Positions 1 through 64,000 of a stretch of DNA of 64,000 nucleotides are shown in pieces. Below the pieces are notes generated by a model. The model saw nothing but the letters and a program-made list of their open reading frames with translations. It was not told the origin of the DNA and did no database searches. The first letter of the stretch is position 1. Each line of letters starts with the position of its first letter. The stretch comes from an uncultured Roseovarius sp. (GTDB lineage Bacteria; Pseudomonadota; Alphaproteobacteria; Rhodobacterales; Rhodobacteraceae): assembly GCA_951812895.1 (NCBI GenBank), contig OX638333.1:2398001-2462000 (forward strand). The letters run 5' to 3'. Position numbers and translations under genes: made by a program.

Positions 1-229
1 CCAACAGCCCGGCATAGTCGCGATCCTGAATGAATTGAGTGAGCCGTTTCCAACGATGCTCTCGCATCCGCTGCAGATCCGGCAGGGCCAGCCCGGCCGC
101 TTCCCATTCGCGATAGGCCAGCTGCGTCGGCCCGATCTCGATCCGGTCCGCGTCATTGGGAGTGTTGTCACCAAGCCTTGCACCCTTGTTGGGGTCAATT
201 TTGCGCGCGTCGCGATAATGTTGCTGCAT
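1..229 (-). CDS. dddP: DMSP lyase DddP, N-terminal part (gene runs off the left edge)
   Basis: The minus strand carries an open frame from an ATG at 229 to the window edge, 76 residues beginning MQQHYRDARKID and containing LGDNTPND, DRIEIGPTQLAY and AGLALPDLQRMR. I recognise this as the N-terminus of DddP, the M24-peptidase-fold lyase that cleaves dimethylsulfoniopropionate into dimethyl sulfide and acrylate. The metal-binding catalytic domain lies outside the window, so its integrity cannot be judged. A purine-rich GGGAGAG precedes the start. The neighbour to the right is divergent. The call rests on recall of roseobacter DddP N-termini, not on a search. Confidence 0.88.
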   Translation of the reverse strand, partial: MQQHYRDARKIDPNKGARLGDNTPNDADRIEIGPTQLAYREWEAAGLALPDLQRMREHRWKRLTQFIQDRDYAGLL

Positions 230-475
230 GGCGGCTCTCCCTATTTGCGATCAACCTGCAAAAGCCACGCGGGAACTGCACGCCCGATAGCGACCTATTT
301 CATGTCGCAGAGCGTCCTGCCATTGCGCCCGCGCGCCGACAGCAATAGCCTGACCCGATGAAGCCATGTCTTGTCATAATGGAACGCCACGCGCATCACC
401 GGCGCAAGGCGTTTGAAGGATAGCTAGGGAAACCTTTGCTCTTCTTTCATTTTCCTTTGCCCAAGGCTTCCCAAC

Positions 476-1456
476 ATGACCGAATTCACCAACATCCCCG
501 TCATCGACGTTACTGCAATCCATGGCAGTGATACCGCCGCCAAACGCCAACTGGCCCGGGAATTTGCCCACGCCTATGGCACCACCGGATTTGGCTACAT
601 CCGGAACCACGGCATTCCCCAGACCCTGATTGACCGGGTTTTTGCCGCCTCAGCCCGGTTTCACGCCCTGCCACATGCGGTAAAAATGGCGGTGGAACTG
701 AACGCCCTGCATCGCGGCTTTATCCCGATCAACACATCGACGGATGTAAACTCAAAACTGGCAGACGTGAAAAAACCCAACCAGTCTGAAAGCTTTATGA
801 TCATGCGGGAGGACGCAGCCGATGCCCCCGACGTTCTGTCCGGCGGCTACCTGTCCGGCCCCAACCAATGGCCTGATCTGGACGGGTTTCAGGCAGATGT
901 CACCGCCTACCACGACGCCCTGACCGGTCTGGGCCGCAAACTGATGGAAATCGCGGCATTGTCCGTCGGGGCCGATCCGGCAGCACTGTTGCCGGTGTTT
1001 GAGCGCCCCACAACCTGGCTGCGCCTGCTTTACTATCCTCCCACGGGTCCGGTGGCAGAGGACGGGCTTTACGGCTCGGCCCCTCACACAGATTTCGGCT
1101 GCCTCACCATTCTGGCCCAGGACGATGTGGGCGGGCTGCAGGTTCAAACACCCGCAGGGCACTGGATCGACGCGCCTCGCATCCCCGGCACGTTTGTTGT
1201 CAATGTGGGCGACATGCTGCACCGCTGGTCCAATGGCCGGCTCCTGTCAACGCCGCACCGTGTGATCAACCCTTCTGGTCAGGCCCGCTATTCCTGCCCT
1301 TTCTTTTTTGACCCGAACGTAACCACAGATATCGCACCATTGCGGTGCTGCGTGACCGAGGAGACGCCAGCCCGGTTTGATCCGACTAATTTTGGTGAAT
1401 TCCTGAGGGAAGAGCTGGAGGCGGGCTATGACAAACATAAGAAGGCGGATAGCTGA
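476..1456 (+). CDS. 2-oxoglutarate/Fe(II)-dependent dioxygenase, isopenicillin N synthase-like
   Basis: 326 residues, usual for the family. An N-terminal DIOX_N-like segment (about 5-120, IPVIDVTAI and GFGYIRNHGIP) is followed by the 2OG-FeII domain. The Fe-binding triad is visible: PHTDFG gives His204 and Asp206, and a distal His lies in LSTPHRVINP. A 2OG-binding R-x-S follows as ARYSCPFF. Family members hydroxylate or desaturate small molecules using O2 and 2-oxoglutarate; the substrate cannot be read from the sequence. The gene is divergent from dddP with about 250 bp between starts. The ribosome site is weak (CCAAGG) but this ATG fits the family N-terminus. Confidence 0.85.
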   Translation: MTEFTNIPVIDVTAIHGSDTAAKRQLAREFAHAYGTTGFGYIRNHGIPQTLIDRVFAASARFHALPHAVKMAVELNALHRGFIPINTSTDVNSKLADVKKPNQSESFMIMREDAADAPDVLSGGYLSGPNQWPDLDGFQADVTAYHDALTGLGRKLMEIAALSVGADPAALLPVFERPTTWLRLLYYPPTGPVAEDGLYGSAPHTDFGCLTILAQDDVGGLQVQTPAGHWIDAPRIPGTFVVNVGDMLHRWSNGRLLSTPHRVINPSGQARYSCPFFFDPNVTTDIAPLRCCVTEETPARFDPTNFGEFLREELEAGYDKHKKADS

Positions 1457-1544
1457 GCAACACCACCGACCAGCCAGGCAGACATTGCTTCGCCAGCGTG
1501 ATACCCCTGTCCCAATGCCTGCCAAAGTTTGAATGAGGTTCGCA

Positions 1545-2321
1545 ATGTTAAAGTTCGATGCCAAAACCGCCCGTCTTTTGGATTCAGCCTATCAGGGCGC
1601 AGATATTACGCGACGGCGGCAAGGATCGTTCGATGCCCTTCAACCTGCCCCGGGGGAAATCATTATGGACGTTGGCTGTGGCAATGGCCTGCTTACCGCT
1701 GAGCTGGCCAGAGCCCTGGGTTCCAGCGGGCGGGTCATCGGTGTTGACCCCAGCGACGATATGAGAAAATCGGCGATAGAACGCTGCAAAGATTTCGATT
1801 GGGTGGAAATCGTGGAAGGCTCGGTCAGTCAATTGCCGGCTGGCCCCGAAAGCGTTGACAAGGCTGTTTCGGTACAGGTCTTTGAATATCTCAGTGACAT
1901 TCCCGGTGCGATCAAGGAAATTCACCGGGTGCTAAAACCCGGCGGCAGGCTGGTTATCGGCGACATCCATTTTGACAGCCTGGTCTGGTTCAGCAATGCG
2001 CCCGATCGTATGGCACGCATGATCGCTGCCTGGGATCACCACTTTGTTGAACGTTCCGTCCCGGCACTTTTGCAGCCTATACTAAAACAGACTGGATTTG
2101 CGGTTGAGGCCATTCACCCGATCACAATCTGCGACCATCAGCTTAGGCCCGATGGTCTGGCAAATATGATGATAATCCTGATGGAGAATTTTGCTGCATC
2201 CAATGGACACATGTCACCGGAAGAAGCCAGAGAATGGGCTACGGAACAAAGAACCCTGGCCGCAGAAGGGGCATTCTTTTTCTCGATCACACATTTTGTG
2301 GTGAGTGCAAACAAGATGTAA
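1545..2321 (+). CDS. class I SAM-dependent methyltransferase
   Basis: About 258 residues with a UbiE/Methyltransf_11-type Rossmann fold: motif I VGCGNGLLTAELA, the acidic end of strand 2 in GVDPSDDM, and a post-I segment VSVQVFEYLSD, with VLKPGGRLVIGD as the motif III region. It should transfer a methyl group from S-adenosylmethionine to a small molecule; nothing identifies the acceptor. The ATG at 1545 is preferred to one at 1533 because GAGG at 1535-1538 is spaced six bases from it. It follows the dioxygenase by about 90 bp on the same strand, so co-transcription is possible. Confidence 0.8.
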   Translation: MLKFDAKTARLLDSAYQGADITRRRQGSFDALQPAPGEIIMDVGCGNGLLTAELARALGSSGRVIGVDPSDDMRKSAIERCKDFDWVEIVEGSVSQLPAGPESVDKAVSVQVFEYLSDIPGAIKEIHRVLKPGGRLVIGDIHFDSLVWFSNAPDRMARMIAAWDHHFVERSVPALLQPILKQTGFAVEAIHPITICDHQLRPDGLANMMIILMENFAASNGHMSPEEAREWATEQRTLAAEGAFFFSITHFVVSANKM

Positions 2322-2410
2322 TCCCTCAGGTATCGCATGGTCGCGTATCTGACACAGGTAGGTTCGCCTGCCGCATGCTACAACCTAGAACGTGTTACCC
2401 GAACGGACGC

Positions 2411-2458
2411 CGGAAACACAAACACGGCCCACCCAGTCCAATGGACGGATAGGCCGTG
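2411..2458 (-). terminator. probable rho-independent terminator of the GST gene
   Basis: CACGGCC (2423-2429) pairs with GGCCGTG (2452-2458), with an inner GTCC/GGAC pairing around ATT. Read on the minus strand, the stem is followed by a T-rich tail (TTTGTGTTT). It lies directly past the GST stop codon. Confidence 0.55.
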
Positions 2459-2466
2459 CTATCAAG

Positions 2467-3177
2467 TTAGCAACAACAGCCGCCACCGGCGGCTGCAGCT
2501 TTCTCGATTGGGCCTTCATCAAAGTTTGCGCCTCGGCCAAGAAAGGTCCGATCTGCTAAATAAAAGTTTGAAAACGCTTGTTCAAAATCATCTGGCACAG
2601 ATTGTTCTGCAACGCCCGTACTGGACATCGCGACTTGCCACGCCTTGACCTTTGGATAGCTTGCCAGAAAATCATAGCCAGAGTGTTTCTCAACAATCTG
2701 CGCACGATGCAAAATCGGAAGCCATGCAATATCGACCTTTCCCATGTGTGCACCGTGAAAATACGGCCCGCCACCCAACTGATTTTCCGCCTTTTCAAAG
2801 GCCGCGTTGAGTTTCACACTTCTTTCTGCAAGGGTTTCTTGATTTGCGCTTTGCATGGCAGAACACTGAACAAGGTAATGTTTGGTGGCCTGATAACTCC
2901 ACGCGCGATCTATCGCACGTTGTTCAGGCGTTCCATTTTCCGCATCCGGATCGCTGATTTCCTCGATATATTCGATGATGGCATCCGACTCGAACAAGGC
3001 CACCCCGTTTTCGGTCATGAGCAACGGAACCTGGCCCGTAGGTGAAAGCGCCAAAAACCACGCGGGCTTGTCACTCAGGTTTATGTACTCGATTTCATAG
3101 GGCATGTTCTTTGCTTCGAGTAATGCAGTAACGCGCTGAACGAATGGACATATTTTGAAACTTACGACTTTGATCAT
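2467..3177 (-). CDS. glutathione S-transferase with a Gly/Cys-rich C-terminal tail
   Basis: 236 residues: a thioredoxin-like N-terminal domain (1-80) with SFKICPFVQR, where the CPFV cysteine is the usual catalytic position of omega/beta-like GSTs, and the glutathione-binding QVPLL and ESDAIIEYI motifs. A helical C-terminal domain follows. The last residues read EKAAAAGGGCCC, an unusual glycine then triple-cysteine tail not typical of GSTs. A good ribosome site (AAGGAAAG) precedes the ATG. It lies 65 bp downstream of a SigZ-type sigma factor on the same strand, so the two are probably one transcript. A role in thiol or electrophile stress is inferred. Confidence 0.85.
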   Translation of the reverse strand: MIKVVSFKICPFVQRVTALLEAKNMPYEIEYINLSDKPAWFLALSPTGQVPLLMTENGVALFESDAIIEYIEEISDPDAENGTPEQRAIDRAWSYQATKHYLVQCSAMQSANQETLAERSVKLNAAFEKAENQLGGGPYFHGAHMGKVDIAWLPILHRAQIVEKHSGYDFLASYPKVKAWQVAMSSTGVAEQSVPDDFEQAFSNFYLADRTFLGRGANFDEGPIEKAAAAGGGCCC

Positions 3178-3242
3178 TTGTCTTTCCTTTGTGTTGCTTC
3201 AATCCGTAAGACGGTCAGCGATGAGAAAAGACGAAATTTAAA

Positions 3243-3785
3243 TCAGCAATTGTCGCAGGCATTTGATTTTGGATCAAAATCCGCAATGTTGCCACGTGTA
3301 TCCAAAGTCAAATGACAGCATTGCTCAAACACGGCACGCAGTGCATTTCGCCCGCTCTGCACCCGGGATTTAAGTGTGGAATACGACAGCCCTTGTTCTT
3401 GCGCATATGCCTTCTGAGATTGCCCCTCAATGTCGACCGCTTTGAGCAGTTGAGCGGTCTCGTCAGGCAGGGCCGCAATAAATGGCTCAACACATCGTTC
3501 AAGATCACGCCGAACCTCCGGACTGCTATCTTCGTACCAAAGATCATCGGGATGGATGTCTTTTGATCGGCTGTTACTCCGATAGTGATCAATGATTGTA
3601 CGGTGTGTGATTTGAAACAGCCAGGAATGAACCTTAGACGTATCTTCCAACTTCGGCAGGCCCGCAAATACCTTTATCAAAATCTCCTGAAGCAAGTCGT
3701 CTACATCCGAAGAATTTGAAACCCTTGAGTGCAGAAACGCCTTAATCCGGTTTCGATATTGCGACCAAACCTCTTCTATATTCAT
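3243..3785 (-). CDS. sigZ: ECF RNA polymerase sigma factor, SigZ family
   Basis: 180 residues. Region 2 covers about 5-75 (DVDDLLQEILIKVF, SWLFQITHRTIIDHYR) and region 4 about 105-155 (GQSQKAYAQEQGLSYSTLKSRVQSGR). The C-terminal extension carries CCH and a terminal CDNC, cysteine pairs that could bind metal or respond to redox state. The start at 3785 is chosen over the longer frame (to 3902) because GGAGG lies seven bases upstream and the protein then begins MNIEEVW, as SigZ proteins do. No anti-sigma gene is adjacent; the cysteine tail may itself be the sensor. It sits upstream of the GST and is divergent from a quinone-reductase-like gene. Confidence 0.85.
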   Translation of the reverse strand: MNIEEVWSQYRNRIKAFLHSRVSNSSDVDDLLQEILIKVFAGLPKLEDTSKVHSWLFQITHRTIIDHYRSNSRSKDIHPDDLWYEDSSPEVRRDLERCVEPFIAALPDETAQLLKAVDIEGQSQKAYAQEQGLSYSTLKSRVQSGRNALRAVFEQCCHLTLDTRGNIADFDPKSNACDNC

Positions 3786-3958
3786 ATCGCGCCTCCAATG
3801 GGCAAAATGGATCACATGATGGCCGGTTTCAATGCTCACTTTGCATCGAAAATTTCTTCTTGACCTCAAGTAGGCTTGAGCTTTCAGACTGTGCGCGAAC
3901 AAACGACCTCACGTGGCCTTTCCGCCGCCCAAAAAGAACAATCTCTTGGTGTTCACGC

Positions 3959-4564
3959 ATGCATGTATTAACCGTCCTCGATCACCCAAATCCAGACTCT
4001 TTCACCGCAGCCGCTGCCCAACAATTCATGCAAGGCGCCAAAGCGGCGGGTCACTCTGTTGAGCTGGCGGATTTGCATGCCGAGGGGTTCAACCCTCTGT
4101 GGTCTATGGCCGACATCGAAGCGGACACAGATGCAAACACCGTACCGGACGTCAGATCAGAACAGGCGCGGATCGAACGGGCCGATGCGATCTGTCTCGT
4201 CTTCCCACTGTATTGGTGGGGCATGCCCTCAATGACCAAAGGTTGGGTCGACCGGGTGTGGAGCTGGGGATGGGCCTATGACCAGCTGGATGATCCGGAG
4301 AAATCCCTCCTTCGGTCGCGATCTGGAGTTCTTCTATGCCCGGCAGGGGCCAGCTCTGACGAAATGGAAGCCTCCGGTTATTTAAGCGCCCTGGAGACCA
4401 CATGGATTAAAGGCACATTTGGGTATTTTGGCCTTTCCCCCTGCAAACTGGAAGTGCTGTGCGGATCTACCGGCTCTGCCAAACGACGACAGGCGCTCCT
4501 CGAACGAAGCTACCAGATTGGCTATACCCTACTGTCGACTCGCCCCGCCGAGTCCAAGACCTAG
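3959..4564 (+). CDS. NAD(P)H dehydrogenase (quinone)-like flavodoxin-fold protein
   Basis: About 201 residues of the Flavodoxin_2 family: MHVLTVLDHPNPDSFT at the FMN-binding N-terminus, ICLVFPLYWWGMPSMTKGWVDRV in the centre, and VLLCPAGA. Such enzymes reduce quinones or related electrophiles with NAD(P)H by two-electron transfer in the cytoplasm. The ATG at 3959 is chosen because the homologous fold begins there; upstream in-frame residues are not family-like. The gene is divergent from sigZ with 173 bp between starts, so it may belong to the same stress response. Confidence 0.8.
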   Translation: MHVLTVLDHPNPDSFTAAAAQQFMQGAKAAGHSVELADLHAEGFNPLWSMADIEADTDANTVPDVRSEQARIERADAICLVFPLYWWGMPSMTKGWVDRVWSWGWAYDQLDDPEKSLLRSRSGVLLCPAGASSDEMEASGYLSALETTWIKGTFGYFGLSPCKLEVLCGSTGSAKRRQALLERSYQIGYTLLSTRPAESKT

Positions 4565-4683
4565 ATCAACGGCGAATTTACGCGCTTCTGCACGTGTCTC
4601 GCCGCTTTGAATATCCAGCTCTTCGCTGTTCTTGATTCAAACTTGGTATATGTTCAGAGGAACAGGGCAATTCGGAGCCTCAT

Positions 4684-4995
4684 GTGATTTATTTCGTGCG
4701 CCCCTTGGCAACATTTGTGCTTGCAGCAACGCTTGCAGCGTGCGGCACCACCCCAGTTGTCGACTCCAGAGGTAGTATTCCAGTAGAGACACAAAGGGCC
4801 ATCTATGCCGAATGCGCGAAACAGAAGGGTGTGTTGCATTGGATCCGCCTTCATAAGCTAAAGTCCCGAAACGGGCGTCTGATCGTCTTAGGGTCGGACG
4901 GAAGCGGTGTGACAGTCGGAGAGGCGCAGGGTATCAACAAATGTGCTTCGGAGAAAATGGATGTCATTATCGCATCCGGCGCGATTGAATTGTAA
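4684..4995 (+). CDS. small predicted lipoprotein of unknown function
   Basis: 103 residues starting at GTG with GGAG six bases upstream. The N-terminus is a lipoprotein signal: a hydrophobic core then LAACG, the lipobox cysteine at about residue 20. The mature part is short (about 83 residues) with two further cysteines (AECAK and NKCAS) that could form a disulfide. I recognise no family. It converges with the lipoprotein gene on the other strand. Confidence 0.6.
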   Translation: MIYFVRPLATFVLAATLAACGTTPVVDSRGSIPVETQRAIYAECAKQKGVLHWIRLHKLKSRNGRLIVLGSDGSGVTVGEAQGINKCASEKMDVIIASGAIEL

Positions 4996-5073
4996 CCGGT
5001 ACTTTAGTGCACTTGTACGAAGTTCAATCTATCAGAGATTTTCACTGGTAATTTATTGTTTTTACTGGAAATA

Positions 5074-5961
5074 TTATTCAACCACTTTGCTGAGGGTGAA
5101 ATCGAGGATTTTCTTCAAAAAATCGGCATTCGCATCAAAGTCGGTCTTCAGACCATCCGCATCAATTGCTCCATTTCCACGCTCAGCAACAGAAACGGCT
5201 ATTGTTACGGGCAATCCGGGCAAATACGGCATCAACGCCGACTCGCTCAAATCTAAATCTGGCGGGACAAGTCGCGCGGGCTTCAACTGACCCTTTCCTC
5301 CACCTTCGGGCTCAAAAGAATACGCTGCGCTGTACAATGGAACAGAATAGACCGTCACAGCATCCGGACCTAAACGCCGTCGTGTATCGACGAAACTTAA
5401 AGCGATCGAAACGGAAATGTTGGCGCCTCTGTTTTTTAAGTTTGACGACACCTTGATCGCCTCGACCTTCGCCAGTTTTGGGTCTGCTTCCAGAAAAAAA
5501 GCGGGCGAGCTCCCTTTTCTTTTCACATCAATTGGAAAATAGGTTTCAAATTTCTCGATGACACCCGTTTCCGAGTCTTTAAGCTCGGCCTGTCGAACAG
5601 CCACAATGCACGCAGGGGTACTAAAACTGGCCTCGTTATACGTGCCTGCCCAAGTGGCATTGAAACGCCTAAGTTTGGCGCTCACCGCTTTCTTTGCTTG
5701 TCGTTTCGCGGAAGAATAGGCCAGATCAAATAGTATTGTTCCAACTGCGGCGAGCTCTGCAGTCAGTTTTTCGGTAGATGTCGGTTCTCGCGACGCTAAG
5801 ACTTTTTTACAGGTCGTGCCTTTGAAGAACAAAACATCGATTTCCTCATTGGCGTTTACGCCCTTGCTTTCTGGCAGAGCATTGAAATCTGCTGCAACAC
5901 ATCCCGATAAAACTGCCAATAAAACGACAGGCATCGCGTATATCTGTGTAAAGCGTTTCAT
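5074..5961 (-). CDS. predicted lipoprotein of unknown function
   Basis: 295 residues with a signal sequence ending in the lipobox LSGC (cysteine near residue 21). The mature protein has a short possible amphipathic helix (TAELAAVGTILFDLAYSSAKR) and a beta-rich remainder with no motif I know. GGAGGGGATCGAAC precedes the ATG, a strong ribosome site. Probably anchored in the outer or inner membrane facing the periplasm. The locus is AT-richer than the core genes in this window. Confidence 0.65.
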   Translation of the reverse strand: MKRFTQIYAMPVVLLAVLSGCVAADFNALPESKGVNANEEIDVLFFKGTTCKKVLASREPTSTEKLTAELAAVGTILFDLAYSSAKRQAKKAVSAKLRRFNATWAGTYNEASFSTPACIVAVRQAELKDSETGVIEKFETYFPIDVKRKGSSPAFFLEADPKLAKVEAIKVSSNLKNRGANISVSIALSFVDTRRRLGPDAVTVYSVPLYSAAYSFEPEGGGKGQLKPARLVPPDLDLSESALMPYLPGLPVTIAVSVAERGNGAIDADGLKTDFDANADFLKKILDFTLSKVVE

Positions 5962-6076
5962 GTTCGATCCCCTCCATATTCAGCATTCGAATACGATGAC
6001 ACGCATGAAACCAGAATGCCCGCATACACACCTCAAGATTGAAATTACGGCAACTTACTATCGTTTTCAATAACAG

Positions 6077-6316
6077 TTACCGCACCCCCGCCTTCAGCGC
6101 CCGAAATTCCCGCATCTTTGCCTGATGCCGGTTCTCAAGGAATTCCTCACGGTTTTGCGTCACCTCCTCCAACGCAATCAAATCCTTCACACTGACCACT
6201 GCAAAGGCGTCCCGGCCGTCACGAGTGACCATCAATCTATCTCCTGTCGCCTGTTGATGATCTGAATATTCCCGCAGGTGTTTGCGAAAACTGGAAAGTG
6301 GAACCTCGTGATACAT
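6077..6316 (-). CDS. Phd/YefM-family antitoxin-like protein, no partner toxin seen
   Basis: 79 residues from the ATG at 6316. The N-terminal two thirds match the Phd/YefM DNA-binding fold: VPLSSFRKHLREY, then RLMVTRDGRDAFAVVSVKDLIALEE. Such antitoxins bind their own promoter and neutralise a RelE, Doc or PIN toxin. No toxin-sized frame adjoins it on either side: a lipoprotein gene lies downstream and a decayed gene upstream. A longer frame starting at 6361 exists; neither start has a good ribosome site. Confidence 0.7.
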   Translation of the reverse strand: MYHEVPLSSFRKHLREYSDHQQATGDRLMVTRDGRDAFAVVSVKDLIALEEVTQNREEFLENRHQAKMREFRALKAGVR

Positions 6317-6420
6317 GGCTGGGCTTTCTAATGATGACTCACCTGACACCCCGGGCTCCAAGGATTAACACCACCCAATCACACCGTTCGTTGCGGCATC
6401 CACTTTGTTTGCAACTCAAA

Positions 6421-6827
6421 CTACAGGGGATCTCGATCTTTGAGTGACAGCGCTTTATCCGGAAATATCCAAAGAAGATCAGAGCGAAGTTCTGGTTTCA
6501 CCATGTCACCAGCGACAGAACAAGAAGATTGGTCTACAACAGTGATAAATGCCATCACCTTTCCACGCGTACCATTGACCTGATATCAAAGATCGTCCAC
6601 CGCCACATTCTTCTGATCGCTCCGGACATAAATCAAATACTGATCCGATGAATTTTTGACCTCCGTTTCATATCCACAGCTTCACAGGGCCTGTTCTGCT
6701 TTGCCGATACATTGGTTAAGCGTCACGCCTTAAAACTTACTAAAATGTAGTGCCAGCAATGATCCGGCCCCGCCTACCCCGCCGTTGGAACAGAAACCGA
6801 TAGCAGCACCAACAGCACTCTTTTCAT
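6421..6827 (-). pseudogene. decayed gene for a small secreted protein
   Basis: Reading the minus strand, an ATG at 6827 starts a typical signal-peptide sequence (MKRVLLVLLSVSVPTAG), broken by TAG. After a frame change a coherent frame continues from about 6750 to a TAG at 6421-6423. It carries in-frame stops TAA (6730-6732), TGA (6682-6684) and TGA (6586-6588). Between the stops the residues look like real protein: VTLNQCIGKAEQAL, SCGYETEVKN, YLIYVRSDQKNVAVDDL, YQVNGTRGKVMAFITVV. Several lesions in about 130 codons indicate an inactivated gene. The parent family is not identified with confidence. Confidence 0.5.
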
Positions 6828-7013
6828 TCAATACACCTTTCTTCTGGTTTTCCGGGTCAGCGCCAAAGGCAAAACACGCTCGTAGCGATTTCGACCACCT
6901 CGTTTCTACCTACGCAACAGAAACGAATGATACCGGCATTCTCGTTCTCCCACCTAAATCAACTGGCATCTTCCCCGCTTGCACCCACCCCACGATAACG
7001 CTACCCAAACCCC

Positions 7014-7952
7014 ATGCGTATCATCCGTGATTATACCTATGTTGATTCATCCGACCGGGGCGCCTCTGTTGCCATTGGCAACTTCGACGGTGTGCATCTG
7101 GGCCACCAATCGGTGATTGATCTTGCACGGTCCGCCGGTGAAAAACTCGGCGCGCCGCTTGGAATTCTGACTTTCGAGCCGCACCCAAGAGAGTACTTCG
7201 CTGCTGAGGCTCCGCCCTTTCGGCTGATGGGAGCCGAGGCACGGGCGCACCGGCTTGAAAAGCTGGGTGTGGAAAGGCTTTACGAGCTGAACTTTAACAC
7301 TGCCCTGTCTGTCCTCACACCTGAAGAATTCGCCGGAGGCGTGATCGCCGATGGCCTTGGCCTGCGTCACGTGGTGGTGGGCGCTGATTTCTGCTTTGGC
7401 AAAGGTCGCGCCGGAAACGCGGATGACCTCATCCGTTTCGGCGCAGAAATGGGTTTTGGCGTTACCATCGCGCCCTTATTGCAGGGCGACACCGGAGAAG
7501 TGTCATCAACTGCCATCCGCACCGCTCTGACCGAAGGCCGTCCCCAAGACGCGGCCTCCATGCTGGGCCACTGGTATCGGGTCGACGGCCCGGTTGTTGG
7601 CGGTGAACAGCGCGGACGGGAATTGGGATACCCCACTGCCAACATGTCCATCGAAGGGCTGCACCCACCGAAATTCGGCGTCTACGCGGTGGTGGCAGAT
7701 GTGCTAGACGGCCCTCACAAGGGCCGCTATCAGGGGGCGGCATCACTTGGCATCCGGCCAATGTTCAATGGCGAGAAACCTAATCTGGAGACGTTCCTGT
7801 TCGATTTCTCGGGCGACCTCTATGGCACAGACCTGTCGATTGCGCTGGTTGAATACCTCCGCCCCGAAGAAACCTTTGACAGTCTCGACGCGTTCATCGC
7901 CCAGATGGATGCCGATTGCGTCACCGCGCGCCGTATTCTGGACGAGATATGA
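7014..7952 (+). CDS. ribF: bifunctional riboflavin kinase / FAD synthetase
   Basis: 312 residues, the normal size. The N-terminal FMN adenylyltransferase domain (about 1-180) has IGNFDGVHLGHQ, a nucleotidyltransferase HxGH-like site, FEPHPREYF and the SSTAIR loop. The C-terminal flavokinase domain (about 185-310) has GRELGYPTANM and the NLETFLFDF stretch with the catalytic glutamate. It converts riboflavin to FMN and then FAD in the cytosol. Its stop overlaps the next start by ATGA, so translation is probably coupled. Confidence 0.97.
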   Translation: MRIIRDYTYVDSSDRGASVAIGNFDGVHLGHQSVIDLARSAGEKLGAPLGILTFEPHPREYFAAEAPPFRLMGAEARAHRLEKLGVERLYELNFNTALSVLTPEEFAGGVIADGLGLRHVVVGADFCFGKGRAGNADDLIRFGAEMGFGVTIAPLLQGDTGEVSSTAIRTALTEGRPQDAASMLGHWYRVDGPVVGGEQRGRELGYPTANMSIEGLHPPKFGVYAVVADVLDGPHKGRYQGAASLGIRPMFNGEKPNLETFLFDFSGDLYGTDLSIALVEYLRPEETFDSLDAFIAQMDADCVTARRILDEI

Positions 7953-8419
7953 ACGACCCGATCCCCCGTTCAGGTCTGCGCCCCCGGTTCTGGGAAAACA
8001 CGCCGCTTGACCGGATGACCCGCAAAGAGTGGGAAGCCCTGTGCGATGGATGTGGCAAATGCTGCCTAAATAAGCTCGAAGATGAAGAAACCGGCGAAGT
8101 GGTGCTTACCTGTGTGGCTTGCCGGCTGTTTGACGACACGACATGCCGGTGCTCGCAATATGATATCCGGCACCAGTTTGTGCCCGAATGCATCACGCTT
8201 GAGCCGGGAAACCTCGACCGGAACATGTACTGGATGCCAGAAACCTGTGCCTACAAACTGCTCTGGCAAGGAAAATCCCTGTTTGACTGGCACCCGTTGA
8301 TTTCCGGGTCTGCCCAAACTGTGCATGATGCCGGGGTTTCGATGCAGAACCGCACCGTGCCAGAATTTGAAATCGCCGAAGACGATTGGGAAGATCACCT
8401 GATAGAGGAGCCGACCTAG
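7949..8419 (+). CDS. YcgN-family cysteine-cluster protein (UPF0260)
   Basis: 156 residues. The cysteine signature is clear: CDGCGKCC at about residues 32-39, then CVACRLFDDTTCRCSQY, resembling a zinc- or iron-sulfur-binding cluster of the CxxCxxCC type. A conserved tail motif TCAYKLLW follows. The family's function is not established. Start chosen at the ATG overlapping the ribF stop (ATGA). The next gene starts immediately after its TAG, so ribF, this gene and ltaE look like one operon. Confidence 0.9.
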   Translation: MNDPIPRSGLRPRFWENTPLDRMTRKEWEALCDGCGKCCLNKLEDEETGEVVLTCVACRLFDDTTCRCSQYDIRHQFVPECITLEPGNLDRNMYWMPETCAYKLLWQGKSLFDWHPLISGSAQTVHDAGVSMQNRTVPEFEIAEDDWEDHLIEEPT

Positions 8420-9469
8420 ATGTTCTTTGCCTCAGACAATTGCGGCCCGGCCCATCCTGCGGTGATGCAGGCGGTGATGGACGCCAATACAGGGTATCAG
8501 CCTTCTTACGGCGACGAACCTTTGATGGACGAGGTCCGCAGCCAGCTTCGCAAACTATTTGAAGCACCCGAAGCCGCAATATATCTCGTCGCCACCGGCA
8601 CCGCTGCGAATGCTTTGACCCTGTCCACCCTCTCACAACCGTGGCAAACTCTCTTTTGCACGCCGCTGTCACATATCCACACCGACGAATGCAACGCACC
8701 GGAATTCTTTACCGGGGGGGCCAAGCTTAGCCTTGTCGGAACATCTGACAAAATGACACCCGCGGACCTGACACAAGCGGTCGAGGGCTGGGTTCTGGGC
8801 GACGTGCATGTCTCGCAACGCGGCGCCGTATCGCTGACCCAGGCCACCGATAAAGGTCACGTTTACACGCCTGGCGAACTTTCCGCGCTTACATCTGTAG
8901 CCCATTCTTATGGCCTGCCCGTTCACATCGACGGGGCCCGGTTTTCCAATGCCATTGCGGCACTTGGCTGCTCGCCGGCGGAATTGTCATGGAAAGCGGG
9001 CATCGACACCCTATGTTTCGGCGGAACAAAAAACGGCTGTATGAGTGTAGAGGCGGTCATATTCTTCGATCCGAAACATGCATGGGAATTCGAACTGCGC
9101 CGCAAACGCGGGGCACAGTTGTTTTCAAAACATCGCTACCTGTCGGCACAGATGATTGGGTATCTTGCCAATGATCTCTGGCTCGAAAATGCCAAAACTG
9201 CCAATGCCCGAACCGCGCATCTTGCCAATGGAATGCGTGTCGTACACGGGTTTGAATTGCTCGCCGATCCGCAAGCCAATGAAATCTTTGCCAATCTGCC
9301 GCGCTGCACCCATCAGCGCCTGCAAGACGCAGGTGCACAATACTCCCTCTTCGGCCCGCTTCAGGGAGATAATCCTGACGAATCTCTGTCAATGCGCCTG
9401 GTATGTGATTGGTCCATCACTGTGGATCAAATTGACCAGTTCGTAAGAATAGCCAGCGGTAAAGACTAA
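8420..9469 (+). CDS. ltaE: low-specificity L-threonine aldolase
   Basis: 349 residues of the beta-eliminating lyase / aldolase PLP family. FASDNCGPAHPAVM at the N-terminus, IDGARFSNA with the PLP-pyridine aspartate near 171, and GGTKNGCMS with the Schiff-base lysine near residue 204. It cleaves L-threonine and allo-threonine to glycine and acetaldehyde. Its ATG directly follows the upstream stop codon. An insertion sequence lies just downstream. Confidence 0.93.
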   Translation: MFFASDNCGPAHPAVMQAVMDANTGYQPSYGDEPLMDEVRSQLRKLFEAPEAAIYLVATGTAANALTLSTLSQPWQTLFCTPLSHIHTDECNAPEFFTGGAKLSLVGTSDKMTPADLTQAVEGWVLGDVHVSQRGAVSLTQATDKGHVYTPGELSALTSVAHSYGLPVHIDGARFSNAIAALGCSPAELSWKAGIDTLCFGGTKNGCMSVEAVIFFDPKHAWEFELRRKRGAQLFSKHRYLSAQMIGYLANDLWLENAKTANARTAHLANGMRVVHGFELLADPQANEIFANLPRCTHQRLQDAGAQYSLFGPLQGDNPDESLSMRLVCDWSITVDQIDQFVRIASGKD

Positions 9470-9793
9470 AGAATTTAGGGCCTCCGGCGGGAGTACTTCT
9501 TGCAAGATAAAGCACGGGCGCAATCTGTACTAAATGCTGGCTTCTCTAATTGGGTGTTTGGGTCAAGCTCATTTTCCTTTTTAGTTTTGGGTTTTGTCGC
9601 TCATCCGGGTCACGCTTCTCTTCGCAGTCTGATTGATGCTCAGGTGGCACCGCTGCACGCATATGTCGGATCGGTTGTGGAGAGCCCCGCTAAGAGACGC
9701 GCTTCACGTGGCGCAGCAGTCATTTTCGGCTTCATCCACGAACCTCGTCCGGTGAGGGACGACCCCGCTCGGTTTGGTGGTGGGTGGTTCAGA
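9470..9793. other. intergenic, includes one end of the insertion sequence
   Basis: No convincing gene. Just after ltaE a short GC-rich motif (TAGGGCCTCCGGCGGGAGTA at 9476-9495) resembles a motif I have seen downstream of many Rhodobacteraceae genes; this is recall, not a search. The rest is likely the 3' non-coding end of the IS110 element plus its junction with chromosomal DNA; the exact boundary cannot be set without an empty-site comparison. Confidence 0.4.
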
Positions 9794-10831
9794 TCATGCC
9801 GTACCCTCCACCATTTCCGGACGGAATTCAGTGCCATCTGCCCACATGCGGTGTAGCAAAACAGCCAGTTTACGTGCGACGGCGACGACAGCGCGACGTC
9901 TGCCTTTGGTCCGCATCAGGCGCGTCCCCCAGGTTTTGATCTGTGACCCGGCCATCGTGCGCATGAGCAGTGCATTTGCCGCCGCGTATAAAGTTGCGCG
10001 AACGTCTCTGTCACCCGCCTTTGATATTCGGCCGGGATTGTCATGTTCACCCGACTGGAAACGGCGCGGTGTCAGCCCAAAATGTGCGGCCACCGTGCGG
10101 GATCGCTTGAAGCGGTCAGGATCATCGACAGCCGCCTTGAAGGTCAGCGCTGCGATCGGCCCGACACCCGGCACAGTCATCATCCGCATGCAGACCTCAT
10201 CGTGACTTGCAGCGCGTTTGACGCGCCGGTCCAGTTCCAGGAAGTGCTGATACAGAACAAGGCGTGCATCTAGCAGCGGAAGCATAGCATGTGCCAGAAC
10301 ATCATCCATCTCGATCATCGGGCGGACAACACCGTCAAAGCTGCCATGCTTCACGGTCTTGGGCAGGCGGATGCCGAAGATTTTCAGCAACCCGCGAACT
10401 TCATTGGCCAGATCAATCGTTTTGTTAAGTAGGGCTTTACGGGTGCTGAGCAATGCACGATAGCCATGGGCCTTCCGGCTCTTCATGTGCACAGGGCTGA
10501 ACCATCCGGTGCGCAGGATCTGCGCAATTCCTCGGGCGTCATTCTTGTCGGTCTTGTTGCGCATCGCAGACAGCGCCGCATTCACCTGACGCGCTTCCAT
10601 GCACACGACGTCGAAGCCCTCATTGGTCAAGCCAAAGAAAAGGTGCTGGCTCATCGTGCCCGCCTCGAAGCCAACTCGCTCAATCGGATAAGCAAAATCC
10701 GTCAAGCACTCCGCAATGTCGCCAACCTCGCACAGCAGATCGCGCTCAAGCATCACCTTGCCCTTGCTATCAACGATGCAAAGCGCGCACGACCGCAGCG
10801 ACACATCCAGTCCGGCAAAATATTCCATCAT
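9794..10831 (-). CDS. IS110-family transposase (DEDD recombinase)
   Basis: 345 residues and intact. The N-terminal RuvC-like DEDD domain shows YFAGLDVS, FEAGTMSQ and KTDKNDARGIAQILRTGWF. The C-terminal transposase-20 domain has VPGVGPIAALTF, a helix-hairpin-helix-like motif, and AHFGLTPRRFQSGE with the serine region typical of the family. It cuts and inserts the circular element and, in characterised members, is guided by a bridge RNA from the element's non-coding end. The layout fits the IS110 group proper. Confidence 0.95.
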   Translation of the reverse strand: MMEYFAGLDVSLRSCALCIVDSKGKVMLERDLLCEVGDIAECLTDFAYPIERVGFEAGTMSQHLFFGLTNEGFDVVCMEARQVNAALSAMRNKTDKNDARGIAQILRTGWFSPVHMKSRKAHGYRALLSTRKALLNKTIDLANEVRGLLKIFGIRLPKTVKHGSFDGVVRPMIEMDDVLAHAMLPLLDARLVLYQHFLELDRRVKRAASHDEVCMRMMTVPGVGPIAALTFKAAVDDPDRFKRSRTVAAHFGLTPRRFQSGEHDNPGRISKAGDRDVRATLYAAANALLMRTMAGSQIKTWGTRLMRTKGRRRAVVAVARKLAVLLHRMWADGTEFRPEMVEGTA

Positions 10832-10990
10832 CAGTCTCCCTTGTTCACAGCTATCCTGTGATCCTACCGGGAGCTCAACCTCAGATCAGGGTCAGCCCAA
10901 TTACACATGCTCGGAGCCCATTTCGACCGATACCGCTCTATGCATTAAGGTTTGTTTTTTGGTTTCTCAGCCAACTGGCAACGCTGAATC
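10832..10990 (-). ncRNA. candidate IS110 bridge RNA region
   Basis: Non-coding DNA directly upstream of the transposase, the location from which IS110-group bridge RNAs are transcribed. It contains a hairpin TCACAG-CTATC-CTGTGA (10845-10861) and a possible G-rich stem near 10870-10900. Folding and loop complementarity to target and donor could not be tested here. Confidence 0.3.
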
Positions 10991-10998
10991 CAACACTC

Positions 10999-12561
10999 TC
11001 AATTTTGATTGAGTTGTAGCCTCGCGAATTGTTCCATCGGCGCATCGACCTCTTTCATCAGTGCAACCATTTGGGACTTAAGGCGGTTCTCAATTTCCGG
11101 GTCCGTCAGGGCATTTGTCTGCCCAGCGTCGTCAATTGTATCCCACAGCATCGTGTCAAACTGTTTGTCCCGCGCAACCCAGGTGACATTCTCGATTTTC
11201 ATCGTTCTGGTCCCCTTTTGAAACGAAAACGGTTCGGCGACCTGAAGGTTAACAAAGTCCTCGACGGCAAAGGACGCGCGCATATGCGTGGGCATCAACG
11301 TGTATTGATAGAGCGGTTTGTTGTCGGGATTTTGCGGAGATCGCATATAGACGTAGCGGCCGTCGGTAATGTTTACATGCGCCCCGTGCATTCCAAAGAT
11401 CGCGGCCTCGCGAACGGGCGTGTCATCTTCAATGACCCCTGCCAAATCTTTGCCCGTCATGTCTTTGGTTGGTTCCAGGCCAAAGAAGTTCAGCAGTGTT
11501 GGTGCCAGATCAATTGACGGCTGCACAAGCGACTGCCGCCGTTCGCCCATTGCGCCCACCCTGGGATCCCAGATGAAAAACGGTGTATGGCTAATTTCCT
11601 GATACATGGGCATCGACATTTTGCCCCACCAGTCATGTTCGCCCAACAAAAAGCCGTGATCAGTCCAGACGATGAGCATAGTGTCATCCCAGAGGCCTTT
11701 TTCATCCATCATGTCCATCACCTTGCCAAGGTATTCGTCGCACATGCTGACAAGGGCAGCATATTCCACGCGCAGGTGCTTGTTCTCTTCGGGATGATCC
11801 GTCGTGCGCGCATACATGGGCCAGTCGAAAAACGGGCCATCATAATTGTCATGGTGCTCTTTGTAGAGCTCCTTGTAGCGGTCGAGCGTATAGAACGGCT
11901 CATGCGGATCGAAGGTTTCGATATGCAACATCCAATCGTCATGGTCCGCATTCTTGTCGATAAAATCGAGGCCGGCTTTGAAGGTCCGCGCCTGCGGCTG
12001 ATTTTCCTCAACATTCATAAACCCGCGATTGACCCAATCCTGCCGGGTCAGATAGCGCAGGCGCTGCATCGAGGCTTCGCTTTCCTCGGGGAATGCCCTG
12101 AGATAGGCGTCAAACACCTCTGGTTCCGAATAGATGCCGTTTTTTCCAAAAGCCCCTTTGGGAATCTCAGGTTCATTCAGGTCGCCGATCCATGGATCGC
12201 CTTCCTGCCCGCGCCAGTACTGCCAGGTGGTGTAATGGGTGTGGTAGTTCAGCCCGCCGTCTTCAAAGTAATGGTTGTGGTCGGTGGTCAGATGGGTGTG
12301 CACGCCCGCATCGCTGAGCATCTTGGGCATGCTGTCATCGAAGGGCTCCAGTGGCCCCCAGCTGCGGTGCAGAAAGTTGGGCCGCCCGGTGTGCCAGTCG
12401 CGCCGCGCGGGCATACAAGGCATCGAACAGACGTACGATGTATCAAACGTCACGGCCCGGTCGGACAGGCGTTTGAAATTCGGTGCGTGGACCCAATCAT
12501 TTCCATAGCTTGGCAGGAAGTGCCGGCTGAGCGTGTCAAACATGACAACGATGGCCTTCAT
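10999..12561 (-). CDS. type I (formylglycine) sulfatase
   Basis: 520 residues of the alkaline-phosphatase-like sulfatase family. The maturation motif CMPARRDWHTGR places the formylglycine precursor at Cys49. Metal and substrate residues are visible in MFDTLS near the N-terminus and in WTDHGFLLGEHDWWGK in the middle, with HTPFFIWDP after it. No signal peptide is seen, so the enzyme is probably cytoplasmic. It should hydrolyse a sulfate ester; the substrate is unknown. Its ATG overlaps the stop of the maturation-enzyme gene by ATGA, tying the two together. Confidence 0.93.
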   Translation of the reverse strand: MKAIVVMFDTLSRHFLPSYGNDWVHAPNFKRLSDRAVTFDTSYVCSMPCMPARRDWHTGRPNFLHRSWGPLEPFDDSMPKMLSDAGVHTHLTTDHNHYFEDGGLNYHTHYTTWQYWRGQEGDPWIGDLNEPEIPKGAFGKNGIYSEPEVFDAYLRAFPEESEASMQRLRYLTRQDWVNRGFMNVEENQPQARTFKAGLDFIDKNADHDDWMLHIETFDPHEPFYTLDRYKELYKEHHDNYDGPFFDWPMYARTTDHPEENKHLRVEYAALVSMCDEYLGKVMDMMDEKGLWDDTMLIVWTDHGFLLGEHDWWGKMSMPMYQEISHTPFFIWDPRVGAMGERRQSLVQPSIDLAPTLLNFFGLEPTKDMTGKDLAGVIEDDTPVREAAIFGMHGAHVNITDGRYVYMRSPQNPDNKPLYQYTLMPTHMRASFAVEDFVNLQVAEPFSFQKGTRTMKIENVTWVARDKQFDTMLWDTIDDAGQTNALTDPEIENRLKSQMVALMKEVDAPMEQFARLQLNQN

Positions 12562-13424
12562 AGCGTGGTCTCCTTGGTCTCAAACGCAACACGGAACCCG
12601 GTATGCCCGGTTGTCATGTCAGGGGCAGATGCGCTGCGAGCCGAGAGCCGGTATCGTGCGCAATATGATTTGTGACATAGATGCGAGCCGCCTTTCAGCA
12701 CCTTGCCTTCGCCGATTGGCGGGCCCTTTGGATCAGTCGTAATACCGCTTAAGGCGTGAAAATCGCGGCTGAACCAATCAGCCGTCCATTCCCAAGTGTT
12801 GCCGACCATGTTGTAAAAACCCAGGCGATTGGGCTGGAAGGTCGTAACCGGGCAGGTAAAGGCAAATCCATCAGCGGCGGTGTTTTCATGAGGAAAATTG
12901 CCGCGCCAGATATTGCAGCGAAATCTGTCCGTCGGCGAGGCATCCCCCCAAGGGAAGCGTTTCTGATCCAGCCCCCCGCGTCCTGCGCACTCCCATTCTG
13001 CCTCTGTTGGCAGCCGACCGCCCACCCAATTGGCAAAGGCCATCGCATCTTGCCAGGACACATGGACAACGGGGTGTTGCTCTAACCCTGTCAAATCCGA
13101 ACCCGGTCCTGCAGGTGTGCGCCAGCTGGCACCCTCCGCTTTGCGCCACCACGAGCCCGGGCGCTCTAAACTTGCTCCTTTTGGATCAAATACAAAGGAC
13201 CAGCCAAATTTCTCGGCATTGGTTACATATCCGGTCGCATCGACAAATCTGTGGAAGGAGATGTTGGTGGTCGCGCAAGCTGCCAATTTGAACTCCGACA
13301 GGGCTATGATGCGCACCGGCTCTTCGCCGTCGTCCTTTTGACAGCTGCGCTTGGCACCCATCCGAAAACGCCAGGGATTCAGGGAGATGCCCTCGAGTAA
13401 ATCTGCATGATCTGGATTGGACAT
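12558..13424 (-). CDS. formylglycine-generating enzyme (SUMF1 family)
   Basis: 288 residues from the ATG at 13424. The FGE-sulfatase domain is complete: HPVVHVSWQDAMAFANWVGGRLPTEAEWE, GNTWEWTADWF, and the copper/active-site pair in GGSHLCHKSYCARYR near the C-terminus, then TGHTGFRVA. It converts the cysteine of the CxPxR motif of sulfatases to formylglycine using O2. The upstream extension of the frame to 13586 has no family residues. It is followed immediately by its presumed client sulfatase and preceded 70 bp away by a LysR gene on the same strand. Confidence 0.93.
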   Translation of the reverse strand: MSNPDHADLLEGISLNPWRFRMGAKRSCQKDDGEEPVRIIALSEFKLAACATTNISFHRFVDATGYVTNAEKFGWSFVFDPKGASLERPGSWWRKAEGASWRTPAGPGSDLTGLEQHPVVHVSWQDAMAFANWVGGRLPTEAEWECAGRGGLDQKRFPWGDASPTDRFRCNIWRGNFPHENTAADGFAFTCPVTTFQPNRLGFYNMVGNTWEWTADWFSRDFHALSGITTDPKGPPIGEGKVLKGGSHLCHKSYCARYRLSARSASAPDMTTGHTGFRVAFETKETTL

Positions 13425-13494
13425 GAGAATAGTGTAAACAGACCAAGCCCATTTCCAAATCTCAGAAATTCTCAGGCTTTTCCTGCACTCAAAG

Positions 13495-14415
13495 TCATAT
13501 GGCGGGATCCGTAAGCAGGAAATCTGCCAACGTTCTTTCGACCTCTCCGAGGGGCGCATGCCGCGGCAGACCCAGGAAATATCCAAAACCGGTGGTCATG
13601 ACATTGCGGGTAAGTTCCACCAACGCGCCGCTGTCCAGATGAGGCTTGATCAAGGCGCGGCTACCCAAGATAACACCATCCCCCCGTAATGCGGTATCAA
13701 CCGCCATCATATAGGTCGGGGTTATCACCTTTGGGGACGGGGGAACTACATTCGGCGCGTTATGCGCAAACCAATCGCGCAAGGTAACGCTGTGCACGCC
13801 GGATCGGCTGTAGTCATATAGATCCAGCAAGGACACATCGTGGGGCGGCAAATCCGCAGGTTCGGTTTCACACCCTGCTGACGTAAGAAATCCCGGTGCC
13901 ACAACCGGAACCAATTCTTCTGATAGCAAGGGGGTTAATGACCAATTCGGATGGTAGCCTCTGGAATATATGATTGCCAGTTTGCTCTCGGCTCGGGCCA
14001 GTTCGCTCAGGTTGTCTGTGGTTGTCAGGCGAACCGATACCTCGGGGTAGCGGTCATTGAAACGGCGAAGCCGCGCAGACAACCATAAATGAGAGACCGC
14101 GGCAGTTGCTGCAATGGACACCGTATTGGTCGCAGCAGGCATTGTGAGGTCGTCCAACTCCACACCAAGATATTCTAACGAGGCTTGCATACGCAAAAAC
14201 AACCGTTCGCCTTTGATGGTCAGGGATAGCCGCCGCCCGTTTCGATGAAACAACGCAATCCCCAACATGCCTTCGAGTTGTTTTATGCGTCGGCTGACTG
14301 CGGCCTGCGTAACTGACAATTCAGACGCAGCCGCTGAGAAACTCATCAATCTGGCCGCACATTCGAACACGCGTAATGCGTCAAGTGAGACCAAATCAAT
14401 CAAGCGTCGTTTCAT
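13495..14415 (-). CDS. LysR-family transcriptional regulator
   Basis: 306 residues. The winged helix-turn-helix lies at about 10-65 (LDALRVFECAARLMSFSAAASELSVTQAAVSRRIKQLEGMLG spans it), followed by a substrate-binding effector domain. The GcvA-like start LVSLDALRVFE is common among regulators of catabolic genes. It is the first gene of a minus-strand group with the FGE and sulfatase, so it likely regulates that cassette, although LysR genes are more often divergent from their targets. About 200 bp of upstream DNA (14416-14614) should hold its promoter. Confidence 0.92.
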   Translation of the reverse strand: MKRRLIDLVSLDALRVFECAARLMSFSAAASELSVTQAAVSRRIKQLEGMLGIALFHRNGRRLSLTIKGERLFLRMQASLEYLGVELDDLTMPAATNTVSIAATAAVSHLWLSARLRRFNDRYPEVSVRLTTTDNLSELARAESKLAIIYSRGYHPNWSLTPLLSEELVPVVAPGFLTSAGCETEPADLPPHDVSLLDLYDYSRSGVHSVTLRDWFAHNAPNVVPPSPKVITPTYMMAVDTALRGDGVILGSRALIKPHLDSGALVELTRNVMTTGFGYFLGLPRHAPLGEVERTLADFLLTDPAI

Positions 14416-14614
14416 GACTATTAAGTGAGGGAAACATCTCTGTTAGTCTATCTGAATCTTACTCGCCAAATTCCAGACGAATCAGCATGTGCAACAGCGT
14501 TACTACCGCAATTGACAGCCTATCGAAGCCGACATTGGCACAGATGTTGCTAAATGTAACTAAGTCCGGATAGCGGAACTTCCACACTGTTTTCCCTCTG
14601 ACAAGGTTCTCCAA

Positions 14615-15178
14615 TCAGCCAAACGCTCGTTCGATCAAACCCTCCGCAGCCGCCTTTGCATCCGCTGCCGGATTCTCGCCAAACCCCATCACCGCCATCA
14701 CAATCGCCCCCTCTTTCAACAGCATCAACTGCGTGGCAAGGGCCTTGGGTTCGGCAGCGCCTGCATTCCGGGCCAAGCCGATAAAATGCTCCAGCAACAA
14801 CCTTTTGTGCTCGGCTGATTGCTTGTGGATCGGATGTTTCGGCTCCTGATATTCGGCACTGGCCTTGATGAACATGCAGCCGCGAAATTCGCGTTTCGCA
14901 AACCACTCGGCCAGAACATCGAACATCGCCAGTAGCTGCCCCTTGGGCGTATCCGCCAGCTCGTCCAGTCGCCGGTAAAACCAGTTGCGAAACATCTCGT
15001 CCCGCAACCGCAGCGCGGCAAGGATCAGATCCTCCTTGGTGCGGAAATGTTTGTACATCGACGTCTTTGAGACGCCCGTTTCCTTCACCAGCATATCCAT
15101 GCCAGTGGCGTGAAACCCGTTTTGGTAAAACACATCCAATGCATTGCGCACCAGCTCATCACGCTTGTTAGGCCGCAT
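14615..15178 (-). CDS. TetR-family transcriptional regulator
   Basis: 187 residues. N-terminal helix-turn-helix: ALDVFYQNGFHATGMDMLV, then TGVSKTSMYKHFRTKEDLILAAL. The C-terminal ligand domain is generic, with FRGCMFIKASAEY typical of one TetR subgroup. It is monocistronic by spacing; map lies about 105 bp further upstream on the same strand. The target cannot be inferred; it may act on its own promoter or on distant genes. Confidence 0.92.
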   Translation of the reverse strand: MRPNKRDELVRNALDVFYQNGFHATGMDMLVKETGVSKTSMYKHFRTKEDLILAALRLRDEMFRNWFYRRLDELADTPKGQLLAMFDVLAEWFAKREFRGCMFIKASAEYQEPKHPIHKQSAEHKRLLLEHFIGLARNAGAAEPKALATQLMLLKEGAIVMAVMGFGENPAADAKAAAEGLIERAFG

Positions 15179-15283
15179 AAGTCTGCCTCATTGGTTCCCG
15201 AACAAGATGTATAACACGTTCTGAGCAAATGTCAGATGCTCGCATGCTTGTCAGACAGTGTGAAGCGAGAACGTGACCAGACC

Positions 15284-16096
15284 TCAGTCCCAGGTCGGGT
15301 GAAACTTGTCCTCAGCCGACAATGTGAAAATCTCACACCCATCTGCCGTCACCCCGACCGAATGCTCGAACTGTGCAGAAAGCGATTTGTCCCGGGTCAC
15401 CGCGGTCCAGTCATCCGCCAGGATCTTCGTCTCTGGCCGGCCCAGATTGACCATCGGTTCAATGGTGAAGAACATACCTTCTTCCAGCTTAGGCCCGCTG
15501 CCGGCACGACCATAGTGCAGCACATTGGGTGGCGCATGAAACACCCGGCCCAGCCCGTGACCACAGAAATCCCGCACTACGCTCATCCGATGGCTTTCGA
15601 CAAAGCTCTGGATCGCATGGCCAATATCGCCAAAGGTATTGCCCGGTTTTACCGCCTTGATCCCCAGCATCAGGGAATCATGCGTCACCTGCAAAAGCCG
15701 CTCAATCTTGCGCGACCGGCGGCCCGCCACATACATCCGGCTGGTGTCCCCATACCAGCCATCAACAATCACAGTGACATCGATGTTCAGGATATCGCCA
15801 TCTTTAAGCTTCTTGTCGCCTGGTATCCCGTGACACACCACATGGTTCACACTGATACAGCTGGCGTGCTGATAGCCCTTGTATCCGATCGTGGCCGACT
15901 TCGCACCGGCCTCATTTACTTTGTGCTCAATCAGACGGTCCAGCTCGCCCGTGGTTTGGCCCACAAAAACATGTTCCGCGACCTCATCCAGAATCCGCGC
16001 CGCCAGAGCCCCTGCGTCACGCATCCCGGCGAAATCCGCCACCTCATGGATGCGGATACCTTCCCGGGTCATTCTGCCACGATGCTTGTCTTTCAC
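15284..16096 (-). CDS. map: methionine aminopeptidase, type I
   Basis: 270 residues. Metal ligands are visible: ILNIDVTVIVDGWYGDTSRMY (two aspartates), DFCGHGLGRVFH (histidine), EEGMFFTIEP and FEHSVGVT (glutamates). It removes the initiator methionine from nascent proteins and is essential in most bacteria. The N-terminal SH3-like extension of longer forms is absent, as in E. coli. Start at MKDKHRG; MTREGIR at 16072 is an alternative. Confidence 0.96.
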   Translation of the reverse strand: MKDKHRGRMTREGIRIHEVADFAGMRDAGALAARILDEVAEHVFVGQTTGELDRLIEHKVNEAGAKSATIGYKGYQHASCISVNHVVCHGIPGDKKLKDGDILNIDVTVIVDGWYGDTSRMYVAGRRSRKIERLLQVTHDSLMLGIKAVKPGNTFGDIGHAIQSFVESHRMSVVRDFCGHGLGRVFHAPPNVLHYGRAGSGPKLEEGMFFTIEPMVNLGRPETKILADDWTAVTRDKSLSAQFEHSVGVTADGCEIFTLSAEDKFHPTWD

Positions 16097-16560
16097 GACC
16101 AGCCCTCGATACCTTGTTCAATGTGTCTCTATCTAAGTTCATTTTGTAGGAAGAACCAGAGGCAGTATCGTGGATTCTACAGGTCTCTTAATACAGAGAT
16201 TCGCACCAGATTAACTCCGAATCGCCCCGTTCTCACGACTGGTTGCGCTATCATGATGACTGCAGGCTCCGTAGTTCCACGTACCCCTAAGGGTATAACT
16301 ACCTAGCGAATACACAGACCTGCTTCGTATTTTGGGGTAATTATGTCGATTTATATAGATTGAACACCGTGACCGTCGCCATACTGACCCCACGCGACAG
16401 AAACCTCCTGGGTCACCACGCCGTCTCAATCGGCAATTGAACCTAACGAGGGTTCGACCAATTCCCGGCACTGATTTTCGCTGCCGGGCACAAAACGCCC
16501 CAGAATGCTGAGAGGTATTCAGAGACAAGAGGGTGATTACATTAATCAGGGAGTTTGCGA
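16097..16560. other. long intergenic region upstream of the binding-protein/BCCT pair
   Basis: No gene. It holds a nested palindrome (annotated separately) and a hairpin CCCGGCA/TGCCGGG at 16464-16488. The region is divergent between map and the binding-protein gene and probably contains the promoter and a long leader for the latter. Confidence 0.5.
16271..16302. promoter_or_regulatory. nested palindrome, candidate operator
   Basis: Outer arms GTAGTT (16271-16276) and AACTAC (16297-16302) flank inner arms TACCC (16282-16286) and GGGTA (16291-16295). The left half TACCCCT fits the TACYYMT heptamer bound by NarL-type regulators; the right half fits less well. It lies about 260 bp upstream of the binding-protein start. 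The regulator is unknown. Confidence 0.4.
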
Positions 16561-17715
16561 ATGAATCTGCAAAAGTATTCAAGGAAAAGATGGGTTGTTC
16601 CGGCGCTTGCCGGGCTGCTGATCACAGCGGGGTCCGGGGCATCTTACGCTCAGGAGGCCGAGGCGCCTGCCGCCGAGCCAAAAAACGAAATTACGTTCAC
16701 GTCCTGGACCGGGCCCTATATGCGCAGCCAGATGCTGGGCTTTGTTCGACCGTTTGAAAAAGAAAACAGAACCCGTGTTCATGTCGCCCATTACAACGGT
16801 GGTATCTCGGAAATTCGGGATCAGGTGGAATCGGCCAACGTTGTTTGGGATGTCGTTGATCTGACCCAGGCAGATTCACTGCGTGCCTGCGAAGAGGGGC
16901 TGCTCGAAGACCTGTCAGACATTGAGCTTCCTAACGGTTCTGATGGCTCGCCATTTCGCGAAGATTTTGTCGAGGGTGCGCTAAACGATTGTGGGGTTGG
17001 TGTGATCGTCTGGGCGACTGCCTTTGCTTACAGTAACTCGGCTTTTGACGGCGACGCACCCAGCAGCATCAGCGATTTCTTTGACGTCGAGGCCTATCCA
17101 GGCCCACGCGCTATCCGCAATGATCCGACAGTGATTATGGAATGGGCGCTGATGGCAGATGGCGTTGCCCGCGATGATGTCTACCCGACGTTGGAAACGG
17201 CGGAAGGTGTCGAACGCGCGCTTGAAAAGATGAATGCCATCAAACCGGGGCTGCTTCTTTGGGAATCTGGCCGCCAGCCGGTACGCATCCTGAATTCGGG
17301 CGAGGCGACGATGTCGATGATCTGGGCCACTACCGGGGCAACCGCTTCGAAAGAAGATGGCGCAGATTTCACAGTCAACATGGACGGCCGCGTGATCGAG
17401 ATGGACCTGTTCGGTATCCCCAAAGGCAGCCGATACAAGGACGAGGCGATCGAGTTCATCAGCTATGCCAGCAGCACTTTGTCACTGGCAAACATGGTTG
17501 GTTTCCTGCCCAATGGTCCAACCCGTAAATCTTCGGTGAAGATGCTGACAGGCGACATTCTCAAGCAGATTCCAAATGGTCCTGCCTACGAAGAAAATGC
17601 ATCCATCATGTCCGATGCCAAATGGTGGGCCGCAAACCATGCGCGGCTTGAAGAGGCATTCCAGGCGTGGCTGACAGCCGGGGCCCGTCAGGGCGCATCC
17701 GGAACAACCCGCTAG
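16561..17715 (+). CDS. periplasmic substrate-binding protein, PotD-like, paired with a BCCT carrier
   Basis: 384 residues from ATG 16561 (GGGAG at 16549-16553). A signal peptide ends about residue 30 (SGASYAQ). The mature protein resembles spermidine/putrescine-type ABC binding proteins: EITFTSWTGPYMRSQML, WDVVDLTQADSLRACEEGLLE, and the hinge and C-lobe (AYPGPRAIRNDPTVIMEWAL, FGIPKGSRYKDEAIEFISY). No ABC permease or ATPase gene follows; instead a BCCT secondary carrier starts 31 bp downstream. That arrangement suggests it delivers a cationic or quaternary-amine-like ligand to, or senses it for, the BCCT protein. This link is inference. Confidence 0.85.
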   Translation: MNLQKYSRKRWVVPALAGLLITAGSGASYAQEAEAPAAEPKNEITFTSWTGPYMRSQMLGFVRPFEKENRTRVHVAHYNGGISEIRDQVESANVVWDVVDLTQADSLRACEEGLLEDLSDIELPNGSDGSPFREDFVEGALNDCGVGVIVWATAFAYSNSAFDGDAPSSISDFFDVEAYPGPRAIRNDPTVIMEWALMADGVARDDVYPTLETAEGVERALEKMNAIKPGLLLWESGRQPVRILNSGEATMSMIWATTGATASKEDGADFTVNMDGRVIEMDLFGIPKGSRYKDEAIEFISYASSTLSLANMVGFLPNGPTRKSSVKMLTGDILKQIPNGPAYEENASIMSDAKWWAANHARLEEAFQAWLTAGARQGASGTTR

Positions 17716-17746
17716 ACCGGAAACGAGGACAGAAAGGTAATAAAAA

Positions 17747-19348
17747 ATGAGTAATGAATCGACAAATCGTCCTGACAATCTGGTCGCTAGTTCCGGGTTG
17801 TTCAAGGGTATGAACCCGCTGATGGGCATCGCCTCGATGGTGATGATCCTCGGCTTTGTTTTCTACACCGTTTCAGATGTCGAAGCATCTGCAGCCGTCT
17901 TTGCCAAGGGCAAGGACTTTATCATCGGCACGATGGATTGGTTTTACGTGATCGTGGTCAATGTCGCGCTGTTCTTCGTGTTCTGGCTGCTGGTCAGTCG
18001 GTTCGGCGATGTCAAACTTGGCAAACCTGACGACGAACCAGATTTCTCGACCTTTTCGTGGATCTGTATGCTGTTCAGTGCGGGGCTCGGTTCGGGCCTG
18101 ATTTATTGGGGCGTCGCAGAGCCGATGTACCACATTCAAGGTAGTCCGTTCATGGAACAGGCCGGTGCCGAAGCGGGCAGCGTTGATGCGGCTGTTAAGG
18201 CGGTAACAGTGACCAACTTCCACTGGGGTTTCCATGGTTGGGGGCTTTATGTTCTGGTCGGTCTCAGCCTTGCGTATTTCTCATATCGCAAGGACTTGCC
18301 ACTGACATTGCGTACGGCACTCTATCCGATCCTCAAGGAACGGATCTATGGCCCTTGGGGGCATCTGGTTGACCTGATTGGTGTTTTTGGCACGATCTTC
18401 GGTCTGGCCACGTCTCTTGGCCTCGGCGTGACACCGATTGCCGCGGGTCTGGAAAATCTGGGCTGGATGGAAAACACCCAAACCAACCAGCTTATTCTGG
18501 TTGCGTTGATCACAATCGCCGGTACGGCTTCGGCCGCTTCGGGTGTGGGCAAAGGCGTGCGGATCCTATCGGAATGCAATGTTATGGCCTCTTTGGCCCT
18601 CCTTATATTGTTCCTGGTTCTGGCGCCTACCGCCTTTGTGCTGGGCATTATGATTTCAGGTCTGGGTGATTATCTCTGGAATGTCATCCCGATGGGTTTC
18701 TGGATCAATGGCGAGCCTGAGAACCAATGGCAGAGCTGGTGGACCATCTTCTATTGGGGTTGGTGGATTGCTTGGTGCCCATTCGTAGGTCTGTTCATTG
18801 CCCGCGTGTCCAAGGGCCGCACAATCCGGCAGTTCTGCTTCTGCGTGCTGCTGATCCCAACTTCGGTCGTGATGATCTGGATGGGTATCTTCGGTGGCGC
18901 GGCGGCTGGTGTAGATCTGTTCTACAACGCAGGCGTGGTGGATGCGGTGAACAACGATTACGCCTCTGGCGTCTTTGCGACAATGGCCGGTTTTGGCTAT
19001 TCCTGGATCGTTTATCCAATGACCGTTCTGACCACCATTCTGCTGATATCGTGGTTTGTGACATCGTCAGACTCCGGCACCTTGGTGATGTGCACAATGT
19101 TGTCGATGGGTGATGAAAACCCACCGGTCAAATTCCGCATCTTCTGGGGGATCACTGCAGGTGTGGTTGCCGGCGTCCTGATGCTGGCAGGTGGGCTGAG
19201 CGCCCTGCAAACCGCATCAATCGTTGCAGGTCTGCCGATTGCTGTGATCCTGCTGTTGATGACCTATGGAATGGTCAAGGCACTCCATGAGGATCACCCA
19301 CAACCGGATGTCGAAGACAAGTTCGACCTTGAATTCCTGAACCGCTAA
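17747..19348 (+). CDS. BCCT-family transporter (betaine/choline/carnitine type)
   Basis: 533 residues with about 12 membrane segments. The family core is clear: GLGSGLIYWGVAEPMYH, FHWGFHGWGLY, and the signature WWTIFYWGWWIAWCPFVGLF about residue 330, then RVSKGRTIRQF. BCCT proteins import quaternary ammonium or sulfonium compounds with Na+ or H+, or by antiport. In a DMSP-using marine bacterium, betaine, choline or DMSP are plausible substrates. The gene is 31 bp downstream of a periplasmic binding protein and ends at a strong terminator, so the two form a two-gene operon. Confidence 0.95.
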   Translation: MSNESTNRPDNLVASSGLFKGMNPLMGIASMVMILGFVFYTVSDVEASAAVFAKGKDFIIGTMDWFYVIVVNVALFFVFWLLVSRFGDVKLGKPDDEPDFSTFSWICMLFSAGLGSGLIYWGVAEPMYHIQGSPFMEQAGAEAGSVDAAVKAVTVTNFHWGFHGWGLYVLVGLSLAYFSYRKDLPLTLRTALYPILKERIYGPWGHLVDLIGVFGTIFGLATSLGLGVTPIAAGLENLGWMENTQTNQLILVALITIAGTASAASGVGKGVRILSECNVMASLALLILFLVLAPTAFVLGIMISGLGDYLWNVIPMGFWINGEPENQWQSWWTIFYWGWWIAWCPFVGLFIARVSKGRTIRQFCFCVLLIPTSVVMIWMGIFGGAAAGVDLFYNAGVVDAVNNDYASGVFATMAGFGYSWIVYPMTVLTTILLISWFVTSSDSGTLVMCTMLSMGDENPPVKFRIFWGITAGVVAGVLMLAGGLSALQTASIVAGLPIAVILLLMTYGMVKALHEDHPQPDVEDKFDLEFLNR

Positions 19349-19372
19349 GCGTTTCAGGATCCTACAAAACTC

Positions 19373-19400
19373 AAAGGGGGCGGTTTCGCCCCCTTTATTT
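19373..19400 (+). terminator. rho-independent terminator after the BCCT gene
   Basis: AAAGGGGGCG, loop GTTT, CGCCCCCTTT, then ATTTG. A ten-base perfect stem 25 bp after the BCCT stop codon. Confidence 0.85.
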
Positions 19401-19524
19401 GTTCCACATTAGCTACTTCACTGCGACTGCGTTAGCGGCATGCCAATAAGAATTTGAAGCCGGAATTTGAACATGCCAACCACAAAGGGTTTCATTGTTC
19501 TGGAAATACTCCTGCCGAAGGCAT

Positions 19525-20229
19525 CTACCGGATTGGCACTGGTTTCCTGATGGAAATTCCCTCGGGCGTGATTCCGCAATCATAGGCGATGGCCTCAACT
19601 CCAGAAATACGCGCCATCAGAAACGCCGACGCATAATCCCGGTCGATATCGGTGGCCACGGTCATCGCCGTGCAATCGGTCCGCTGGATCAGATAGAACA
19701 ACACCGCGCGGTGCCCTGCCTTTGCCATTTCTGCCAATTCGCCCAGGTGCTTCGTTCCGCGCTTTGTCACACTGTCGGGAAACTCTGCCATGCCCTTGGC
19801 GCGCGATAGCGTCACGGATTTCACCTCGACATAGGCATCGGGCAACCCGTCCTGCTGCAACAGAAAATCTATCCGGCTGTTTTCCCCGTATTTCTGCTCT
19901 GGCCGCACGGTCTGATACGCTGCAAATTCCGGAATTTCCCCGGCCATCAACGCTGCCCGCAGCGCCCGGTTCGGCTGACTGGTATCCACGCCTGTAAAAT
20001 GCCCGTTCTCATGATCCACCAGCCGCCAGCCATATTTCAGCCTTTTCTTTGGATCGTCATTCGGCTCTACCCATATCCGCATGCCAGGTTCGGCCAGACC
20101 CATCATGCTTCCGGGGTTCGCGCAATGTGCGGTCACCTCGCGCCCGTCCTCCTCCAGCCGGATATCAGCAAGAAACCGTTTGTAACGGCGGATCAGGGTT
20201 GCAGGCTCAAGAGGGGTTTGAAAGCACAT
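19525..20229 (-). CDS. sfsA: SfsA family DNA/RNA nuclease-like protein
   Basis: 234 residues from ATG 20229. Family motifs: ATLIRRYKRFLADI, VTAHCANPGSM, SRIDFLLQQ, YVEVKSVTLSR and FPDSVTKRGTKHLGEL, the last two forming a nuclease-like core. SfsA was named for stimulation of sugar fermentation genes and later linked to nuclease activity. The frame extends upstream to 20382 but those residues are not family-like. It is divergent from the CinA-like gene with about 50 bp between starts. Confidence 0.93.
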   Translation of the reverse strand: MCFQTPLEPATLIRRYKRFLADIRLEEDGREVTAHCANPGSMMGLAEPGMRIWVEPNDDPKKRLKYGWRLVDHENGHFTGVDTSQPNRALRAALMAGEIPEFAAYQTVRPEQKYGENSRIDFLLQQDGLPDAYVEVKSVTLSRAKGMAEFPDSVTKRGTKHLGELAEMAKAGHRAVLFYLIQRTDCTAMTVATDIDRDYASAFLMARISGVEAIAYDCGITPEGISIRKPVPIR

Positions 20230-20277
20230 GGCCGACGGCCTATACCTTTGCCGAGCCGCATTCAAGGATCCCTGCCC

Positions 20278-21000
20278 ATGTCCAACCCCACCGCCGCCAT
20301 GCTTGTGATCGGGGACGAAATCCTGTCGGGCCGCACCCGCGACGCCAACATGCATTACCTGGCCAGCGAACTCACCAAACACGGCATCGCATTGCAGGAA
20401 GTGCGGGTGGTTTCCGACGACCCGAATGCTATCACAGATGCCGTGCGTGCCCTAAGCGACGCATTCACCCATGTCTTCACCTCCGGCGGCATCGGGCCCA
20501 CGCATGATGACATCACCGCTGAAAACGTGGCTGCGGCCTTTGACCGCCCCATCGACGTGCGCGCCGATGCCCGCGCTATACTGGAAGAGCATTACACCCG
20601 CACCGGGCTGGAACTGAACAATGCCCGCCTGCGCATGGCCCGCATCCCTGACGGCGCCAGCCTGATTGAAAACCCGATAAGTGCTGCACCCGGATTTACC
20701 TTGGAAAATGTGCATGTGATGGCGGGCGTGCCTTCGATTTTCAAGGCGATGCTGGCCGCGGTCCTGCCCACGCTTACCGGCGGCGCGCCGATGCTCTCTC
20801 AAACCCTGCAGATCCTTCGGGGCGAGGGTGATATCGCTGGCCCTTTGTCTGACCTTGCAGACCGTTACCCGGACCTCTCTTTCGGGTCTTATCCCTTTAG
20901 CCGCGACGGGGTCTATGGCTCCAACGTGGTGATCCGCAGCACTGATGGCGCTCTTCTTGATGCTGCCATGTCCGAACTCAACAGGCTTTTCCCTGAATGA
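20278..21000 (+). CDS. molybdopterin-binding / CinA N-terminal-like protein
   Basis: 240 residues. A MoaB/Mog-type molybdopterin-binding domain: AAMLVIGDEILSGRTRDAN, then VFTSGGIGPTHDDITAENVA, and the C-terminal part resembles the CinA linker without the deamidase domain. Often annotated competence/damage-inducible protein A, but it has only the N-terminal half of full CinA. Its stop overlaps the next start (ATGA), so it heads a translationally coupled operon. Confidence 0.88.
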   Translation: MSNPTAAMLVIGDEILSGRTRDANMHYLASELTKHGIALQEVRVVSDDPNAITDAVRALSDAFTHVFTSGGIGPTHDDITAENVAAAFDRPIDVRADARAILEEHYTRTGLELNNARLRMARIPDGASLIENPISAAPGFTLENVHVMAGVPSIFKAMLAAVLPTLTGGAPMLSQTLQILRGEGDIAGPLSDLADRYPDLSFGSYPFSRDGVYGSNVVIRSTDGALLDAAMSELNRLFPE

Positions 21001-21731
21001 ACCCTGATATCCAGACCCTTTATGCAGTAATAGATGCCACCTGGCCCGCCGCAGCCATGTCCACGACCGGCCCCTTCACCATCCGCGATGGGCAGGGCGG
21101 AGGACAACGTGTTTCCGCGGCCACGACTTCAGGGCCGGTCACTTCCGCTGATCTTCCCACGGCCGAACAAGCCATGCGCGATTTGAATCAGCCGTTGCTG
21201 TTCATGATCCGCAAAGGGGACAATGCCCTTGACGCCATGCTGTCAGAGCGCGGTTATGATGTCGTCGACCCGGTCAATCTATATGCCTGTCCAATTGAGC
21301 TTTTGACAACCGAACTCCCCCCCCGCACCTCCAGTTTTGCCATCTGGGAACCACTGGCCATTCAGCGCGACATCTGGGCCGCAGGGGGCATTGGCCCGGG
21401 GCGCATTGCCGTCATGGAACGGGCTGAACAGCCCAAAACCTCGCTTTTCGGTCGCGATGCCAACCGACCTTCTGCTACTGGTTTTGTCGCCATTCATGAC
21501 GGCATCGCGATGGTGCATGCACTCGAGGTGCTGACCCGCCACCGCCGCGCAGGTCAGGGCCGGTACCTTACACAAGAGGCCGCATTATGGGCCGTGGGCC
21601 AAGGCGCCACACACATGTCGGTCCTTTGCACCGTGGCCAATGTGGCAGCCAACGGTCTCTACTCTTCCCTCGGTATGACGCTTGTGGGACAGTACCATTA
21701 TCGCAAACTGCTGAAAGACCCGTCTGAATGA
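20997..21731 (+). CDS. GNAT-family N-acetyltransferase
   Basis: 244 residues. The C-terminal half has the acetyl-CoA-binding GNAT motif LTRHRRAGQGRYLTQEAALWA and the closing VANVAANGLYSSLGMTLVGQYHYR. The N-terminal half is a degenerate second GNAT-like lobe. Substrate unknown. It overlaps the CinA-like gene and the AhpD-like gene by four bases each. Confidence 0.85.
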   Translation: MNPDIQTLYAVIDATWPAAAMSTTGPFTIRDGQGGGQRVSAATTSGPVTSADLPTAEQAMRDLNQPLLFMIRKGDNALDAMLSERGYDVVDPVNLYACPIELLTTELPPRTSSFAIWEPLAIQRDIWAAGGIGPGRIAVMERAEQPKTSLFGRDANRPSATGFVAIHDGIAMVHALEVLTRHRRAGQGRYLTQEAALWAVGQGATHMSVLCTVANVAANGLYSSLGMTLVGQYHYRKLLKDPSE

Positions 21732-22300
21732 GCCTGCCCGACCAGCCCACCGCGCTCGACCTGCCCATGGCTGATCCGCTGCCAGAGCAAACACAAAAGT
21801 ATTTCGATATCTGCCAGGAGAAACTGGGCCTGGTTCCGAATGTGCTAAGAGCCTATGCATTTGACATCGACAAGTTGAACAGTTTCACAGCGATGTACAA
21901 CGATCTTATGCTTGCAGATAGCGGCCTGTCCAAGCTTGAGCGCGAGATGATTGCCGTTGTTGTCAGCTCGATCAACCGGTGCTGGTATTGTCAGGTGGCC
22001 CACGGCGCGACGGTTCGGCAGCTTTCCGGCCGGCCTGAACTGGGCGAAGCGTTGGTGATGAACTGGCGAGCGGCTGAACTTGACGCACGCCAGCATTCAA
22101 TTCTCTGCTTTGCGGAAAAGATAACCAAATCCAGCGCGGACATTACCGAATGTGACCGCACAAACCTTCGGGCTGCTGGACTGTCGGATCGGGATATATG
22201 GGATATCGTCAACGTGGCTGGGTTCTTTAACATGACGAACCGTATCGCCAGTGCAACGGGCATGAAGCCCAATCCAGAATACCATGCGATGGCGCGGTGA
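21728..22300 (+). CDS. AhpD-like peroxidase-related protein
   Basis: 190 residues of the carboxymuconolactone decarboxylase/AhpD superfamily. The redox CxxC and neighbouring histidine are present in NRCWYCQVAHGATV, preceded by LSKLEREMIAVVVSS and followed by FMNMTNRIA-type residues (VAGFFNMTNRIAS). AhpD-like proteins reduce peroxides or disulfides. Overlaps both neighbours, so expression is coupled to the GNAT gene. Confidence 0.88.
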   Translation: MSLPDQPTALDLPMADPLPEQTQKYFDICQEKLGLVPNVLRAYAFDIDKLNSFTAMYNDLMLADSGLSKLEREMIAVVVSSINRCWYCQVAHGATVRQLSGRPELGEALVMNWRAAELDARQHSILCFAEKITKSSADITECDRTNLRAAGLSDRDIWDIVNVAGFFNMTNRIASATGMKPNPEYHAMAR

Positions 22301-23262
22301 TCCAAATGCGGCTGGCTAGGTACCTCATTGTCCTCTTGGCGATCCTATTCTCTGGTTCGAACGGGGCAGGGGCATTGGATTTGTCTTTGCCGACCAATGC
22401 GACACTCACGCGCAAGGTTGACGATCCCGCGACCACATATTTTCTGCCACTTGCGCCTTTTGATGATGGTGTTCTTCCGGCAACGGAAATCGAAGGGGAC
22501 ATCACTTTGCAGGCATGGCGGATTGAGGGGCAAGGCCTGACCACGTTGCAGACACTGGGCCCTCTCCGCGATCAGATTGCGGAGGCTGGCTATGATATTC
22601 TGCTTGATTGTGGAGGGCAGGAATGCGGTGGATTTGATTTCCGCTTTAACACACGGGTACTGCCGGCGCCTGACATGTTTGTAGACCTTTTTGATTTTAG
22701 GTTCCTCTCCGCGCGCAAGGGCACCAGCAATGGACAGGCCGAATATCTCACGGCTATGGTCAGTCGTGCCGCCGGGACTGGCTATGTTCAACTGATCACC
22801 ATCCGGCCAAATGGCACCGGTGGCGCAGCGATCAGTATTTCGCTGGACACCCCAGACCCGGAACAGAACCCGATCCTGTCTGACTCTTCGATTGCGCAGG
22901 AACTTATGCGCAAGGGGCATGCAATTCTGCCGGATCTGGTTTTTGCAAGCGGGTCTTCAACACTGGAAGATGGGTCATATGTCTCTCTGGAAGCACTCGC
23001 AGAATTTCTGCGTGCTGATCCCAAAAGCCGCGTTGCTCTGGTCGGCCACACAGATGCGGTGGGCGCGCTTGACGGAAATATTGCATTGTCGCGCAAGCGC
23101 GCGGCTTCGGTACTTGAACGTCTGGCTGAGCAACATCAGATCCCCCGCGATCAGATGGAATCCAATGGAATGGGTTATCTCTCACCTGTGGCGCCAAACT
23201 TGACGCCAGAAGGGCGCAAATTAAATCGGCGGGTAGAGGCGGTATTGCTTAACACCCAATAG
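22297..23262 (+). CDS. OmpA-family secreted protein
   Basis: 321 residues. A signal peptide ends near residue 27 (SGSNGAGA). A middle domain of about 160 residues has a CGGQECGG cysteine pair and is not recognised. The C-terminal OmpA domain (about 205-318) has FASGSSTLEDGSY, VALVGHTDAVGALDGNIALSRKRA and LNRRVEAVL, the peptidoglycan-binding fold. The start is GTG at 22297, overlapping the upstream stop (GTGA); ATG at 22306 is equally possible. Periplasmic or outer-membrane linked to peptidoglycan. Confidence 0.88.
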   Translation: MIQMRLARYLIVLLAILFSGSNGAGALDLSLPTNATLTRKVDDPATTYFLPLAPFDDGVLPATEIEGDITLQAWRIEGQGLTTLQTLGPLRDQIAEAGYDILLDCGGQECGGFDFRFNTRVLPAPDMFVDLFDFRFLSARKGTSNGQAEYLTAMVSRAAGTGYVQLITIRPNGTGGAAISISLDTPDPEQNPILSDSSIAQELMRKGHAILPDLVFASGSSTLEDGSYVSLEALAEFLRADPKSRVALVGHTDAVGALDGNIALSRKRAASVLERLAEQHQIPRDQMESNGMGYLSPVAPNLTPEGRKLNRRVEAVLLNTQ

Positions 23263-23301
23263 CACGACACAATGTCGGGCAATTCCGTTTAGGTTTCTGC
23301 C

Positions 23302-23757
23302 ATGCTTGCCGCCACTCTCAACTCCCCTCTGGGTCCGCTTAGCGTGACCAGCAACGGAACTGTCATCACTGGCCTGCACTGGCGCGCGGCTGATGTCGAT
23401 ACCAACACGCCGGAGCTGGACGAAGCTGTGGCGCAGCTGACAGCTTATTTCGACGGTCGCCTTAAGGTGTTTGATCTGCCCTATCATGTTGAAGGTTCTG
23501 ATTTTCAGCGTGCGGTTTGTGATACGATCTATGCCATTCCTCTCGGAGAAACCGTTACATATGGTGAGCTCGCCGAACGGTGCGGGGCATCGGCACAGGC
23601 GGCGGGCAATGCCTGTGGGGCCAATCCGATCCCGATCATCATCCCCTGCCACCGCGTCCTTGGTGCCAGCTCACTGGGCGGCTTTTCCGGTTGTGGCGGG
23701 GTCGAAACCAAGGTGTGGCTGCTGCGCCATGAAAATGCGGCCGGGCTACTGATCTGA
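23302..23757 (+). CDS. ogt: methylated-DNA--protein-cysteine S-methyltransferase
   Basis: 151 residues. The acceptor motif PCHRVLGASSLGGFSGC holds the alkyl-accepting cysteine, preceded by GETVTYGELAERCG, the DNA-recognition helix-turn-helix. It removes O6-alkyl groups from guanine in a suicide reaction. It lacks an Ada regulatory domain. Its 3' end faces the pcs gene, with a GTACAA-rich repeat between them. Confidence 0.94.
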   Translation: MLAATLNSPLGPLSVTSNGTVITGLHWRAADVDTNTPELDEAVAQLTAYFDGRLKVFDLPYHVEGSDFQRAVCDTIYAIPLGETVTYGELAERCGASAQAAGNACGANPIPIIIPCHRVLGASSLGGFSGCGGVETKVWLLRHENAAGLLI

Positions 23758-23773
23758 ACTGCGTGGTTTTGAT

Positions 23774-23840
23774 TTGTGTACAGGATGCATTCAAATCCTC
23801 CGAAAGGCCCCGATCTTTGTACAAATTGTACAAAATCCGG
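23774..23840. repeat. GTACAA-rich intergenic repeat, copy 1
   Basis: Between convergent ogt and pcs. It contains CCGATCTTTGTACAAATTGTACAA, described here by its two TTGTACAA units at about 23818-23833. The same arrangement, inverted, occurs at 42220-42302 between ruvB and a convergent gene; shared blocks are CTCCG, CCCCGATCTTTGTACAAAT and TGTACAAATTGTACAA-like sequence. Confidence 0.7.
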
Positions 23841-23842
23841 GC

Positions 23843-24535
23843 CTAAGTTCGGGCCGGAACGACCTGCTGCGCAATCCCGGCAAAAAGCAGATAGATGCTT
23901 GTTACCACCAACCCCCAATGCGCCCAGCTTTCCGGGTGAAAATCGACCCAGGCCGCCCAACCGGCAAAAAATGTCCACGCAAAAGCTACCGGCAGCGAAA
24001 CCCAACGCCATCTTTCGGTTCGCACCGGATGGATAAATTTCAATGGCAGGAACATCGCAATTGCCAGCGCTGCAACCAGTATGACAATGAGCCAGAAATT
24101 CGGCTCTATCGCGAATAAAACAAGCACCAGCATGTTCCAGCATCCGGGGAAGCCAGAGAATGAGTTATCCTTTGTTTTCATGCGTGTATCCGCAAAATAC
24201 AGCGCACTTGTAAAGGTGATCACAATGATCGCAAACCACCCGGTCCAGCCCGGCAACAACCCGGATTTGAACAGCGCATAGGCGGGAATAAACACATAAG
24301 TCAGGTAGTCGATGATCAGGTCCAGCAGCACCCCGTCAAACTCTGGTGCGTAGGTATCAACCCGGTACTTGCGCGCCAATGGCCCATCGATGCCATCCAC
24401 CGCGAAGGCCACCACCAACCACAGAAACATCAGGCTCCATTTCTGATCCACAGCCGCCAACATCGCCAGCATCGCAAATACTGCGCCCGTCGAAGTCAGC
24501 AAATGTACCAGTAGTGCTTTGAACTGCGGTGTCAT
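23843..24535 (-). CDS. pcs: phosphatidylcholine synthase
   Basis: 230 residues from ATG 24535. A CDP-alcohol phosphatidyltransferase with motif VDGIDGPLARKY and the following FDGVLLDLIID aspartates, plus about eight hydrophobic segments. It condenses CDP-diacylglycerol with choline to make phosphatidylcholine in the inner membrane, a pathway typical of alphaproteobacteria. The YFADTRMKT segment is also typical of Pcs. A longer frame to 24586 lacks support. Choline supply could link it to the BCCT carrier. Confidence 0.92.
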   Translation of the reverse strand: MTPQFKALLVHLLTSTGAVFAMLAMLAAVDQKWSLMFLWLVVAFAVDGIDGPLARKYRVDTYAPEFDGVLLDLIIDYLTYVFIPAYALFKSGLLPGWTGWFAIIVITFTSALYFADTRMKTKDNSFSGFPGCWNMLVLVLFAIEPNFWLIVILVAALAIAMFLPLKFIHPVRTERWRWVSLPVAFAWTFFAGWAAWVDFHPESWAHWGLVVTSIYLLFAGIAQQVVPART

Positions 24536-24619
24536 TCCCCGTACATGGCGGAAACACCCGGAAGATGCAAAGAAAAAGCCCGGCAAATTATCACACAGGG
24601 CTCGTTCTTTTTTACCGCT

Positions 24620-25207
24620 TTAGTTGGACACTCGAACCTCTTCTAAAGGATAGGCCAGCGCGTCCTGAGATTCCCAGGACACGTGGCAACTATGACAGAA
24701 ACTCTGCTTGAATTTCATGGGCTTACCGTTTGGCTGAAGGCCGCTATACTCCCAGTCACCGGTATCTGGAGATGCCCCATCTTCCAGCTTGGTCATAATG
24801 AAAAGCGGTCCAACCCTGGCGGCCTTTTTCTTTTTACTGATGGTGATGCTTTCCTTGGCCAGAATTGACCCCACCGGCATCTTCACACCCTCTTCTTCGA
24901 ATTTCAGGTACTGTTCCGCGGCAATGTCATTGGCAAAGGTCAACAGCAGGCGATTGCTATGCGCCCCGGCCACCGCCGGGCGGGTACCTGAAACCGTCCA
25001 GTTACGATAAGACGCTGCTATTTCACTGCCTTGCTTGCTGTAACCCGTCACCATCTTATCCCCGATACAGGCGTAAATCTCGCCAATCTGGGCTTCGGTA
25101 AGATCAAACGGATCCTCCACATCAACCGGGCAATCCGAAGCCAATGCCGACTGTCCGGCTATTAACGTGGCAACAAAAGTCGCGGCGGTTAACATCAGGC
25201 GTTTCAT
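24620..25207 (-). CDS. cytochrome P460-family c-type heme protein
   Basis: 195 residues with a signal peptide ending near residue 23 (SALAS). The C-terminal part has the heme c-binding motif CHSCH followed by VSWESQDALAYPL, and TGDWEYSGLQPNGKP before it, as in P460 proteins. Cytochromes P460 oxidise hydroxylamine with nitric oxide, or detoxify NO, in the periplasm; cross-linking lysine is not identifiable here by eye. AAGGAG precedes the ATG. It is alone by spacing. Confidence 0.85.
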   Translation of the reverse strand: MKRLMLTAATFVATLIAGQSALASDCPVDVEDPFDLTEAQIGEIYACIGDKMVTGYSKQGSEIAASYRNWTVSGTRPAVAGAHSNRLLLTFANDIAAEQYLKFEEEGVKMPVGSILAKESITISKKKKAARVGPLFIMTKLEDGASPDTGDWEYSGLQPNGKPMKFKQSFCHSCHVSWESQDALAYPLEEVRVSN

Positions 25208-25301
25208 AAGTGATCTCCTTAGTCGGTTAGAGCATGAATAACGTTACGCTCAATCTGACATGAAACGCCGGTAACGGGCTCTCACTTGTACGTGAAACGG
25301 C

Positions 25302-26219
25302 CTATTTGCTACGGGGATGGCTGCGCTCGTAAACTTCCATCAATCGTGCGGTATCAACAGCTGTATAAGCTTGTGTTGTTGACAGCGACGCATGGCCCAG
25401 CAGTTCCTGTATCGCCCGCAAATCACCACCAGCATTCAGCAAATGTGTGGCAAAGCTGTGCCGCATTGAATGCGGTGTCACGCTGGCCGGAAGACCCAGC
25501 TGCATGCGCACTTGGGACATCACTTTCTGAACTGGGCGTGGTCCCAAGGGCCCACCTCGTGCCCCCTTGAACAAGGCGGCGTCTGGTTCAATCTGGTACG
25601 GGCAAAGATGAACGTAACGCTCAACCGCATCGCGTGCAGGGGTGATTACCGGGACAATCCGTTCTTTGTTACCTTTGCCCAAAATGCGAATGGTTTCCCC
25701 CAATGGAAAATCCTGCCCGCGCAGCCCAAGCGCTTCGGATATCCTCAGGCCACAGCCATATAGCACCGTGATAACCGCCTGATCCCGCGCTGCAATCCAT
25801 GGTTTTTCTGATTGAATTTCTAGCGCCTCTATCAGGTTCTCTGCAGCATCAGGCGATACCGGACGTGGCAGCTTTTGTTGAAATTTGGGTGCGCGAATGG
25901 ACAGAACGGCAGTGGGCTCAAAGCCTTCACGCTCAGACAGCCAACGGTAAAAGCTTTTAACGGCGGACAGCTTGCGCGCCAGTGACCGGCTGCCGATCTT
26001 ACCGTTTCGGGTAAATGCGAGCCAGCTGCGCATGTCAGACACGCTGATCCGAGAGAGTGCGGCCAACCCCTGAGATGCGGCTTTGTGCTCCGTCATAAAG
26101 GCCAGGAAACCAGAAACATCCCTTGAATAAGCTTCAAGCGTATTGTGCGCGGCCCCTTTGAGCGCCTTTTCCGCATCAAGCCACGACCGAAGGGCGTCGC
26201 TCGCGGCGGGAGAAATCAT
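25302..26219 (-). CDS. xerC: tyrosine recombinase XerC
   Basis: 305 residues. Core-binding SAM-like domain in the first 100 residues (WLDAEKALKGAAHNTLEAYSR region) and the catalytic domain with YGCGLRISEALGLR (Arg), KGNKERIVP (Lys), HSMRHSFATHLL (His, Arg), LGHASLSTTQAYTAVD (His/Trp position and Tyr). It resolves chromosome dimers at dif with XerD. Overlaps DUF484 by ATGA, the usual context in alphaproteobacteria. Confidence 0.94.
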   Translation of the reverse strand: MISPAASDALRSWLDAEKALKGAAHNTLEAYSRDVSGFLAFMTEHKAASQGLAALSRISVSDMRSWLAFTRNGKIGSRSLARKLSAVKSFYRWLSEREGFEPTAVLSIRAPKFQQKLPRPVSPDAAENLIEALEIQSEKPWIAARDQAVITVLYGCGLRISEALGLRGQDFPLGETIRILGKGNKERIVPVITPARDAVERYVHLCPYQIEPDAALFKGARGGPLGPRPVQKVMSQVRMQLGLPASVTPHSMRHSFATHLLNAGGDLRAIQELLGHASLSTTQAYTAVDTARLMEVYERSHPRSK

Positions 26220-26923
26220 GACAGCCAGCGCCGCATGGCCCGTTCAAAGACGCCCGCAAAAAAGCCCAAAAGATCGGTGCCCTGCTGCGGGCTGAACTGA
26301 TGCGGATCTTCTGATCCCAATGCCAGCATACCGGGCAGCCGGCCCTTGCCAAAATCGAGCGACAGGCAGGCTTCTGACCGCACAAACTGGGAATGCTCGC
26401 CGTAGATACGTGCGTCGCCCTCGTGTATTTGGCGCAACGTCACCTGCCGGGCCTGTCCTGCTCTGCCTTGGCTAAGGTATTCGCTTAAAAATCCCGGCGG
26501 CGCTACTGACAGGACATCACCCATTTTCTTAACGGCTGAGCTTTCTCCATCCAGCACGGTCTCCAAAACAAGTTTGACGCGATCAACGCGCAGGATTTCT
26601 GCAACTTCCCCACCAAGATCCCGCAGGAACACCTCAAAATCAGCAGGGTCCAGCATCCGCAAAATCGCACGATGAACCTGATTGGTTCCGGCCAGATTTT
26701 CATATGCGGCCGCGATCACACTGCGATGGGTGTCTTCCAAACGGTCAAGCCTAGTCTCAAGACGCTTCATTGCGATGCCCCTGAGGTCGACAATATTGTC
26801 GCCCATAGACCGCTCATTCGCGGCGATAAGGGCGCGCATAACATTATGATCTTCAAGAATAAAATTCGGCTGCGCGATGATTTTTTCGCGCAGCTCATCA
26901 TTCATCTCGGGCTTGCTGCTCAT
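26216..26923 (-). CDS. DUF484 family protein
   Basis: 235 residues. A helical N-terminus (LREKIIAQPNFILEDHNVMRALI) and a GAF-like second half with SEACLSLDFGKGRLPGMLALGSEDPHQF. DUF484 genes are regularly paired with xerC and dapF; the function is not settled. GAGG precedes the ATG. The stop overlaps xerC, so it is the first gene of the pair. Confidence 0.93.
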   Translation of the reverse strand: MSSKPEMNDELREKIIAQPNFILEDHNVMRALIAANERSMGDNIVDLRGIAMKRLETRLDRLEDTHRSVIAAAYENLAGTNQVHRAILRMLDPADFEVFLRDLGGEVAEILRVDRVKLVLETVLDGESSAVKKMGDVLSVAPPGFLSEYLSQGRAGQARQVTLRQIHEGDARIYGEHSQFVRSEACLSLDFGKGRLPGMLALGSEDPHQFSPQQGTDLLGFFAGVFERAMRRWLS

Positions 26924-26961
26924 TTGTGCCTCGTTTTATTTTGCAGCTTTATAACATGGTC

Positions 26962-27615
26962 TTACAGAATTTTCTGCCCTGTTTTTTCCCAATCCTTCAA
27001 AAAGGATTCAAGCCCCTTGTCGGTCAATGGATGTAGTGCCATTTTCTTGATCACGTCGGGCGGTGCGGTCATCACATCGGCTCCGATGCAAGCGGACTCA
27101 AATGCATGATTTACCGTTCTGATGGACGCAGCCAGAATTTGTGTTTCATACCCATAGTTATCGTAAATCTGGCGGATATCTGCGATCAACTGCATGCCGT
27201 CCAGATTGATGTCATCCAGACGCCCGATGAAAGGGCTGATAAATGTCGCCCCTGCTTTGGCGGCCAACAACGCCTGGTTGGCTGAGAAACAAAGCGTGAC
27301 GTTCACCATAAAACCGTCATTGGTCAGCTGATTACAAGCCTTCAGCCCGTCCCAGGTCAGTGGCACTTTGATCGCTATGTTGTCCGCGATCTTAGCAAGC
27401 TTTCGGCCTTCTTCGATCATCTGATCCGCCTGTGTGGCAACGACTTCGGCGCTGACCGGGCCACTGACCATGTCGGTGATTTCCTTAGTCACTTCCAGAA
27501 TGTCGCGGCCTGACTTCATGATCAGAGACGGATTGGTGGTTACACCATCAACCATGCCCAGCTCATTCAGCTCGGCGATTGCGTCAACCTCGGCGGTATC
27601 GACAAAAAATTTCAT
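26962..27615 (-). CDS. fsa: fructose-6-phosphate aldolase / transaldolase-like protein
   Basis: 217 residues of the short transaldolase (TalC/Fsa) type. [12 protein letters not shown] at the start, [11 protein letters not shown], and the Schiff-base lysine in [12 protein letters not shown] near residue 85. It links sugar phosphates in the pentose phosphate pathway or cleaves fructose 6-phosphate. It lies 38 bp upstream of DUF484 on the same strand and is divergent from priA. Confidence 0.93.
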
Positions 27616-27706
27616 GGCATACAGCCTTTCATACGGGTTGGGGTTTCTTCACTTTGCATTTAACTCATAGTGTGAATTGCCGAAACCCCTGTCATGGAGC
27701 GCCCGG

Positions 27707-29908
27707 GTGTCTTTATCTGAAGCCGGCTATTTTGATGAAGGTGCGTTGGTGGGCGTTCTGACCACTCAACCGCTTGATCGGGTGCTTGATTACAAGGCGC
27801 CCGAAGGGGGATGCTATGCCGGTGCATTTGTTGAAGTGCCGCTTGGCCCACGCAAAGTTATTGGCGTTGTCTGGGGACCGGGTAAAGGGGATTTTGACGC
27901 CTCGAAAATCCGCAGGATCATCCGCGTGCTGGACGTGGCGCCGATGCGTGCGGAAATGCAGGAATTTCTGGTCAGGGCTGGCGACTATACGCTGACACCG
28001 ATGTCGGCGATGCTGCGGCTGGCGACGCGGGCGCCGGGGTTGAGCAATCCGCCGTCAATGCGCAAGGTTTACCGGTTGGGCACAGGTGAGCCGGATCGGG
28101 CTACAAATGCGCGGCAAAAAGTGATTGCCGTATTAGAGGAATTTGGCGGGCTTGGCTTCACGCTAAAGGAATTGTCAAAGCAGGCCGGGGTGTCATCCTC
28201 TGTTGTGAAAGGGCTGGTAAAACAAGCGGTTGTATCAGAAGAGGATACGCCGCGTGATGTCCCGTTTGCGAAGCTTGACCCAGAACGCAGTACGGTTGCA
28301 TTGAACACCGATCAGGCAGCTGCCGCCAAAGGATTATGTGAGGCAATTCAAAAAGATACCTTCAATGCAACGCTACTGCGCGGTGTGACCGGGTCCGGCA
28401 AAACAGAAGTGTATCTGGAGGCTGTGGCCGAGACCCTGCGCAGGCGCAGGCAAGCCTTGGTTTTGCTGCCGGAAATCGCGTTAACCGCCGAGTTTCTAAA
28501 ACGTGTTGAGGCGCGGTTTGGTACGCGGCCTGCGGAATGGCATTCGGGCGTGACAATGACAGAACGTCGTCGAACTTGGAAGATGGTGGGACAGGGCGGT
28601 TGTCAGCTGGTTGTGGGTGCGCGATCCGCTCTTTTTCTGCCTTTTCAGGACCTTGGCCTGATTGTCGTGGATGAAGAGCATGATACATCCTACAAGCAGG
28701 AAGACGGTGTTCTTTACAACGCGCGCGATATGGCGGTGCTGCGGGCGAGCTTGTGCGGGGCGCAGGTGGTGCTGGCCTCTGCGACGCCGAGCCTGGAGAC
28801 CTGGACCAATGCACAGGCTGGAAAATACAACCGTCTGGACCTGCCTGCACGGTTTGGCGTGGCGGTGCCGCCAACGCTGAGCGCGATTGATATGCGGTTG
28901 GAAAAACTGCCGTCGAACAGGTGGATTTCATCCACCCTACAGGCCGCTGTCAAGGCGCGGATCAGTCAGGGTGAGCAGTCGCTTTTGTTTTTGAACAGAA
29001 GAGGTTACGCACCGATCACCCTGTGCCGTGCCTGTGGTCATCAGGTGGGGTGTGATCAGTGCGATGCACGTATGGTAGAGCATCGGTTTTTAAAACGTTT
29101 GATGTGCCATCAATGTGGCGAAACCAAACCCGTGCCGACGATCTGCCCGGCTTGTGAGGCTGAGGATCGGTTAGCCGTTGTCGGGCCGGGGGTTGAGCGG
29201 TTGACAGAGGAGGCAGTGGCGCTGTTTCCGGAGGCGCGGATCGCGACGTTGTCGTCCGATATGTTTGGGTCTGCGCGCGCGCTAAAGGACCAGATTTCTG
29301 AGATTTCTGAGGGTGGTGCGGACATCATTATCGGTACCCAGCTTGTGGCAAAAGGCCATAATTTTCCGCACCTTACACTGGTTGGTGTGATTGATGCGGA
29401 CCTTGGGTTACAGGGGTCAGACCTGCGGGCAGCAGAGCGGACATTTCAGCTGGTCAGGCAGGTGGCCGGGCGGGCCGGGAGGGCGGAAAAGCCGGGGCAG
29501 GCGATGGTACAGACCTTTCAGCCGGAACACCCGGTGATCCGGGCCATTCTGTCGGGTGATGAAGAGGGGTTCTGGAACGCCGAGGCGGAAGAGCGCCGGT
29601 TTGCCGGTGTTCCCCCGTTTGGGCGGATGGCGGGGGTCATTCTGTCATCGCCGGATATGCAGGAAGCATTTGATATTGGGAACTTTTTGGCGGTGAATGA
29701 TGGCCCAATTCGTAAAGTAGGAGCAGAGGTTTTCGGCCCTGCACCAGCACCGATTGCGCGGGTCAGGGGGCGGCATCGGGTTCGGCTTTTGGTGAAGGCG
29801 CCCAAAGGCGTAGCCCTGCAAAAAGCGGTGTCGCTTTGGGTGGGGCAAGTAAGGGGATCGAACCAGTTTCGGCTGTCCGTAGATATCGATCCGCAGAGTT
29901 TTTTCTGA
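27707..29908 (+). CDS. priA: primosomal protein N' (replication restart helicase)
   Basis: About 733 residues. The N-terminal 3'BD/winged-helix region, then the helicase with GVTGSGKTEVYLEA (Walker A, about residue 226), VDEEHDTSYKQED (DEEH box, about 321), paired zinc-binding CxxC clusters from CRACGHQVGCDQC to CHQCGETKPVPTICPAC, and GTQLVAKGHNFPHLTLVG. It reloads DnaB at stalled forks. The GTG at 27707 is chosen because GGAG at 27696-27699 is seven bases upstream; an in-frame TTG at 27677 is an alternative. Confidence 0.96.
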   Translation: MSLSEAGYFDEGALVGVLTTQPLDRVLDYKAPEGGCYAGAFVEVPLGPRKVIGVVWGPGKGDFDASKIRRIIRVLDVAPMRAEMQEFLVRAGDYTLTPMSAMLRLATRAPGLSNPPSMRKVYRLGTGEPDRATNARQKVIAVLEEFGGLGFTLKELSKQAGVSSSVVKGLVKQAVVSEEDTPRDVPFAKLDPERSTVALNTDQAAAAKGLCEAIQKDTFNATLLRGVTGSGKTEVYLEAVAETLRRRRQALVLLPEIALTAEFLKRVEARFGTRPAEWHSGVTMTERRRTWKMVGQGGCQLVVGARSALFLPFQDLGLIVVDEEHDTSYKQEDGVLYNARDMAVLRASLCGAQVVLASATPSLETWTNAQAGKYNRLDLPARFGVAVPPTLSAIDMRLEKLPSNRWISSTLQAAVKARISQGEQSLLFLNRRGYAPITLCRACGHQVGCDQCDARMVEHRFLKRLMCHQCGETKPVPTICPACEAEDRLAVVGPGVERLTEEAVALFPEARIATLSSDMFGSARALKDQISEISEGGADIIIGTQLVAKGHNFPHLTLVGVIDADLGLQGSDLRAAERTFQLVRQVAGRAGRAEKPGQAMVQTFQPEHPVIRAILSGDEEGFWNAEAEERRFAGVPPFGRMAGVILSSPDMQEAFDIGNFLAVNDGPIRKVGAEVFGPAPAPIARVRGRHRVRLLVKAPKGVALQKAVSLWVGQVRGSNQFRLSVDIDPQSFF

Positions 29909-30037
29909 CCAAAGTACGATGCGGTAACTTTTATAAGATGTCCAAAATCAGGGGGTGACATCCGTACACCCCTTGTGCACCCCCCGTACACCGCCGCAAT
30001 GCAGCATGAAAATGAATCGAATGGTTAACACTGGCGG

Positions 30038-30250
30038 TTCGAGCAAATTGCCCGCGCGAAACAGCGGCCAAAAGCCGCCGCGCATCGACAGTCCGTCCGG
30101 CGGGCTGGCGATTTGTCTAAGCTTGGTGCAACGAATCGAAATTAGAAATATGTGGCGACCATAAAGTGCTTCACTCTATCGTGGGGTTGCCACCCCACGG
30201 TCTGTCGATGCGCGGCTTTATGTTTCGTAAAATAGTGCTTTGGATCGCGT
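30038..30250 (+). repeat. dispersed intergenic repeat, copy A
   Basis: Fills much of the 347 bp gap after priA, which has no gene. It opens with TTCGAGCAAA, has GCCGCCGCGCATCG, GGCGATTTG, ATAAAGTGCT and GATGCGCGGCTTTATG. The same blocks in the same order occur at 36478-36655 and 43611-43830. It contains a strong hairpin CGTGGGGT-TGCC-ACCCCACG at 30180-30199. Confidence 0.65.
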
Positions 30251-30255
30251 AGGAC

Positions 30256-31143
30256 CTAGGGCTCAAACTTTGGACCTGATATCACCCCAATTTCATAATC
30301 CTGCAAACGGTCTTTCAAGAAGGAATAGTTCTGTCTCGCGTGTCCCAGAGTCTCGCGATCAAGTGTGATGATTCTGAAATCTTCGTCGGTTTCAGCGAAT
30401 TCCAGCGGAAGCGTATTTTCGTCCTGCCAGGGTGGGCAAAACAGGGATTTTCCATAGTTGGCTCCCGCCCGGTTCAAAGACAGGAAAAACGACTGATTTT
30501 CCAGCGCGCGGGTGACGGCGAAAGGGTGCCATGTGTGAAAGCTTTCGTCGCGGTAGTAGGCGCCGCAATGCAGGATCACATCGACATTCTGGTCGATGAC
30601 CAAAGTGCGGGTCAGTTCAGGAATGCGGATGTCGTAGCAAATGATCGGGGCCAGTCGAAACCCATTGATGTCGAAGACAAAAAGGTGATCGCCACGGCTG
30701 AAATACTCTTTCTCCATCGACGCACCGTACTGTGCGAGGTGGAGTTTGTCGTAATGCCCGACAAGGTTTCCGTCAGGTCCCACAACAGCAACACAAATGA
30801 AAGGGCCGCCTTCACCCTGACGCGCGAAACTGTAGGACACATAGACGCCTCGTGCTTGTGCGACCTGGCGCCATGCCTGAAACGTGGCACCGTCGAGCGG
30901 TTCGGCAAGTTCGGAGAGATTGGCAAAGGTGTCGCGGGAATAATCGATGCTGGACAGTTCAGGAAGCACGACAAGGTCAACCGGTTTACCGGACATATCC
31001 AATTGGGCCAGAACCTTCTCAACCGACACGGCTAAATGGGCATCGCGCTCTGCTGCGGTTCTCATGAAGGGAATGCTGATCTGGCATGCCAGAAGCGAAA
31101 GTGTTTCAGAGTGAGGCAAGTTTTGAGCCATCAGAGAATCCAT
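30256..31143 (-). CDS. carbon-nitrogen hydrolase (nitrilase superfamily)
   Basis: 295 residues. The catalytic triad is visible: glutamate in VVLPELSSIDY, lysine in GHYDKLHLAQY, cysteine in APIICYDIRIPEL. Such enzymes hydrolyse amides, carbamoyl groups or nitriles in the cytoplasm. It is the last gene of a minus-strand series after a binding-protein gene, separated from it by a strong hairpin. MAQN at 31131 is a possible alternative start. Substrate unknown; the neighbouring flavoprotein suggests an amide or N-methyl compound. Confidence 0.88.
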   Translation of the reverse strand: MDSLMAQNLPHSETLSLLACQISIPFMRTAAERDAHLAVSVEKVLAQLDMSGKPVDLVVLPELSSIDYSRDTFANLSELAEPLDGATFQAWRQVAQARGVYVSYSFARQGEGGPFICVAVVGPDGNLVGHYDKLHLAQYGASMEKEYFSRGDHLFVFDINGFRLAPIICYDIRIPELTRTLVIDQNVDVILHCGAYYRDESFHTWHPFAVTRALENQSFFLSLNRAGANYGKSLFCPPWQDENTLPLEFAETDEDFRIITLDRETLGHARQNYSFLKDRLQDYEIGVISGPKFEP

Positions 31144-31316
31144 TGTTCGATCTTCATTGGCGTTTGTCCGCGCAAAGAATGTACACGTACCGGATGCGTA
31201 CGGGCAAAGAATGTCTAATACAATCGTTTGAAGCGTTAGTGGAAAAAATCATGGACACGCAGATTTGGTGAAAAATCCAACCATGTATCCGGTCCGTTAT
31301 GATCCGGTTGTTGTTG

Positions 31317-31351
31317 CCCCGGCGAAATCGGGAGTAAGGATTTCGCCGGGG
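31317..31351 (-). terminator. perfect 13-bp hairpin between binding protein and hydrolase genes
   Basis: CCCCGGCGAAATC pairs exactly with GATTTCGCCGGGG around a nine-base loop, 46 bp past the binding-protein stop. There is no strong T-run on the minus strand (CAACAACA follows), so it may stabilise the upstream mRNA or attenuate read-through rather than fully terminate. Confidence 0.65.
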
Positions 31352-31397
31352 AAATCAGGCTTTGCAGATAGGAGAACAAGCCCAATTTTTATACGAC

Positions 31398-33011
31398 TTA
31401 TACGTCGTCGAACCACCAACGGCTGGCCGCACGAGCGCCATCCATTTGCCAGCTGGCTGCCAGTTGACCGATGTGTTTGACGTTCTTACGACGGCCGTAA
31501 ACGAAGTTCGGGAAGTAGGGGATCACGGCCCCGCCATCGTCACGCAGGATCATTCCCATCTCACGATAGATTTCAGCCCGCTTGACATCGTCCAGTTCGC
31601 CCTTGCCCATCAAGAGAAGTTCGTTGAAACGATCATTGACCCAGTAAGTTTCGTTCCAGGCTGCACCTTCTTTATATGTGAGTGTGTACATCACGTCAGG
31701 TGTAGGACGAGCGCCCCAGTTTGACATCATCCATGGCTTTACCAGCCAGACATCTGACCAGTAGCCATCGTTCGGCTCGCGAACCGGTTTGATGTTGATC
31801 CCTGCCGCCTTGGCATGCTCAGCGTAGAGAACCAGCATGTCAACGGCACCTGTTGTGATCGATTCAGCGGTGGAGATTTCGACGGTCTGACCTTCCATTC
31901 CGGCCTTTTTCCACAACGATTTTGCCTGATCCGGGTCATATTCACGCTGGGGAATGTCATCCGGGAAGTAAGGCATCGCAGCCGAGTGGTGAAAATCGTT
32001 ACCGATTGTCGCCGCGCCGAAGGCGATCTTATCAATGATCTCTTGGCGATTGATTGCCAGCTTGAGGGCCATGCGTACGTCCGGATTGTCAAACGGCGCG
32101 GTATTGGTGTGCATTGGCAGGGTGATGCATGATGCTGATGGAACGTTGTCGACCTCAACATTGGGATCACGCGCCAGAAGCGAAAGCGTCTTGTTTTCAA
32201 GCAGGCTGCACGCATCAACATCGCCGGTAACAAGCGCAGTTTGGCGGGCGTTCGGGTCGTTGATGATGAGGAATTCGACCGCATCAAAATAGGCGCCTTC
32301 ACCATGCCAGCCGTCGTGGCGTTCCAGATAGGCCCGCTCACCGGGGGCCCATTCCTTGAGCACATAAGGGCCACAGCCATCAGCCGATTGCCAATTTGCA
32401 GTGCCATCTGCATTGGCTGGCAAAATGGGCAGGTGATAGTCAGGCATGATCCATGGCAGGTCAGCATTCGGGCCGTCCAGTTTGAACGTGACCGAATTGT
32501 CGCCATTGTCCACCAGATCTACCACGCCGGCGAGCAGGGCCGCCGCCGCCGAAGGGTTGCCCTCTCCACGGTGGTGATTGATTGATGCAATCACGTCTGT
32601 GGCTGTCACTTTGCCACCGGAATGGAACGTTGCATTTTCGTTGATCTTGAAGGTCCATTCCTGAGCATCAGGTGTTGCAGACCATTCCGAGGCGACATCC
32701 GGCCCAAGCGTCTGATCAGGATTGATCATTGTCAGGTACGCCCGGTAGGTGTGGGCCACCGTAATGTCCGCATAAGACACGTAGTTGGCTGGGTTGTGCT
32801 GGTCTGACGTATTGCCGTCGTGCTGGGCGATACGGAATGTGCCGCCGCGTTTGGGTGTGGCTTTGGCGGCAGTGCCCCAAAGTCCGGTTGCGGCAGAGAC
32901 GGTCATCCCTGCTGCTACGGAATGGTTCATGAACGACCGGCGGGAAATTTTCCCGTCACGGGCCGCATCTGCGAGCCGGTTGATTAGCATTTGATCATTG
33001 ACCTTGGTCAT
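31398..33011 (-). CDS. oligopeptide-type ABC transporter substrate-binding protein (SBP family 5)
   Basis: 537 residues. A twin-arginine type signal is visible (KISRRSFMNHSVAAGMTVS...) and the mature protein begins KRGGTFRIAQHDGNTSDQHNP. Family motifs: ADITVAHTYRAYLTMI, SEWSATPDAQEWTFKI, ENATFHSGGKVTATDVIASI. Probably periplasmic and binds a peptide-like or amino compound. No permease or ATPase genes are adjacent, so its transporter partners must be elsewhere. GGGAG precedes the ATG. It lies just downstream of an RpiR regulator on the same strand. Confidence 0.92.
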   Translation of the reverse strand: MTKVNDQMLINRLADAARDGKISRRSFMNHSVAAGMTVSAATGLWGTAAKATPKRGGTFRIAQHDGNTSDQHNPANYVSYADITVAHTYRAYLTMINPDQTLGPDVASEWSATPDAQEWTFKINENATFHSGGKVTATDVIASINHHRGEGNPSAAAALLAGVVDLVDNGDNSVTFKLDGPNADLPWIMPDYHLPILPANADGTANWQSADGCGPYVLKEWAPGERAYLERHDGWHGEGAYFDAVEFLIINDPNARQTALVTGDVDACSLLENKTLSLLARDPNVEVDNVPSASCITLPMHTNTAPFDNPDVRMALKLAINRQEIIDKIAFGAATIGNDFHHSAAMPYFPDDIPQREYDPDQAKSLWKKAGMEGQTVEISTAESITTGAVDMLVLYAEHAKAAGINIKPVREPNDGYWSDVWLVKPWMMSNWGARPTPDVMYTLTYKEGAAWNETYWVNDRFNELLLMGKGELDDVKRAEIYREMGMILRDDGGAVIPYFPNFVYGRRKNVKHIGQLAASWQMDGARAASRWWFDDV

Positions 33012-33045
33012 AGTTTCTCCCTTTGGTTTTTGATTTGGTATTTCT

Positions 33046-33957
33046 TTATATAGTACTTTTTAAGGCTCGTGTGTCTTGCCAGTATTCTCCTAGCTCGTGA
33101 TTTTGCTGTTCAACGGATGCAATTCGTTGTTGTGCTACGGCCCCTCGGAGCTGAACAGCCATGCCGATTATCGCCTCTGCAAAGACAGTCGCAGCGGCAT
33201 GAGACGGAAAGAATTGCGGGCTTTCTGTTTTGATACAAAAGCAATGGCGCGCATGTTCGGCAACCGGTGACAGACGGTTATCCGTCAGCACAAGGATCGG
33301 GGCGTTCAGGCTGTGAACATGATTGGCCAATTCAATTGTGCGGGCCGCATAAGGTACAAAACTGATTAGGATACACGCATCTTGTGGTTCTAGATCTGCC
33401 AGATCGCTGGCCAATCCGTTGCTGCCCCGGCCAATCGCGGACCAGTCCCCAAGCGACATATTTGCCAGATACATGGCATAATCCACAATCGGTTGCGCGC
33501 TCATCGCACCAATAAGTTTTACCCGACGGGCATTCGCAAGCAGCTGGGCCGCTTTTTCCAATTCGTTCGGATCAACATCTGCGATCAGGGATTCGGTGTT
33601 TCGGATGGTTGCTGCAAAATGGCGGGCGGCGAAGTTTGAGCCTCCAGCATCGACCTCTACCAGTTCCTGTGCTTTTTCTGCGAGCAGGGTGCGTTTGGTC
33701 AGAACATCCTCGCGACAGGTTTCGCGCAGTTCATCGTAGCTGCTGTATCCGATGGCATGGGCCAGGCGTGTAAAGGTCGGCGCGGGAAGGTTTGCGGTGC
33801 GGGCCACAAATCGCTGTGAACGGGTCGCAATCTCGCCCGGGTTTTCGACAACATAACGGGCAGCGCGGCGCAGTTGCGGGCTCAGCGTTTGTAACTGACT
33901 TGGCGTCAGTTCTTTCAACCGGGATTTGGCCACGTCTGGTGTATCGCTATGTTGCAT
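33046..33957 (-). CDS. RpiR/MurR-family transcriptional regulator
   Basis: 303 residues. N-terminal helix-turn-helix (SPQLRRAARYVVENPGEIATRS, then NLPAPTFTRLAHAIGYSSYDELR) and a C-terminal SIS domain about 130-260 (RVKLIGAMSAQPIVDY, ACILISFVPYAARTIELANHVHS, ILVLTDNRLSPVAEHA). SIS domains bind phosphosugar-like effectors, but this subgroup often regulates amino-compound catabolism. Only 17 bp separate its start from that of the divergent flavoprotein gene; the true start may be further downstream. Confidence 0.92.
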   Translation of the reverse strand: MQHSDTPDVAKSRLKELTPSQLQTLSPQLRRAARYVVENPGEIATRSQRFVARTANLPAPTFTRLAHAIGYSSYDELRETCREDVLTKRTLLAEKAQELVEVDAGGSNFAARHFAATIRNTESLIADVDPNELEKAAQLLANARRVKLIGAMSAQPIVDYAMYLANMSLGDWSAIGRGSNGLASDLADLEPQDACILISFVPYAARTIELANHVHSLNAPILVLTDNRLSPVAEHARHCFCIKTESPQFFPSHAAATVFAEAIIGMAVQLRGAVAQQRIASVEQQNHELGEYWQDTRALKSTI

Positions 33958-33974
33958 TGGTTTCAGTTATCAAT

Positions 33975-36416
33975 ATGAATGAAACATATGATACACGAAT
34001 CGTCAAGCCGGGGACCACAGTGACCAACAAACATCTTCCTGAACACGCGAGTGTCGTTGTTATAGGCGGCGGTATTATGGGGTGTTCCACCCTGTATCAC
34101 CTGGCCAAGATGGACGTCAGTGACGCCATCCTGCTGGAACGTAATCAGCTGACATCGGGCACGACCTGGCATTCGGCGGCACAGGTTCGTGCGCTCAGGC
34201 ATTCGCGCAATCTGACCCGGATGATCCAGTACTCAGTTGATCTCTATAGCCAGCTGGAAAAGGAGACCGGGCAATCGGTAGGATGGATTCAGAAAGGATC
34301 ACTTTCGATAGCGACCAACCCGGACAGGCTAATCCATATCAAACGTCAGGAGGCGCTGGCACAGGCCTATGGGATCGAGTCCAAATCGGTCTCTGCCGGC
34401 GAGGCAAAAGAACGATGGCCGCTGATGAATGCGGATGATGTTTTGGGTGCGGTATGGTCGCCTGATGATGGCCGTGTGTCACCCAGTGACGTTTGCGCGG
34501 CGCTTGTGAAGGCGGCAAAGGGGTTGGGCGCCAGGATTTTCGAGCAAACTGGTGTGACCGGGATACTAACGGAAAACGGCCGCATTCGCGGGGTTGAAAC
34601 CACGCAGGGTACGGTGATGTGCGATGCGATCGCACTGTGTACCGGGCTGTGGTCGCGTGAGCTGGGCGCGATGGCAGGCGCCGAAGTTCCTGCGTTGGCC
34701 TGTGAGCATTTTTATCTGCTGACCAAACCGATTGACGGGATCGTCGGTAACATGCCCACGCTGAGCGATCACGACAATCATCTGTATATCCGCGATGACA
34801 GTGGTGGATTGCTGGTTGGTTGTTTTGAACCAATGGGTAAACCTATCGCACCCGGTATTCTGGATGAAAATTTTGAATTTGGTTTGTTGCCGGAAGACTG
34901 GGATCACTTCGAGCCGATGATGGAATTGGCTCTGCACCGCCTGCCACCGCTGGAGACGGCAGAGGTTAAGATGCTTCTGAACGGACCGGAGAGTTTCACA
35001 CCGGATGGTACGTTCATGTTGGGTGAAACTGCTGAAACACGCGGGCTGTTCCTGGGATGTGGGTTAAATTCTGTTGGTCTGGCCTCTGGCGGAGGCGCTG
35101 GAATGAACCTGGCCCATTGCATCGTGCATGGTCATACCACCTATGATTTGACCGAAGCGGATGCCAAGCGGTTTGCGCCTGTCTTTAACGACATCGATCA
35201 CTTGATGTCCCGCGCCCCTGAAATTCTGGGCACGCATTATGATATCGCCTATCCGGGCAAACAGCTGAAAACTGCGCGGGCGTTGCGCGCCCTGCCGCTT
35301 GACACCGAATATCGGAGTGCGGGTGCACATATGGGGCAGTTTTATGGATGGGAGCGGCCACTATACTTTGGCAAGACCAACGAGCCGGTTTTACGGTTCG
35401 ACAAACCGGATTGGTTTGAAAACGTGCAGGCCGAGGTGAATGCAGCCAGCCAGAGCGCCGCTATCTTTGATGCTTCTTCCTTTGGCAAGATAGAGGTCAC
35501 CGGCCCTGATGCAGAGGCGTTCATGCTAAGAACCTGTGCCGGTCATATGGGGCGTGCGCCCGGATCAGTGATCTACAGTGCTGTGTTAAATGACCGTGGC
35601 ACTTTTGAAAGCGATATTACGGCGCAGCGGATTGCAGAGGACCATTATCGCCTGTTCACCGGGACAAATGCGATCAAGCGGGATCTGGCGCGGTTCAGGC
35701 GTCATGCCGATGGGTTTGATGTTACAATCGAAGACAGCACTGAAGATTATGCCGTACTGGGCCTGATGGGGCCAGATGCGGCGCGGATTGTGGCAGAGCT
35801 GGGCGGGTCTGAGCTGAATGATCTGGGATATTTCAAAGTTGGCCCCGCGCATCTGGTTGGCAAACATGTGCGCGCGGCGCGGTTATCTTATGTCGGCGAG
35901 GCCGGTTGGGAAATCACCTGTAAGTTTGAAAATGCCCAGGCGATTTATAAGGAGCTCGTCAAAGCAGGCACCAAACCTGCAGGATTGTTTGCCCAGACGT
36001 CGATGCGGATCGAAAAAGGGTTCTGCGCGATGGGGCATGAGTTAGACAGTGATACATCGCCGATCGAGGCGGGATTGGCGTTCGCCACCCGAAAAGGCGG
36101 TGGTTTCATCGGATATGAGGCGATGCAGGACCGCAAGGCGCAAGGTGCCAAGACATCGGTCATTTCGCTACAGTTTGATGATGTGTCTGTCGTGCCATTG
36201 GGGCATGAACCTATTCTGTTTGATGGCGGGATTGTTGGGCAGACGACGTCTTGCTCATTTGGCTACCGGATTGGCAGGCCCGTGGCGCTGGGTCATGTGA
36301 CGGTGGCGTTAGATGACGGTGCACGTGTGGATGTAAACATCGCAGGGCAGATGTGTGCGGCCACTCTGACGAACGGGCCGGTTTATGATCCTGAAGGTTT
36401 GTTGATGAAGGGATGA
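33975..36416 (+). CDS. dimethylglycine/sarcosine dehydrogenase-like flavoprotein with GcvT domain
   Basis: 813 residues. The FAD domain begins with SVVVIGGGIMGCSTLYHL (GxGxxG about residue 28) and has TSGTTWHSAAQV, the tryptophan-histidine site where FAD is covalently attached in dimethylglycine and sarcosine dehydrogenases. From about residue 440 a GcvT folate-binding aminomethyltransferase domain follows (GLFAQTSMRIEKG, EAGLAFATRKGG). Such enzymes remove N-methyl groups and pass the C1 unit to tetrahydrofolate, which the fhs/folD pair elsewhere in the window can use. Start at ATG 33975; a GTG at 34020 is possible. Confidence 0.9.
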   Translation: MNETYDTRIVKPGTTVTNKHLPEHASVVVIGGGIMGCSTLYHLAKMDVSDAILLERNQLTSGTTWHSAAQVRALRHSRNLTRMIQYSVDLYSQLEKETGQSVGWIQKGSLSIATNPDRLIHIKRQEALAQAYGIESKSVSAGEAKERWPLMNADDVLGAVWSPDDGRVSPSDVCAALVKAAKGLGARIFEQTGVTGILTENGRIRGVETTQGTVMCDAIALCTGLWSRELGAMAGAEVPALACEHFYLLTKPIDGIVGNMPTLSDHDNHLYIRDDSGGLLVGCFEPMGKPIAPGILDENFEFGLLPEDWDHFEPMMELALHRLPPLETAEVKMLLNGPESFTPDGTFMLGETAETRGLFLGCGLNSVGLASGGGAGMNLAHCIVHGHTTYDLTEADAKRFAPVFNDIDHLMSRAPEILGTHYDIAYPGKQLKTARALRALPLDTEYRSAGAHMGQFYGWERPLYFGKTNEPVLRFDKPDWFENVQAEVNAASQSAAIFDASSFGKIEVTGPDAEAFMLRTCAGHMGRAPGSVIYSAVLNDRGTFESDITAQRIAEDHYRLFTGTNAIKRDLARFRRHADGFDVTIEDSTEDYAVLGLMGPDAARIVAELGGSELNDLGYFKVGPAHLVGKHVRAARLSYVGEAGWEITCKFENAQAIYKELVKAGTKPAGLFAQTSMRIEKGFCAMGHELDSDTSPIEAGLAFATRKGGGFIGYEAMQDRKAQGAKTSVISLQFDDVSVVPLGHEPILFDGGIVGQTTSCSFGYRIGRPVALGHVTVALDDGARVDVNIAGQMCAATLTNGPVYDPEGLLMKG

Positions 36417-36477
36417 AAGCTTGATGGGGTCGTTTGGAGACTGCTCCATACTTGGAACTCTGAGCCTGTCGCCGACT

Positions 36478-36655
36478 TTCGAGCAAAGCCCGCCGAGCGT
36501 CGCCGACGCTCCCGAACGCGGCGGCGATTTGGCAGCAGTTGGTGCAACGTTCTGACCTTTTTCGGATTTGGCTGACATAAAGCAGGCAGTTCATTGGTTG
36601 GATCGCCTCCGCGCGCGTCTGCGATGCGCGGGTTGGGGATCGCCGACCGATCATC
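36478..36655 (+). repeat. dispersed intergenic repeat, copy B
   Basis: Lies in the 321 bp gene-free gap between the flavoprotein and the MFS transporter. It has TTCGAGCAAAGCCCGCCG, GGCGGCGATTTGG, GTTGGTGCAACG, CTTTTTCGGA, CATAAAGCAG and GATGCGCGGGTT in the same order as copies at 30038 and 43611. The left part contains GAGCGTCGCCGACGCTC, an inverted pairing. Confidence 0.6.
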
Positions 36656-36737
36656 CTTTTCTGCACAGTTGAGTGTGCGGGCAGGTTAGGCGTTTCCCCT
36701 CGCCAACCCTAATCGAAGGGCGTAGAGGGGTTGTGTT

Positions 36738-37970
36738 ATGACCCGCTCCGTTCCCCTTGCAGATGCCCATGCGCTGCCCTTCTGGCGACGACCGGTGACA
36801 TTGTTGTTCCTGATGGCGGCAGCGATGCCGGTGGCGTTTTCAACATGGTCTGCATTGCTCAATAACTTTGTGATTGAGGCGGCCAGTTTCGACGGATCTG
36901 ACATTGGCTGGCTGCACACCGTACGTGAAATTCCCGGGTTTTTCGCGATTGGTGTGATCGCGATCATCATTTTCATGCGCGAACAGGTTTTGGGGCTTGT
37001 GTCGCTCACACTGCTTGGTGCGGCGACGGCGGTGACGGCCTGGTTTCCGTCACTGGGCGGTATTCTCACAATTACTATGCTGAGTTCGATTGGGTTTCAC
37101 TATTACGAAACGGTCAATCAATCGTTGCAGTTGCAATGGCTGGATAAAGAGCGTGCGCCAAAAGTGCTGGGCTGGCTGGTGGCGGCGGGATCTGCGGCGA
37201 CCTTGGTGGTGTATTTGCTGATCGTCCTGACGTGGGAGGCGCTGGGCCTGACCTATAACATCGTCTTTTTGTTGTCCGGAGGGGCGACCGCGGTGATCGC
37301 GTTGTTCTGCCTGTTCGCCTATCCGCAGTTTGAGGCGCCAAATCCGCAGGTCAAGAAGATGATCCTGCGCCGCCGATATTGGCTTTATTATGCGTTGCAG
37401 TTCATGGCGGGTGCGCGGCGGCAGATTTTCATCGTTTTTGCCGGGTTCATGATGGTCGAAAAATTCGGTTTTGAGGTACATGAGGTCACATCGCTGTTCC
37501 TGATCAATCTGGTGGCCAACATGATTTGCGCCCCGCTGATGGGCCGGGCAGTGCATCGCTGGGGTGAGCGCTTGACATTGCTGTTTGAGTATGCCGGGCT
37601 GGCGATAGTATTCCTGGCCTATGGCGGGATCTACTGGTTTGGCTGGGGCGTGATGTTGGCCGCCTTTTTATATGTGGTTGACCATCTGCTGTTTGCGCTG
37701 GCGCTGGCGCTGAAAACCTATTTCCAGAAGATTGCCGATCCGGGGGATATTGCACCCACGGCGGCGGTGGCATTTACCATCAACCATATTGCGGCGGTCT
37801 TTTTGCCGGCCTTGCTGGGCTATCTCTGGCTGGTATCGCCGGCAGCGGTTTTTGTGCTGGCCGCGGCGATGGCAACGGTTTCCTTTCTGTTGGCGCTGTT
37901 GATTCCACGTCACCCGGAGAAAGGGCACGAGACCATTTTTGCCCGGGGTATTCCGGCCCCTGCGGAATGA
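36738..37970 (+). CDS. MFS transporter
   Basis: 410 residues with about 12 hydrophobic segments; the first half includes a reduced loop motif and QWLDKERAPKVLGW after helix 4, and a central basic loop (KKMILRRRYWLYYALQF). No signature points to one substrate. GTAGAGGGG precedes the ATG. It follows the flavoprotein after a repeat-filled gap and ends 70 bp before prmA, so it may be independent of the catabolic cluster. Confidence 0.88.
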   Translation: MTRSVPLADAHALPFWRRPVTLLFLMAAAMPVAFSTWSALLNNFVIEAASFDGSDIGWLHTVREIPGFFAIGVIAIIIFMREQVLGLVSLTLLGAATAVTAWFPSLGGILTITMLSSIGFHYYETVNQSLQLQWLDKERAPKVLGWLVAAGSAATLVVYLLIVLTWEALGLTYNIVFLLSGGATAVIALFCLFAYPQFEAPNPQVKKMILRRRYWLYYALQFMAGARRQIFIVFAGFMMVEKFGFEVHEVTSLFLINLVANMICAPLMGRAVHRWGERLTLLFEYAGLAIVFLAYGGIYWFGWGVMLAAFLYVVDHLLFALALALKTYFQKIADPGDIAPTAAVAFTINHIAAVFLPALLGYLWLVSPAAVFVLAAAMATVSFLLALLIPRHPEKGHETIFARGIPAPAE

Positions 37971-38039
37971 GAGGCTGACGCCGCTTGACCTTGTCAGCCT
38001 GCGGGCCTAGGCCCACGCGGACAGGAACAGGAGGCGCTG

Positions 38040-38924
38040 ATGGCGACCTATACCGCACTGACCACATTGACCGGCAAGGACAGCGCAGAGCGTCTGGCCG
38101 AGGGTCTGGAACATCTTGAACCGGAACCGACCGGGGTTGGCGTCTTTGAAATGGAAGACGGGTCCGGCCTGTGGGAAGTGGGCGGATATTTCGACGCTGC
38201 ACCAGACGAAGCCGGGCTTGCCCTGTTGGCGGTGGCCCATGGCGCCAAGCTGTTCGTGGTATCGGAATTGCCCGAGGTTGATTGGGTGGCCAAGGTCAAA
38301 CGAGAGCTGTCGCCGGTAGAGGGGGGGCGGTTCTTTGTTTATGGCAGCCATGATGCGGATAAGGTGCCCGAAGGGGCCGAGCCGTTGCTGATCGAGGCGT
38401 CGATGGCCTTTGGCACCGGACACCATGGCACAACGCTTGGATGCCTGCAGGCGCTGGATCATTTGGCGGAGGGTGGATTTGTCGGTCGCTCCGTGCTTGA
38501 TCTGGGATGCGGGACGGCGGTTCTTGCCATGGCCGCCGCGCGACTCTGGTCCGGAACTGTTCTGGCCAGTGACATTGACGAGGTTGCTGTTGAAGTGGCC
38601 GAGGTCAACGTGGCCGCGAATATGCTGGACGGGCGCGTGCAATGCCTGGAGGCCGTGGGAATGGATCATCCCGACCTGAGGGCAGCAGCGCCGTTCGATC
38701 TGATCTTTGCCAACATTCTGAAAGGGCCGCTGATCGAGATGTCGGGCGACATCACCGGTGCACTTGATTCGGGCGGGTACCTGATTTTGTCGGGGATTCT
38801 GAACGAGCAGGCCGATGACGTGATCAGCGTTTATACAGAGAATGGAAACAATCTGACCCGCCGCGAAAAGATTGGTGACTGGACGACGCTAATCCTCCGC
38901 AAAAACGCCTCAAACCCGATGTGA
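38040..38924 (+). CDS. prmA: ribosomal protein L11 methyltransferase
   Basis: 294 residues. The class I methyltransferase core has MAFGTGHHGTTLGCLQAL, then VLDLGCGTAVLAMAAARLW and NILKGPLIEM, which with the N-terminal ferredoxin-like domain match PrmA. It trimethylates L11 residues. GGAGG is five bases before the ATG. A hairpin ATTGTGGC/GCCACAAT (38935-38965) lies just past the stop. Confidence 0.95.
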   Translation: MATYTALTTLTGKDSAERLAEGLEHLEPEPTGVGVFEMEDGSGLWEVGGYFDAAPDEAGLALLAVAHGAKLFVVSELPEVDWVAKVKRELSPVEGGRFFVYGSHDADKVPEGAEPLLIEASMAFGTGHHGTTLGCLQALDHLAEGGFVGRSVLDLGCGTAVLAMAAARLWSGTVLASDIDEVAVEVAEVNVAANMLDGRVQCLEAVGMDHPDLRAAAPFDLIFANILKGPLIEMSGDITGALDSGGYLILSGILNEQADDVISVYTENGNNLTRREKIGDWTTLILRKNASNPM

Positions 38925-39018
38925 ATTCAGCAATATTGTGGCGGCTGCCCAATTTTTGCCACAATTCGAACTTAGAAAAAACTTCAATTCGGTGGGGGCC
39001 GGATAACTGGAAGCTGCC

Positions 39019-39357
39019 ATGAGCAAGCCTGATACAAAATACGATATTTTCACCCGCAACCAGGGTGATCAGGGGCAAGTGCGCAGCCGCCAGTGGGATG
39101 ATATCCAGCAGCCTGGTGTCATCATTTTTGAAACCAACCCACGCCAATCCCGACGGTCCCTCCTGTGTCTGATGGCGCTTGTTTTCGGTTTCATTTTGTT
39201 CAAGGCCGTTGTTATGGCCAGTATCGGTGGCGATGTTTACCGCCAGAGCGTGGACCTGCTGGGTCAGGGAAATTACATTGATCAGGCCGGCGCCTTTCTC
39301 ATGCGGCCAGATTTTGCCACGCAGTTTTTTGCAAACGAGTTAAGCCCTCTCTTTTAG
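39019..39357 (+). CDS. small single-span membrane protein of unknown function
   Basis: 112 residues. A polar N-terminal half (SKPDTKYDIFTRNQG) is followed by one transmembrane helix at about 50-70 (LLCLMALVFGFILFKAVVMA) and a C-terminal tail of about 40 residues, probably periplasmic. No family recognised. GGAAG lies before the ATG. A strong terminator follows, so it is a monocistronic unit or ends the prmA transcript. Confidence 0.7.
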   Translation: MSKPDTKYDIFTRNQGDQGQVRSRQWDDIQQPGVIIFETNPRQSRRSLLCLMALVFGFILFKAVVMASIGGDVYRQSVDLLGQGNYIDQAGAFLMRPDFATQFFANELSPLF

Positions 39358-39398
39358 TAACGATTAAGCCTCTCTCAAGGTTCTGGTACCCTCCAAAG

Positions 39399-39441
39399 AA
39401 AAAGCCCTGTGCGAATTGGTCCTCGCACAGGGCTTTTTTTA
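39399..39441 (+). terminator. rho-independent terminator
   Basis: AAAAGCCCTGTGCGA, an eight-base loop, TCGCACAGGGCTTTTTTT: a long perfect stem and T-run about 40 bp after the small membrane-protein gene. AAAA on the opposite arm lets it also serve the convergent DUF1127 gene. Confidence 0.92.
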
Positions 39442-39508
39442 TGTGGTGGGGTGTTTGCTTTGGATAGATCGCAAACGCCCTTAGCGCTCAGCTCGGTCGC
39501 AAAACGTT

Positions 39509-39700
39509 TTAGCGGATTACGCTTTCGATATCGCCACGGCACAGACCGATATCGTCCAGTTCACGATCGCTCAGTTGTGACAATGCTTTGCGGGTGATGC
39601 GGGCATCATTCCATGCGCTGAAAGAGGCGATAAGTTTGTACAGGCCACCGAATACGTTGACTGGGGCGAGTGTGGTGTTTGTGTTGTCGATAACGGCCAT
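39509..39700 (-). CDS. DUF1127 domain protein
   Basis: 63 residues. The C-terminal DUF1127 motif is clear: ITRKALSQLSDRELDDIGL, then RGDIESVIR. AGGAAG sits before the ATG at 39700; the upstream extension is not family-like. DUF1127 proteins are small, arginine-rich and common in Rhodobacterales; some affect phosphate or RNA-related stress responses. Function here is unknown. Confidence 0.93.
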   Translation of the reverse strand: MAVIDNTNTTLAPVNVFGGLYKLIASFSAWNDARITRKALSQLSDRELDDIGLCRGDIESVIR

Positions 39701-40025
39701 TTTCTTCTTCCTTCTATTCGTATTGAACAGGTATGTTTCATTTCTGATCCGCAGATATGATGGCGCACTGGCAGGGACAAGCCGCGATTCGTGCATAGGC
39801 CATATGCAATGGATGCATAGGTCGGAATTGACGTTAAGCGGCTAAAATTAAAGAAAGAATTCAAATTTTCGTGAATGCGTCAGCGGCATATCAGGGTGTT
39901 TCTCTGTTTTCGTTTTACAGTGTCCAGATCGTGTATCTCGGTGGAGGTTAAGAGTATTCTTCTTGGTCTTTGTTCCCGTTTCGTGCTAGGCCAATAAAAA
40001 AGACCGGAAAGGCGGGGCAGTCATC
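39701..40025. other. intergenic between DUF1127 and ruvC
   Basis: Divergent genes flank it. I see no gene, clear promoter consensus or repeat; the stretch 39840-39880 is A/T-rich and may carry promoter elements. Confidence 0.4.
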
Positions 40026-40520
40026 ATGCGGGTATTGGGATTGGATCCCGGATTGCGCAATCTCGGCTGGGGCTTGATAGAGGTATCAGGCAGCCGGTTA
40101 TCGCATGTGGCCAATGGCGTCTGTCGCTCTGAAGGCACAGATCTGGCGCAGCGTTTGTTGTCGCTGCATCAACAGCTCACCGACATATTCGCACGGCTGG
40201 CCCCAGATACGGCGGCGGTTGAGCAGACATTCGTGAATAAAGATGGCGCCGGTACTCTGAAGCTGGGTCAGGCGCGGGGGATTGCGATGCTGGTTCCGGC
40301 GCAATTTGGCCTGGAAGTTGGTGAATATGCCCCCAACACGGTCAAAAAGACCGTGGTTGGTGTGGGACATGCCGCCAAGGAGCAGATAGCCCATATGGTA
40401 AAGGTTCAGATGCCGGGCGTGGAACTGGCCGGGCCGGATGCGGCGGATGCGCTGGCGGTGGCGATCTGTCATGCGCATCACGCGCGCTCTGCTCAGGTTT
40501 TAAAGAGGGCACGGGCATGA
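40026..40520 (+). CDS. ruvC: crossover junction endodeoxyribonuclease RuvC
   Basis: 164 residues. The catalytic acids are visible: [12 protein letters not shown] (Asp7), AVEQTFVN (Glu about 66), [15 protein letters not shown] (Asp pair near 138). It cuts Holliday junctions with RuvAB. Overlaps ruvA by ATGA and starts the ruvCAB operon. Confidence 0.97.
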
Positions 40521-41185
40521 TCGGACGGATTGCAGGGCGGATTGATTACCGGGCAATTGATCATGTGCTGATTGATGTGCGCGGCGTAGGGTATCTTGTG
40601 TATTGCTCAGATCGGACATTGCATTCGCTGCCGGGTGCGGGCGAGCATGTGGCGCTTTATACCGATTTATTGGTGCGCGACGATTTAATGCAGCTGTTTG
40701 GATTCACGTCGCTGGTCGAGAAAGAGTGGCACCGCCTGTTGATGAGTGTGCAGGGGGTTGGGGCCAAAGCGTCTATGGCCATTCTTGGCACGCTGGGGCC
40801 GGATGGCGTGGGCCGGGCGATTGCGTTGGGGGACTGGAATTCGGTCAAAGCCGCCAAGGGGATTGGACCCAAAACCGCACAACGGGTGGTGAATGAGCTG
40901 AAGGATAAAGCCCCGCAGGTCATGGCGATGGGAACACACGCGACGCTTGCGGCCGGACCTGAGGGCGATGCCGTGGATGACGTGCTGGAGCCCGTGGCGG
41001 CACAGGTTTCGGCACCGCCAGCTGATAGCAACGCGCAGGCCGAAGCGCTATCTGCCTTGACCAATCTGGGCTATGCACCGGGAGAGGCAGCCGGAGCAGT
41101 TGCGCAGGCGGCGGGCGATGCGCCTGATGCGGATGTGGCGGCGCTGATCCGGACGGCGCTCAGGCTGTTGGCACCGAAGGGGTAG
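40517..41185 (+). CDS. ruvA: Holliday junction branch migration protein RuvA
   Basis: 222 residues. Domain I ([26 protein letters not shown]), HhH domain II ([37 protein letters not shown]) and the C-terminal RuvB-binding domain ([19 protein letters not shown]). It holds the junction in its square form. Overlaps ruvC; ruvB begins 3 bp after its stop. Confidence 0.97.
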
Positions 41186-41188
41186 AGC

Positions 41189-42217
41189 ATGGCAGACCCA
41201 GATCCCACCTTGCGCCCGGAAGTATTGCCCGAAGATACGGACCGGAGCCTGCGGCCGCAAAAGCTGGATGAATTCATCGGCCAGCAAGAGGCGCGGGCCA
41301 ATCTGAAAGTGTTCATTCAATCGGCCCGCCAGCGCGCTCAGGCGATGGATCATACGCTGTTTCATGGCCCCCCCGGTTTGGGAAAGACGACGCTGGCGCA
41401 GATCATGGCGAAAGAGCTGGGGGTGGGGTTCCGGATGACCTCCGGGCCGGTGCTGGCTAAGGCCGGGGACCTGGCGGCCATTCTGACCAATCTGGAATCG
41501 CAAGATGTTCTTTTCATTGATGAAATTCACCGTCTCAACCCGGCAGTGGAAGAGGTTTTGTACCCCGCGATGGAGGATTTTGAACTTGATCTGGTGATTG
41601 GCGAAGGGCCTGCTGCGCGGACGGTTCGGATCGAGTTGCAGCCCTTTACACTGGTGGGGGCGACGACGCGACTGGGGTTATTGACGACACCGTTGCGGGA
41701 CCGGTTTGGAATACCGACGCGGCTGCAGTTTTATACCGAAGATGAGCTGCACGAGATCGTGACGCGGAATGCAAGATTGCTGGACGTGCCGACAGAAGAT
41801 CGCGGCGCGCGCGAGATTGCCAAGCGGTCCCGCGGGACGCCACGGATTGCCGGGCGGTTGCTGCGGCGGGTTGTGGATTTTGCACTGGTCGAGGGAAATG
41901 GGAGCATTACCAAAGGCTTGGCTGATGGCGCGCTGACCCGGCTGGGTGTGGATAACCTGGGGCTGGATGGGGCAGACAGGCGGTATTTACGGCTGATTGC
42001 AGAGGCCTATCAGGGTGGTCCGGTGGGGATCGAAACGATGAGCGCGGCGCTGAGCGAAAGCCGTGATGCGCTGGAAGAAGTGATCGAGCCGTTCCTGTTA
42101 CAACAGGGCCTGATCCAGCGCACACCGCGCGGACGGATGCTGGCCCAGAGGGGGTGGCAGCATCTTGGGCTGGCGGCACCGGGGCCGAAGGGGCAGACGG
42201 ATTTGTTCGAGGCGTGA
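41189..42217 (+). CDS. ruvB: Holliday junction branch migration helicase RuvB
   Basis: 342 residues. AAA+ domain with Walker A GPPGLGKT (about 59-66), Walker [11 protein letters not shown] (about 108), the sensor [10 protein letters not shown] and arginine finger in TPLRDRFGI, and the C-terminal winged helix [13 protein letters not shown]. It powers branch migration. Its 3' end abuts a GTACAA-rich repeat before a convergent gene. Confidence 0.97.
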
Positions 42218-42219
42218 CA

Positions 42220-42302
42220 TTGTACAAATTGTACAATTTGTACATGGGATTTGTACAAAGATCGGGGGGTTTTCCGGAGGGTTTGTACCTTTGGTACACA
42301 TT
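42220..42302. repeat. GTACAA-rich intergenic repeat, copy 2
   Basis: Starts immediately after the ruvB stop. It holds five GTACAA or TTGTAC units (TTGTACAAATTGTACAA and TTTGTACATGGG, then TTTGTACAAAGATCGG and TTTGTACC). Read on the minus strand it aligns with the copy at 23774-23840. Both copies lie between convergent genes. Confidence 0.7.
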
Positions 42303-42422
42303 GGCGCAAAATGAAAAGAGGTGGCAGCTCAAATCCGCAGGCCCAGCGTATACGCTAGACCTGCAAACACACTTCTCTTTGATGTTCTTACCATAGGTTG
42401 ACGATACGCCTCATCAATCCCA

Positions 42423-42686
42423 TCACCACCAACCTACCGCATCACCTAAGCTGACAATGAACATGCCGACTGTGGCGGTGGTCGCAATAGTCGCTAACAT
42501 TAATTCATAGCCGCGAAGCCTGATGATGGAGCGGGTGACGATTTCTTTGCCATCCCAATAGAGCTTTTCGGTTTTTTCGTGGATTCCCAAAAATGCCAGA
42601 CCACCACCGATCGCATAAACTCCGGGAGGCCAGTCTTCAGGGCGTTCCTTACTCGCCATCGATTGCCTTGCCTGTTCCCAATCCAT
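42423..42686 (-). CDS. small predicted membrane-associated protein of unknown function
   Basis: 87 residues from ATG 42686, with GGAGG in its leader. One hydrophobic helix near the C-terminus (ELMLATIATTATVGMFIVS) and an earlier glycine-rich stretch (GVYAIGGGLAFLGI). No family recognised. It is convergent with ruvB. Confidence 0.65.
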   Translation of the reverse strand: MDWEQARQSMASKERPEDWPPGVYAIGGGLAFLGIHEKTEKLYWDGKEIVTRSIIRLRGYELMLATIATTATVGMFIVSLGDAVGWW

Positions 42687-42906
42687 TTTGTTCCTCCCTA
42701 CTGCCTGCATTTTGGCACAACTTTAGCGAACTTGTGATATTGGCAGACTCGCATATTAGGAGGGGTACCGGCAACAGGCCCTGCGCATTGGCGCTGAGCA
42801 GGCTCAGATCCGACTTCGGCTGTGCTGTTTAATATTCACTTTACCGATCCCCAATCGCGAAATTCGCGGCGCCGGTTTGACGCTCTGCTGGCATCTGGTA
42901 AAGAGC

Positions 42907-42924
42907 GCCGGGGTGAACCCCGGC
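42907..42924. repeat. REP-like palindrome, copy 1
   Basis: GCCGGGGT-GA-ACCCCGGC, an almost perfect hairpin, 28 bp upstream of the next start codon. The same motif (GCCGGGGTGAACCCCGAC) recurs at 43833-43850. Confidence 0.6.
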
Positions 42925-42951
42925 CTACGGGGCGGCAGGGTTGAGGCGATG

Positions 42952-43581
42952 ATGACACAGGATGAGATTGCGGTGCTTTTTACCGGGGTGGATGGAGAGT
43001 ACCTGTTTGCGCGCTGGGGGCGGCCGATTGTGCCGGTGGTGATTGGGGTTGATGACCGGACGCTGGAAGTGGTCAAGGGCGCGATTGAGGCCGTGGTGAC
43101 ACTGGCCGGGCATCAGATGGCCGAGACCGATCCGGAGCTGGGCGTCAATCTGATGGTGTTCTTTTTCCGGGACTGGGACGAGTTGACCGAGCTGCCCGAT
43201 CTGGACCGGATGATCCCCGATCTCGGGCCGCTGGTGACGCGGCTGAAGGCGCAGGATGCCAATCAGTACCGGGCGTTTCGGTTTGACGAGGCGGGTGCGA
43301 TCAAGGCGAGTTTCGTATTTCTGCGGATGGATAAGGACCTGTCGAAGATGCCAGCGGAGACACTGGCACTGGGTCAGGTGGTGCAGGTGATCCTGTTGTG
43401 GTCTGATCAGGCCTTCGCGACGCGCGCACCGTTGGCGGTGATGCCGGCAGATGAGGGCGAGGGCGGCGTGATTCTGCGGCCCGATATCGCGGCAGTGATC
43501 CGGGCGGGGTATGATCCGGTGATGCCTGCGGTGGCACGGGATGCAAGCCATGCGCTGCGGATGGCGGCGCGGATCGGGTAG
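42952..43581 (+). CDS. conserved-looking protein of unknown function
   Basis: 209 residues from the second of two adjacent ATGs (42952; GAGG five bases upstream). Well-formed alpha/beta sequence with no known motif: MTQDEIAVLFTGVDGEYLF, FARWGRPIVPVVIGV, VNLMVFFFRDWDELTEL. High charge and no signal peptide suggest a cytoplasmic protein. A REP-like palindrome sits just before the start and two repeats follow the stop. Confidence 0.75.
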   Translation: MTQDEIAVLFTGVDGEYLFARWGRPIVPVVIGVDDRTLEVVKGAIEAVVTLAGHQMAETDPELGVNLMVFFFRDWDELTELPDLDRMIPDLGPLVTRLKAQDANQYRAFRFDEAGAIKASFVFLRMDKDLSKMPAETLALGQVVQVILLWSDQAFATRAPLAVMPADEGEGGVILRPDIAAVIRAGYDPVMPAVARDASHALRMAARIG

Positions 43582-43610
43582 GGTGTGGTTGCAGCATCTG
43601 CGGGGTATTC

Positions 43611-43830
43611 TCGAACAAAGCCCCGCGCGAAACAGCGGGCGAAGCCCGCCGCGCATCGCCTGCGCGCCCCAACGCGCTGGCGATTTGGTGAAGTTGGGAC
43701 ATCGCTCTGATCTTTTCCGGAAATTTTAGGATAAAGTGCTGCTGCCCCAACGTCGGGTTCGCCACCGCGCGCGCAAGCAATGCGCGGCTTTGTGCAAAAT
43801 TGGTCAATGTCTGCGGTGGTGGTTCGATCA
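43611..43830 (+). repeat. dispersed intergenic repeat, copy C
   Basis: Occupies most of the 347 bp gene-free gap after the unknown gene. Shares GAACAAAGCCCCGCGCGAAACAGCGGG-type opening, AAGCCCGCCGCGCATCG, GCTGGCGATTTGGTGAAG, GATCTTTTCCGGA, GATAAAGTGCT and ATGCGCGGCTTTGTG with copies A and B, in the same order and strand. It is closest to copy A. Confidence 0.65.
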
Positions 43831-43832
43831 AT

Positions 43833-43850
43833 GCCGGGGTGAACCCCGAC
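43833..43850. repeat. REP-like palindrome, copy 2
   Basis: GCCGGGGT-GA-ACCCCGAC, matching the element at 42907-42924 except near its end. It lies directly after dispersed repeat copy C. Confidence 0.55.
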
Positions 43851-43879
43851 TTACCGGCCGGATTCGTGGTGCGGACATA

Positions 43880-43907
43880 GAAAAGGCCCGTCGGGGGGCG
43901 ACGGGCC
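43880..43907 (-). terminator. rho-independent terminator of mscL
   Basis: On the minus strand GGCCCGTCG and CGACGGGCC pair around CCCC and are followed by TTTTC. It lies 20 bp past the mscL stop codon. Confidence 0.88.
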
Positions 43908-43928
43908 AGGTTTCACGTTGACCGTGGC

Positions 43929-44345
43929 TTATTTTTTGAGTGAATCACGGATTTCCATGAGGATATCGAGCTCTGACGGGCCTGGATCGGGGGCCGGTGC
44001 CGGCGCTTCTTCCTCTTTCTTCTTCATGTTGTTCACCGATCTGACCAGCATGAACACCACGAAGGCGATGATCAGGAAGTTGATCACGGCCATGATGAAG
44101 CGGCCATAGGCGAAGACAGCGGCACCGTCCTCTTCCGCGGCGGCGAGAGAGGCGTATTCGCCATCTCCGAGCACGGCAAACAGCCCTGCAAAATCGACCC
44201 CGCCCATAAACAGGCTGATGACCGGGTTAATGAGGTCAGCCACAAGCGAGCTGACGATAGCTGTAAAGGCGGCACCGATAATGATACCCACCGCCATGTC
44301 CATAACATTGCCCTTGGCAATGAAATCTTTGAATTCTTTGATCAC
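43929..44345 (-). CDS. mscL: large-conductance mechanosensitive channel MscL
   Basis: 138 residues from GTG 44345, with AAGGGAC upstream. The N-terminal helix [22 protein letters not shown]1 [23 protein letters not shown]2 [18 protein letters not shown], and a charged C-terminal helix are all present. It is the turgor-release channel opened by hypo-osmotic shock. The frame continues upstream to 44534 but the family starts here. It is divergent from ybgC. Confidence 0.96.
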
Positions 44346-44515
44346 GTATTTCGTCCCTTTGTTCCCATTCACGGGCGGGTCTGTTCGTCCCCGCGCCGCC
44401 CCTATAGCACAGTAAATCCCGGTTTTCGCCCCTTGAGAAAGGGGGAAAGTGTGGGTGTTGTTCCCGGTTGTTGCGGGGTCTTGCGTGGGCGGCGGGGGTT
44501 TCTTAGGGTCGCCCC

Positions 44516-44905
44516 ATGAGCCACAAATTTCCAATCCGCGTTTACTACGAAGATACCGACATGGGCGGTATCGTGTACCATGCCAATTACCTGAAGTTCA
44601 TTGAACGGGCGCGCAGTGACTGGGTTCGCCAGATGGGCATTGACCAGAATGAAATGCGTGATCAGGACGGCGTTGTTTTTGCGGTGCGCCGGATCGAGGC
44701 GGATTACAATGCATCCGCAAAATTCGATGATGAGCTGGAGGTGCAGACAAGCACCACGGCAGTGACCGGTGCGCGGCTTGTTCTGGATCAGCAGGTTTAT
44801 CGGGGCGAAGAACTGTTGTTTTCTGCGATGGTGACGATTGTTTGCATTGGCGAAACGGGTCAGCCTGCGCGTTTACCGGCGAATATCCGCCAGCAATTGC
44901 ATTGA
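44516..44905 (+). CDS. ybgC: Tol-Pal associated acyl-CoA thioesterase YbgC
   Basis: 129 residues of the hotdog fold. The catalytic motif is [24 protein letters not shown], with the active-site aspartate in the TDMGG loop. YbgC hydrolyses acyl-CoA or acyl-ACP thioesters and is regularly the first gene of the tol-pal cluster. Followed after 112 bp by tolQ. Confidence 0.96.
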
Positions 44906-45017
44906 TCGCGGGAATTTCCTGCGTTTGACGCGGATTAGTTGGCTTTCCCCTTGGAAATAGTTTAGTTTCGAAGGCAATAAGGCCGGAACAACCGGACCGC
45001 AAAAAAAGAGCAGGCAG

Positions 45018-45713
45018 ATGGAAGCAGAAACCCTCGCACTGGCGCAGGAGATAGATTTCTCACTGTGGGCGCTGTTCGCGCGTGCAACCCTAATTGTAAA
45101 ACTTGTGATGCTGATGCTGATCGTGGCCTCGTTCTGGGCCTGGTCGATCATCGTGCAGAAGCTGATCACCTATCGCAGTGCCCGCCGAGAGGCGGACCGG
45201 TTTGATCAGCGGTTCTGGTCAGGCGAGCCGCTGGACGCGTTGTTTGATGAGATCGGCGCAGAACCCGGCGGGCAATCCGAAAGGATATTTGCCGCCGGGA
45301 TGATGGAATGGCGGCGCAGTCATCGCAATGATGGCGGGCTGATCGCTGGGGCTACCGCGCGGATCGACCGAAGCATGGATGTGGCGATTGCCAAGGAAAG
45401 TGAAACCCTGCAGGGTGGTCTGTCGATTTTGGCAACTGTGGGGTCGACGGCCCCGTTTATCGGCTTGTTCGGCACGGTTTGGGGCATCATGAATGCCTTT
45501 ATCGAGATTGCAGAACAACAGAACACCAATATAGCCGTTGTGGCGCCGGGGATTGCCGAGGCTCTGTTGGCTACGGGTCTGGGCCTGTTGGCGGCTATTC
45601 CGGCGGTGATTTTCTATAACAAGCTGAGCGCGGATTGTGACCGGATCGTCGCGGGGTACGAGGCCTTTGCCGACGAGTTTGCGACCATCCTCAGCCGTCA
45701 GTTGGACGGTTAA
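45018..45713 (+). CDS. tolQ: Tol-Pal inner-membrane protein TolQ
   Basis: 231 residues, three transmembrane helices as in TolQ/ExbB: one near residues 22-44, then a long cytoplasmic loop, then LSILATVGSTAPFIGLFGTVWGIMNAF and the last helix GIAEALLATGLGLLAAIPAVIFYN. With TolR it forms the proton-driven motor that energises TolA during outer-membrane constriction. Starts 2 bp before the tolR ATG in the packed operon. Confidence 0.97.
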   Translation: MEAETLALAQEIDFSLWALFARATLIVKLVMLMLIVASFWAWSIIVQKLITYRSARREADRFDQRFWSGEPLDALFDEIGAEPGGQSERIFAAGMMEWRRSHRNDGGLIAGATARIDRSMDVAIAKESETLQGGLSILATVGSTAPFIGLFGTVWGIMNAFIEIAEQQNTNIAVVAPGIAEALLATGLGLLAAIPAVIFYNKLSADCDRIVAGYEAFADEFATILSRQLDG

Positions 45714-45715
45714 GC

Positions 45716-46189
45716 ATGGGGGCAGGTGTTGTTCAGAAAACCGGCAGCAACGGGCGCAGACGGCGGGGCCGGGGGCGTAGCCGCCCGATGTCCGAGATCA
45801 ATGTCACGCCTTTTGTCGATGTGATGCTGGTGCTGCTGATCATTTTCATGGTGGCCGCACCTTTGCTGACCGTTGGTGTGCCGGTGGAATTGCCGGAAAC
45901 GGCGGCGAATGCGCTACCGAATGAACAGGAAGAGCCGTTGACTGTGACGCTGACCGCCGAAGGTATGGTGATGATCCAGACCACCGAAGTGGCGCGCGGT
46001 GAGTTGATTACACGTTTGCAGGCAATTGCCGGAGAGCGCGAAAGTACACGGGTGTTTCTGCGGGCCGATGGGGCTGTGCCCTATGCCGAGGTGATGCAGG
46101 TGATGGGCGCGCTGAACCGGGGTGGATTTGGCGATATCGGTCTGGTGACGGAAAGCGGCGGGCCGACATTTGACGCCCAGGACGGCTAG
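45716..46189 (+). CDS. tolR: Tol-Pal inner-membrane protein TolR
   Basis: 157 residues. An arginine-rich N-terminus, one transmembrane helix (VMLVLLIIFMVAAPLLTVG) with the proton-carrying aspartate in NVTPFVDVM, and a periplasmic domain ending in VMGALNRGGFGDIGLVTE. It couples proton flow through TolQ to TolA. It follows tolQ by 2 bp. Confidence 0.96.
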   Translation: MGAGVVQKTGSNGRRRRGRGRSRPMSEINVTPFVDVMLVLLIIFMVAAPLLTVGVPVELPETAANALPNEQEEPLTVTLTAEGMVMIQTTEVARGELITRLQAIAGERESTRVFLRADGAVPYAEVMQVMGALNRGGFGDIGLVTESGGPTFDAQDG

Positions 46190-46198
46190 GACAGGGCG

Positions 46199-47284
46199 GT
46201 GAACACCGGGCAGATCATATCCGGAATCGGCCATACGGGTCTGATCATCTTGGCACTGGTTGGCGGTGCGTTTCAGTCAGAGCCGCTGCCGTTTGAAGTG
46301 ACAGAGGTAACGGCGATTTCTGAGGAGGAGTTTGCAGCATTGCTGGCACGGGAACAATCGCCAGAGGCGATGGCCAATGTGGACACGCCGGAGCCGCCTG
46401 AAGAGGGTGAGGCGCCGGAATTGTCCTCTGAGGCGGATATCCCCCTGGATCTGAGCCAGCCCGAGGTTGCCGAGAGCGTGCCACCTGATCAGGTGCCTGA
46501 TCTGAGCGAGATTGTTCCGCCTGTCGAGGCTGAGGTGAGCGATGAGGTGCCTGAGCTGGTCGCACCCTCAGAGGATTTTGCGGTGCTGGCGCCTGAGACA
46601 TCTTTGCGTCCTCGACCAAGAGAGGCCCCGCGCGTGGCCCCCGAACCGGTGGCGCAGCCAGAGCCGGATGTGCGGATTGATGACATCGTGCAGCCAGAGA
46701 CCACACCGGAGGAGGCGCCGGAGGTGGCGGAAGAGGAAACTGAAGCCACCTCGCCCGAGGAAGCAACAACTGAAACTGTGACCGAGGCCGATGAGCCGTC
46801 AAGCGCGCCCACACGCAGTTTGCGGCCCAGGACACGGCCCACACGCACGGCGCAGCCTGCTGAAGAGACCGAGCAGGATCCGGCACAGACCGCCACCGAC
46901 AGCACCGCCGTTGATGATGCGCTGAACGAGGCGCTGGCCGAGACCGCAGAGCCTGCGCAACCTGCGGGCCCGCCGCTGACCAGTGGTGAAAAAGATGCGC
47001 TGCGGGTGGCGGTTCAGCGGTGCTGGAACGTGGGGTCGCTCAGCACGCAGGCGTTGGAAACCGTGGTTGTACTCGGGGTCAGTATGAACGAGGACGGGCG
47101 CCCGAATGTCAGCTCTATCCGGTTGTTGAGCGCGACCGGCGAAGCGCCTGACCAGGCCTATGAAACAGCGCGCCGGGCGATCATTCGCTGTGGCGCGAAT
47201 GGCTTTAATCTGCCGATTGAGAAATTTGAGCATTGGCGAGAGATTGAAATCTCCTTCAATCCGGAGAGAATGAGGATCAGATGA
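46199..47284 (+). CDS. tolA: TolA-like protein of the Tol-Pal system
   Basis: 361 residues, GTG start. A single N-terminal helix ([20 protein letters not shown]) is followed by a 200-residue acidic Pro/Glu-rich linker and a C-terminal TonB/TolA-like domain ([40 protein letters not shown]). The linker replaces the long Ala/Lys-rich helix of enterobacterial TolA, as is usual in alphaproteobacteria. It spans the periplasm to reach Pal and TolB. It overlaps tolB by ATGA. Confidence 0.92.
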
Positions 47285-48603
47285 TAAACAGAATAATGAT
47301 CTTTCTTGCGGTTCTGATGATCTGGTCGCCGCCGTTATCGGCCCAGACCGGTCCGCTGAGGATTGAGATCACCGAAGGTGTGATTGAGCCGATGCCCTAT
47401 GCGGTTCCTGATCTGGTTCCGGCAAACAGTGCGGCGGGAGAGTTAGCCAGCAACATCGCGCGGGTGATTGCATCGGATTTGTCCGGCACCGGGTTGTTCA
47501 GAGAAATCCCGGCGAATGCGCATATCAGCCGGATCACCAGCTTTCAGAGCCCGGTGCAGTTTTCAGACTGGAAAGCGATCAATGCTCAGGCTTTGATTAC
47601 CGGATCGGTCAGCGTGGATGGCGCCGGAAAACTGGTGGTGCAGTTCCGGCTGTATGATGTGTTTGCGGGGCAAGAGCTGGGTCAGGGCCTGCAATTGGTG
47701 GGTACAACCGAAGGCTGGCGCCGGATTGCCCACAAGGTGGCGGATCAGGTGTACAGCAGGATCACCGGTGAGGGCGGATATTTCGACAGTCGGGTCGTGT
47801 TCGTGGCTGAGACGGGACCAAAAGACAAACGTGCAAAGCGGCTGGCGATCATGGATTACGACGGGGCCAATGTCACCTATCTGACAGACAGTTCGGCCAT
47901 TGTGCTGGCCCCGCGGTTTTCACCGACCGGCGACAAGGTGCTTTACACAAGCTATGAGACCGGGTTTCCGCGGATTTACGAACTGGATGTGGCCAGTGTC
48001 GGCCGGCGTGTTCTGGAAAGTCAGGAAGGCACGATGAGCTTTGCCCCGCGGTTTTCACCGGATGGGCGGCAGGTGGTGTTCAGCCTGTCACGCGGCGGCA
48101 ACACCGATCTTTACGTGATGGATGTCAGCAGCGGGTCGTCCCGCCGTCTGACCAATGCGCCGTCGATTGAGACGGCCCCGAGTTACAGTCCGGATGGCAG
48201 CCAAATCGTGTTTGAAAGCGACCGGTCCGGCACGCCGCAGCTGTATATCATGGCCGCCAGCGGAGGCGAGCCACGCAGGATCAGCTTTGGCAAGGGGCGT
48301 TATGGCACGCCCGTCTGGTCACCGCGTGGCGATCTGATTGCGTTCACCAAACAATCCAAGGGTCGGTTCCATATAGGGGTAATGCGGATTGATGGCAGCG
48401 AAGAGCAATTGCTGACGGCATCGTTTCTGGATGAAGGTCCGTCATGGTCGCCCAATGGCCGGGTGATCATGTTCACACGCGAAACGCAGGGCGCACAGGG
48501 GCGGGCGAGCCTTTATTCCGTCGATATTACCGGCCGTAATCTGCGGCAGGTGCCAACCGGAACGGGGGCGTCAGATCCGGCGTGGTCGCCATTACAGAAC
48601 TAG
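47281..48603 (+). CDS. tolB: Tol-Pal periplasmic beta-propeller protein TolB
   Basis: 440 residues with a signal peptide ([11 protein letters not shown]). The N-terminal domain (about 25-160) and a six-bladed propeller with repeated [22 protein letters not shown] motifs. It bridges Pal and TolA in the periplasm. The ATG overlaps the tolA stop, coupling translation. Confidence 0.96.
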
Positions 48604-48698
48604 GACGAGCAAACATTTCCAACATGTCCGGCCTGTGATAAAAGGTTGCAGGGCAAGAAAACAACAAAGACCAAAGCAAACGAAACGGGGCAATACCA

Positions 48699-49193
48699 AT
48701 GAGATATCTGAGCAGGATTATGATTTTGCTGGCCGGTTTGGCGCTGGCGGCGTGTACCAATGCGGACCGGTTTAACGAAGACACGGTCGAGCTGAACGGG
48801 GCGCAGGGCAGTGCGGGTGATCCGACCTCGCCGCTTTATTTCCAGGAAACCGTGGGGGACCGGGTGTTGTTTGAGGTTGACCAATCCTCGCTCACCGGAA
48901 CGGCGATGGCGACATTGGATGGTCAGGCGCAATGGCTGACGACCAATCCCGAATACACTGCCGTCATTGAAGGGCATGCAGACGAACAAGGCACTCGTGA
49001 ATATAACCTTGCCCTTGGTGCACGTCGGGCCAATGCGGTACAGGAATATCTGCTGAGCCGCGGGGTGGCTGGCAACCGGCTCAAGGTGGTGTCCTTTGGC
49101 AAGGAACGCCCGATTGAGATTTGCAGTGAAGAAAGCTGTTATGAACAAAACCGGCGGGCGGTGACGATCATCTCGTCCGGATTGACAGGTTAA
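48699..49193 (+). CDS. pal: peptidoglycan-associated lipoprotein Pal
   Basis: 164 residues. Lipobox LALAACTN gives cysteine near residue 20. The OmpA-like domain follows with VLFEVDQSSLTGTAMATLDGQ, VIEGHADEQGTREYNLALGARRA and YEQNRRAVTII. It anchors the outer membrane to peptidoglycan and to TolB. A GGGG sequence precedes the ATG. Confidence 0.97.
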   Translation: MRYLSRIMILLAGLALAACTNADRFNEDTVELNGAQGSAGDPTSPLYFQETVGDRVLFEVDQSSLTGTAMATLDGQAQWLTTNPEYTAVIEGHADEQGTREYNLALGARRANAVQEYLLSRGVAGNRLKVVSFGKERPIEICSEESCYEQNRRAVTIISSGLTG

Positions 49194-49205
49194 GGGAGAC
49201 AGAGC

Positions 49206-50036
49206 ATGAAGCCGCGGTTTGCATGGGCATTTATTGTTATGGTGGCAGCCGCGCCCGGTGCTGTTTTCGCGCAGGGCAATGACGAGACGCTGGCCGATAT
49301 CCGGCAGGAGATGTCCGTGCTTTACGTCGAGATACAGCGCCTCAAACGCGAACTGAGTACGACGGGGAGTGCCGGGACCGTGACCACAGGCGGGTCCCTG
49401 ATTGACCGGGTCACAGCGATTGAGGGCGAGTTGCGCCGCCTGACCAAAATGACCGAGGAACTGGAATTTCGCATCGACCGGGTGGTGCGCGATGGCAGCA
49501 ATCAGATCGGCGATCTGGAGTTTCGGTTGTGCGAACTTGAAACCAACTGCGATATCTCGACCCTTGGTCAGGGCAGCACCTTGGGCGGTGAGGTTCCTGT
49601 GACTGGTGGCACGGTTGTGACAGAACTCAATGGCGGGGATGATCCGCAATTTGCAGTGGGCGAGCAGGCAGATTTTGACACGGCAATGGCCGCAATGGAG
49701 GCCGGTGATTACACCGCTGCTGCCGCGCAGCTGGCCCGGTTTCAGCAGAATTACCCGGGCAGTCCGCTGAGTGCGACCGCAGGAATCAGGCGCGGTGAGG
49801 CGCTGGAGGCCGGTGGTGAGCTGACCAAAGCGGCGCGCGCCTTTCTGGAAACATTCAGTGCGGCGCCAAATGGTCCGCAGGCACCCGAAGCGCTTTACCA
49901 TCTCGGCCGCACGTTGGGTGCGTTGGGAAAGGTTGAAGAGGCCTGTTTGACACTGGGTGAAGTTGGCCTCCGATTCCCCGGCGGGGCGCACGCCCAGCAG
50001 GCGCAGGCGCAGATGCAGTCGCTGGGATGCCTCTGA
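49206..50036 (+). CDS. cpoB: cell-division coordinator CpoB (YbgF)
   Basis: 276 residues with a signal peptide (PGAVFAQ). An N-terminal coiled coil (about 25-100) and a TPR domain from about 150 (FDTAMAAMEAGDYTAAAAQ, PNGPQAPEALYHLGRTLGALGKVEEAC). CpoB links Tol-Pal to peptidoglycan synthesis during division. Good ribosome site GGGAGA. The tilS start lies within its last codons. Confidence 0.93.
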   Translation: MKPRFAWAFIVMVAAAPGAVFAQGNDETLADIRQEMSVLYVEIQRLKRELSTTGSAGTVTTGGSLIDRVTAIEGELRRLTKMTEELEFRIDRVVRDGSNQIGDLEFRLCELETNCDISTLGQGSTLGGEVPVTGGTVVTELNGGDDPQFAVGEQADFDTAMAAMEAGDYTAAAAQLARFQQNYPGSPLSATAGIRRGEALEAGGELTKAARAFLETFSAAPNGPQAPEALYHLGRTLGALGKVEEACLTLGEVGLRFPGGAHAQQAQAQMQSLGCL

Positions 50037-51283
50037 GCGCGCAGGCTGAATTGCTGCGCGCGCAGGTTTCGGGCTTTTTCCATTCTGATCCACCGACGCG
50101 CATTGGCGTGGCCGTATCGGGCGGCAGCGATTCCCTTGCCATGTTGTATTTACTGAAGGACTGGGCCGCGAACGGCGGTCCGGAGCTGGCCGTTGTGACG
50201 GTGGATCACAGGCTGCGCCCGGAGGCGGCGGACGAGGCCGCGTTTGTAGCCGGGATTTGTGATCAGCTGGACGTGAGTCATGATATTCTGACATGGAATG
50301 ACTGGGACGGTCAGGGCAACCTGCCGGACCGAGCGCGGCGGGCGCGTTATAGTCTGATCGCAGAATGGGCTACGGCGAAAGGGATTGCGAGTGTCGCCGT
50401 GGCGCATACGGCAGATGATCAGGCCGAAACATTTTTGATGCGGCTGGCACGAGAGGCCGGGGTGGACGGGCTTTCGGCGATGTCGGCGCGTTGGCAGCAG
50501 GGATCGGTTGAGTTTTGTCGACCCACGCTCAACATCACCCGCGCGCAATTGCGCGATGTGCTGCGGGAGCAGGGCCAGACTTGGGTCGATGATCCGAGCA
50601 ATGAAGATCAAAACTATGACAGGGTGCGGGCGCGCAAGGCACTGACGGCGCTGGAACCGCTGGGGATTAATACGGCAAGGCTGGGCAATGTGGCGCAGAA
50701 TTTGAGCCGGGTTCGTGAGACCTTGTACCAATGTGCGTATCAGGCGGCACGGGATTTACTCGGGTTTCTTTGCGGTGATGTTCTGATTGACCGCAAAGGA
50801 TTTCGGGACCTGCCCGGTGAGATCAGCCGCAGGCTGCTGCAACAGGTTTTGAAGTGGATTAACGGTGTCGAATATGCACCGAGAGGGCGGTCTGTCGATC
50901 TGTTGCTGGAATCGATCCGAGACGGGACCGATATGACACTACAGGGGTGCCATATCATCGTTGGGCGAGAACAGGTTCGTGTCACGCGAGAGGCCGCTGC
51001 TGCGCAGGAGGCTGTGCCGGTGGAAGAGGTTTGGGATGGTCGATGGAAACTGACAGGTCCGGCTTTGGAAAATGCCACGGTTGCCGCGTTGGGTGAGGCC
51101 GGTCTGGGGTTGTGCCCGGATCGGCGTGAAACCGGACTGCCTGCGCGGTCGCTGATGTCGGGACCAGCGGTGTGGCAAGAGGGGGTGCTGATCGCAGCAC
51201 CACTGGCCGGATTGTGTAACGGATGGCGTGCGGAGCTGCAAAAAGACAAAGACCACTTATTTGCCGCACTATTATCGCATTGA
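50027..51283 (+). CDS. tilS: tRNA(Ile)-lysidine synthetase
   Basis: 418 residues. The PP-loop signature VSGGSDSLAMLYLL lies at about 30-43, with VAVAHTADDQAETFLMRLAREAG and the RPTLNITRAQLRDVL region following. It converts C34 of tRNA-Ile to lysidine using ATP, so AUA is read. Overlaps the end of cpoB by ten bases; ftsH follows after 79 bp. Confidence 0.95.
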   Translation: MPLSAQAELLRAQVSGFFHSDPPTRIGVAVSGGSDSLAMLYLLKDWAANGGPELAVVTVDHRLRPEAADEAAFVAGICDQLDVSHDILTWNDWDGQGNLPDRARRARYSLIAEWATAKGIASVAVAHTADDQAETFLMRLAREAGVDGLSAMSARWQQGSVEFCRPTLNITRAQLRDVLREQGQTWVDDPSNEDQNYDRVRARKALTALEPLGINTARLGNVAQNLSRVRETLYQCAYQAARDLLGFLCGDVLIDRKGFRDLPGEISRRLLQQVLKWINGVEYAPRGRSVDLLLESIRDGTDMTLQGCHIIVGREQVRVTREAAAAQEAVPVEEVWDGRWKLTGPALENATVAALGEAGLGLCPDRRETGLPARSLMSGPAVWQEGVLIAAPLAGLCNGWRAELQKDKDHLFAALLSH

Positions 51284-51362
51284 AGATCGACTTATGATGT
51301 CTATTTAAGATCAGTAAGCCTTGTGCTAGTGCAGGGCCGATTACCACGTTAGGAGAGAATCC

Positions 51363-53288
51363 TTGGGCAACGCGAGAAATGTCGCCTTTTGGCTTGTACT
51401 GTTCCTTTTGATCCTTGCGCTGTTCAATTTGTTCAGTGGGTCGGGCAATACATTGCAGAGCAAGTCACTTCCATATTCGGATTTTGTTGATGCAGTTGAA
51501 GAGGGCAACGTTGCCCAAGTCACACTGGATGGCGAAAATGTCCGGTTCCGCAGCAGCGATGGCAAGGATTATGTCACCATCAAGCCTGAAGATGCCGAGC
51601 TGACCAAGCTGTTGATTGAAAAGGACGTTCCGGTTCTTGCCGAAGCACAGGAACAATCCGGATTTCAATCATTCCTGTTGGCCATTCTGCCATTTGCATT
51701 GCTGATCGGGGTGTGGATTTATTTCATGAACCGCATGCAGGGCGGCGGCAAGGGCGGTGCGATGGGTTTTGGCAAATCCAAGGCCAAGATGCTGACCGAG
51801 AAACACGGGCGTGTCACCTTTGACGACGTGGCGGGCATCGACGAGGCCAAGGAAGAGCTGGAAGAAATCGTTGAATTCCTGCGCAATCCGCAGAAATTCA
51901 GCCGTTTGGGTGGGAAAATACCCAAGGGCGCGCTGCTGGTCGGACCTCCGGGTACCGGTAAAACCCTGCTCGCACGGGCGATTGCCGGTGAGGCAGGTGT
52001 GCCGTTCTTCACGATTTCGGGATCGGACTTTGTGGAAATGTTCGTAGGCGTGGGTGCATCCCGTGTGCGCGACATGTTCGAACAGGCGAAGAAAAACGCG
52101 CCTTGCATCGTGTTTATCGACGAAATTGACGCCGTTGGACGCCATCGTGGTGCCGGTTATGGCGGTGGTAATGACGAGCGTGAACAGACGCTCAACCAGT
52201 TGCTGGTAGAGATGGACGGGTTTGAGGCCAATGAAGGCGTGATCATCATCGCGGCCACCAACCGTAAGGATGTGCTGGACCCTGCATTGCTGCGCCCCGG
52301 CCGGTTTGACCGTCAGGTCACTGTGCCGAACCCTGATATCAAAGGTCGTGAGAAAATCCTGGGCGTGCATGCGCGCAAGACACCACTGGGCCCCGATGTG
52401 GATCTGCGGATCATTGCCCGCGGGACGCCCGGTTTTTCCGGTGCTGATCTGGCCAACCTTGTGAACGAGGCCGCATTGATGGCCGCACGGATTGGCCGCC
52501 GCTATGTCACGATGGACGATTTTGAGAATGCCAAGGACAAGGTCATGATGGGCGCCGAGAGGCGAAGCATGGTTCTGACCGATGATCAGAAGGAAAAGAC
52601 CGCCTATCACGAGGCTGGACATGCTGTGGTGGGTCTGGCCCTGCCAAAATGCGATCCGGTATATAAAGCGACAATCATTCCGCGTGGTGGTGCATTGGGC
52701 ATGGTGGTCAGCCTGCCCGAGATTGACCGCCTGAACTGGCACAAATCGGAATGCGAAGAAAAGCTAGCCATGACAATGGCCGGTAAGGCCGCAGAAATCA
52801 TGAAATACGGCCCCGATGATGTCTCTAACGGTCCGGCAGGTGATATCCAGCAAGCCAGTGGATTGGCACGAGCGATGGTTCTGCGGTGGGGCATGTCCGA
52901 CAAGGTGGGCAATGTCGATTACGAACAGGCCCATGAAGGATATATGGGCAATGCCGCCGGCGGATTCTCAATCTCAGCTGCAACCAAGGAATTGATCGAG
53001 GACGAGGTGAAGCGCCTGATTGATGAAGCCTATACAAGCGCCTATTCGATCCTTGAGAAACGCAAAGACGAATGGGAGCGGCTGGCGCAGGGGCTGTTGG
53101 AGTATGAGACCCTGACCGGTGAAGAGATTGAGCGTGTGATGCGTGGCGAATCTCCGGAAGATGACGATGACAGTGGAGGTGCCCCTCAGGAAGAGGACGC
53201 GCCATCGCTGACAGCAATTCCGAAGACCAAGCCCAAATCGGCACCGGGCGCTGGTGAAGGCGGGCTGGAGCCCGAACCGTCGGCGTGA
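51363..53288 (+). CDS. ftsH: ATP-dependent zinc metalloprotease FtsH
   Basis: 641 residues, TTG start with GGAG seven bases upstream. Two transmembrane helices flank a periplasmic domain (about 1-125). The AAA+ domain has [16 protein letters not shown] (about 194), [15 protein letters not shown] and the [23 protein letters not shown]. The zinc site HEAGH lies at about 415. It degrades membrane and regulatory proteins. The C-terminus ends in a disordered acidic/proline tail and overlaps the tam start by GTGA. Confidence 0.97.
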
Positions 53289-54070
53289 GCGACAAACCTA
53301 AGATATCCGATTGGAATCCGGGGGCCTATGCGCGGTATCACGACCTGCGCCTGCGTCCCGGTCTGGACCTGCTGAATGCGGTGGGCCGGATGGGCACGGG
53401 TGATGTCTGTGATCTGGGCTGTGGCAACGGTGCGTTGGGCGAGGCGCTGAAAGCACGGTCCGGGGCGCGGCAGGTCATTGGCGTCGATGCGTCACCGGCG
53501 ATGCTGGAAAAAGCGCGCGTTGCGAAGATCTATGACAGTGTACAGCAGGCCGATATCCGCGAATGGCATCCAAGGCGTGCACCGGGATTGATCTATTCCA
53601 ACGCCGCCCTGCATTGGGTTGGTGGGCATGAGCAGCTGATGCCTCGGCTGGCCGGCATGCTGGCCAAGGGCGGCACACTGGCCGTGCAGATGCCGCATCA
53701 GAACAAGGCGCCGTCACATCGCGTCTGGTTGAGCCTGGTGGAAGAGCTGTTTCCGGGGCGGGTTGAAAAGATGGGTACGCCCGGTGTCATGGCGCCGGTG
53801 AAATACGAAGAGTTGTTGGCCCGTAAGGGTCAGTTCCGCATGTGGGAAACTGAGTATTATCAGCGCCTTATGGCCGAGCAGGGCAGCCACCCTGTGCGCC
53901 GGTTTACCGAGAGCACCTATGCGCGCCCGATCCTGCAGGCATTGGAGCCGGATGAGAAATCCGACCTGATTGCGCGGTATGAAGAGGTGATGCATGCGGC
54001 CTATCCAGTGCGTTCAGATGGCTCGGTCCTTTTCCCGTTCCGCCGGATGTTCTTCACTCTAACAGTGTGA
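53285..54070 (+). CDS. tam: trans-aconitate 2-methyltransferase
   Basis: 261 residues, GTG start overlapping the ftsH stop. The methyltransferase core [29 protein letters not shown] and [23 protein letters not shown] are typical of Tam, which methylates trans-aconitate, an inhibitor formed from the TCA intermediate cis-aconitate. A 7-bp A/T-rich hairpin plus seven T at 54133-54157 probably ends the transcript. Confidence 0.87.
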
Positions 54071-54132
54071 TCCCGGCAAAGTCCTGGACGCGTTCTTGGG
54101 GGCTTTTGTACTGCATGTTTGTGGTTGTAGCT

Positions 54133-54157
54133 CAATCAATTGTTGATTGATTTTTTT
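54133..54157 (+). terminator. weak rho-independent terminator after tam
   Basis: CAATCAA, loop TTG, TTGATTG, then ATTTTTTT. The stem is A/T-rich, so efficiency is uncertain. Confidence 0.55.
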
Positions 54158-54247
54158 CCTATGCTCATCAATATTTAAACGGTGCAAGCGGGCGTTTTAT
54201 GCGCCCGTATCTTGTGAGATTTGGAAATGTTGAGATTGGGAGAAACT

Positions 54248-55579
54248 ATGAGACAGATTGCCAAAATGATTAAAAATGTAATCAGCATGGTCTCTGTCCG
54301 AGCCGCATTACTTTCGGCTCTTTCCTTGGCGCTGCCAATTGGCGGGCAGGCGCAGCAGTTTTCTGTCCAGCAAGGGCAGGCAAGTCAGCTGAATCTGTTA
54401 GATGAAGCACGAAATGTTAGCATGCGAAACATGTATAACCGGGCCTTGTATTTGTATGTCAGGTCCAATCCAGGTCTGCTGGATGACCAACAATTTTATG
54501 TCAATTTCTTGATCTTTCTGATGAGTCAATCAAGCGACTTCGACTGTGATCGAGCGTTTTCGAATGAGTTTGAACGCAGAGATTTCTTTACCAACTCTTT
54601 CGCAATGAAAGATCAGTTGCGCCAAATCGTGAATTCAGTCTGGATTCCAGAGCGGTTTGATATTGCTTTTACCATCGATACCGGTCGGTACGATTTTTCT
54701 TCGACCAATCTGCCGTTTTCCGAAATCACGGCCGTGGGTTTGCGAGAAACGCTGAGCAACTCGATCGATTTATATCGCGGGAGGAGTTGTGCGTCGGATA
54801 TACTGCGCGGGACTTCCGTTGATTCAGATAAATTTGCATGGACGTTTGCTGTGGTAGACGAAATCGCTGAGCGTAAGTCCCCGCGATTTCCGTTCGGTAG
54901 CTCTATGCAGTTATCGACAAATGACGCGCGGGTTTTATTCGATCGTTTTGGCCGTCGGCTGTACGCCGTTGTCAGCTATCAGTTCAAAGCTGCCAATAAT
55001 GGCGAGCAATTGATTCAAATTATCCCAACAGATGCACAATTGTTCGGATTGTCGAGTGATGCCGTGGTTCGAGTACAAAGCTATACACACCCCACGCTCA
55101 GCCAGGCGAGCTATCTTGATATTACCAATCCGCTTAAACTTGATTTGCATGAACTCGGCATGGTGATCGATGTTAATTTCGATCAAGAGGGATTTCGCGC
55201 TGTTGCAACCGGTACACGCACGGATTCCGGCACCGATATCACCACGGGTGGCGTTTCCACCATCAGCGGTTCGGCTGCGGTGGGGAATTCGGTCTTCATT
55301 ATGAGGTTTGCAACACCCAAAGAATTCAAGGCTGGCCGGAAGTTGGTTGGAACCGCAGGGAACAACGCATTTATGACTCTGTTCGGAAGTGTCGATTTTG
55401 AAAAAATTTCCAACACACGTGCGCCGGTGTCGGGCCTTTTGCAGATTCTAGAGCAAAGTTCCGGGCAACAATACTTGAAGGAGGTTGAGAATTACAGGTT
55501 TCGCGGCGCCTTCCGGCCAGCTGGCAGTGAGGTTGAAGAACCACAAAGCACGACGCAGGAAGAATCACAGCTAGACTGA
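54248..55579 (+). CDS. secreted protein of unknown function
   Basis: 443 residues from ATG 54248 (GGGAGA five bases upstream). A signal peptide ends near residue 36 (PIGGQAQ). The mature protein has a possible globular beta-rich C-terminal domain (VVSYQFKAANNGEQLIQI, ATGTRTDSGTDITTGGV) and a polar, glutamine/glutamate-rich tail. It reminds me of DUF4852 proteins, but I am not sure. Codon usage and GC are lower than in the Tol region. A hairpin CGGGCG/CGCCCG at 54189-54207 lies in its leader. Confidence 0.7.
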   Translation: MRQIAKMIKNVISMVSVRAALLSALSLALPIGGQAQQFSVQQGQASQLNLLDEARNVSMRNMYNRALYLYVRSNPGLLDDQQFYVNFLIFLMSQSSDFDCDRAFSNEFERRDFFTNSFAMKDQLRQIVNSVWIPERFDIAFTIDTGRYDFSSTNLPFSEITAVGLRETLSNSIDLYRGRSCASDILRGTSVDSDKFAWTFAVVDEIAERKSPRFPFGSSMQLSTNDARVLFDRFGRRLYAVVSYQFKAANNGEQLIQIIPTDAQLFGLSSDAVVRVQSYTHPTLSQASYLDITNPLKLDLHELGMVIDVNFDQEGFRAVATGTRTDSGTDITTGGVSTISGSAAVGNSVFIMRFATPKEFKAGRKLVGTAGNNAFMTLFGSVDFEKISNTRAPVSGLLQILEQSSGQQYLKEVENYRFRGAFRPAGSEVEEPQSTTQEESQLD

Positions 55580-55661
55580 GTCAGAAATAGACGAAAAATA
55601 CTGCGCAACATTATGTTCCGCAAAATGAAGTCAGGGCGATATCAGACCGAAACGACAGCGT

Positions 55662-56837
55662 TCAATTGCTACCTGAATAGATATCCAGCGTTGTTCCGTT
55701 CTGATCCGTTGTGGTTTGTTGCAGTGCCACACCGTTTGCCGAAACAGGCTGTGCCGCAAACAGGCTGGCAGTGCCGGTTTGTTGCGTCGTAGTTGTGGAT
55801 GATGGCAATATCGTTCCCTGAGTTGAGACAGTGACAGTTTGAGCCTGGCCCGTTGTCGAGGTTGCGAGAAAGCCGTCTTGTGTGGTCTGCTGTTGTGGTA
55901 CTTGTTGCTGGGGTTGCGTTGCGGTTCCAAACAAACTCGTCGTTGCTGGAGCCTGTTGCTGGGTGCCAACGGTTTGCCCTGTTTGTGTTACACCCTGTTG
56001 GGTTGACGTGCCAAATAGTGATGTACCTGTTTGGGGCTGGGCAGCCAGCGTTGTTCCGGGCTGTGTGCCCGTGGTGCCAAAAAGATTGCCATTGCCGCTT
56101 TGAGCCGCAGCATACTGGGCGTTGGCTTCATCAATCAGATACTGCGGCACTTGCAGGCCTGCAGCCGCACTGGCAAGAACCACGCCCTGAACTTTACTTG
56201 TCTGGGCTGGGTTCTGGTTCTGACTGATCAGGAAATTTGCCATCGCAACTTGGGTTGCAGGGTTATAGGTGCCGTCAGGGTTGCCAGCATAAAAGCCGGT
56301 CTGCCAGAGACTTTGCTGTAGCAAGAAGACTTCGTTTGGTTGTAATGGGCGATCAGCGAAAGCAGTCTGGGTGTCAAACGCAGATTGCGATGAGAATGCG
56401 GTTTGCGATGAACCAAAGCCCTGTTGCCCTGTCAGTGCTGCAAACTGGCTCGCGGTCAATTGTCCGGTCTGCGGCTCACCCAAGGATGCTTGGAAAGACC
56501 GGATTCCCGCGCGGCTACGCTTGCCAAGTACACCGTCTGCGGAGCCGACATTGTACCCTCGATTGTTCAGAGCGTTCTGAATCTCGACACGTTCTGAGCG
56601 GGAATACTGACTGTTCAGGCTGGGCGTCGAAGATTTGTACGATGTAGTTGTAGACGTAGACGTGCTTGATTTTTTCTTCTTCTGTCTTTCCTTGGTGATC
56701 TCGTTTGTGATGAGGGCACCAACTGCACCCCCGACGACACCACCGATAATACCGTCTTTCAGATCAGCAGATGCTGTCTGAGGGGAAAGGGCCAGCATGC
56801 TGACGATAGCGCTCGTTGCAACTATTACTTTCGTCAT
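55662..56837 (-). CDS. secreted peptidoglycan-binding-like protein with LFG repeats
   Basis: 391 residues from ATG 56837 (GAGGAG upstream). A signal peptide (QTASA), a glycine-zipper-like stretch (GIIGGVVGGAVGALI), a lysine-rich segment, then two PG_binding_1-like domains: about 75-135 (IQNALNNRGYNVGSADGVLG) and about 160-215 (LQQSLWQTGFYAGNPDGTYN). The last 160 residues are Gln/Thr-rich with LFGT units at spacings of about 22-28 residues (GNLFGTTG, TSLFGTST, TSLFGTAT) and a weaker ASLFAAQ. Probably an envelope protein; the repeat tail is likely unstructured. Confidence 0.78.
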   Translation of the reverse strand: MTKVIVATSAIVSMLALSPQTASADLKDGIIGGVVGGAVGALITNEITKERQKKKKSSTSTSTTTSYKSSTPSLNSQYSRSERVEIQNALNNRGYNVGSADGVLGKRSRAGIRSFQASLGEPQTGQLTASQFAALTGQQGFGSSQTAFSSQSAFDTQTAFADRPLQPNEVFLLQQSLWQTGFYAGNPDGTYNPATQVAMANFLISQNQNPAQTSKVQGVVLASAAAGLQVPQYLIDEANAQYAAAQSGNGNLFGTTGTQPGTTLAAQPQTGTSLFGTSTQQGVTQTGQTVGTQQQAPATTSLFGTATQPQQQVPQQQTTQDGFLATSTTGQAQTVTVSTQGTILPSSTTTTQQTGTASLFAAQPVSANGVALQQTTTDQNGTTLDIYSGSN

Positions 56838-57170
56838 AATCAATCTCCTCACTTAGATGTCTGTTATGCGGAGGTTTACCGGACCAGACCTACAAAACAC
56901 CAATATCTCTCTCGTCGTGTTGCCGGTTCCTGAACCCTTGTCGCACAGTTCAATCCTGCAGCCGAAATAACGGAACAACCCTAACATGTCGTCCTATGCC
57001 TGGCCAGTGGACTCTATGTGAGTCGACCCGTAGAAGCCGGAATGGCTGTATGGTAGGCAAAATATTGCCTTGCCAGTCAGAAATAGAGATTGAAACCAAC
57101 ATATTTTATCGTTTCACCTATGCATGCTGCGCCTCGATTCCAGAACAACCAAATTTTCAGGAGAACTCGC
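56838..57170. other. divergent intergenic region
   Basis: 333 bp between the LFG-repeat protein and the MOSC gene. No gene, repeat or clear hairpin seen. It should hold promoters in both directions; AGGAG at 57159-57163 is the MOSC ribosome site. Confidence 0.4.
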
Positions 57171-57770
57171 ATGCCAGCACTAATCTCGACAGACTATACC
57201 GCAAAAATCATCTGGCTTGGCCGGGTTGAAGCCGGGGGAGAGGGCATTCGGTCTGTCCCGCTTGAGGCGATCGAGGCAAGTTATGCCGGGGTTGAGAATG
57301 AGACTCATAGTGGCTTGATCCGTCCGGCTTGTGTGCGGGTAAGGGCTCAGCATCCGGAAGGTACCGAGATCAGGAATGTGCGGCAATTCTCGATCGTATC
57401 GGTCGAAGAAATGAACCAGATTGCGCAGGAAATCGGGCTTGACCGGCTGGAACCCGAATGGCTGGGGGCGTCGATGGTGTTAGAAGGGATTGGCGATTTC
57501 AGCCATGTACCACCTTCGTCCCGATTGCAGAACGCGGATGGAACTGCCTTGGTCGTCGACATGCAGAACCAGCCCTGTAACTGGCCCGGCAAAGAGATCG
57601 AAAAGGATCAGCCCGGGCATGGCAAGGCCTTCAAAGCCGCAGCTGTAGGGCGGCGCGGGGTGACGGCCTGGGTAGAGCGTGAAGGACCGCTCAAAATCGG
57701 GGATGAAATGCGTCTGCACCTGCCGGGGCAACGGGCATGGGCGCATTTTGACAGCTGTTACGGCGCCTAA
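57171..57770 (+). CDS. MOSC domain protein
   Basis: 199 residues from ATG 57171, with AGGAG seven bases upstream. MOSC residues: THSGLIRPACVRVRAQHPEGTEI, then VSVEEMNQIAQEIGLD and the cysteine-containing NQPCNWPG. MOSC proteins bind sulfur or molybdenum cofactors, as in Moco sulfurases and the mARC reductases; this one is a free-standing MOSC domain. A short palindrome GAAATG-GTA-CATTTC (57822-57836) lies just past the stop. Confidence 0.88.
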   Translation: MPALISTDYTAKIIWLGRVEAGGEGIRSVPLEAIEASYAGVENETHSGLIRPACVRVRAQHPEGTEIRNVRQFSIVSVEEMNQIAQEIGLDRLEPEWLGASMVLEGIGDFSHVPPSSRLQNADGTALVVDMQNQPCNWPGKEIEKDQPGHGKAFKAAAVGRRGVTAWVEREGPLKIGDEMRLHLPGQRAWAHFDSCYGA

Positions 57771-58057
57771 GGCTATAATCACTGATTCTTTCTGCGCGTT
57801 GAGCCAAACCAGCCTGATGTCGGAAATGGTACATTTCGTGATCAAGTTAACGTAACTTTTCCACCCGCCGGAATTATGCCGGTTCTTTGCCCTCGCCTTG
57901 TTTTTAAGGCGTCAAAGCGTTTCCGATATGAAACAATTCATAAGGGACCGACGCAACAGGCGCGGTATATGTCGGATTCACAATTTGTATACTGTTGCAG
58001 ACCGGATATGAGCATGCGAGATAAAACCGCCCAAAGGCGGCCACCAGAGGAAAGATT

Positions 58058-59734
58058 ATGAGCTATAAATCCGATATCGAGATCGCACGCGAAGCCAACA
58101 AGAAACCAATTCAGGAAATTGGTGACAAGTTGGGCATCCCGACCGAACATCTGCTGCCCTATGGCCACGACAAGGCCAAGGTGAGCCAAGACTATATCAA
58201 TTCGGTGCAGGGGAACAAAAGCGGCAAGCTCATCCTTGTGACCGCGATCAATCCGACACCTGCAGGTGAAGGCAAGACCACGACTACCGTTGGTCTGGGC
58301 GATGGTCTGAACCGGATCGGCAAAAACGCGATGATCTGTATTCGCGAGGCGTCGCTTGGCCCGAACTTTGGCATGAAAGGTGGTGCTGCGGGTGGCGGCT
58401 ATGCGCAGGTTGTTCCGATGGAGGACATGAACCTGCACTTTACCGGCGACTTCCATGCGATCACCAGCGCGCATTCGCTGTTGTCGGCCATGATCGACAA
58501 CCACATTTACTGGGGCAACGAACTTGATATCGACACCCGCCGCGTGGTTTGGCGCCGCGTTGTCGACATGAATGACCGCGCCCTGCGTCAGATCACAGCC
58601 TCGCTTGGTGGCGTGAGCAACGGTTTCCCGCGCGAAGCGGGTTTTGACATCACCGTGGCGTCGGAAGTTATGGCGATCCTGTGCCTTGCCAAAAACCTGG
58701 AAGATCTGGAAAAACGTCTGGGCGACATGATCGTGGCCTATCGCCGTGACCGCAGCCCTGTGTTCTGCCGTGACATTCAGGCCGCGGGTGCGATGACCGT
58801 TCTGCTGAAAGACGCGATGCAGCCCAACCTGGTGCAGACGCTGGAAAACAACCCGGCCTTTGTGCATGGTGGCCCGTTTGCCAACATCGCCCATGGCTGT
58901 AACTCTGTCACTGCAACAACAACCGCGCTGAAAATTGCCGATTATGTTGTGACCGAGGCCGGCTTTGGTGCCGATCTGGGTGCTGAGAAATTCATGAACA
59001 TCAAATGCCGCAAGGCAGGTCTGGCACCCGATTGTGTGGTACTGGTTGCCACAGTGCGCGCGATGAAAATGAACGGCGGCGTGGCCAAGGCCGATCTGGG
59101 TGCTGAAAACGTGGACGCGGTGAAAGAAGGCTGTTCCAACCTTGGCCGTCACATTGGCAACCTGAAATCCTTTGGGGTGCCGGTTGTGGTTGCGATCAAC
59201 CACTTTGTCACCGACACCGACGCCGAAGTTCAGGCAGTTAAAGACTACGTTGCCAGCGAAGGTGCAGAGGCGATTGTCAGCCAGCACTGGGAACATGGTG
59301 GCGCCGGTGCCGAAGATCTGGCCCGCCGCGTCGCAGAAGTGGCCGACAGTGGTGTCAGCAACTTCTCACCTATCTACAAGGACGAGTTGTCACTGTTTGA
59401 AAAGATCGAACGTATCGCCAAGTCAATCTATCGCGCGGATGACGTGATTGCTGACAAGAAGATCCGTGATCAATTGAAGCTGTGGGAAGATCAGGGCTAT
59501 GGCAATCTGCCGGTCTGCATGGCGAAGACGCAGTACAGCTTTTCGACCGATCCGAGCCTGCGCGGCGCGCCAACCGGTCATTCGGTTCCGGTCCGCGAGG
59601 TGCGTCTGAGTGCGGGCGCCGGATTTGTTGTAGTGGTCTGCGGTGAGATCATGACAATGCCCGGTCTGCCACGAACACCGGCGGCGGAATCGATCCACCT
59701 GAATGATGCAGGTATGATTGAGGGATTGTTCTAA
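58058..59734 (+). CDS. fhs: formate--tetrahydrofolate ligase
   Basis: 558 residues. The nucleotide-binding [19 protein letters not shown] and the family motif [19 protein letters not shown] are intact, with [19 protein letters not shown] downstream. It makes 10-formyl-THF from formate and ATP, feeding C1 units released by demethylation. GAGGAAAG precedes the ATG. A hairpin ACCGCCCAAAGGCGGC (58025-58040) lies in the leader just before the ribosome site. folD follows. Confidence 0.97.
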
Positions 59735-59750
59735 ACAGCACCAACGAACA

Positions 59751-59785
59751 CGGGCCTGGCGAAAGCCGGGCCCGAATTCTTTTCC
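59751..59785 (+). terminator. hairpin between fhs and folD (terminator or attenuator)
   Basis: CGGGCCTGGC, tetraloop GAAA, GCCGGGCCCG, then AATTCTTTTCCC. It lies 16 bp past the fhs stop and could limit read-through into folD. Confidence 0.75.
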
Positions 59786-59825
59786 CTGTTTGGGAAGTTT
59801 GTGACGAAAGAAGAAGGGGCGCGGA

Positions 59826-60716
59826 ATGAGTGCGCAGATTATCGACGGTAAGGCCTTTGCAGCCACGGTTCGGGAAAAGGTCGCGGGCCATGTTGCGCGG
59901 CTGAAAGAAGAAAACGGAATCACGCCGGGATTGGCCGTGGTTCTGGTCGGAGAAGATCCAGCAAGCCAAGTCTATGTTCGTTCGAAGGGGAAGCAAACCG
60001 TTGAGGTGGGCATGAACTCTTACGAACACAAGCTGGACGCCGATACTTCTGAGGCCGACCTTTTGGCGTTGGTGGACCAGCTGAACAACGATCCGTCTGT
60101 GCATGGAATTCTGGTGCAGCTGCCGCTGCCCGGGCATCTGGACGAAGATCTGGTGATCAACTCTATCGCGCCTGAGAAGGACGTAGACGGATTTCATATT
60201 TCAAACGTGGGCCTGTTGGGTACTGGGCAGAAAAGCATGGTGCCCTGCACGCCGCTTGGCAGCCTGATGATGCTGCGAGATCACCATGGCAGCCTGTCAG
60301 GTATGGATGCGGTTGTGATTGGCCGCTCGAACATTGTGGGCAAGCCGATGGCACAGCTTTTGCTGGGTGACAGCTGTACCGTGACGATTGCCCATAGCCG
60401 GACCAAGGACCTGCCGGATGTTGTACGCCGCGCTGATATCGTGGTTGCCGCTGTGGGGCGCCCTGAAATGGTTCAAGGTGACTGGATCAAAGAGGGTGCC
60501 ACGGTGATTGACGTCGGCATCAACCGGATCGAGCGGGATGGTAAGAACGTTCTGGTCGGAGACGTGGATTTCGCCAGCACATCACAGCGCGCCGGAGCTA
60601 TTACACCAGTGCCGGGAGGAGTGGGGCCAATGACCATTGCTTGCTTGCTGGCCAACACCGTGACGGCGTGCTGTCGCGCCAATGGGTTGGCTGAACCTGA
60701 AGGGCTGACGGCGTAA
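59826..60716 (+). CDS. folD: bifunctional methylene-THF dehydrogenase / methenyl-THF cyclohydrolase
   Basis: 296 residues. Active-site lysine region [33 protein letters not shown], the NADP Rossmann motif [17 protein letters not shown], and [19 protein letters not shown]. It interconverts 5,10-methylene- and 10-formyl-THF, completing the C1 route with fhs. GAAGGGGC precedes the ATG. A strong terminator follows. Confidence 0.97.
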
Positions 60717-60740
60717 TTCAACGCAGTAGAAATTAAGGAT

Positions 60741-60772
60741 GGCCCTGTGCGATGCACGGGGCCTTTCTTTTT
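60741..60772 (+). terminator. rho-independent terminator after folD
   Basis: GGCCCTGTGC, loop GAT, GCACGGGGCC with one mismatch, then TTTCTTTTT, 25 bp after the folD stop. Confidence 0.88.
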
Positions 60773-60906
60773 ACGGAACTGCCAGCTTTGAGTCCATTTC
60801 CGTCATACAAAGTAAGGTGATATCAACGTTGGTTGAACTATCCACTGTTGTTTGAGATTTACCTACGGAAAGTGGTGAAGACTCAAACTTGCTCAAGGAA
60901 AAGCAA

Positions 60907-61398
60907 TTGAACAACGAGATCACCTTCACTCGATTATCCAATATTGAACCGAGCGAAATCATCGCTCACATGTCTGATCCACGTGTTGCGGAACACATGC
61001 CCCTTCTGACATTTGCTTGGAATGAAGCTGCTGTGGCTGAATTTGTCGCTGCCAAAGAAGTGTACTGGAGCCGCGATGGGCTGGGACATTGGGCTGTATT
61101 GTTAAACAAAAACTACATAGGCTGGGGCGGTTTTCAAAAAGAGGGAAGTGAGTGGGACTACGGCTTAGTTCTCAAACCTGAATGTTTTGGGTTGGGCATG
61201 CGTATCACACGGAAAGCAATTAAATTCGCCTTTTCCGATGAGCGCATCCCCTTTGTAACATTTCTGCTTCCGCCTTCACGCAAAAATCTTGGTGCGCTTA
61301 GGAGATTTGGGGCAACCTTTGTATCTGAGAACGAATATGATGGTTTTACCTTTCTGAAATTCCGGCTGGAAACTGATAACCGGTTAACCTCGCAGTAG
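60907..61398 (+). CDS. GNAT-family acetyltransferase (RimJ-like)
   Basis: 163 residues from TTG 60907, with AAGGA seven bases upstream; the in-frame TTG at 60889 is the alternative. GNAT features: ITFTRLSNIEPSEIIAHMSD, WAVLLNKNYIGWGGFQKEG, FGLGMRITRKAIKFAF (the acetyl-CoA motif is degenerate) and RKNLGALRRFGATF at the end. Substrate unknown. About 230 bp of apparently empty DNA follow. Confidence 0.75.
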   Translation: MNNEITFTRLSNIEPSEIIAHMSDPRVAEHMPLLTFAWNEAAVAEFVAAKEVYWSRDGLGHWAVLLNKNYIGWGGFQKEGSEWDYGLVLKPECFGLGMRITRKAIKFAFSDERIPFVTFLLPPSRKNLGALRRFGATFVSENEYDGFTFLKFRLETDNRLTSQ

Positions 61399-61629
61399 GT
61401 CACGCGCGTCCGTGAACGGATAAAAGGCAGATGCTACAACAAATTGCTTTTAACCGATCTGAACAGGTATCATCGTACCCGTCAGAGTTGGACATGCGTC
61501 TCTTCGCCTTTGTCTACTGCGGAAACATCTGATTTCACAACTACCAACTGACGTTCGTGTTTGATCGCCCTGGCCCTGGGTGAGTTGGTAAATCTTCATC
61601 TCCGTGGTCAGCGCTTCTTGACCTGCACT

Positions 61630-62505
61630 CTACTTTGTTAAACAGCCTCGCAACCAACTGGCAAACGCGTCTACTGCCGGTTGGGATTTTCCGTGGGCAT
61701 CGCGTCGGGACAGATAGTGCGACTGACCCAACGCAACCGGTGTGCCTGCAATTCGGATTGCATGACCCGCAGCAATTGCCCGTTTTGCAAACCGTTCGAT
61801 CACAATGGCATAACCCAAATCAGCCGCGACCAGTTCGGTTGCGGCAACAGACGTGTCTGCCATCAGACGTGTGGCAGATGGGTCAGGTAACAGATCAAAC
61901 GTTGAAAAATAGCGCGCCAGGTGATCGTCAAACCCCAGAATATGGATTGGGCTGTATCGCAACAAATCCCCCGGCGTCTCAATCGTTTTGGTCGTTTCAA
62001 CTCCGCAAATTGGAACAATACTTTCGTCCGACAATTTCTCCAGATTGGGTTTCGCGTGCTTTTGCGGGGCCAGGATAATGTCGATGTCAATTGGTTGATC
62101 CCCTGTGCTGCTGTCCCAGATAGACGTGACCAGTTTGATCCCGACACCGGGATGCTGTTCCAGAAACGACCCCAGTCGGGGCGACAACCAAACGATAAAC
62201 GCCATAGACGCGCGGACCGTTAGCGTGCTTTTCAGGTCCGGTCCAAATAGGCCGCTTGTAGACAGCTCTATCGTGTCCAGCGCATCCCGGACCGAGGTGA
62301 GATAGGCCTTGCCGATATCGGTCAGCAGCAGGCTTTTGGGGCGCCGGATGAATAGCTTTTGGCCAAGCTTTTGTTCCAATGCTTTGATGTGCTGACTGAT
62401 CGCAGTTTGGGTCAGGCCCAGCTCATGGCTTGCACGTGTGAAGCTAAGCAACCGCGCGGCGGCCTCAAAACTGCGAAGCCAATTCAAATTAAGGTTTTTG
62501 GTCAT
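61630..62505 (-). CDS. LysR-family transcriptional regulator
   Basis: 291 residues. HTH at about 5-60 (NLNWLRSFEAAARLLSFTRASHELGLTQTAISQHIKALE region), effector domain after it with FGPDLKSTLTVRASMAF and DLGYAIVIERFAKRAI. GcvA-like. It is divergent from the oxygenase gene with 110 bp between starts, the standard arrangement for LysR control of a catabolic operon. The shared gap is A/T-rich and contains TTCATGAA, a possible operator core. Confidence 0.94.
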   Translation of the reverse strand: MTKNLNLNWLRSFEAAARLLSFTRASHELGLTQTAISQHIKALEQKLGQKLFIRRPKSLLLTDIGKAYLTSVRDALDTIELSTSGLFGPDLKSTLTVRASMAFIVWLSPRLGSFLEQHPGVGIKLVTSIWDSSTGDQPIDIDIILAPQKHAKPNLEKLSDESIVPICGVETTKTIETPGDLLRYSPIHILGFDDHLARYFSTFDLLPDPSATRLMADTSVAATELVAADLGYAIVIERFAKRAIAAGHAIRIAGTPVALGQSHYLSRRDAHGKSQPAVDAFASWLRGCLTK

Positions 62506-62615
62506 TTAGGGTAAAATTTATTATGTTCATGAAGTGTTATTATTTCATTTTATTTATGCAATTTCCAGAGCCATAGTTTTCACGAACATTTTTCGATCCT
62601 TTGACAGGAGGCACC

Positions 62616-63476
62616 ATGAACATCGCGTCAAACCCGCCCAATGCCGACATCGCCCTGACCCTTGTCGACCTGAAACGTTACCCGATCGCCGATCTTGATC
62701 AGGGTGAAGGTGCCGCGTTCTTAAGTAAATGCCAGCACAGCATGGAAACCAACGGTTGGTGTAACCTTGACGGTTTCATCCGGCCTGATGCGCTGACCGC
62801 GCTGGCGGATGAGGCAAACGCATTGTTGCCCACGGCCGAAACCCTGACCATCAAGCGCAATATCTATCAGGGTGCGATTGATCCGTCCTTGCCGGCAAAC
62901 GATCCGCGGCGTCAGGAGTTTATGCATGTTGCGATTCAGCTTGCGGATGACCAAATCCCCGATGAAACGCTGATCCAGCAGCTCTATAAATCCGATATCC
63001 TGACAGAGTTCGTGCGCCGGGTGCAGTCAAAGGAACAGCTTTACCGCTGTGCTGATGAATTCCAGGCGCTCAACATCGTGGCGCTTCAACCGGAAAGCTG
63101 GCACGCGTGGCATTATGACACGACGGAATGTACCGTCACTTTGCTGCTGCAGGCCGCAGATCAGGGGGGTGAATTTGCGTTTCTGCCCAACTCGCGTACG
63201 GATGAGACCGAAGATCGCGAAGCCGTTGACCGGCTTCTGGCGGGTGACATGTCGCAGGCCCAGACCTTTTCACGCGGGGCAGGGACCTTCACGCTTTTCC
63301 GTGGTGGTTACTCTCTCCACGGAGTGACCAAGGTAGAAGGGGAACGCCCAAGGATCACGTCGATCATGACTTATGATGAACAGCCAAATCGTGTAATCAG
63401 CGATGACATAAACATTCGAATTTATGGCAAGCGCGTCGAACAGATTTTGGCAGAACGCGCGCAGGCAGGGGAATAA
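62616..63476 (+). CDS. HalD/BesD-like Fe(II)/2-oxoglutarate oxygenase
   Basis: 286 residues from ATG 62616, AGGAGG just upstream. The metal site reads WHAWHYDTTECTVTLLLQ: His-Tyr-Asp, so the aspartate ligand that halogenases of this family replace with glycine is present, predicting a hydroxylase. The distal site is FRGGYSLHGVTKVEGERPR, with His and the 2OG-binding Arg. Characterised relatives act on free amino acids. It starts a two-gene operon with an isochorismatase-family hydrolase under a divergent LysR gene. Confidence 0.75.
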   Translation: MNIASNPPNADIALTLVDLKRYPIADLDQGEGAAFLSKCQHSMETNGWCNLDGFIRPDALTALADEANALLPTAETLTIKRNIYQGAIDPSLPANDPRRQEFMHVAIQLADDQIPDETLIQQLYKSDILTEFVRRVQSKEQLYRCADEFQALNIVALQPESWHAWHYDTTECTVTLLLQAADQGGEFAFLPNSRTDETEDREAVDRLLAGDMSQAQTFSRGAGTFTLFRGGYSLHGVTKVEGERPRITSIMTYDEQPNRVISDDINIRIYGKRVEQILAERAQAGE

Positions 63477-63481
63477 CAGCA

Positions 63482-64000
63482 ATGAAAACAGCACTATTGG
63501 TGATCGACGTACAAATGGCCTTTGTCGAGGATGATGCCGCCGGGGCATCCCGGTCCTGTCCGGGCGCTGAGAAGAATGTAGAGCGTCTGCTTGCGGCGTT
63601 CCGGGAACGCGGTGACAAAGTGGTGCATGTGCATCACCACGGTCTGGATGCAGATGATCCGTTTCATGCGGACAACCCGGGTTCGGCGGTGCAACCCTTT
63701 GCGGCGCCACTGGAAACCGAAACGGTTGTTGTCAAACATGTCACCAGTGCATTTGTCGGTACAACGCTTGAAGAACAACTGCGCAAAGATGGCATTGAAC
63801 GGTTGGTAATCACCGGAGCCACGGCCAACCATTGTGCAGAATCTACGGCCCGGTCGGCAGGCAATCTTGGGTTTGATACGCTGTACGCCTCTGATGCGGT
63901 CTGGGCCTATGCAGCAGACAGCCCTGATGGCATGCATCACAGCGCGGATGTGATCCATTCGGTTACGCTGAGCAATCTGCACGGCGAATTTGCAACCGTT
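63482..64000 (+). CDS. isochorismatase-family cysteine hydrolase, 3' end outside window
   Basis: An open frame of 173 codons from ATG 63482 to the edge. Catalytic features: MKTALLVIDVQMAF (Asp9), VVVKHVTSAFVGT (Lys), GATANHCAESTARSA (nucleophile Cys). Family members hydrolyse isochorismate, nicotinamide, N-carbamoyl compounds or ureidoacrylate. It starts five bases after the oxygenase stop, so they share a transcript. Likely nearly complete, since the family is about 180-210 residues. Confidence 0.9.
   Translation, partial: MKTALLVIDVQMAFVEDDAAGASRSCPGAEKNVERLLAAFRERGDKVVHVHHHGLDADDPFHADNPGSAVQPFAAPLETETVVVKHVTSAFVGTTLEEQLRKDGIERLVITGATANHCAESTARSAGNLGFDTLYASDAVWAYAADSPDGMHHSADVIHSVTLSNLHGEFATV

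Follow-up and report, generated by a model that had tools for sequence, protein, structure and literature searches.

Before TAXI-GltS, TRAP and TT were the sole secondary-carrier families known to work with a soluble substrate-binding protein (SBP), according to the available part of Jaques et al. 2025 (PMC12344293). In the same part of that paper, SBP-dependent secondary uptake is proposed for TAXI-GltS of Bordetella (BP0403/gltS), and some feature of the elevator mechanism is suggested to be a possible requirement, which further classes will allow to be tested (PMC12344293). Among the papers listed in a search of the open-access literature with BCCT and binding-protein terms, no title or beginning of an abstract described an SBP-BCCT system. 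BCCT carriers have the LeuT fold and work by a rocking mechanism, and to our knowledge BetT, TmaT, BetP, DddT and CaiT have all been described as single-component carriers. In the available part of a paper on DddT, neither 'binding protein' nor 'SBP' is mentioned (PMC13270143). Here we describe a locus in which an SBP, from a lineage with ABC-serving relatives, stands beside a BCCT carrier. The arrangement recurs in dozens of bacteria and points to a new type of nutrient uptake system made of two parts.

The pair lies in the window, that is, the whole stretch of 64,000 nucleotides that was analysed, and the host genome is one contig of 4.54 Mb. Both genes are co-directional with the SBP gene first (Table 1). 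The initial annotation had described a BCCT carrier 31 bp after a binding protein, followed by a terminator, and the coordinates, the Pfam profiles and a 10-pair hairpin bear this out. It had also seen no ABC permease or ATPase with the pair; in agreement, subfamily ATPase and permease homologues were absent from the 64-kb window at E 1e-8. No DctQM or TctAB membrane part was present beside the SBP, the BCCT being the sole membrane gene of the unit, and neither occurred among the 25 commonest flank families. For this count the nearest flank proteins were taken, 125 in number and each 150 aa or longer; they matched 231 families, of which the 25 commonest were considered. Neighbours of the pair vary between genomes, the commonest Pfam families reaching just 4 of the 125 proteins, and the pair as a piece of a larger conserved operon was rejected because the neighbours differ among loci. 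The SBP-BCCT unit is self-contained.

Table 1. Features of the SBP-BCCT unit, in positions of the window
Feature	Position	Strand	Basis
SBP, GABA/opine/PotD group, 384 aa	16561..17715	+	SBP_bac_8 profile; nearest PDB 8jv1/MotA/Atu4243; AF2
SBP C-terminal tail codons, residues 376-384 RQGASGTTR	17686..17712	+	motif and low pLDDT
Spacer, 31 bp, with purine-rich ribosome-binding-like stretch	17716..17746	+	sequence
BCCT secondary carrier, 533 aa, aromatic box and Na2-type motif intact	17747..19348	+	Pfam BCCT
Terminator-like hairpin closing the two-gene unit	19373..19396	+	10-pair stem, 7 G-C pairs

A tie to the upstream sulfatase/FGE/LysR cluster was not supported, two opposite-strand genes intervening. 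In that cluster (10999-13586, minus strand) an FGE-like gene shares its end with a sulfatase gene, whose product has a CxPxR-type motif. The sulfatase scored 104.6 bits, far below the choline-sulfatase cut-off of 433, and the adjoining LysR regulator reached 185 bits against a cut-off of 325 for the choline-sulfate regulator. The window also holds an IS110-family RNA-guided transposase gene (9794-10831, minus strand; 237.5 bits, cut-off 140).

The window SBP matched Pfam SBP_bac_8 with 110.7 bits (cut-off 27), and its N-terminus, judged by eye, is signal-like. Its nearest solved relatives are the GABA/opine binders SAR11 PotD with GABA (8jv1), MotA and Atu4243. The AF2 model had a pLDDT of 90.7, and Foldseek gave TM scores of 0.82/0.87 for the SBP against 8jv1. 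The classical PotD equivalog scored 31 bits against a cut-off of 582. The earlier label 'PotD-like' is appropriate at family level, but the nearest solved structures are GABA/opine binders and the classical PotD match is weaker. The closest paralogue in the host genome has 32% identity and is encoded together with an ATPase and two permeases. The carrier matched Pfam BCCT (PF02028) with 564.9 bits (cut-off 27) over profile positions 3-485 of 485, and its nearest solved structure by sequence is TmaT 8zw8.

Relatives of the SBP were collected by scanning contigs with one genome per species, and the best 80 of 322 relatives were taken as loci L063-L142. Among the 72 nearest of these best 80 of 322 (L063-L134), a BCCT adjoined the SBP in 71 of 71 informative loci; L129, cut inside the SBP, was uninformative, and the broken L109 is counted among the 71. 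In L090 and L092 just the first BCCT residues precede the contig end, and in L095, L099, L111, L124, L126 and L134 the BCCT is partly visible. Three arrangements were distinguished among the 71 loci: type A, with the SBP followed by the BCCT as in the window (53 loci), type B, with the SBP followed by a distant BCCT (6 loci), and type C, with the BCCT followed by the SBP (12 loci). Type C SBPs are about 41-45% identical to the type A SBP of the window. The gap between the genes measured 27-39 bp in 43 of 51 type A pairs. The next eight relatives (L135-L142, 38-40% identical) were without BCCT, and all eight have an ATPase and at least one permease. No subfamily permease match was found in the window or in the 72 SBP loci L063-L134. 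ATPase matches of 28-39% occurred in eight of these loci, one being a ProV-type gene in L108.

In sampled genomes of the same genus and family, all 11 other SBP orthologues (68-79% identical) adjoin a BCCT. For the 12 remaining matches (34-43% identical), 10 came with subfamily ABC permeases; among the same 12, one (L010/L040) is of type B with a distant BCCT adjoining, and one (L016/L046) has neither partner. Altogether the pair was found in Alpha- and Gammaproteobacteria, in three BCCT lineages and in two gene orders. The pairing is thus not one strain's accident, as the initial annotation had left to be checked, and the genetic coupling of SBP and carrier is conserved in 71 of 71 informative loci, as would be expected of an SBP-dependent secondary transporter. 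Two genomes hold two types each (L092 and L132; L121 and L128), so that the types may differ in substrate.

Several loci showed features of their own. Open reading frames of 971 and 977 aa in L118 and L131 were considered as SBP-BCCT fusions and rejected, since SBP and BCCT lie in different frames; no fusion was present among the 80 loci. In a Paracoccaceae MAG (L109:5001-6581) the pair is broken: the end of the SBP and the larger part of the BCCT are absent or lie in another frame, and pieces of both can still be recognised. The type B pairs of L127, L130, L132 and L133 have a small protein downstream (3395-3832 in L127), close in three of them; these proteins cluster together, and the one scanned belongs to the HSP20 family. 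Second, distant SBPs of the same superfamily, tail-less, lie within a few kb of the type C pairs in L119 (8091-9161) and L131 (142-1158), the former adjoining a CLC-type chloride channel gene.

The pairing was also followed from the carrier side, with flanks of 1.5 kb, shorter at contig ends. Among the matches listed, all 14 type A BCCTs, the window included, had the SBP, and 65 of 66 other BCCT loci (28/29 and 37/37) were without such an SBP in their flanks; the exception, L147, is of type C. As a control, 113 flank proteins from 51 of the 65 SBP-less loci were searched, and no SBP family was among the 25 commonest of 137 Pfam families. For type C carriers found in this way (62-89% identical to a paired one), 14 of 15 lacked such an SBP in the flanks, from which we conclude that this carrier type probably works alone; these 14 are 62-85% identical to a paired carrier. 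That some type C carriers have the SBP next door and others do not is an argument against its being strictly required in this type. One of the 14 unpaired carriers (L047:2-9438, genome G092) has, at a distance of about 3.5 kb, a complete subfamily ABC operon that includes a tail-less SBP of its own.

In the SBP tree, the 38 BCCT-adjacent SBPs chosen for it formed one clade (support 100/98) and 17 SBPs from ABC-permease loci a separate one (99/94). The SBP of L016 and the second, distant SBPs of L119 and L131 fell outside both; a clade test that also named the latter two gave p 0.20 and rejects nothing. In the BCCT tree the partners stand in three places: type A, a paired subclade (Cp) within the unpaired type C carriers, and type B on the CaiT side, the exact neighbour of B being unsure because of the long branches of CaiT and BetP. 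A single clade of A, B and Cp was rejected in a 36-row tree with an AU p of 6e-54, as was the grouping of A with Cp in the same tree (p 3e-6). The initial annotation had proposed a survey for co-phylogeny. Within type A, the distance matrices of SBP and BCCT from 48 loci correlated with r 0.89, against 0.41 in the best of 999 permutations and with no species-tree control, as expected for genes travelling together.

The BCCT-paired SBPs run past the last helix, whereas the ABC-linked SBPs stop at this helix. Type A SBPs end in G-[TSG]-x-R in 65 of 66 rows, in which some genomes are counted twice and the exception is the broken L109. Type C SBPs end in G-[STA]-A-R (13/13) and type B SBPs in Arg-Phe (7/7). 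The tail was absent from all 22 SBP rows of ABC-gene loci (18/18 and a further 4/4) and also from the SBP of L016, which has neither partner nearby. In the AF2 model of the window SBP, residues 378-384 have a pLDDT below 50 and are disordered. All 53 type A rows compared have the terminal Arg, which is encoded by five different codons, and this constancy with varying synonymous codons indicates that selection acts on the protein. Since types A and C have opposite gene orders, the motif is not a by-product of the start signal of a downstream gene. The similar terminal motif in type A and type C SBPs, missing from the ABC-linked ones, suggests a specific contact with the partner, and we regard the tail as a candidate docking or gating peptide.

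On the carrier, W160, W165, W339, W340, T439 and S440 were the same in all 61 type A rows, which include some genomes twice, and position 168 was Tyr in 58 and Phe in 3 of these. We take the aromatic substrate box (TM4, TM8) and the TM10 Thr-Ser of the Na2 site to have the same roles as in BetP. Where BetP has its second Na1 threonine, the window BCCT has Leu. Judged from these residues, the substrate pocket is intact. The C-terminus is short, with about 20 residues, as estimated by eye, following the last membrane helix. In BetT, osmoregulation has been associated with an elongated C-terminus and nutrient uptake with the lack of one, according to the available part of the source (PMC4744692).

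Contact surfaces were sought on the periplasmic side of the carrier. The ratio of periplasmic to membrane rates was about 1.8 for type A BCCTs, 1.7 for unpaired type C, 2.2 for paired type C and 2.3 for other unpaired carriers, and overall the periplasmic loops of type A, relative to the membrane segments, were not more conserved than those of unpaired type C. With loop limits set by eye, EL3-EL5 were relatively more conserved in type A and EL1-EL2 were not, a mixed picture that gives no clear signal. Comparison of paired and unpaired type C carriers for SBP-adapted residues gave no convincing convergent set. A joint AF2 model of SBP and BCCT was of low confidence (pTM 0.51), with 160-177 C-terminal residues misplaced in the type A and B carrier rows of its alignment.

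Flanking genes gave few hints to the substrate, namely betIBA in L108 and GbdR in L116, and little in the other contexts examined. The order in L108 (Arenicellales) is betI, SBP-BCCT, betB, betA, each bet protein being above an NCBIfam cut-off, and a proVW/choW-type ABC system lies on the other side of betI. This belongs to another ABC family and has its own ProX-like SBP fragment. In L116 the GbdR regulator was just over its cut-off (480.6 versus 480). L107 and L108 belong to one Arenicellales MAG with two type A pairs on different contigs; one of these pairs is part of the bet operon, and a LysR gene adjoins the other. The substrate is most likely choline or a betaine; carnitine or gamma-butyrobetaine, which is trimethylated GABA, would fit the GABA-type SBP.

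In summary, we consider it probable, with some reserve, that SBP and BCCT work together as a single secondary uptake system, assisted by the SBP and independent of ATP, for a solute of the quaternary-ammonium type. The SBP would capture a small cationic or zwitterionic quaternary ammonium or betaine solute in the periplasm, with choline, betaine, carnitine/gamma-butyrobetaine and DMSP as candidates. The loaded SBP would then hand the solute to the BCCT, docking perhaps via its tail, and the BCCT would import it by ion symport without ATP. For physical docking, substrate hand-over, substrate identity and ion coupling alike, this is what we infer. A more far-reaching reading, which we hold tentatively and with more doubt than confidence, is that an SBP lineage that once served ABC transporters gained a docking or gating peptide (G-[TS]-x-R-like in types A and C, an Arg-Phe end in type B) and joined three BCCT lineages, giving the first SBP-dependent transporter of the LeuT fold, that is, of a non-elevator type.

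The initial annotation had suggested binding-protein-dependent secondary uptake, and the recurrent pairing speaks for this reading; the reading that it had named as refuting, in which the SBP works with an ABC system elsewhere, was weakened and still has to be weighed, given that 25 of 27 chosen genomes hold a subfamily permease. According to this reading the SBP serves an ABC core encoded elsewhere, and the BCCT provides a second, low-affinity way in for the same solute, in parallel. There is a precedent in Pseudomonas, where the Cbc ABC transporter is reportedly shared by several SBPs. Consistent with it, a subfamily ABC permease of at least 50% identity was present in 25 of 27 chosen pair-bearing genomes, and the proVW/choW-type ABC system is nearby in L108, although the latter is of another family and comes with its own ProX-like SBP fragment. 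Against it, the best subfamily permeases were 33% identical in G368 (one contig, 99% complete) and 32% in G294 (93%), and the SBPs of ABC loci form a separate, tail-less clade. More distant PotBC-type permeases are present in both genomes. The ABC partner is weakened as an explanation, and we judge it unlikely.

The SBP might also be a periplasmic scavenger or buffer that raises the local substrate concentration, with the BCCT moving free substrate alone and no docking taking place. Unpaired close BCCT relatives with the same pocket and periplasmic loops that overall show no excess of conservation are in line with this, but a single SBP clade tied to BCCTs of three lineages is not, nor is the terminal motif that type C SBPs keep in similar form and that their ABC-linked relatives lack, and we regard such a role as rather unlikely. 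Finally, the C-terminal peptide, being conserved and disordered, would fit the role of a gating or plugging element, and the complete carrier pocket is compatible with an SBP that is a ligand sensor, gating or regulating the BCCT or feeding a chemoreceptor, and not a delivery protein. No histidine kinase or chemoreceptor was among the 25 commonest of the 231 families in the 125 nearest flank proteins, however, and this role appears unlikely.

Compared with known systems, the window carrier resembles BetT, TmaT, BetP, DddT and CaiT in being a full BCCT with the aromatic box and the Na2-type motif. Its SBP is homologous to, and has the same fold as, those of the ABC importers for GABA, opines and polyamines (MotA, Atu4243, SAR11 PotD, PotABCD), from which the pair differs by the missing adjacent ATPase and permease, the extra C-terminal tail and the BCCT partner. 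An SBP-assisted BCCT would add a choline/betaine-type uptake route in marine bacteria, and close BCCTs with and without an SBP offer a natural control. With TRAP systems (DctPQM/SiaPQM) the pair would share a periplasmic SBP that feeds secondary uptake, but SBP and membrane families both differ and a DctQ/M-type gene is missing. TAXI-GltS, as presented in the available part of PMC12344293, is similar in that the genes of an SBP and a secondary carrier are neighbours and a TRAP or ABC membrane part is missing. There, however, the SBP is a TAXI lipoprotein, GltS is modelled as elevator-type and natural fusions occur (PMC12344293), whereas the pair described here combines a PotD/GABA-group SBP with a BCCT carrier and no fusion among 80 loci. 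If the proposed system is real, an SBP working on a LeuT-fold carrier would contradict the suggested elevator requirement for cooperation between SBPs and carriers, and the SBP-BCCT system would be a test case for the question posed, in the part available, by the TAXI-GltS study (PMC12344293).
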